DNA of 23,257 nucleotides from a virus, in the IMG/VR virus record IMGVR_UViG_3300048813_000008, positions 1 to 23,257 of that record; one strand, written 5' to 3'. The notes under the pieces are model-generated. The model worked only from the letters and a program-made list of their open reading frames with translations. It made no database searches and had not been told where the DNA came from. This document shows, in pieces, positions 1-23,257 of the stretch; position 1 is the first letter of the stretch, and every line of letters begins with the position of its first letter. The translations under genes and the position numbers were made by a program.

Positions 1-463
1 CCTCAACGGCTTGATGTCCGGTACCTGAACCTAGAACGGGGATCGAGAGTGAGGTCGCAGTCGTACCGACACCGGTAGTAGCAGTCGTAGCGCCACCAGT
101 ATCAAGAGTGGCGGTTCCCACGAAGCCGGTGATGCAGTCGACTACGAGGAACTTGCTACCCGTAGTCGCAGTGAACGAAGAGGTGATGGCGAGCGAAGTC
201 GTTGCCTGCGTGATGACGCTGTAGTACGTGACCATCGACGCTGAGTTACTGGCGTCGGCGTTCTGCGTCGGTGCTTCGAGAACAGTCCACGTGTTGCCTG
301 CGGCATCAGCGAACGAAGAGACGGCAGTGATCTCAAGCGCTGCCGTGCTGTCGCCAGCGATGGTGGCGAATACGAAGTCGCCAACGCTGACAGCCATGCC
401 GGACGAGACCTGAGTGGCGTTAGTGATTGCAACAATCTTGGTTGCCCGGAAGGACAGCGCCAT
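1..463 (-). CDS. Partial structural protein, continues beyond the left edge
   Basis: An open frame starts at ATG 463 (MALSFRATKIVAITNATQ) and stays open for 154 codons to the window edge, so the C-terminus is missing. It follows the previous gene by 3 bases (stop TAA 467-469), as expected for a late-operon member. The visible part is rich in Thr, Ser, Ala, Val and Gly with short alternating hydrophobic stretches, which suggests a beta-sandwich virion protein. I see no catalytic motif, signal peptide or membrane segment. Its place after the tape measure, among other Thr/Ala-rich small proteins, suggests a minor tail, decoration or adhesion protein, but that is inference from context. I do not recognise the family. 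The reading frame itself is secure because no stop interrupts it and the spacing is tight. Confidence 0.72.
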   Translation of the reverse strand, partial: MALSFRATKIVAITNATQVSSGMAVSVGDFVFATIAGDSTAALEITAVSSFADAAGNTWTVLEAPTQNADASNSASMVTYYSVITQATTSLAITSSFTATTGSKFLVVDCITGFVGTATLDTGGATTATTGVGTTATSLSIPVLGSGTGHQAVE

Positions 464-466
464 GGC

Positions 467-973
467 TTAGCCGATGCCGAAGGTGATGTAGCAGACGGCG
501 TTGACTGCGACAGCCGCAGTGACACGGATGCGCAAGACACCGGCTGCCGGAACCACGAACTCCTGGTCGAGCGGGAACTGCTTGATGTACTGGTTCGAAG
601 GTGCAACCTGCTGGTAGTCACCCACACGAACAGGTGCGGCGATGGTGCCTTCACCTGTTGAGGTGTAACCGGTACCAGTGGTTGAGAGCGTCAGACCAGG
701 TACGTTGCCAAGAGGGTCAGTGAGAAGCGTGATCGAGTTGGTGACGGCAGCGGTGACCGTTGCAGCGACAGTAGTTGTGTGGATGAGTTCGCACTGAATG
801 GGAACGGCGGCGGCATCACCATCGAACGAGATGCCCCACTCGACAACGCTGATGGCGTTGTTCGGGTGCAGCACTTGAAGAAGCGTGGTGGTTGATGTAC
901 CAGTGGTCACCTTCGGTGAAGGCGCCGTCGTGATAGATCCACCGTTGTTGACTCTATACAGGGGCCTACTCAT
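467..973 (-). CDS. Hypothetical virion structural protein (168 aa)
   Basis: The protein starts MSRPLYRVNNGG and is dominated by Thr, Val, Ala and Gly. The body reads as alternating beta strands (for example QEFVVPAAGVLRIRVTAAVA near the C-terminus), the usual look of a beta-sandwich decoration or fibre-associated protein. Start ATG 973 is preceded by AAGGA about 8 bases upstream and overlaps the 3' end of the small gene at 966-1100 by 8 bases. That overlap is a typical coupling arrangement. There are no cysteine clusters, membrane helices or enzyme motifs. Position downstream of the tape measure suggests a tail-tip, fibre-attachment or capsid-decoration role. The exact function is not recognised. 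Confidence 0.75.
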   Translation of the reverse strand: MSRPLYRVNNGGSITTAPSPKVTTGTSTTTLLQVLHPNNAISVVEWGISFDGDAAAVPIQCELIHTTTVAATVTAAVTNSITLLTDPLGNVPGLTLSTTGTGYTSTGEGTIAAPVRVGDYQQVAPSNQYIKQFPLDQEFVVPAAGVLRIRVTAAVAVNAVCYITFGIG

Positions 974-1100
974 GTGTCTCGTCCTTCACAGGTTCGGTGG
1001 TGTCCGGTACGACAACGGGTGTGTCGTCGTACTCGCTGCCATCCGGCATGATGACGGTTGCGGTTGCGATGCCCTTGAAGCCCAGGGTAGAACCGGCCAT
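966..1100 (-). CDS. Small hypothetical protein (44 aa)
   Basis: This frame runs from ATG 1100 to TAG 966 and encodes MAGSTLGFKGIATATVIMPD followed by an acidic, Pro/Val/Thr-rich tail ending in DETHE. The start codon shares one base with the stop of the upstream gene (TAATG), and the stop overlaps the next start at 973. The frame therefore fills the 126-base hole between two structural genes exactly. That perfect tiling is the main evidence that it is real. The N-terminal part looks like a short beta hairpin and the C-terminal third is likely disordered. No function is recognisable; a small virion or tail accessory protein is a guess from position. Confidence 0.6.
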   Translation of the reverse strand: MAGSTLGFKGIATATVIMPDGSEYDDTPVVVPDTTEPVKDETHE

Positions 1101-1573
1101 TAGCCCTGCACCGACTGCACGACACCATTCGTGAAGACGACAGATGCACCGGACGGAAGTGAGCCAGTGAGGCTAGCGGTGGCACCACCACAGATGTACG
1201 TGCCAGCGTCGTGCGCCGTCCAGACTCCGTAGTACGGAATACCCGAGGCGAAAGTAGCAAGCAGTGCGAAGGTCTGCGTGTCAGTGGAGGTCTTCACACC
1301 AGTTGAGGCGGAGCCGAAGGTAAGAGCCTGACGGTAACCGGTGTAGCCGTCCGCTGAATAGCCAGCCTGGCTCGAACCCAGGATCTCGTTAGCACCAGTG
1401 GTGCCAGGCGAGGCTGAGTGCAACGACATGTAGAAGGTCGTGGCATCCGCAGTGATTGCGGCGATAGCTAGACCGGCATACGTCGATGCGAGATAAGCCA
1501 ACGCCATCTGAGCGTTGATCTCTTCGGCAGCCTTAGCCCACTTGGCAATGTCTGAATCGTGGTAAATGTGCAT
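1100..1573 (-). CDS. Tail-associated or decoration-type structural protein (157 aa)
   Basis: I place the start at ATG 1573 (MHIYHDSDIAKWAKAAEEIN) because AAAGGA lies about 9-10 bases upstream. The longer frame up to 1795 overlaps the tape measure and reads as low-quality Pro-rich sequence. The first 30 residues form an amphipathic helix. Then comes a pattern common in phage structural proteins, FYMSLHSASPGTTGANEI, followed by YRQALTFGSAS and a Gly-rich beta region with YYGVWTAHDAGTY. Many phages carry such LHTADPG-type proteins near tail or decoration genes, so a virion role is likely. The exact role (fibre, decoration or tail tip) cannot be told. The gene lies 28 bases after the tape-measure stop. 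Confidence 0.72.
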   Translation of the reverse strand: MHIYHDSDIAKWAKAAEEINAQMALAYLASTYAGLAIAAITADATTFYMSLHSASPGTTGANEILGSSQAGYSADGYTGYRQALTFGSASTGVKTSTDTQTFALLATFASGIPYYGVWTAHDAGTYICGGATASLTGSLPSGASVVFTNGVVQSVQG

Positions 1574-1601
1574 GATGCGTTGTCCTTTCGAGACATGTTG
1601 A

Positions 1602-4600
1602 TTAGGAAACTGTTGCGGTTCGCATTGCCCAACCGACTTCTGCTGCGATGTCGGATGCGGTGGCGTTGGTTTGGGCGTAGACGTTGATCTGTTGTGAGAC
1701 TGAGCCAGACGATGCGGCGCTAGGTGCTGCCGGTGTGGTGGCTCCGGTGCCGGTGTTCGAACCGGTAGCGCCACCCATGTTGAGAGCGGGCACACCGAAC
1801 TTCGTTCCGGCCATCTGTCCTGCGACGGCAGCCACGGCGCTCGTTGCCAAGTGTGAGTTGGAGTTCACGCCGTTGGCGAGACCGACCATCAAGTTCATGC
1901 CGATCTCTGCGAACACAGTCGACGGAGACTTCACGCCAGCCGTTGCCTTAGCGGCCTTGATGGCGTTGTTCATGATGTTCTGAATGGCAGTGTTGATCTG
2001 GCTGCCGTTCTGGTTGATGCCAGAGATCAGACCGTTATCGAGAGCTTGACCGACGCCGTTCATGGCGCCGTCTTCGTCATTGACTCCTTGGATCAGACCC
2101 TTAGCAAGCTGCTGGCCGATGTTCTGTAGCGTCTGGCCGGGGTTCGAGAACTGACCGGTGACACTGCTAGCCAGCGCAGCCCATGCGGTATTCCAAGAAC
2201 CTTGCTCGCCGGATACATAACCTGGGAGCTTGTCGACTGCCGTCTTGATGTCGTCACAAGTATTGGAGATTGCCTGCTCTTGGTTGCTGGCGGTCGATCC
2301 CATACCAGCCCAGGCAGTGCCCCAGTCGTTGTGTAGCTCGTTGATTGTAGAGACAAGAGGGTTGAGGCCCTGCGACTTGACGTTAATAAGCGTCGTGATG
2401 ATGTGCTGACCAGCGGTCTGAATCGTCTTGTCGAGATCCTTGAAGTCAGTCTCGGTCTCGGATGCCGACTTCGACGTGTCCTTCATGTTGTCGGAGATCT
2501 TCGTGACGACCTCACCAAGCGACTTCACATTACCAAGGACGGTGCTGATCTGCTTGTCGAAGGACTTCCACTCCGAGACGGTGGCGTCGACCTTCTTGGA
2601 AGATGCGTCTACAGAGGAAGCAACGGTGTCGAAGGCAGGCTTCAGAAGCTCGGCGGCAGCCTTGTCACTCTTGAGGGCTGATACGAAGTTGCCACTTAGC
2701 TCATGCTCCGAGTTCTGAACGGCAGTGCGCATCTTGTCGAGCGCAGTAGCCATCGTGTTGAGTTCGTTCTCAAGTTCCTTACCAGAGGTCTTAGCCTTGG
2801 TGAGAGAACTGGCGATGCTCGCAAGTTCTTTCTCTCCCGTCTTGAGCTTGCTAGTGACAGCCTCAGTGGAGGTAGCCAGAGACTTGAGGGCACCTTCGGC
2901 AGGCTTGGAACCAGTAGCCAAGTGCTCTAGTGCCTTGACATCCTTGTTGACACCAGGGGTGAGGTCGGCGTTGGCGATCTCCTTGAAGCCCATAACGATA
3001 ACATTGACAGCCTTCTGAATCGGTCCGGGCTGTAGCTTCGTTGCGAGAGTGGCGAGTGACGACAGGTCATCACCGAACTGCTTCGGTGTCTTGCCAACCT
3101 TCTTGAGCGCATCGCCAATCTCTCCGATGGCGGTGGCAGCGAGCTTGACGCCAGCCTTGGCGTGCTCGCCATCAGCCGAGATGACCAGCAGTGCAAAGCC
3201 GATGTCTACAAGGGCGGGTCCCACCGCCTTGGCTGCGGTCTGCACCTTCTTAAGTTCGGGAGCGAGAGAGTCGGCCAGCTTGAGCGACTTCATTTCGTCC
3301 GTCGCTAGCTTGGCATTCTCCTTGATGCCTTCCTTGAGACCCTGCATCGTGGACTTGCCGATGTCATGGAAGACCTTCGACGGGCTGAAGATGCCGAGCA
3401 CATCCTTGGCTACATCTTCAACGCCCTTAACAACTGCGTGGATGGCCTTCTTGGGCAGATCGGCCATCGCCTTGATGCCGTCGACAAGGCCCTTGATGAT
3501 GTCCTCACCGACCTTGCGGAACTTGGCGGGAATCGATTCAATGAAATGCACGATGGCATCGAACGCCACGACCACATCACGCTTGATTGTGGACCAGTGC
3601 TTGACCAGTTCGAGAACGAGCAAGCCGATAGGACCAAGGACGATACCGACGATGATCGGGATGACCTCTTTGAGATGCGACTTGACGAAGTCAAATGCCC
3701 CTACTACAACGTCCTTGATGGCGTTGAAAGCATCCTTGAAGGCGTCTCGGAACGCCTTTACCTTGATCCAGAGGACAGCGAAGATGGCACCAACCGCAAT
3801 GACGGCGGCGATGATAAGTCCTACCGGACCAAGAGCCATCAACCATGCGGCTGCAATGGCGATACCGGACGCAGTTGCGGTGACAGCGGAAGCGATCCAC
3901 CCTGCGACCATGACCGCAAAAGAGGCGGCGGCGGATACACCGGCTGCAACGTAGGTGGCAGCAGTGCGGATACCTGCGGCGACCTGTACTGCCGAAGAGG
4001 CGGCGGCGGATACACCGGCTGCAACGTAGGTGGCAGCAGTGCGGATACCTGCGGCGACCTGTACTGCCGAAGAGGCGACGGCGGATACACCGGCTGCAAC
4101 GTAGGTGGCAGCAGTGCGGATACCTGCGGCGACCTGTACTGCCGAACTCTCTGCGACCTCATCGGAAGTGCCTTCGGCTATGGTGCCAAACAGGAGCATC
4201 GAGGCCCCGGCGATTGTCGTCTGAGCGACACCGATAATCATGCCGCCAATCCACACACCAATAGCTGCGAGGAGAACTCCACCGACTACGGCTGCGAGGG
4301 CTTCGGCTACGGTGATGTGCTTACCAAGCCAGCCAACTACGTCAGAGATGTCCTTGACTACCGACTTGAGGATCGGCAGCATCTTCTGACCGAACTCGAT
4401 GCCGAGCTTGTCGGTCTTGGCCTTGGCAATGTCGAGCGATCCACCAAGAGTGTTGTTGAACGCTGCGGCGGCGCCCTTGGTGCGCTGAGCTACTGTGTCA
4501 AGTTCCTTCTTGGTCGAATCATGCGCAAGGTTGAGCTTGTCTTCTGCTAGCGTGACGGCACGGTGAGCACTAGCTAGAGCTTGGTCCGCTGCGGCGCCCT

Positions 4601-5675
4601 TAAGTTGACCGTCAGCTACTTTATGTTGCGTTTCCTGCAACGCAAAGTTGGCGTTCGATACGGCTTGCTGCGCAGTAGCTAGAGCGTGTGCATTGCTGGC
4701 GGCGACATTGATGTTGATGCCGAACTGAACGAGGGTCTTGTTACCCTTACCATCGAGAATCTTGACGTACTGGCTCGTCGCATCGGATAGTGACTCGTTC
4801 TTGGCACGAGCCATATCCATGATGGTGTTGAGAGCAGACGACTGCTGCTTAACAGGTACATGAGCCGAAGCCAACAACTGCAACGACTGCGTGTTCTGAG
4901 TGATGGAGAAGCCGTTATTGGTGGCAGCCGTATTGCTCTTATTGAGTTCGTCTGTAAGCTGAGCGTTCGACTCGCCTGCGTTGTGGGCGGCGACCTGATA
5001 CTGAGCAACAACTTTGTCGTACTTCTCGGCTAGATCAATCGACCCAGCGATGATGCCAGCGACAGCGGCGGCAGCCAACTCACCGACCTTGGCGAAGCCC
5101 CCACCCTCTGTGGCAGTGGCAGCATCTACCTCTTCTGCATCGCCCTTTTGAACATCGGCAGAGGCGCCTGCACTCTCATCAATCTTGGCGTAAGAGAGCG
5201 AGACCTTCTCGGCCATTTCCTCGTAGAGTGCGGCAATGCGAGTAGTCGCTCCTTCGACTGAACCGACAGCATCATCGGATGAGGTGTCGGCAGATTCCTT
5301 GATCTTGTCGAAGCCCGTCGAAGAGTCTGCGCCCATGCCATCGAAGAGTGAGCCGATCCTGATGGTGGCTTCTTCGACTGAACCGGTAGCCTCGGTGCTC
5401 GAAGTTCCGGCTGCCTCTGCAACCTTCATCCACGCTTCTGAGCCGTCCTCGCTCAGGCCATCGAACAGACCGCCGATCTTGGTGACGCCTTGCTCAGTGA
5501 CTTCACCACTCTTAGTCGCTGACGCCTCAGCGGACTCGAAGATGCTCTGGAAGATCTCACTGATCTTGCCGCCAGCCTCCTGAGCAGAGGAGCCTACTTT
5601 CTCGAATGCAGCAGTAGCGCCCGCACTGTCGGCGGTAAGGATTGCTCGAAGGGTCGAGGTGGTCGTTGATGACAT
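1602..5675 (-). CDS. Tape measure protein (1357 aa)
   Basis: This is by far the longest gene and lies downstream of the tail tube and tail chaperone genes, the classic tape-measure position. The protein is Ala/Lys/Ser-rich and mostly helical. Residues 68-187 hold three degenerate 40-residue repeats built on xxLFDGM...D.S..F.KI.ESA. Residues 510-584 hold three 25-residue repeats, nearly identical in DNA. Hydrophobic segments lie at about 605-637 and 671-691. The tape-measure signature SPSKVFHDIG occurs near residue 764 and recurs near 1250 as SPSTVFAEIG, each followed by GL..G. I see no lytic transglycosylase or peptidase domain. By the usual 0.15 nm per residue rule, tail length would be near 200 nm. 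An in-frame stop just upstream fixes the start region; the ribosome binding site before ATG 5675 is weak. An AAGGAG lies 43 bases upstream of the start. Confidence 0.93.
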   Translation of the reverse strand: MSSTTTSTLRAILTADSAGATAAFEKVGSSAQEAGGKISEIFQSIFESAEASATKSGEVTEQGVTKIGGLFDGLSEDGSEAWMKVAEAAGTSSTEATGSVEEATIRIGSLFDGMGADSSTGFDKIKESADTSSDDAVGSVEGATTRIAALYEEMAEKVSLSYAKIDESAGASADVQKGDAEEVDAATATEGGGFAKVGELAAAAVAGIIAGSIDLAEKYDKVVAQYQVAAHNAGESNAQLTDELNKSNTAATNNGFSITQNTQSLQLLASAHVPVKQQSSALNTIMDMARAKNESLSDATSQYVKILDGKGNKTLVQFGININVAASNAHALATAQQAVSNANFALQETQHKVADGQLKGAAADQALASAHRAVTLAEDKLNLAHDSTKKELDTVAQRTKGAAAAFNNTLGGSLDIAKAKTDKLGIEFGQKMLPILKSVVKDISDVVGWLGKHITVAEALAAVVGGVLLAAIGVWIGGMIIGVAQTTIAGASMLLFGTIAEGTSDEVAESSAVQVAAGIRTAATYVAAGVSAVASSAVQVAAGIRTAATYVAAGVSAAASSAVQVAAGIRTAATYVAAGVSAAASFAVMVAGWIASAVTATASGIAIAAAWLMALGPVGLIIAAVIAVGAIFAVLWIKVKAFRDAFKDAFNAIKDVVVGAFDFVKSHLKEVIPIIVGIVLGPIGLLVLELVKHWSTIKRDVVVAFDAIVHFIESIPAKFRKVGEDIIKGLVDGIKAMADLPKKAIHAVVKGVEDVAKDVLGIFSPSKVFHDIGKSTMQGLKEGIKENAKLATDEMKSLKLADSLAPELKKVQTAAKAVGPALVDIGFALLVISADGEHAKAGVKLAATAIGEIGDALKKVGKTPKQFGDDLSSLATLATKLQPGPIQKAVNVIVMGFKEIANADLTPGVNKDVKALEHLATGSKPAEGALKSLATSTEAVTSKLKTGEKELASIASSLTKAKTSGKELENELNTMATALDKMRTAVQNSEHELSGNFVSALKSDKAAAELLKPAFDTVASSVDASSKKVDATVSEWKSFDKQISTVLGNVKSLGEVVTKISDNMKDTSKSASETETDFKDLDKTIQTAGQHIITTLINVKSQGLNPLVSTINELHNDWGTAWAGMGSTASNQEQAISNTCDDIKTAVDKLPGYVSGEQGSWNTAWAALASSVTGQFSNPGQTLQNIGQQLAKGLIQGVNDEDGAMNGVGQALDNGLISGINQNGSQINTAIQNIMNNAIKAAKATAGVKSPSTVFAEIGMNLMVGLANGVNSNSHLATSAVAAVAGQMAGTKFGVPALNMGGATGSNTGTGATTPAAPSAASSGSVSQQINVYAQTNATASDIAAEVGWAMRTATVS
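3924..4148 (-). repeat. Three tandem 75-bp repeats in the tape measure gene
   Basis: Units occupy 3924-3998, 3999-4073 and 4074-4148. The first two are identical as read. The third differs only at one base near its start (gcgacg for gcggcg) and at its last few bases. Each encodes 25 residues, so unit gain or loss keeps the reading frame. The encoded unit begins SSAVQVAAGIRTAATYV and is Ala/Val-rich, predicted helical and moderately hydrophobic. The near-identity of the units points to recent amplification. Confidence 0.95.
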
Positions 5676-5774
5676 ATGTGTGGTTCACCACCTGCGGAAC
5701 AAAAATAGCCACCGAACCCATCGGCAGCATCTCCTTGCGGACACACCCATGGTTGGTGGCTTGGTTAGATTGAG

Positions 5775-6200
5775 TTAAAGGTCGGTTGAGTCAGCGATCT
5801 CGTCCAAGAGCGTATCCATGGCGGTAGAGATTGCCTCTTCGACCTGCGAGACAGAGGCGACTAGCGCAGGTGCCAAGAACGGGTGTGCCTTCTGCGAGTA
5901 CCAGTAGCCCTTGTTACCGAACAGAGGGTGTCGGAAGTTGCCGGGCTTGCCTTTGTTCTCGAAGACATCGGCATCGGGTGCTGCTTCGCCACCGGCAGTT
6001 ATCATCACTCCCACGTCGAGAGGTACGACTTTGATGCTGCCAGGAATCTTTGTGGAGAACGATGCAAGGCTCTTGGCCTTCTCCACGACCTCTGGCGCTA
6101 CATCCACCAACGCCTTACTCATCACAACCTTGATCTTCGGTGCGGCCTTGTGCATTGCACTGCCGAACTTCTGAAAGGATGAGGTGTCGATGCTAGCCAT
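5775..6200 (-). CDS. HK97 gp10-like tail/connector protein (141 aa)
   Basis: The protein begins MASIDTSSFQKFGSAMHKAA. After an N-terminal helix comes KALVDVAPEVVEKAKSLA, then a beta region with KIPGSIKV and ENKGKPGNFRHPLFGN, and a C-terminal helix. The order of helix, IPGSIKV-type strand, a glycine-rich loop with RHP.FGN and W/Y residues, and a closing helix is that of the HK97 gp10 family, involved in head-tail or tail-terminator assembly. These genes usually sit between the connectors and the tail tube. Here it lies between the tail chaperone and the tape measure, which is unusual. Its ATG 6200 lies inside the end of the frameshifted chaperone reading frame (8-base overlap), with AGGA a little upstream. 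Family assignment is by pattern, moderately sure. Confidence 0.75.
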   Translation of the reverse strand: MASIDTSSFQKFGSAMHKAAPKIKVVMSKALVDVAPEVVEKAKSLASFSTKIPGSIKVVPLDVGVMITAGGEAAPDADVFENKGKPGNFRHPLFGNKGYWYSQKAHPFLAPALVASVSQVEEAISTAMDTLLDEIADSTDL

Positions 6201-6683
6201 GCTTCTTCATTTCCTCTAGGGCTGCCTCGAAGACCATGGTCTCTCGTAGAGTCAAGATGCCGTAGTCACGAGGCAGCATGTGGAAGTGCAGCGAGAAGAC
6301 CGGCAGGTGCGTTAGGCGACGGTAGTGGAGGCTTCCTCGACAGGCGTAGAGTCCACCTCTGGCGAGTTTGGGACTTCAGCTAGCTTTCCGCCCGGTACCA
6401 ACTCCGCAACGGCAGCAGGGTCAACTGCTTCGCCGTCGTCGTCAGTGACAGCTTTTACGTCGCCCATCTTGAAGTGAACGTCGCTGTAGCGCAGGGCAGG
6501 ATTGTCTCGACGCTGCAAGAGCCAGACGAGAGCCGTCATGGCTTGCATGGAACCTTCAGCGAGCTTGGTGTTCCACTGGTCGAACGTGCAGTTCATGACC
6601 TTCTCGACGGCAATGCCTTCGTCGTTGGTCAGGTCGGCAGGATCGAAGTCATAGGTGACATCGGCTACTTGGATCTTCGGCAT
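6193..6683 (-). CDS. Tail assembly chaperone, long -1 frameshift product (163 aa)
   Basis: This is the gpG-T-like fusion made when ribosomes slip back one base at CCCAAAC (6366-6372). The first 106 residues are those of the short chaperone. After slippage the next codon is CTC at 6366, and 57 further residues are read (LARGGLYACRGSLHYRRLTH, then LPVFSLHFHMLPRDYGILTL and a helical end) before TAG at 6193. The sequence around FSLHFHMLPRDYG looks like a real folded domain and resembles T-type chaperone tails in other siphophages. The -1 frame is closed by TGA just upstream of the slip site, so the extension can be reached only through the shift. It ends 8 bases inside the next gene. In such phages the long form binds the tape measure. 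Confidence 0.82.
6312..6683 (-). CDS. Tail assembly chaperone, short product (123 aa)
   Basis: The zero-frame product starts at ATG 6683 (MPKIQVADVTYDFDPADLTN), with a very good AGGAGG-type ribosome binding site about 10 bases upstream. An N-terminal strand pair is followed by helices (ALVWLLQRRDNPALRYSDV) and an acidic, Pro/Ala/Val-rich linker. Position between tail tube and tape measure, size and the frameshift signal all match gpG-like chaperones, which coat the tape measure during tail assembly and are absent from the virion. The zero frame ends at TAA 6312. The acidic tail after residue 106 is replaced in the frameshifted form. Confidence 0.85.
   Translation of the reverse strand: MPKIQVADVTYDFDPADLTNDEGIAVEKVMNCTFDQWNTKLAEGSMQAMTALVWLLQRRDNPALRYSDVHFKMGDVKAVTDDDGEAVDPAAVAELVPGGKLAEVPNSPEVDSTPVEEASTTVA
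6366..6372 (-). promoter_or_regulatory. Programmed -1 frameshift slippery site CCCAAAC
   Basis: Reading the minus strand, codons GTC CCA AAC contain the heptamer C CCA AAC, a canonical X XXY YYZ site. Both tRNAs can re-pair as CCC AAA after slipping back one base. It lies 18 codons before the zero-frame stop and directly before a long open -1 frame. A weak stem (GTGGA with TCCAC) can form about 10 bases downstream, but it is not a convincing pseudoknot. The location in the tail chaperone gene matches the well-known conserved frameshift of tailed phages. Confidence 0.85.
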
Positions 6684-6727
6684 GGTTAGCTTCCTCCTCG
6701 GAAGTGTTGCGGTTGTTACTTAGACGG

Positions 6728-8035
6728 CTATACTGTTGAATCGAAGGAAGAGTAGCTAAGCTGGATGATCGGGTCACCTGCTGAGTCGACCAGTGCCGTG
6801 AACGGCACCTTGACGGAGATGATGCCCGCACCAGAAGCATTCGGGGTCTCACCTTCGAGGCGGACGGACGGAATGGTGATGGTCAGACCGGTCTGGTCGC
6901 TGCCCTGTACGACGGGTCCTAGCAATGTGATCTGCAAGGTCACCTGTGTGTCGGCGGCGAACGCAGTGTATGCGTCAGCCAGGGTGGCGAACTCGATCTC
7001 AATTTCACCAGTGATTTCGCTGAAGCCGTTGGTTAGCTGCTCAGCCTTGGTCTGTGAACCGAGACCGAATCGGTCAGTTGCAAGTACGTTCGTACCCTTG
7101 ACCGAGAAGCTCTTGATGAGACCGGTCGGCGCACCACCGCCAGAGACGGACACGACGCTTGATGCCGTAGTGACTGTACCGCCAGTGAGTAGCGAACCAG
7201 CACCCCAGTTGAGCAGGTTCGGTGCGGAGGCACCAGACTGGTAGGTCGCTGCCGTGTAGCTAGTAGCCGTAGCCTCTGCCCATGCGTCAACAGTCAGTGA
7301 GAGAGTGGCGATGCCACCTACGGCACATGCAATCGTCCAGTCAACAATCTTGACACCGTTGTACGAGAATGCCTGGATGCTCTGGCCAGTCGTGAAGGGC
7401 ACACCCTTCTGGAATGAGAGCGACTGAGCTTCGAGGAAGTTAGGGATGTGGTTCTGTACCGCCACTTCGCCAGTGGTGAACGTGACTGCGCCACCAGTAG
7501 CGACGGTGCCGGTAGCAGAGCCGGACACGTAAGCGACACCGGTTAGCTTGCCAGTGCCGACGCCTGTGTAAGTGCAAGTGGCAAGAGTCGATGACGTGGC
7601 GACGGTGAACGTGCCACCGTTAGGGTTAGCGTCGGCAATGCTGGCAACGGCGAGCACGCCTGCGCTCGGAGCGGACCACGAGGCGACGGTGCTAATCTCG
7701 CCAGCGTTAGAATCTGCGGCAACGGTAGTCGACAGCGCATCGGCAATCGGCACGGCGGATGACCCGATGGCGTGAGCTAGGAGCACACCGAACTGCGAGT
7801 CGGCAAGCTCGTATTCGAGGGAGCCAGTGACTTCCTTGGCGACGAGGACCCTGCGGTCAGCCTGCTTGAAGCGACTGCCCTGAAGGGCCTCGCTCGTTGC
7901 GGTGATCTTCTTGAGGTTGAAGGTAGCCGACTTGTGGGGCACCCAACGTGTAGGAGTGACGAAGGTGCCGACTGTGGTCTCTGCGACGAAGCCGCAAGTT
8001 TCTCCGAGTCCGGACGGGATATAGCTCTGAACCAT
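6728..8035 (-). CDS. Major tail tube protein (435 aa)
   Basis: The protein starts MVQSYIPSGLGETCGFVAET and continues with TPTRWVPHKSATFNLKK, a form frequently seen at the start of siphophage tail tube subunits. Two beta-rich tube parts (about residues 1-100 and 180-435) frame a Ser/Thr/Ala/Gly-rich segment of about 80 residues (100-180) that reads like an inserted surface domain. The gene lies directly upstream of the tail chaperone, as expected for a tube protein. Length is above that of minimal tube proteins (about 150-250 residues), which fits an extra domain. The start ATG 8035 shares one base with the stop of the upstream gene (TAATG). I see no enzyme motifs. Confidence 0.85.
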   Translation of the reverse strand: MVQSYIPSGLGETCGFVAETTVGTFVTPTRWVPHKSATFNLKKITATSEALQGSRFKQADRRVLVAKEVTGSLEYELADSQFGVLLAHAIGSSAVPIADALSTTVAADSNAGEISTVASWSAPSAGVLAVASIADANPNGGTFTVATSSTLATCTYTGVGTGKLTGVAYVSGSATGTVATGGAVTFTTGEVAVQNHIPNFLEAQSLSFQKGVPFTTGQSIQAFSYNGVKIVDWTIACAVGGIATLSLTVDAWAEATATSYTAATYQSGASAPNLLNWGAGSLLTGGTVTTASSVVSVSGGGAPTGLIKSFSVKGTNVLATDRFGLGSQTKAEQLTNGFSEITGEIEIEFATLADAYTAFAADTQVTLQITLLGPVVQGSDQTGLTITIPSVRLEGETPNASGAGIISVKVPFTALVDSAGDPIIQLSYSSFDSTV

Positions 8036-8355
8036 TAGATGACTTCCTGAGTAGGTGCGTCGACTACAGGAGCGACGACGGGTGTTACGACGGGTACTTC
8101 TTCGACCGGCTCAACTACCGGAGTAACGGGTGCTACGAATGACGGTGCGGGGGGTGCAGCGACGGGGACAACGGGTGCTACGAATGACGGTGCAGCGACA
8201 GGAGCGACGTATGCGCCGACTTCCTTCCAGATCGGGTGGTTCTCGTAGGTGGCACGAAGTTCGTCAGGAACGTTGATTACCTCATCCGGGTCGGCGTGCT
8301 GCCCGGTGGTGAAGTCGGTGACTGTGACTGAACTGACGTTGCGATACTCTGCCAT
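8035..8355 (-). CDS. Small structural protein with Pro/Ala/Val repeat tail (106 aa)
   Basis: I set the start at ATG 8355 (MAEYRNVSSVTVTDFTTG) because TAGGA stands about 8 bases upstream; the longer frame overlaps the upstream gene. The first 50 residues form a small folded part with VINVPDELRATYENHPIWKE, resembling short phage proteins found next to connectors. The second half is almost only Pro, Ala, Val and some Glu, with PSFVAPV appearing twice from a 45-bp in-frame DNA duplication. Such a tail is likely extended and exposed. Position between head-tail joining proteins and the tail tube suggests a virion component. No function is recognised. Confidence 0.72.
   Translation of the reverse strand: MAEYRNVSSVTVTDFTTGQHADPDEVINVPDELRATYENHPIWKEVGAYVAPVAAPSFVAPVVPVAAPPAPSFVAPVTPVVEPVEEVPVVTPVVAPVVDAPTQEVI
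8125..8193 (-). repeat. 45-bp period direct repeat inside the Pro/Ala/Val-rich gene
   Basis: A 24-base identical segment (aacgggtgctacgaatgacg plus ggtgc overlap) begins at 8125 and again at 8170. The 45-base period equals 15 codons, so the duplication keeps the frame and doubles the PSFVAPV segment of the encoded protein. Confidence 0.85.
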
Positions 8356-8363
8356 TGGGTTTC

Positions 8364-8822
8364 CTACCTCGTCACTCTTGCGTGACAGTCGAATGTGAAA
8401 GTGAGTGTGCAGGCGGCGCCACCGATGTTGGTGGATTCCGCCACTGAGTTGACGGAGGTCGGAACGATCCATTCGAGGATGTCGCCTAGACGCTCTCCGT
8501 CATCGAGGATCGGGGTCATGACGTATGTCTGCCATGTCTCCCATGCGGTCGTGCGTGCGTCTGTGAAACTGATGTCGCCTCTGAAGACGCTGACCTTGCC
8601 GCTGAGTGTGTAGACCTCTTGGAATGCGAAGTAGGGCAGCGACTCGATGATGACTCGGTGGTCAGCGATCTCGTTCAGTTCGATGTACGTCGCACCCTCG
8701 TAGTTCATGATTACGGAGTCGACTACCTGGATAGTCGTGTCTGGTCCATCTGCTACCGCAGTCGTGATGAGACCAAGCAAGTAGTTGAAGGCGCTCGGCG
8801 CCGTCATCGTTACGTCTGCCAT
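8364..8822 (-). CDS. Probable tail terminator / head-tail completion protein (152 aa)
   Basis: The start is ATG 8822 (MADVTMTAPSAFNYLLGLIT), sharing one base with the TAA of the connector gene upstream. A longer frame up to 8888 exists only inside that gene. The protein has an N-terminal helix, a beta core (TTIQVVDSVIMNYEGATYIE), and a C-terminal part with TAWETWQTYVMTPILDDG and ACTLTFTFDCHARVTR. Size, alpha/beta order and position between connector and tail tube fit the tail terminator family (lambda gpU-like) or a similar joining protein. I assign the role from position more than from motifs. Confidence 0.68.
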   Translation of the reverse strand: MADVTMTAPSAFNYLLGLITTAVADGPDTTIQVVDSVIMNYEGATYIELNEIADHRVIIESLPYFAFQEVYTLSGKVSVFRGDISFTDARTTAWETWQTYVMTPILDDGERLGDILEWIVPTSVNSVAESTNIGGAACTLTFTFDCHARVTR

Positions 8823-9457
8823 TAGCCGATCACAACCCTGCGATAGGGATCGAGTAGAGCGATGATGCGGTAGGGCACTCCCTGCCACAGACTGTTCTGA
8901 GTGTCACCAGGATCGAACTCGGTCGGCCTTTGGTTCTGTCGGCTCGCCTGCTGAGTGTTCACCCACCAGTGCTTTACCAGTTCGAGAGCGGCGGTCTTGA
9001 GCATCGGCGGTACTGGGTTGTAACCGGCGATGTAGGTGACCTCGACGTTACGCTGTCCTGGGAAGAACGGACGTGGCCACGAGTAGCCCTGGAAGACTCG
9101 GTTGATTTGGCCAGTCAGGTAGTTCAACTGAACACCGTCTACCGGATTCTCGGGTGTCGATTCGGGAAGATCAATGGTTCCACCGAAGGACAAGAACTCT
9201 GTGGCCGAGATCAGTTCGATGATCGGGTAGTAGTTCAGCATGATCTGACTACCGGCCCAGCCGTCGTGGCGTTCTGTGTACGTGACATTGATCGGGTGGT
9301 TCGTGTACTTGCCGACGAACTCGCACGCCATGTCAACAATGAGTTGAAGGTTCGAGTCCTGAGCGTCTGAAGCGTTGCTCGGGAAGTTGAGCCATGCCTT
9401 GACATCGTTGATGTTGAGGAACGAGTTCCAGTCTTCACTGGTTGCGATGATCGGCAT
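8822..9457 (-). CDS. Head-tail connector (adaptor) protein (211 aa)
   Basis: The protein starts MPIIATSEDWNSFLNINDVK; the start codon overlaps the previous stop as TAATG. The first half matches the helical gp6/gp15-like adaptor pattern: 'NDVKAWLNF' followed by 'LQLIVDMACEFVGKYTNHPI'. Then comes a beta insertion, and the C-terminus contains VEVTYIAGYNPVPPMLKTAA with a helix ending in VKHWW. The GYNPVP..LK.A...LV..W form is very typical of phage head-tail connector proteins that bind under the portal. Position right after capsid and decoration genes and before tail completion genes agrees. Confidence in the family is high. Confidence 0.87.
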   Translation of the reverse strand: MPIIATSEDWNSFLNINDVKAWLNFPSNASDAQDSNLQLIVDMACEFVGKYTNHPINVTYTERHDGWAGSQIMLNYYPIIELISATEFLSFGGTIDLPESTPENPVDGVQLNYLTGQINRVFQGYSWPRPFFPGQRNVEVTYIAGYNPVPPMLKTAALELVKHWWVNTQQASRQNQRPTEFDPGDTQNSLWQGVPYRIIALLDPYRRVVIG

Positions 9458-9801
9458 TAGCCAACCCCCAGCGCAGTATTCGGCATGAGCGTGCTGATGT
9501 CGACGGTGCCGTGCGGCGAGGCGGAAGCAACCACGATGCTGTACACACGCTGAGGTGCATCGCTGATGTTCTCTGTCACCGTGTAAAAGCTGCCGGTCGG
9601 AGAGGTAGCAGAGTCATCGTTCGCCACTAGCGTCTGACTGAATGCACCCGTACCGGAGAGCGTGTTGGTCTGCGGTAGCTGGTGATAGATGACATCCGAG
9701 TTAGCAATCGGCTCGCTGAGTACGAACGTGACCGTTCCTACTGCTGCCGTGCCGTCAGCGTTGGCGTACTTGCCGGTAACAGCAATCAATGTTGCTGACA
9801 T
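9457..9801 (-). CDS. Small beta-sandwich structural protein (114 aa)
   Basis: The sequence starts MSATLIAVTGKYANADGTAA, then GTVTFVLSEPIANSDVIYHQ, a disordered loop and SFYTVTENISDAPQRVYSIV. This order is that of small prealbumin/Ig-like beta-sandwich modules (GTVTF... then YTVTE) used in phage decoration and minor tail proteins. The gene sits 2 bases after the gene above it and shares its TAA with the next start (TAATG). No cysteines or catalytic residues are seen. A surface decoration or neck-attached role is likely but not proven. Confidence 0.72.
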   Translation of the reverse strand: MSATLIAVTGKYANADGTAAVGTVTFVLSEPIANSDVIYHQLPQTNTLSGTGAFSQTLVANDDSATSPTGSFYTVTENISDAPQRVYSIVVASASPHGTVDISTLMPNTALGVG

Positions 9802-9803
9802 AG

Positions 9804-10121
9804 CTATTCCGCCGAGAAGACAGTGACACCCACAGTTCCACCAGTGACGGTGGTCGTGATGGCGGCTTTAACGAATCGGTATGCACCCGTGACCGTGGTC
9901 ACAGTGACGCCAGCAGCGGAGAGCGTTGTCATGGCGGTTCCGAACCAGTTCGTACCATCCTGTGAGACATAGAGAGTGATGACTCCACCGGTCGTACTGG
10001 CGGCGGCGGTGCACACGGCGGTGTGAACGCCACGAGCTTGACCATTGTCGAGGATGACAGGAACGGTCGTCGTGGCAGTTGACAAGGCTGGAATGCTCTG
10101 TGTTGCGTCAATGCTGCTCAT
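9804..10121 (-). CDS. Hypothetical structural protein, possible head decoration (105 aa)
   Basis: The protein starts MSSIDATQSIPALSTATTTV and is rich in Thr, Val, Ala and Gly. The middle reads GGVITLYVSQDGTNWFGTAM, a motif common in small phage beta proteins that contain a discoidin or sandwich-like LYVSQDGTNW strand pair. It follows the small zinc-ribbon gene by 2 bases. Location one gene after the capsid makes a capsid-decoration or adaptor role plausible. Family assignment is uncertain. Confidence 0.7.
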   Translation of the reverse strand: MSSIDATQSIPALSTATTTVPVILDNGQARGVHTAVCTAAASTTGGVITLYVSQDGTNWFGTAMTTLSAAGVTVTTVTGAYRFVKAAITTTVTGGTVGVTVFSAE

Positions 10122-10123
10122 GG

Positions 10124-10267
10124 TTAGGTCCGTTCGAGGTGAGGATGGCGAGCAACTGCGTGCTCAGCCTGAGATCTTGGAGTTCGGTCAAGGTTGTGCT
10201 TCCACCCCTCGGCAACGTGTACTAGTCCGCACTCCTTGCAGTGCACGTATGCCCTGCGTTCTTCCAT
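10124..10267 (-). CDS. Tiny zinc-ribbon-like protein (47 aa)
   Basis: The frame begins at ATG 10267 (MEERRAYVHCKECGLVHVAE), with AAAGGA about 7 bases upstream; a longer frame up to 10339 would run through the terminator hairpin and has no ribosome binding site. The CxxC pair (HCKEC) followed by two widely spaced His residues (EHAVARHPHLE) could bind one zinc ion. It lies just after the capsid terminator hairpin and 2 bases before the next structural gene. Function is unknown. CKECG...AEGWKHN....SQAEHAVARH resembles short treble-clef or C2H2-like modules found in actinophage genomes. Confidence 0.65.
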   Translation of the reverse strand: MEERRAYVHCKECGLVHVAEGWKHNLDRTPRSQAEHAVARHPHLERT

Positions 10268-10300
10268 GTGAGAGTCCTTTGAAAGAGATGGTGATGGGTG

Positions 10301-10344
10301 GCTGAGTGGTGCAGTCAGAGGAGGACATGACTGCACCACTCAGC
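10301..10344 (-). terminator. 17-bp perfect hairpin after the capsid gene
   Basis: Positions 10301-10317 are exactly complementary to 10328-10344 (arm GCTGAGTGGTGCAGTCA), with a 10-base loop. It lies 52 bases after the major capsid stop on the minus strand. No clear U-tract follows, which is common in high-GC actinobacterial systems. It may end or reduce transcription after the capsid gene, or protect the capsid mRNA 3' end. Downstream genes show no evident separate promoter, so partial read-through is likely. Confidence 0.75.
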
Positions 10345-10395
10345 GAGCAGCACGACAAGGGGAGAGAGAGCAAACCCTGTCGACTGCGAGCTTCT

Positions 10396-11898
10396 TTACA
10401 AAGCGAATGCCGGGACGATGGTGCCGGTACCGGTGATGGCGCCCATTGACTTCGGGTAGCGTGCTGCCGTGAAGGCGGCGTACTCCCAAACCTGCAAGAG
10501 GACCGTCAACTGGTTACCGAGGGTCTGCGGCAGGGCACGAGCCATGAGCGGACCTTCCCACAACCACTGGTCGTCCATGCGGGCGACGACGATGTGAGAC
10601 TCGTTAGTGCCAGAACCGAGGTTGGCCGGGATGTTGAAGTCCTGGTTCACAGCGAGACCGAGGACGGTTCCACCAGTGAGACCTTCGGCAACGGCGTTCT
10701 CCTGCACAACCTGTACGGCGTTGAAGGGACCGTTGGCGGTCGGAACGATGAGCGGACGACCATTGCTGTCGAAGCTGGACTCTAGGTACTCCCACCAGTC
10801 CGGCGTCATGAACATGTGCGTGGCCGGGAGGAATCGAGTTGAAGCGATTGAACCCTTGGTCGAAGCGATCTGTGCCCATAGAAGCTCGTAAGTCGGAGAT
10901 ACTTCGGACCACACGGTCGACGTGATGCCGGTCGTGTTGAGTGAACCGAGAAGCTGACCCGAAGAGCCGCTGCCGTTGATGACCTGGTAGTCGACTTCCC
11001 TTGCGAGGTCGGCGTTGAGGTCTTCCGAGATGGCGGCAACGAAGTCGATGTCGGCCCTGTCGATGATCTGCTGAGACACGCTCTGCTGACCAGCGATAGT
11101 GACAATCGGCACGGTGGTCGTTGCGGTGACAGCGGCGCTGTCCTCGATGGCGGTGTTCTGCGTGGCCTGTGAGGCGGTGACAGCACCGGTCGTGACCTTA
11201 GGCACGAGGATGCTCATACCACCGGGCTTGAGGTCAAGCTTGTGGCAGGCATCTGCGTAGACACGGCCAGGACGTGCGTAGCGTACCCAGTCGGCGGTGT
11301 CATACTGCGGGACTACGAAGTCGCCACCAGCGGTTGCGGTGGTGGACAGGTCGCCGGTACGGGCGTGGAGTTCACCGACGCCAGCTTCCTGCATACCTGA
11401 ACGAGCCTGTCGGACGAGATATTCGTCAGCAACCTGGCCAGGCTTCCAGTCACGGGCACTTCCGGCCTTGATGCGAGCATCGGCCTCTTGTGCGTCGACA
11501 GAGACTTCCTGTGCGTAGCGTGCGAGACGCTGTGCGGGAGCCGTCTTACCGGCTGCCCTGCTGGCGAGGTCCATGAAGTAGTTGTGCTCACCGTTCTTGC
11601 GGTAGGTGCGCTCGCTGGTCTTCACGTGGATGCCAGAGGCATTGTCAGGCGTTACGGTGTCGAGACCGTTAGCGGTGCGGGCCTCAGCGGCCTTCTCAGC
11701 CTTGCGGGCCTGCTCGGCGTCACGGGCGGTGGTGATCTCAACGGAGAGACGACCGGCACGCTCGCTGTGAGCGTCACACTCGCCCTTCTCAGAAGAGGTC
11801 AGATCACGGTTCTCGGCCTCGGCCTTGGCGGTGATTGCGGTTACTGCTGCGAGTGCGCTTTCACGCTGCTCGGTTAGCTTCTTAGAAAGCTTTGCCAT
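10396..11898 (-). CDS. Major capsid protein, HK97 fold (500 aa)
   Basis: The N-terminal ~75 residues are a charged helical delta/scaffold-like region (MAKLSKKLTEQRESALAAVT and on). After a linker the HK97-fold part starts near residue 190 with GGDFVVPQYDTADWVRYARP. It includes PKVTTGAVTASQ, the spine-like helix with EDLNADLAREVDYQVINGSG, FLPATHMFMTPDWWEYLESS and a C-terminal beta part VLLQVWEYAAFTAARYPKSM, all typical of HK97-type capsid subunits. Order after portal and protease genes confirms it. The delta region is probably removed by the upstream prohead protease, with cleavage before about residue 190, but the site cannot be fixed by eye. ATG 11898 has AAGGA about 9 bases upstream. A 211-base leader precedes it and a strong hairpin follows. 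Confidence 0.93.
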   Translation of the reverse strand: MAKLSKKLTEQRESALAAVTAITAKAEAENRDLTSSEKGECDAHSERAGRLSVEITTARDAEQARKAEKAAEARTANGLDTVTPDNASGIHVKTSERTYRKNGEHNYFMDLASRAAGKTAPAQRLARYAQEVSVDAQEADARIKAGSARDWKPGQVADEYLVRQARSGMQEAGVGELHARTGDLSTTATAGGDFVVPQYDTADWVRYARPGRVYADACHKLDLKPGGMSILVPKVTTGAVTASQATQNTAIEDSAAVTATTTVPIVTIAGQQSVSQQIIDRADIDFVAAISEDLNADLAREVDYQVINGSGSSGQLLGSLNTTGITSTVWSEVSPTYELLWAQIASTKGSIASTRFLPATHMFMTPDWWEYLESSFDSNGRPLIVPTANGPFNAVQVVQENAVAEGLTGGTVLGLAVNQDFNIPANLGSGTNESHIVVARMDDQWLWEGPLMARALPQTLGNQLTVLLQVWEYAAFTAARYPKSMGAITGTGTIVPAFAL

Positions 11899-11920
11899 TG
11901 GAGTTGTTCCTTGGGGTTGC

Positions 11921-11936
11921 GACCACTCAGGTGGTC
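11921..11936 (-). promoter_or_regulatory. 6-bp hairpin upstream of the capsid ribosome binding site
   Basis: The arms GACCAC and GTGGTC are exact complements with a 4-base loop. The hairpin ends about 9 bases upstream of the AAGGA that serves the capsid start. It could stabilise the mRNA or tune translation. Confidence 0.45.
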
Positions 11937-12079
11937 AAACGGGTTGGGGATTCTGAGTGGTGGCGCATTCCGAATGGAACGGCTCCGAGTCGAGAACTTG
12001 ATGCGGGGCTTTGGGGTCTAACGAGTGGTGCCGATTCCGGTGTATTCACGGAATGGTCCGAGTCGTGTGAACTCCTATA

Positions 12080-12101
12080 TCTATGATACCAGTTCCACCA
12101 G
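12080..12101 (-). repeat. 22-nt exact repeat, copy in the capsid leader
   Basis: The 22 bases (minus strand CTGGTGGAACTGGTATCATA plus GA) are identical to 19800-19821. The following bases are also alike (AGGAG then TCACACG or TCTCACG). Here the copy is non-coding and lies 9 bases after the HAD gene stop. Confidence 0.9.
12083..12091 (-). promoter_or_regulatory. Candidate extended -10 promoter in the repeat
   Basis: Within the repeat, TGGTATCAT matches an extended -10 (TGN followed by TATCAT, close to TATAAT). I see no good -35 at 17 bases upstream. A start about 7 bases downstream would give a leader of roughly 170 bases for the capsid gene. This is suggested by motif and by duplication of the same sequence elsewhere; there is no direct proof. 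Confidence 0.35.
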
Positions 12102-12109
12102 GGGTGGCG

Positions 12110-12463
12110 CTATATCTTCGAGTTGGTTACGAGCAATGAGAGGAAGCCTGCCTTCTTCGCAGCCTTCGTATTGCGTGTGTCGTTGTCGATCAATACTGCG
12201 ATGTCGTTGTCCTGCATCGCCTTGACCTTGTTCACGTCATGCGGGATAGGCACAACGATGATGTCTGTGTAGTCAGTGATGCCAAGGCTGGCGAGATATG
12301 CACGCTTGGCCAGCACGTCTTCCGGCTTGACCGGACCGGGCTGCTCAATCCCCGTCAGGATATAGACGGAGTTGCCACCATGCACGAGGTCAGAGATGAG
12401 TGTCTGGAATAGACGGGGGAACGAGTCAATCGTGCCGTCAATGTCTATTCCCCAGTTTGACAT
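12110..12463 (-). CDS. HAD-like hydrolase (117 aa)
   Basis: The protein starts MSNWGIDIDGTIDSFPRLFQ. Residues 7-11 (DIDGT) form HAD motif I with both catalytic Asp residues. YILTG (34-38) is motif II with Thr37, a Lys around 79-81 can serve as motif III, and LIDND (91-95) is motif IV. This is a complete minimal HAD phosphatase core with almost no cap domain. Substrate cannot be predicted; small HAD enzymes of this size act on nucleotides, sugars or polynucleotide 3' or 5' phosphates. It starts 2 bases after the prohead protease stop and lies before the capsid leader, so it is a cargo gene inside the head operon. Its own fast-expressed location next to the capsid suggests late expression. Confidence 0.85.
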   Translation of the reverse strand: MSNWGIDIDGTIDSFPRLFQTLISDLVHGGNSVYILTGIEQPGPVKPEDVLAKRAYLASLGITDYTDIIVVPIPHDVNKVKAMQDNDIAVLIDNDTRNTKAAKKAGFLSLLVTNSKI

Positions 12464-12465
12464 GA

Positions 12466-13887
12466 CTACGACCTGCGCAATAGTTCGAGCTTGGCCTTGG
12501 TCTCAGCGAGACGAGGTGCGTATGCAGAACGAGGTCCGGCGCCATCGGGCTGGTTAGGCATACTGGCGTCGGCAGCACCACTACCGGGGGTAAGGCCTTG
12601 AGCCGATCCCTTGACACCAGTGGTGTCCTTGGTTCCCTTGGCCTCGAAGCCGGTGTCGGCAGGGTCGCCATCCGGGTCGGTCGTTCCGAGGCTGTCGCTG
12701 ATTGCCTTCTGGCCTTCATCGAGAGCGGAGTTGACCTCAACGAGGATCGGCTCGACGGCAGAGAGTTTGTCATCGGCGGTGTGCAGCGCATCGAGTGCCG
12801 TCTGCAACAGTTCGGCAGTAGCGGCAGAGATGGTCTTGCCTTCTCGGTTCTCAACCTTCGTGATGGTCTCGATGAGTGTTGATGCGAGGTTGATGGACTT
12901 CCTGGCTTCGATCTGGTCACGGGTTGCTTCGACCAAGCGTGCGTTGTCGGCAGGCTCAATAGCTGCGACCATGCCAGCACGAAGTGCGGCGGTCGTTGCA
13001 GGGTTAGCGGGCATCGTCACGATAGAGACATCGAACAGACGAGCCTCGGTGACGCCACGCTCGGAACGGTCTGCATTCCACTCCTGCTGCTCAGCAACGA
13101 ATGAGAATGACATCTTGGTCAGGTCGCCACGGTCGAGTGCAATGCACACGTCGTTAGCCAAGCTCTGACGACGGTCCAGGTTGGCATCGACCTTCAGACC
13201 ACGCTTATCCTCCGAGAGCGTCATGGTTCCACCACCGGTTGAGGCAATCGGAATGCCGTCGTGGTTGACCAAGAGCGGAATCGTGTTGCCACTGCCGAGT
13301 GTGCGCTTGAAGCAGCCACTACGCATGGTCTCGTTGTAGGAACCCATGAAGTCTTCGACGTGATACGGCTCGTTAGCGGTGGATGCGTAACCAGAGAAGT
13401 GGGCAGTGTTGCCATCTTCGCTCATGCGCACCTGGGTGTCGCTCAGTGTGTACGAGCGAGTTGACATACGGGACATCGGAATCTTCTTCCTTAGAGGTGT
13501 TGCGGACTTCTGCTCGACGGGAACGGTTCCCTTGCCACCACAGCCATCGGGCGGTGGCGGGCAGTCACGGTGACCATCGAGGATCGTGCCCTTGCCCTTG
13601 CATGTCGGGCAGGTCTTTGTGTTGTCGCTAGCGGCTCGGCCTGCTGCGTCAACTACATCGGTGTCGTCACTCACATCTACTCCGAACTTCTTGGCTGCGG
13701 CGAGCAGCTTCGTGGCAGTGGCCTTCTTGTCGGCGGCATTGTCGAACTGTGTTTGGCCGAATCGAGACAGAGCAGCCTTCACGTGTGCTTCATCGGGGAT
13801 CGGCAAGTGACGATTACCTTCAGCGTCGATGTATGCGAAGTCTGAATCGTCTAGGTTGTTGCGATCCTTCGATGAGAGCACTGTCAT
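12466..13887 (-). CDS. Prohead protease (S78/HK97 type) with N-terminal extra domains (473 aa)
   Basis: Residues 1-75 (SSKDRNNLDDSDFAYIDAEG, then HLPIPDEAHVKAALSRF) match the small DUF6582-like module seen at the start of some phage proteases. Residues 93-120 carry CPTCKGKG and a second, looser DCPPPPDGCGGKG, a DnaJ-type zinc hairpin. The protease core runs from about 145 to 300. HFSGYAST, the catalytic His209 in LLVNHD, Ser260 in KMSFSF and an acidic Asp286 in LFDVSIVTMPANP fit the HK97 prohead protease. The C-terminal 170 residues are helical and then Gly/Pro/Thr-rich, as for a fused scaffold. It likely trims the capsid delta region and itself. An ATG near residue 138 could give a shorter form. 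Start overlaps the portal stop (TAATG). Confidence 0.9.
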   Translation of the reverse strand: MTVLSSKDRNNLDDSDFAYIDAEGNRHLPIPDEAHVKAALSRFGQTQFDNAADKKATATKLLAAAKKFGVDVSDDTDVVDAAGRAASDNTKTCPTCKGKGTILDGHRDCPPPPDGCGGKGTVPVEQKSATPLRKKIPMSRMSTRSYTLSDTQVRMSEDGNTAHFSGYASTANEPYHVEDFMGSYNETMRSGCFKRTLGSGNTIPLLVNHDGIPIASTGGGTMTLSEDKRGLKVDANLDRRQSLANDVCIALDRGDLTKMSFSFVAEQQEWNADRSERGVTEARLFDVSIVTMPANPATTAALRAGMVAAIEPADNARLVEATRDQIEARKSINLASTLIETITKVENREGKTISAATAELLQTALDALHTADDKLSAVEPILVEVNSALDEGQKAISDSLGTTDPDGDPADTGFEAKGTKDTTGVKGSAQGLTPGSGAADASMPNQPDGAGPRSAYAPRLAETKAKLELLRRS

Positions 13888-15200
13888 TACTGTCCACCAC
13901 CCGTGTCGTCTTCATCGTTGGCTGCGGGACCAGAAGGCAATGCGGGCGGCGCAGGTGGTGCAGTGATGCCCCCACCGGAACCAACTGCGCCTTGAGGTGC
14001 GAACCAGTCACTTGATGCGCTATTCATGGGAGCGAAGAGCGAGTCTGCGCCTTCCTCGGTGAGCGGAGGAAGATCGAAGTAGATGCGACGAAGCTCGTTC
14101 GGAGTCATCATCGAACCGTTGCGGATCATACCGATCAGCATCGAGAGCATCTGATCGTTGGTCTTCAGGATGTCACGCACGTCTCGCTTGACAATGTAGC
14201 CAGGCGGAAGCAGAGCTTGGTCTGCAATGTCGAGACGCTTTGCGTATCCCTTCACGCCCGTGAGTACGAATGCGATCAAGGCTTCTTGAATGCCCTTCAT
14301 CTCTGTGCCACCACGGTCTGCGATGTCACCGATCATGAAGACCGGCACGCCGTAGTAACCGGCGATCTCGGCCTTCGAGAAGTTGCGTGAGTCGAGAAGC
14401 TGTGCGGTCTCGGGATTGACGGCGATGGACTGCCACTTGGCGTCTGCGTCAACAACCAACGGCACGTGACTCTGTGCAAGTCCGCCATGGTTGACGGCGA
14501 GTTCCTGTTGTAGACGCTGCGCATCTGCTGGCATCAGCGGCTTGCTAATGCTCAGGATGCCACCAGGCGAGATGCCCTGTGCGAAGAATCGTGAGCCGTA
14601 CTCCTGAGCGGCAATCGGTAGACCGAAGCCCATGGCGCCAAGCTCAATCGGATTGAGACCGACTGCACTACCGGGCAGAGCCACCCATGGTACGTGAACA
14701 ACATCGGCAGGATTGAGGAACGGTCCGACCGCACCTACTCGGTACGTCTTGACACCCTTGGTGATCTCCGTCTTGATGACGGTGGGGTTGAGAAGTTCAA
14801 ACTGAGACGGGTTGCCGTCGTCATCACGGTCAACAACGAGACGGTAGATGTTTCCACCGAGACCGAGCGACGTGATGTGCTTGAACGTGCCGGTGTAGTA
14901 GTAGTCATCGGCATAAGGATCACTGATGACTTCAGGAATCTCGATCTCGATGTTCGCCACGCCGATGGGCGTCTGCTTGTAGACGTGAACCGTGAGGTCG
15001 GCAACAACGTCACCGATGATGCGCAAGCACGCCATGACATCCATGAGTGACAGAACACTGCGTTCGTCAACAGTTACACCAGCAACCGACTGACCCATTG
15101 CTGAGTTCGGCGGGATGACTGAAGGATCGGAGTAGGCGCCGAACCAGTTCGATCCGTTCAATGCCATGTTTCGGTTCTGTGGGCCTCGACGTGCGCTCAT
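13887..15200 (-). CDS. Portal protein, HK97 family (437 aa)
   Basis: The protein includes the portal signatures SVLSLMDVMACLRIIGDVVA near residue 50, GNIYRLVVDRDDDGNPSQFE, DVVHVPWVALPGSAVGLNPI, AQEYGSRFFAQGISPGGILS and FSKAEIAGYYGVPVFMIGD followed by the long helix ending in KGYAKRLD. This is the standard HK97-like portal core; the ring of 12 subunits forms the DNA entry vertex. The last 50 residues are Gly/Pro/Ala-rich and probably disordered. ATG 15200 lies 3 bases after the upstream stop; a second ATG at residue 12 (MALNGSNW) is possible. Order TerL, small membrane protein, portal, protease, capsid is normal except for the membrane protein. Confidence 0.93.
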   Translation of the reverse strand: MSARRGPQNRNMALNGSNWFGAYSDPSVIPPNSAMGQSVAGVTVDERSVLSLMDVMACLRIIGDVVADLTVHVYKQTPIGVANIEIEIPEVISDPYADDYYYTGTFKHITSLGLGGNIYRLVVDRDDDGNPSQFELLNPTVIKTEITKGVKTYRVGAVGPFLNPADVVHVPWVALPGSAVGLNPIELGAMGFGLPIAAQEYGSRFFAQGISPGGILSISKPLMPADAQRLQQELAVNHGGLAQSHVPLVVDADAKWQSIAVNPETAQLLDSRNFSKAEIAGYYGVPVFMIGDIADRGGTEMKGIQEALIAFVLTGVKGYAKRLDIADQALLPPGYIVKRDVRDILKTNDQMLSMLIGMIRNGSMMTPNELRRIYFDLPPLTEEGADSLFAPMNSASSDWFAPQGAVGSGGGITAPPAPPALPSGPAANDEDDTGGGQ

Positions 15201-15203
15201 AGG

Positions 15204-15515
15204 TTAGGACTTCTTCTTCAACTTGGCGACGAGCTTCTTGATGCGAGGCTTCGGCTTCTTGGGCAACGGCAGCGACCAAACATTGTCGGGTCCGTATCGG
15301 TATTCCTGCTTAGTGTTCGGGTCGTACTTGATGCGGTGACCTGACCAACAGACTTCGGCTAGCACAACGGCAATGACTGCACCGGCTAGCAATCCACCAA
15401 CGAGACCGAAGAGCAATGCGATTGCTGCGATGAACAGTCCTGCGCCTGCGTACTCACCAACCTCTACCGCCCGAATGTTCAGACGGCTTCTCTCTACGGT
15501 GGTTGGTCTAGGCAT
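15204..15515 (-). CDS. Small membrane protein between TerL and portal (103 aa)
   Basis: I start at ATG 15515 (MPRPTTVERSRLNIRAVEVG), inside the end of TerL (8-base overlap), with GAGAG-type purines upstream. Residues about 33-68 form a long hydrophobic, Gly/Ala-rich stretch (EYAGAGLFIAAIALLFGLVG then LLAGAVIAVVLAEV), enough for one bent or two short membrane helices. The C-terminal tail is strongly basic with LPLPKKPKPRIKKLVAKLKK, likely cytoplasmic and possibly DNA- or lipid-binding. Function is unknown. A role as membrane-anchored packaging accessory or as a holin-like protein are both conceivable; neither is supported by a motif. Confidence 0.78.
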   Translation of the reverse strand: MPRPTTVERSRLNIRAVEVGEYAGAGLFIAAIALLFGLVGGLLAGAVIAVVLAEVCWSGHRIKYDPNTKQEYRYGPDNVWSLPLPKKPKPRIKKLVAKLKKKS

Positions 15516-18024
15516 TCGCTTGCTCTCTCTTGATGATGGATGCCAACTCATGTCGCTGACGGTCGGTCAGGAAACGCTCGTTGTCATAGGAACCGAGCGG
15601 CATCTCTTGTGTGGTCATGCCCGGTGGACGAGTGGTCGGCTCTGCTGTCTCTGTCTTGTCCTCGAAGTCAGACGGCAAGAACACATGCGCAAACTCAGTA
15701 GGCGGTGCGTTCATTAGTTCACCCGCTCTGTCGAGTCCCATCAACGAGGCAACGGCCAAGTCGATCTTGTACTGCGAACGCTTGCGGTCCTTGCGAAGTC
15801 GTTGACCTCTGTTGTCGTTGACAAGGATTGCGTTCAACACGTGTGCACGAAGTCGTTCGTCACCGTCATGGCTCATGCCATCTGTAGCGATGAGGTCACC
15901 GAAGCCGCTAGTGGCTGGACTCATGCGAGAGTCGGACTGAGGAAACGTCGTGACCGTCATGCCTTCGCCCTGCATCACTTGCAACGTGCGCTGCCATCGT
16001 GCCGGGTCGGCGGTGAGTTCGACAACGCTGTACTTCTGCGCTGCATTACGGATGCACGCTTCGACATCGAGGACATCAACAACCCAGTCGGGCGGATCGT
16101 CATACGTGCGTTGCCAACATCCGACGACGAACAAGAACGGCTTCTCTTCGAGCGTGACGCCAACGAGTGCCGTCGTGTCGTTGTTCAATGAACCGTCGAA
16201 GGCGAGGCAGATGCGTGTGCCGTCTTCAACGATGCGATCCGGTTCAGCGAGTGCGTCCCATGCAGCAGGTGTGCAGAACTTCTCCTCGACTGTCCACGGT
16301 TGGTTCAACCAGTAGCGTCGGCTGTCGCTCTCACGCTTTTGCGGATCTCGGAACTCGTGCTCGATGAGAACATCGAAGTCCTTCCATGAGGATGCGGGTC
16401 CGAAGAGTTCTGTCAGTCCGGCCTTCAGTGCCACATCATCGGTGATGTCGAGATCCATCGGCGCTTGCTTGTGATCGAAGAGGACACCGTTGACCTTCTG
16501 CGCAGTCTTGAACGTGTCCTCTGCGACCGAATCTTCGCCCGGAGCGAACATCGTGGTCGTTTCAAGCGACCAGGAGTTCAAACTCTTCTCAAGGTTACGT
16601 GTGACCGTGGCGTGAAGAGACTTCAGCGTCGGGAGCAGCCAGAGGTGAGAGTTGTGTGTCACTGTGCCAGCCGGACCAGCCAAGAACAGGTGGTCACTTG
16701 ATGCGACACCGACGCACTTCACCGGTACAGAGTCGACCTGTTCGATGGCCTTGATGGTTACCCATTCGGGACCACGGTTGTGTTGTTGAACTCGTGCGGC
16801 CTTGCGTGGAAGGGAGAACGGCTGGAATCCTCCACGTGCAGTGAAGTTCACCACGTATCCGCCACCGTCACGACTGCGACTGTCCGGCGCCCAACGGCGA
16901 GTCGCTATCTGGCCGAGACTGCGAAGCAGTTTTAGTAGATCGGAAGACAGTTGATCGTTTCCAGAGAATGAACAGTGACCAGACTTGGCGCAATGTCCAT
17001 CGCTGTCCATGAGACCACGAACCAACTGAGTACGCTGGTCGATGGAACAGTGGAAGTATTCGCCGGGTACGTGCTCGTCACCAACAGTGATGTTCGGTTG
17101 TCCTGTGCTGCCATCGCCAAGCCATAGGCCTAGCAGGTACGGATCAACAGGCAAGTCGGCTTCCGGTAGCTTCCAAGGTGCCGGTGCGGGCACTCTGAAC
17201 TTACGACCATCAGCGAACATCTCGCCGGTAGTGCGTACTCGTGGAAGTGCTGCGGACATCGGTCGAGTCATCCACTGATGACCGTCGCTCGCAACGATAC
17301 TGGTGCCATCCTCAAAGGTCACCTTGTAACAATGGCGGTCTTGCTGAATCTCCGTTGTCTTGATGATCTCTACAGGCAGACCATCTGCACCAAGAAGCAT
17401 GTCACCGGGTTTGACATCGCCCATCGTTGTCCAGCCAGTTGGCGTGGGTAGTGGCGTATCAAGAGCTAGTGCCTCATCAAACACGCAGAACGTCTCTTTG
17501 CCGCCATCCTTCGATGATGCCTTCGAGGACTGAGCGACGAGGTAGCCACCGTCAGGCAGGTTCGTTCGTGTGATGCCGATGTCATCGAGGTCGTAGTAGT
17601 CGCAGACGTAGCCGTTCATCAACATGAACTGCACGGCTTCGTAAGTGTTCGAGGCCTGTCCTTCTTCGGTGGCGAAGCACTTGATGACGGGATCGACAAC
17701 CGGAACGCCTATCGGATCTCCGTTCTCGTCCCACCCACCAAAGCGAACCGGGCCGAGGGCTTCTGCGCAGGCGAGCATGGCGGCTAGCTCGGACTTCGCA
17801 CGTCCCTTCGGACGACTGAACACTGCACGGTAGTAGACACGCTGGCCTTCTCGTGCATGTCCCTTCGGGTAAAGCTCGTAGCAGCGATAGATGAAGGCTC
17901 TGAACTCCCAGTCAAGCTCGATGGGTGCTCCTCGAACTGCGCCCGGACCGTGCACCAAGAAGGTCTCGATCCACTGGCAGATCTCAGGGCCAAGCGTCGG
18001 CCTAAGCTGAGTCTTCTTCTTCAT
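15508..18024 (-). CDS. terL: Terminase large subunit, interrupted by an intein (838 aa precursor)
   Basis: After intein removal 564 residues remain, normal for TerL. The ATPase part has a Walker A-like SRPKGRAKSE at about 70-79 and Walker B CVFDE (180-184) followed, after the intein, by SHLW. The nuclease part has Asp610 (CLAFDGSLNNDTTALVGV), Asp673 (VVELTADPARW) and Asp755 (KIDLAVASLMGLD), the RuvC/RNase H-like metal ligands. TerL packages DNA into the prohead at the portal and cuts concatemers. The start is ATG 18024; a TTG directly before it (18027) is possible. GAGAG stands about 9 bases upstream. The gene overlaps the end of TerS by 23 bases. Numbering here starts at ATG 18024. Splicing is essential because the intein splits the Walker B motif. 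Confidence 0.93.
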   Translation of the reverse strand: MKKKTQLRPTLGPEICQWIETFLVHGPGAVRGAPIELDWEFRAFIYRCYELYPKGHAREGQRVYYRAVFSRPKGRAKSELAAMLACAEALGPVRFGGWDENGDPIGVPVVDPVIKCFATEEGQASNTYEAVQFMLMNGYVCDYYDLDDIGITRTNLPDGGYLVAQSSKASSKDGGKETFCVFDEALALDTPLPTPTGWTTMGDVKPGDMLLGADGLPVEIIKTTEIQQDRHCYKVTFEDGTSIVASDGHQWMTRPMSAALPRVRTTGEMFADGRKFRVPAPAPWKLPEADLPVDPYLLGLWLGDGSTGQPNITVGDEHVPGEYFHCSIDQRTQLVRGLMDSDGHCAKSGHCSFSGNDQLSSDLLKLLRSLGQIATRRWAPDSRSRDGGGYVVNFTARGGFQPFSLPRKAARVQQHNRGPEWVTIKAIEQVDSVPVKCVGVASSDHLFLAGPAGTVTHNSHLWLLPTLKSLHATVTRNLEKSLNSWSLETTTMFAPGEDSVAEDTFKTAQKVNGVLFDHKQAPMDLDITDDVALKAGLTELFGPASSWKDFDVLIEHEFRDPQKRESDSRRYWLNQPWTVEEKFCTPAAWDALAEPDRIVEDGTRICLAFDGSLNNDTTALVGVTLEEKPFLFVVGCWQRTYDDPPDWVVDVLDVEACIRNAAQKYSVVELTADPARWQRTLQVMQGEGMTVTTFPQSDSRMSPATSGFGDLIATDGMSHDGDERLRAHVLNAILVNDNRGQRLRKDRKRSQYKIDLAVASLMGLDRAGELMNAPPTEFAHVFLPSDFEDKTETAEPTTRPPGMTTQEMPLGSYDNERFLTDRQRHELASIIKREQANA
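16651..17472 (-). mobile_element. Class 3 intein inside TerL (274 aa), degenerate homing endonuclease
   Basis: The insert runs from Ala185 to Asn458 of the precursor, between extein VFDE and SHLW. It starts ALALDTPLPTPTGWTTMGDV, where most inteins have Cys or Ser. It carries block B DGTSIVASDGHQW with His249 and Trp251 (B:12), block F VPVKCVGV with Cys437 (F:4), and block G THN with Thr456 (G:5), His457 and Asn458, then Ser+1. The missing first nucleophile plus the Trp-Cys-Thr set defines class 3 inteins, which use the block F Cys as first nucleophile. LAGLIDADG-like motifs YLLGLWLGDGS (near 296-306) and LVRGLMDSDG (334-343) remain, but only about 28 residues separate them, so the endonuclease core is deleted and probably inactive. 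DNA was likely acquired by homing and is now fixed. Confidence 0.93.
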
Positions 18025-18505
18025 CAATCACGTCTCTCAATCGAGGATCGTCAGCGCCACCTGTGTGGTTCGCTGCACGCCTACGTTCTCCCTGGTCAAC
18101 GGCCTTTTCTGCCTGCTCGATCTGCCATTGCAGAGAGCGACGGCTCATTGGGCCGAGTCCGTACTCTCGTCGCTGCAAGCGGATCTCGGCAGCGATCTCC
18201 TTCTTGGTCATGCCACGCTTGCCAGCCCAGTAGTCGTGGGTGAGGTCAGCGATGATGAGCAGCCCCGACAGGTCCGAGCGGTCATACTCCGCTGCCATCG
18301 GTGATTCTCGGAGCGATGTCCAGAACTCTTCGGCTGCCGGATGCCATTCCTCGATCTCGCCCGTCTCGAAGTCGATGTTGTGACGGGCAGGTAGCTCTGG
18401 AATGACCGTCTGACCAGGGGTTATAGCGACAAGCGTCTTGGCTGTGCTCGCCTTGTTCCTTCGGCGCCGTTGAGCCGGATTCTTCGGCAGCGGGCCGGGT
18501 GGCAT
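18002..18505 (-). CDS. terS: Terminase small subunit (167 aa)
   Basis: The protein begins MPPGPLPKNPAQRRRRNKAS, the basic Pro-rich N-terminus common in actinophage small terminases, and has a helical middle with DRSDLSGLLIIADLTHDYWA and MTKKEIAAEIRLQRREYGLG followed by SRRSLQWQIEQAEKA. These helices fit the small-terminase DNA-binding and oligomerisation parts. The acidic end (VIDEEEDSA) is also typical. TerS recognises the packaging site and feeds TerL. Its start shares one base with the upstream stop (TAATG) and its end overlaps TerL, so the two are translationally coupled. Confidence 0.85.
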   Translation of the reverse strand: MPPGPLPKNPAQRRRRNKASTAKTLVAITPGQTVIPELPARHNIDFETGEIEEWHPAAEEFWTSLRESPMAAEYDRSDLSGLLIIADLTHDYWAGKRGMTKKEIAAEIRLQRREYGLGPMSRRSLQWQIEQAEKAVDQGERRRAANHTGGADDPRLRDVIDEEEDSA

Positions 18506-18786
18506 TAGGCCTTGTGGTAGTCGGTGCCGCCAACACCGAACAGGTATGGATGCGGGGTCGTCATAGAAGAATGCGAGGTCGACGCCACTACGGTCGGCTT
18601 GACGGGTGCGTGACCTGGATTGCTCACGACCGCTGCGACCTCTACGACCACTGGTGATGATGTACCGGGAATCCAGTCTTCGTGGTTGCAGGTCTCGTCG
18701 TGCTCGTGCACGTGGACGCAGGTCTCGTCATAGTGACCGCACTCTTCGACGGTGCAGAGGTCGTGGTCATGGGTTACTTCGGGCAT
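18505..18786 (-). CDS. His/Cys-rich small protein, putative metal binding (93 aa)
   Basis: I choose ATG 18786 (MPEVTHDHDLCTVEECGHYD) because AAGGAG stands 7 bases upstream; the longer frame to 18858 has no such site. Residues 6-38 are extremely rich in His, Asp, Glu and Cys: HDHDLC..EEC, HYDETCVHVHEHDETCNHED. The C-H-x-H-x-H-D-E-T-C spacing gives two or three potential zinc sites or one small metal cluster. The second half is Val/Pro/Thr/Ser-rich and likely unstructured. It is the first gene after the non-coding region and directly precedes TerS by TAATG overlap. I do not recognise the family. Metal binding is inferred from composition. Confidence 0.75.
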   Translation of the reverse strand: MPEVTHDHDLCTVEECGHYDETCVHVHEHDETCNHEDWIPGTSSPVVVEVAAVVSNPGHAPVKPTVVASTSHSSMTTPHPYLFGVGGTDYHKA

Positions 18787-18902
18787 TAGTAGCTCCTTCA
18801 AGAGCGGATAGAGGTGAAACAGGGCCATCGGGCACCCGGATTCGTGCATCCCGTACATCGGTCAGTTCGGATTCGAACCACCCGTATGCAGGGCTTTTGT
18901 CC

Positions 18903-18917
18903 AAGGACTTGGGGTCC
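18903..18917 (-). repeat. 15-nt direct repeat, downstream copy
   Basis: aaggacttggggtcc (plus strand) is identical at 18903-18917 and 19015-19029. Both copies are followed on the plus strand by aatggattcc after 6 or 16 bases, so the two segments are diverged duplicates. Confidence 0.85.
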
Positions 18918-18965
18918 CTAACAAATGGATTCCCTGATCGACCCACCCCCCGGTCAACGGCTGCA

Positions 18966-18992
18966 TATCTATGCATAGTCAACTGGTGTCAA
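18966..18992 (-). promoter_or_regulatory. Candidate late promoter
   Basis: On the minus strand TTGACA (18987-18992) is a perfect sigma70-type -35. A -10 is less sure: TAGATA (18966-18971) at spacing 15, or GATATG or ATATGC at spacing 17-18, in an AT-rich stretch that contrasts with its surroundings. It points towards the His/Cys-rich protein, TerS and TerL and would give a leader of about 175 bases. Confidence 0.5.
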
Positions 18993-19014
18993 TGCGTACA
19001 CGGGATAGGGGGCA

Positions 19015-19029
19015 AAGGACTTGGGGTCC
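19015..19029 (-). repeat. 15-nt direct repeat, upstream copy
   Basis: Second copy of aaggacttggggtcc. It lies 22 bases upstream of the TTGACA element on the minus strand, while the other copy lies about 50 bases downstream of the putative -10, an operator-like arrangement. Confidence 0.85.
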
Positions 19030-19077
19030 AGTGTAGCTATGGATGAATGGATTCCTACGCTGCGCAGAGAGAATGTA

Positions 19078-19149
19078 TTAGATGTGACGGAGGAGCCAGA
19101 GACCAGCGAGGATCAGCACTATCACTAGGAGGATTGCTGTGAGTGTCAT
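19078..19149 (-). CDS. Tiny membrane peptide (23 aa)
   Basis: The frame starts at ATG 19149 and ends at TAA 19078. It encodes MTLTAILLVIVLILAGLWLL followed by RHI, a single hydrophobic helix with a basic end. The start overlaps the stop of the preceding tiny gene by ATGA. Two very hydrophobic frames in a row joined by ATGA to each other and to the HNH gene are unlikely by chance. Function is unknown; small single-span peptides in phages can be holin accessories or membrane-protein regulators. Confidence 0.55.
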   Translation of the reverse strand: MTLTAILLVIVLILAGLWLLRHI

Positions 19150-19247
19150 TGTCTATTGCTCTTCCATGGATAGATCACTTCACAGTAGAGGATCACTGCT
19201 AGTGGGATGAGACACAGCACCCAGGGAACTACAGCGAACCAGATCAT
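19146..19247 (-). CDS. Tiny membrane protein (33 aa)
   Basis: The frame starts at ATG 19247, overlapping the HNH stop by ATGA, and ends at TGA 19146. It encodes MIWFAVVPWVLCLIPLAVIL followed by YCEVIYPWKSNRQ. One membrane helix covers residues 2-21 and a short charged tail follows. Spacing and hydrophobic content support a real gene, although it is very short. Its role is unknown; the pair with the next tiny peptide may form a two-component membrane unit. Confidence 0.55.
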   Translation of the reverse strand: MIWFAVVPWVLCLIPLAVILYCEVIYPWKSNRQ

Positions 19248-19591
19248 CTGTTGCTCTTGCGACTGTTGCACTGTCTACACAGGACGAGTGTGTTCTCATC
19301 TGCTGCTGTGCCACCAGCCGCCACTGGCTTGATGTGATCTAGTGTGAGCGGATTGTCCTTGGTTGCTTCGTGTGCTTCTCGCTCATATCCTGGGCAAATA
19401 TTCCCATGGCGAGCAATCCATTCAGCGACCTTGCGCTTACTGATGGACTTCCATCTACCTTGGTACTGAGGTCTTGGTGGTCTGGTATCTTTCCGAACCG
19501 GCGTGTGAATCGGACAGCGAGAAGCGCTTCCGGTTACCAAGGTATAGCAACCTCTGACTAGGCAAGGATGAGGCAACTTCTTGAGCGCCAT
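19244..19591 (-). CDS. HNH endonuclease (115 aa)
   Basis: The protein starts MALKKLPHPCLVRGCYTLVT with a Cys pair (CLVRGC) and a further Cys-His (RCPIH) that form an N-terminal zinc site. The HNH core is at the C-terminus: LTLDHIKPVAAGGTAADENT, then LVLCRQCNSRKSNR. The first His of DH, the Asn of DEN and the CRQCNSRK end are all present. Small HNH enzymes encoded next to the terminase genes are known to take part in DNA packaging (HK97 gp74-like) by helping TerL cut the packaging site; that role is likely here. The start overlaps the upstream stop (TAATG). A group-I-intron or free homing role is less likely given the tiling. Confidence 0.9.
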   Translation of the reverse strand: MALKKLPHPCLVRGCYTLVTGSASRCPIHTPVRKDTRPPRPQYQGRWKSISKRKVAEWIARHGNICPGYEREAHEATKDNPLTLDHIKPVAAGGTAADENTLVLCRQCNSRKSNR

Positions 19592-19785
19592 TAGATCTTT
19601 CCGAGGCGGCGATTACGCTTGTAGGCGCAAAGGTCACACCTAAGGCCATCAGCGGCGACTTGTGAGAGACAATCCTGACAGCGGCGCTTTAGGCCAGCAT
19701 CACAAGGGTGATAGACACTGAATCCAGCGGATTCCGACTGGAAACGATATGGGTTATCCCATACCATCTTGTAAGGGTTACGCAC
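19591..19785 (-). CDS. Small zinc-finger protein (64 aa)
   Basis: It starts at GTG 19785 with AAGGAG 9 bases upstream. The sequence starts (M)RNPYKMVWDNPYRFQSE and ends with PCDAGLKRRCQDCLSQVA and LRCDLCAYKRNRRLGKI. The C-x7-C-x2-C ... C-x2-C pattern gives a four-cysteine zinc site, and the end is very basic, which suggests nucleic-acid binding. The start lies inside the end of the previous gene (8-base overlap). The 22-nt repeat lies just upstream of the ribosome binding site. Function unknown. Confidence 0.75.
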   Translation of the reverse strand: MRNPYKMVWDNPYRFQSESAGFSVYHPCDAGLKRRCQDCLSQVAADGLRCDLCAYKRNRRLGKI

Positions 19786-20239
19786 CGTGAGACTCTCCTT
19801 CTATGATACCAGTTCCACCAGTCTCTTCGCTATGTCGAGACCTGATCCATACAGCGATGTCGGGATCTGCTTGCTTCTTCGACCAGTAGTTGAAAGCGTC
19901 GAAGCAGACCTGACACATGCCTCGCTTGGGCCTTGGCAACGCCAACTCATCACAGGCCACACAGTTAGGCACACTTGCTTGACGCTTCTGCTGCTCTATT
20001 TCAGGTTGTTCGAGCATCTGACCTGTTTCAATGAGACTTGCGGCTGCAATGTCGATTGCGATGACTCGATTCGACAACTTGCGGACTGTTTTGCCGATGA
20101 TGTCGTTTTTACGGTCGTGCTTCTCGACATTCTCATCACTTCGAGCGAAGGCCAGTGACAGATATGGACGAAGTTGCTCCAAATGTGTGATTGCATCATC
20201 TAGCGACTTCAGTGTCTTCGCTTCTATGCGTGGATTCAT
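19778..20239 (-). CDS. Hypothetical protein with C-terminal zinc ribbon (153 aa)
   Basis: The protein starts MNPRIEAKTLKSLDDAITHL. The first 90 residues are helical with a possible coiled coil. A four-cysteine ribbon follows at about 93-113, CVACDELALPRPKRGMCQVC, then a short Trp/Arg-containing helix (FDAFNYWSKKQADPDIAVWI). It could bind nucleic acid or act as an adaptor, but no family is recognised. ATG 20239 directly follows the previous stop with GAGG upstream. The DNA for the C-terminal GGTGIIE is the 22-nt repeat shared with the capsid leader. Confidence 0.75.
   Translation of the reverse strand: MNPRIEAKTLKSLDDAITHLEQLRPYLSLAFARSDENVEKHDRKNDIIGKTVRKLSNRVIAIDIAAASLIETGQMLEQPEIEQQKRQASVPNCVACDELALPRPKRGMCQVCFDAFNYWSKKQADPDIAVWIRSRHSEETGGTGIIEGESHGA
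19800..19821 (-). repeat. 22-nt exact repeat, copy upstream of the zinc-finger gene
   Basis: Identical to 12080-12101. Here it is coding for the end of the 153-aa protein and lies right before the AAGGAG of the GTG start at 19785; the same TGGTATCAT extended -10-like motif lies at 19803-19811. Confidence 0.9.
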
Positions 20240-20461
20240 CTACCTACCTCGATTATGTTGCCGGACGTGATGAAGATCACCAGGATCGTCTGTGTAGACC
20301 GTTTCCAACTTGATCGGCTCTTTCCACTCGACTGCTTTCGCCTTGTCGAACTTCTTCTTGCGATTGAACCGAGTTCCAACCCACTTGTGGGCTTTGCACG
20401 ATGAAGATGTGTGATCTACATGTTCACTGCAAGTCAGGACTCGGCATATCTTCTCTGTCAT
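20240..20461 (-). CDS. Small basic Cys/His protein (73 aa)
   Basis: I start at ATG 20461 (MTEKICRVLTCSEHVDHTSS), which overlaps the stop of the upstream gene by ATGA. The N-terminus ICRVLTCSEHVDHTSSSCKA with KAHKW has C-x4-C-x11-C-x2-H, a probable zinc site. A very basic middle (RFNRKKKFDKAKAVEWKE) and a His-rich end (DLHHVRQHNRGR) follow. It resembles other small zinc-module proteins in this cluster. Function unknown; nucleic-acid binding is a guess. Confidence 0.72.
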   Translation of the reverse strand: MTEKICRVLTCSEHVDHTSSSCKAHKWVGTRFNRKKKFDKAKAVEWKEPIKLETVYTDDPGDLHHVRQHNRGR

Positions 20462-20814
20462 GATCGGTCTCGACACATCGGATGTGGACAGTCGTTGTCA
20501 TGACATCCAGCGAAGTTGTGATTGAGTCTCCATAGACAGTAAACACACATAGTCTCGTATTCGGTCTCGAATACTTCTTCTGGTTCGAGTTCGATGAAGC
20601 ACAGCTCACATGCGGTGATGTCGTTGTGGTAGCGCCACCATCGTCGCTTACCGGCCTTGCTCAGCTTGGCTCGATGCTCAACTGATCCTTGCTTGTTGAT
20701 GTTCGGATCACCATGCTTGAGCCAACGCTTGTAATGGGTGCGACAGAGATTATTCGTGATCTTGCCGCCTGGTGGCGAACAGTCTTCGTTGTTGATCTTG
20801 CAGTTTTGGTTCAT
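20458..20814 (-). CDS. Zinc-module protein with HGDP motif (118 aa)
   Basis: The N-terminus reads CKINNEDCSPPGGKITNNLC and then RTHYKRWLKHGDPNI. This C-x6-C-x11-C-x2-H-Y-x-R-W-x2-HGDP pattern is the small zinc domain often found before HNH homing endonuclease cores in phage and bacterial genomes. Here no HNH core follows. Instead there is a second Cys set with CELCFIELE, MCVYCLWRLNHN and CHDNDCPHPMC. So it may be a derived, nuclease-free family member used for DNA or RNA binding. Starts at ATG 20814 with ATGA overlap to the gene above it. Confidence 0.75.
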   Translation of the reverse strand: MNQNCKINNEDCSPPGGKITNNLCRTHYKRWLKHGDPNINKQGSVEHRAKLSKAGKRRWWRYHNDITACELCFIELEPEEVFETEYETMCVYCLWRLNHNFAGCHDNDCPHPMCRDRS

Positions 20815-20972
20815 CGTCTTGACTTCACCGAGATCTTGTTGAGGATTGATTGAGCTACTGCTAGGTCTTCAACTGAGCAACGCTCAGATAGACCACGAGG
20901 CATTGTGGTTCTGATGAGTTCGATTTCTTGGTCTGTCAGAGTTATGCAGTAGGGCTTGTACTTGGTTGTCAT
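20811..20972 (-). CDS. Small hypothetical protein (53 aa)
   Basis: The start ATG 20972 (MTTKYKPYCITLTDQEIELI) overlaps the upstream stop by ATGA and has AAGGA about 9 bases upstream. The longer frame to 21047 has no support. The segment ITLTDQEIELIRTTMPRGLS followed by SVEDLAVAQSILNKI reads as two helices. This type, 'ItLtdqEielI', occurs in many short phage proteins of unknown function. No motif for a function. Confidence 0.7.
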   Translation of the reverse strand: MTTKYKPYCITLTDQEIELIRTTMPRGLSERCSVEDLAVAQSILNKISVKSRR

Positions 20973-21184
20973 CGTCTTGATTCCTTCACACTTCGTCGCC
21001 ATTCGATCTCTCGCTGCGACAACTTGGTATTTGGTGCTGCCATCCATGTGCGGATAGCTGTCTGTGTTGGTGTCTTGTGAATCGCATATAGATATGCGAC
21101 TGCGAACTTGAACTTCTCTTCTGTGCTCGACCCATCAATCACTACGGCCTTCTTGAAGCTGCGCCACGGCATACCTCTAGGCAT
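20969..21184 (-). CDS. Small hypothetical protein (71 aa)
   Basis: It starts at ATG 21184 (MPRGMPWRSFKKAVVIDGSS), 12 bases after the altered stop of the 196-aa gene, without a strong ribosome binding site. The middle FKFAVAYLYAIHKTPTQTAI with RTWMAAPNTKLSQREIEWRR resembles a small helix-turn-helix-like fold, with several Arg/Lys residues at the end. A DNA-binding or regulatory role is possible but weakly supported. Confidence 0.65.
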   Translation of the reverse strand: MPRGMPWRSFKKAVVIDGSSTEEKFKFAVAYLYAIHKTPTQTAIRTWMAAPNTKLSQREIEWRRSVKESRR

Positions 21185-21193
21185 TAGGCGCCG

Positions 21194-21282
21194 TTCTCAT
21201 CGCCCAACCGAGACGTTCGGCTTCCTCTTGATACCGATTCTCATCGCCCAACCGAGACGTTCGGCTTCCTCTTGATACCGAT
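21194..21282 (-). repeat. 44-bp tandem duplication at a gene end
   Basis: Two identical 44-base units begin at 21194 and 21238 (ttctcatcgcccaaccgaga and on). The period is not a multiple of three, so it changes the reading frame at the end of the gene at 21197-21787. Exact identity suggests a recent event. Confidence 0.95.
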
Positions 21283-21787
21283 AATGCGAGAAGACGGTCT
21301 CGTAGACAAGCTGGCTGACAGGTTCACCGACGATCTTGTAGTAGAACGTGCCGTTGGCGGCCGGGATGACGACGCAACCATCCTCGATGTAGATCAGGCG
21401 TGACTGAGCTACTAGCTGCTTGCTAATGAGCATTGCCTTGCCTGCAACTAGGACTGCGCCATCGTCGCTGTATTGAAAGATGTGCACGTCATCGTCTACG
21501 AACGTGTCGGTTGGCAGCGTGACGCTGATCGTGTGCTTGCCACATTCACAACTAGATGAGACTGGTGCTTCTTCGGTGATACCGGCAGCCGCACGAGCGA
21601 TGTTCGGATAAACGGCAGCAATCGGCCTTGAGTGCGTCTGCAAGTTGCGGAAGCGAGCTTCTGCGGCATCACGCTCGAATCGAAGCTCCTCGACCTTGTC
21701 TTCTAGTCCGGCTGTGGTGTGGTGCATACGAAGCTCGTGATCGGCTAGCGAGTCGTCAATCTTGTCTTGTACTCGGTCGTTACTCAT
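21197..21787 (-). CDS. Hypothetical protein with coiled-coil start, altered C-terminus (196 aa)
   Basis: The start is ATG 21787 (MSNDRVQDKIDDSLADHELR), sharing one base with the stop of the tiny gene above (TAATG) and preceded by AAGGA. Residues 25-50 form a short coiled coil (EDKVEELRFERDAAEARFRN). A CECGKH site and a beta-rich region (HIFQYSDDGAVLVAGKAMLI) follow. The C-terminal IGIKRKPNVSVGR comes from reading the second 44-bp unit in another frame. Without the duplication the protein would end ...LGWAMRTAPNA. It is similar in outline to small phage proteins of unknown function. Confidence 0.72.
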   Translation of the reverse strand: MSNDRVQDKIDDSLADHELRMHHTTAGLEDKVEELRFERDAAEARFRNLQTHSRPIAAVYPNIARAAAGITEEAPVSSSCECGKHTISVTLPTDTFVDDDVHIFQYSDDGAVLVAGKAMLISKQLVAQSRLIYIEDGCVVIPAANGTFYYKIVGEPVSQLVYETVFSHYRYQEEAERLGWAMRIGIKRKPNVSVGR

Positions 21788-21936
21788 TACTTCCTTCTCT
21801 CTACGCACGGCTTGCACGTGCAGGTAATCGGGTGATCCCTGAGCGCCTTGTGACGGATCAGGATTGACTTCTCGTTGCGCTCGTTGCGCTCACGACGAGC
21901 TTCTCTGGCTGCCGGAGTCTCGAACTTGTTGCTCAC
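21787..21936 (-). CDS. Tiny basic Cys-containing protein (49 aa)
   Basis: The frame starts at GTG 21936, which overlaps the stop of the gene above it by GTGA, and ends at TAA overlapping the next ATG. It encodes (M)SNKFETPAAREARRERNER, NEKSILIRHKAL and HPITCTCKPCVERRK. GAGG lies 5 bases upstream of the start. The first part is a charged helix and the end has CTCKPC, a possible metal site with His residues nearby. The exact tiling on both sides supports it although it is short. Confidence 0.65.
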   Translation of the reverse strand: MSNKFETPAAREARRERNERNEKSILIRHKALRDHPITCTCKPCVERRK

Positions 21937-22151
21937 AGTTGCCTCGTGTGCTCTTCGTGAATGCCGAGCATGTCTTCTACGCCGCTAATGAGAATCCCGG
22001 ACTGCAATCGAATGCCGACCTCAGCGCATGGCTCGCAAATGGCGGACTCGTCGGCGCCCTGATTAACGATGAAGGCGCCACGCCTTTCGAGTGGAAATGA
22101 ACACTGAGCGCATTCCCAGTTTTGGGCTGCTGCTAGATCATCGACTGTCAT
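21933..22151 (-). CDS. Small zinc-ribbon protein (72 aa)
   Basis: The protein starts MTVDDLAAAQNWECAQCSFP and carries CAQC at 14-17 and CEPC near 39-42, a classic four-Cys ribbon with about 21 residues between pairs. The C-terminal half is helical and acidic. AGG is found about 6 bases before ATG 22151. The end overlaps the next start (GTGA). Similar stand-alone ribbons are frequent in actinophages, and no function is assigned. Confidence 0.72.
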   Translation of the reverse strand: MTVDDLAAAQNWECAQCSFPLERRGAFIVNQGADESAICEPCAEVGIRLQSGILISGVEDMLGIHEEHTRQL

Positions 22152-22166
22152 GCTGTACCTGCTTTC

Positions 22167-22472
22167 TCATATTGAGTTCTCATCTCTTAGGTGGAGATTG
22201 CAGGGGTTACCTAGTGCCGATTCCAAACAATCGTCTGACCAGGGAGAACACTGCTGGCGGCAGGACTGAAGGTCATGATCCAGCCGGGCGAGGTTCGCAA
22301 TCGCTGGCTCACTGGTGGCCATCCTGCGCACATCGTCAGGACGCTGAGCACCATCTCCGAGACCGCTAAATGAGCGTTTGCTACCGGGTTGTGGGGCGTA
22401 GTAGCCCAGGCCCAAAATACGAGCTTCTGACCAGGACTTTCCGGGCAGCAAACACTCACCACGGTCGGTCAT
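22167..22472 (-). CDS. Doubtful hypothetical protein (101 aa)
   Basis: The frame starts at ATG 22472, directly after the stop TAA of the gene above, and ends at TGA 22167, 16 bases before the next ATG. It encodes MTDRGECLLPGKSWSEARIL, continuing to SCRQQCSPWSDDCLESALGN. The Cys-rich end superficially resembles a WhiB-type end but the Cys spacing (x3 and x6) does not fit. Its start codon is buried in a long inverted repeat. Tiling supports coding; lack of a good ribosome binding site and RNA-like structure argue against it. An alternative is a structured non-coding RNA. Confidence 0.45.
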   Translation of the reverse strand: MTDRGECLLPGKSWSEARILGLGYYAPQPGSKRSFSGLGDGAQRPDDVRRMATSEPAIANLARLDHDLQSCRQQCSPWSDDCLESALGNPCNLHLRDENSI

Positions 22473-22482
22473 TTAGCGTCTC
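22359..22482 (-). repeat. Long nested inverted repeat over a start codon
   Basis: Outer arms 22359-22373 and 22469-22482 match at 14 of 15 positions (one bulged base). Inner arms 22376-22388 and 22441-22453 match at about 11 of 13. In the minus-strand RNA the arm GACGCTAAATGA includes the stop codon of the upstream gene and the start codon ATG 22472. Confidence 0.75.
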
Positions 22483-22820
22483 GCCATGCGCTGCTGACAA
22501 GTCCGACCACAGAAGCGTGTCTTGCCGGGTCGGTGGCTGATGTCCTTGACGCAGTGTCGGCCTTGGCACACCCGCTTGGTCGTGGCCTTGCCGGACTGAC
22601 GGCGCAGGGCATCGAACTCTCGATACACCTCATCGAACTCGGCGCCGTGGGTGTGGGTCCACTGGTCGGCGCTGGCACAAGCGTGTTCGTCACGGTGTGA
22701 CTTCGCCCACAGCGGAGTAATACGGCCGGGTACGTCGGTGTCCGACCAGTAGTGCTGGTCGATCATGTGAGCCTTGACTTCGTTGAGTTGTCGGCTAGTA
22801 ATCATTGCGGTGCTGCTCAT
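22473..22820 (-). CDS. Small zinc-finger protein, first gene of the leftward operon (115 aa)
   Basis: I choose ATG 22820 (MSSTAMITSRQLNEVKAHMI) because GGGAG stands 5 bases upstream, better than the ATG 12 bases earlier. The first 80 residues are helical with several His and Trp residues (HMIDQHYWSDTDVPGRITPL). The end is a zinc finger with VCQGRHCVKDISHRPGKTRF then CGRTCQQRMARR, the C-x4-C ... C-x3-C form common at the end of small phage DNA-binding proteins. It could regulate late genes or bind DNA, but no family is known. Confidence 0.75.
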   Translation of the reverse strand: MSSTAMITSRQLNEVKAHMIDQHYWSDTDVPGRITPLWAKSHRDEHACASADQWTHTHGAEFDEVYREFDALRRQSGKATTKRVCQGRHCVKDISHRPGKTRFCGRTCQQRMARR

Positions 22821-22832
22821 TTCTTCTCCCAT

Positions 22833-23213
22833 GGATTCCGACTGGTGCCGGGTCTCTGGTACCTAGGTACCGTCTGCGGGCCACGGCAGTTCCGTAGCTC
22901 CTACCTCTTAGTGGCTCTCCGGGCGCCTCTCACACTGTCTCTTATGAAACTCTTATGTACGCCCATTACCTCGGTACTCAATCGAACACCCGTTCCCTTC
23001 GGCGCCGACCCTCAGTACCCAGGTAGAGAAACTAGAACCCAGTGTTCTACTCCGAGTTGGGACGGCGCCGGTACCTCGGTACCACTGACACGTGTTCCAC
23101 CACGGCCTGCGAGACCGGGTACAGAGCGGTCGGCGGCTCGGGTGCTCCCACTGTCCAGCGGATGCGCTACGACGGCTGTGTACCCTCACCTGTAGCCTCA
23201 CAGGGGTCATCGC
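22833..23213. promoter_or_regulatory. Gene-free control region with palindromic sites
   Basis: No gene is supported in these 381 bases; the only longer frames have a random, Arg/Ser-rich look. Four related sites are present: GGTACCTAGGTACC (22858-22871, perfect palindrome), ATTACCTCGGTACT (22965-22978), AGTACCCAGGTAGA (23014-23027) and GGTACCTCGGTACC (23070-23083). One overlaps the candidate promoter below. This looks like a set of operator sites between a leftward and possibly a rightward unit. Confidence 0.5.
22954..22981 (-). promoter_or_regulatory. Candidate promoter of the leftward operon
   Basis: On the minus strand TTGAGT (22976-22981) and TACATA (22954-22959) are separated by 16 bases. 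The -35 end overlaps the site ATTACCTCGGTACT. A direct repeat of CATAAGAG lies at and just after the -10. It would drive the zinc-finger gene starting at 22820. Confidence 0.45.
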
Positions 23214-23257
23214 ATGAACCCCCGGCTCGTGGCTATCGGGTTGTCGTCCCTACGTCG
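23214..23257 (+). CDS. Possible start of a rightward gene, cut by the window edge
   Basis: ATG 23214 with AGGGG 7 bases upstream opens a frame MNPRLVAIGLSSLR that stays open to the end of the window. The good ribosome binding site and the gene-free region behind it suggest a divergent gene, but only 14 codons are seen. A start of this kind (RLVAIGLS) resembles RuvC or RNase H-like nucleases, which is speculation. Confidence 0.3.
   Translation, partial: MNPRLVAIGLSSLR

What the first reader, a model, noticed from the sequence alone, without database searches (positions are those of the whole stretch)
16651..17472. Class 3 intein inserted in the Walker B motif of the terminase large subunit
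The insert starts with Ala instead of Cys/Ser and has His249, Trp251 (B:12), Cys437 (F:4), Thr456 (G:5), His457, Asn458 and Ser+1 in the precursor. This is the full WCT signature of class 3 inteins, first defined with the mycobacteriophage Bethlehem DnaB intein. It splits VFDE from SHLW, so TerL is inactive until splicing, making packaging dependent on it. Class 3 inteins are rare, and one in a terminase active site is a valuable new example.
Basis: partly seen in the sequence, partly recalled or inferred. Interest (0 to 1): 0.82.

Follow-up and report, generated by a model that had tools for sequence, protein, structure and literature searches.

The report
Class 3 intein in phage terminase
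A phage DNA-packaging motor gene carries a self-removing protein segment (a class 3 intein) at a spot where such segments are already known, but in this copy the DNA-cutting part that would let it spread has lost a large piece, so it probably still removes itself but no longer moves.

Summary
On the minus strand, a terminase large subunit (TerL; 838 aa from ATG 18024) is interrupted by 274 codons (16651-17472). The insert has an Ala at position 1, His/Trp in block B, Cys F:4, Thr G:5, His-Asn and a Ser+1. Its closest solved relatives, by sequence and by predicted fold, are the two crystallised class 3 DnaB inteins (6bs8, 6rix; Z 24.0, 1.2 A, 52% identity for 6bs8). Intein-free TerLs join exactly at the predicted seam (e.g. 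FDE|THLY). At least 13 other loci carry an intein at the same point, and these form a nearly pure clade. It is therefore almost certainly a real class 3 intein that splices. It is not a new kind. Kelley et al. 2016 described class 3 TerL1-e inteins in the Walker B motif and showed that Gaia gp2 splices. Its homing endonuclease is therefore probably dead. Best reading: a splicing-competent, immobilised allele of a known intein lineage. No splicing experiment could be run.

The parts
15508..18024 (-). terminase large subunit precursor gene, 838 aa (ATG at 18024; a TTG at 18027 is also in frame)
   Evidence: phrog_9 terminase large subunit E 2e-65; Pfam TerL_nuclease PF20441 E 1.2e-6; lies between small terminase (Terminase_7) and portal
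17473..18024 (-). N-extein, 184 aa, ending ...ETFCVFDE (Walker B: D183, E184)
   Evidence: alignment with intein-free TerLs L020-L024
16651..17472 (-). class 3 intein, 274 aa, ALALDTPL...TVTHN
15508..16650 (-). C-extein, 380 aa plus stop, starting SHLWLLP; Ser+1 at 16648-16650
17470..17472 (-). Ala at intein position 1 (no nucleophile)
   Evidence: Ala1 also in the class 3 structures 6bs8 and 6rix
17278..17280 (-). block B His (B:10, intein residue 65)
   Evidence: invariant in 16 aligned inteins
17272..17274 (-). Trp B:12 of the WCT motif (intein residue 67)
   Evidence: invariant in 16 aligned inteins; aligned with Trp67 of DnaBi1
16714..16716 (-). Cys F:4 of the WCT motif, presumed first nucleophile (intein residue 253)
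   Evidence: invariant in 16 aligned inteins; aligned with the catalytic Cys118 of DnaBi1
16651..16659 (-). Thr G:5, penultimate His, terminal Asn (intein residues 272-274)
17110..17127 (-). first LAGLIDADG motif (block C), LWLGDG
17079..17080 (-). seam of an in-frame deletion of 55-71 residues relative to the 13 other same-site inteins (between intein residues 131 and 132)
17074..17076 (-). Glu133 at the block D position where 123 of 126 scorable inteins have Lys
16996..17016 (-). second LAGLIDADG motif (block E), GLMDSDG
   Evidence: Pfam LAGLIDADG_3 only 18.2 bits, below its 22.5 cut-off

Best explanation
The insert is a class 3 intein at the TerL1-e (Walker B) site of a phage terminase large subunit. 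Inferred mechanism, from tested class 3 inteins: the precursor folds and Cys253 (F:4), activated by His65 and Thr272 with Trp67 packing nearby, attacks the Glu184-Ala1 peptide bond. The N-extein then passes to Ser+1, Asn274 cyclises, and the exteins join as VFDE-SHLW, giving a 564-aa TerL. Because the insert parts the Walker B Glu from the next residue of the ATPase core, the unspliced protein should be unable to hydrolyse ATP for packaging. The LAGLIDADG endonuclease between blocks B and F has lost most of its first half and the block D lysine, so it is probably inactive. The intein would now be inherited with its gene and would not home. Shown here: sequence, predicted fold, junctions, lineage and deletion. 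Inferred: splicing itself, the inactivity of the precursor, and the loss of endonuclease activity.
For: Full class 3 signature at the stated coordinates. Nearest solved sequences are class 3 inteins 6bs8 and 6rix, E 1.4e-29 and 1.2e-28, while the class 1 gp41-1 intein gives only 1.7e-4. AlphaFold2 model with pLDDT 88.1 and pTM 0.85 aligns to 6bs8 at Z 24.0, 1.2 A, 125 residues, 52% identity, and over 271 residues to PI-SceI. His65, Trp67, Cys253, Thr272 and Asn274 are invariant in 16 aligned inteins. Intein-free TerLs read DE|[TC]H straight through the seam. Other carriers sit at the identical position. The tree separates class 3 from class 1 at 99/97 and puts 13 of 14 Walker B inteins in one branch at 95/91. 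Gaia's TerL1-e intein spliced in a reporter (PMC5050341). Endonuclease damage.
Against: No splicing assay was possible. Only one copy of this allele is known, so selection on it cannot be measured. The deletion could disturb folding, although the splicing blocks model at pLDDT about 89-96. B:7 is Ser where most class 3 inteins in the set have Asp (121 D, 25 S), but most same-site siblings share the Ser.
Confidence: 0.93

Rival explanations
1. It is a class 3 intein that no longer splices (a decayed intein or pseudogene), leaving TerL broken or the phage defective, like the Arthrobacter FB24 Arth_1007 intein.
For: A class 3 intein pseudogene has been documented (PMC3196547). The endonuclease part is damaged here.
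Against: All splicing residues are intact, including Cys F:4, which Arth_1007 lacks. The TerL frame is open for 838 codons and its nuclease domain matches its family. Splicing blocks are 67% identical to the best sibling.
Confidence: 0.05
2. The endonuclease still works despite the deletion, so the intein is still mobile.
For: Both LAGLIDADG motif Asp residues remain, and the second half-domain is mostly modelled with confidence.
Against: 55-71 residues of the first half-domain are gone, the C-E spacing is the shortest of 122 parsed, and the block D Lys is Glu. Residues 124-130 model at pLDDT below 50.
Confidence: 0.06
3. The 274 residues are an ordinary extein domain of this TerL family and not an intein.
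Against: Intein-free relatives (Hum25, DatBoi, Success, Daredevil, Samy) lack it with a clean seam. Related elements sit in DnaB, in a portal-like protein and in RecB-like nucleases.
Confidence: 0.01

Closest known systems
TerL1-e class 3 intein of Mycobacterium phage Gaia gp2 (Kelley et al. 2016, PMC5050341)
   Same: Same protein, same position within Walker B ([DN]E|SH), Ala1, WCT signature, +1 Ser, same lineage on the tree
   Different: Gaia's intein is 341 aa with a full-length endonuclease region and block D Lys; this one is 274 aa with a deletion there. Splicing blocks 57% identical.
Nocardia aurea prophage TerL intein (L128) and the IMG/VR contig TerL intein (L025)
   Same: Same site; 64% and 67% identity in the splicing blocks; L128 groups with the window and L008 on the tree at 96/90
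   Different: 332 and 330 aa, no deletion in the endonuclease region
Mycobacterial DnaB class 3 inteins (6bs8 M. smegmatis DnaBi1; 6rix M. chimaera)
   Same: Same fold and catalytic residues; also Cys48, which in DnaBi1 is the non-catalytic Cys linked with the redox disulfide to the F:4 Cys
   Different: Inserted in the DnaB P-loop; endonuclease entirely lost; B:7 Asp where this intein has Ser
Clavibacter phage CN1A TerL intein (L015)
   Same: Class 3, partly shortened endonuclease (299 aa, C-E spacing 45)
   Different: Inserted at Walker A; keeps the block D Lys

Membership tests
Class 3 intein | No Cys/Ser/Thr nucleophile at position 1 | tested here: met
   Ala1
Class 3 intein | WCT motif: Trp B:12, Cys F:4, Thr G:5 | tested here: met
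   Trp67, Cys253 and Thr272 in register with 6bs8 and 6rix and invariant in 16 inteins
Class 3 intein | Block B His, terminal Asn, Ser/Thr/Cys at +1 | tested here: met
   His65, Asn274, Ser+1
Class 3 intein | Falls in the monophyletic class 3 clade | tested here: met
   99/97 split from class 1 rows; only six class 1 rows were used, five of them from one DnaB family
Class 3 intein | HINT fold | tested here: met
   predicted model: Z 24.0 to 6bs8, 1.2 A over 125 residues
Class 3 intein | Splices through a block F Cys branched intermediate | not testable with these tools
   needs expression and the Cys253Ala mutant
TerL1-e (Walker B) intein allele | Insertion at the same residue of Walker B in TerL | tested here: met
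   alignment with Gaia (L014) and others; seam between [DN][EQ] and [ST]
Mobile LAGLIDADG (DOD) intein | Complete LAGLIDADG endonuclease domain with blocks C, D, E, H | tested here: not met
   Deletion of 55-71 residues between C and D, block D Lys to Glu, Pfam score below cut-off

The most novel reading that the evidence does not exclude
With its endonuclease dead, the intein may be kept because its splicing is useful to the phage. A Cys48-Cys253 disulfide, as in M. smegmatis DnaBi1, would hold TerL as an inactive precursor under oxidative stress and release packaging when the cell is reduced again. The two cysteines are present, but Cys48 is conserved in most class 3 inteins, so this is not specific evidence.
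Probability: 0.08. Interest if true: 0.6.

Novelty: new member of a known kind. Interest (0 to 1): 0.27.

Why it matters
It adds a shortened, probably immobile allele to the TerL1-e intein lineage and shows an intermediate step between a full homing intein and a mini-intein at a packaging-motor active site. It could serve as a compact class 3 splicing domain. It does not change what is known about class 3 splicing or about inteins in terminases.

Tried and rejected
Search for close relatives with the whole precursor in viral contigs gave none, so the deletion cannot be placed on near-identical DNA. Pfam has no intein model that reaches its cut-off on this insert: PF14890 gave no match at E 0.001, and the NCBIfam hit is a weak partial match to an intein-containing radical SAM protein. 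I judged these as library gaps, because the solved-structure and fold matches are strong. Baka TerL1-b was fetched as a possible class 1 outgroup and rejected because it carries the WCT residues itself. Class 1 rows were taken from Nocardia aurea and genomes of its genus instead. A residue-level source for the block D catalytic lysine of PI-SceI was sought and not found in the held papers; that role rests on general knowledge. Tori and Perler 2011 is not held. Most inteins in the wide survey were parsed with a pattern that requires the F:4 Cys and G:5 Thr, so its 135 of 136 count is not independent for those two residues. The check without that pattern is the 42 loci (boundaries from the tblastn hits) and the 16.

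Full report
What is there. The minus strand holds an 838-codon terminase large subunit gene (15508-18024) between a Terminase_7 small subunit (18002-18505) and a portal gene (13887-15200), followed by protease, capsid and tail genes. Codons 185-458 (16651-17472) form a 274-aa insert. The record is a 23,257-base linear viral contig, and no second match to this intein lies in it.

It is a class 3 intein by every test available. phmmer against solved structures puts the M. smegmatis and M. chimaera class 3 DnaB inteins first (E 1.4e-29, 1.2e-28), with HQW, the F-block Cys and THN aligned residue for residue; the class 1 gp41-1 intein reaches only 1.7e-4. In an alignment with 15 relatives, His65, Trp67, Cys253, Thr272 and Asn274 are invariant. 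An AlphaFold2 model built only from the window and viral loci (pLDDT 88.1, pTM 0.85) aligns best to 6bs8 at Z 24.0, 1.2 A over 125 residues, 52% identity, and over its whole length to the endonuclease-bearing intein PI-SceI at Z 22.3 over 271 residues. A tree of the splicing blocks separates all WCT rows from class 1 rows at 99/97; the class 1 sample is small.

The junctions are right. Five intein-free TerLs (Arthrobacter phage Hum25, Gordonia phages DatBoi and Daredevil, Streptomyces phages Success and Samy; 33-36% identical exteins) read DE followed directly by T/C-H at the aligned seam. At least thirteen other loci carry an intein at this same residue: JonJames, Gaia, a Nocardia aurea prophage (L128), a Solirubrobacteraceae MAG (L148), the truncated Arthrobacter gene L116 and several IMG/VR contigs. 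Thirteen of the 14 same-site inteins fall in one branch (95/91); L069 falls outside it, and the intein of Anglerfish TerL (L017), at another site, falls inside. This points to one site-specific lineage with occasional movement.

The 13 other same-site inteins are 330-348 aa. The window's is 274 aa, and nearly all of the difference is one in-frame gap of 55-71 residues after intein residue 131, between endonuclease blocks C and D. The spacing between the two LAGLIDADG motifs is 31 residues, the shortest among 122 inteins parsed, and it alone has Glu at the block D position that is Lys in 123 of 126. Of eight same-site siblings scanned, seven exceed Pfam's LAGLIDADG_3 cut-off of 22.5 bits; the window (18.2 bits) and L148 (18.8) do not. 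From general knowledge of PI-SceI, the block D lysine is catalytic; a held source for this was not found. The endonuclease is therefore probably inactive, while the splicing blocks are intact and model at high confidence.

How it most likely works. Following the class 3 pathway (PMC3196547, PMC7664689, PMC6195587), Cys253 attacks the Glu184-Ala1 bond, the N-extein moves to Ser+1, Asn274 cyclises and the exteins join. Splicing of this protein was not observed here; it is inferred from intact residues and from the tested Gaia TerL1-e intein, which spliced readily in a reporter (PMC5050341). That the precursor cannot package DNA is inferred from the position directly after the Walker B acidic pair.

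Standing against the literature. Kelley et al. 2016 listed seven terminase insertion sites, among them TerL1-e in Walker B, placed TerL1-c and -e inteins in class 3 with mycobacterial DnaB-b inteins, and tested splicing. This case is therefore a new member of a known kind with an eroded endonuclease, a common fate of inteins: mycobacterial DnaB-b inteins lack theirs altogether, and Clavibacter phage CN1A has a partial loss. The claim of rarity does not hold: 585 related stretches were found in viral contigs and 275 in genomes.

A speculative extra. In DnaBi1 the F:4 Cys forms an oxidation-induced disulfide with a non-catalytic Cys, and Cys48 is reported as important for activity (PMC6195587). 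Both positions are Cys here, but the residue at position 48 is Cys in 136 of 150 parsed inteins, so its presence is no evidence of regulation. That Cys48 is the disulfide partner is my reading of the passages shown.

Noticed in passing
L096 (IMG/VR contig), about 2437-3444 for the second intein: One TerL carries two inteins, one at Walker A with Phe instead of Trp at B:12 and one at the Walker B site.
   Followed up: partly
L081, viral contig: Intein with Cys at position 1 and the full WCT motif, inserted in a P-loop-like PPRH|TKSE site; a possible class 1/class 3 intermediate or a class 3 intein with a spare Cys1.
   Followed up: no
L116:4001-4996 (Arthrobacter sp. ISL-28): WCT intein with only short flanking exteins (22 and 61 residues) and little recognisable TerL around it; looks like a terminase remnant, comparable to the Arth_1007 pseudogene of Arthrobacter FB24.
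   Followed up: partly
L007/L008: Walker B TerL intein with penultimate Arg instead of His (TRN|T).
   Followed up: no
L010 (IMG/VR contig), 4530-7707: Class 3 intein in a portal-like protein whose reading frame is broken inside the intein's endonuclease region.
   Followed up: no
window 3920-4146: Three near-identical 75-bp tandem repeats (99% matches) inside the tape measure gene.
   Followed up: no
window 21194-21282: Perfect 44-bp tandem duplication at the 3' end of an ORF of unknown function (21197-21817).
   Followed up: no
window 12110-12463 (-): 117-aa protein with a DIDGT motif reminiscent of HAD phosphatases between head protease and major capsid genes; no Pfam or PHROG match.
   Followed up: no
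window 19244-19591 (-): Free-standing HNH endonuclease gene upstream of the small terminase, as is common in phages.
   Followed up: partly
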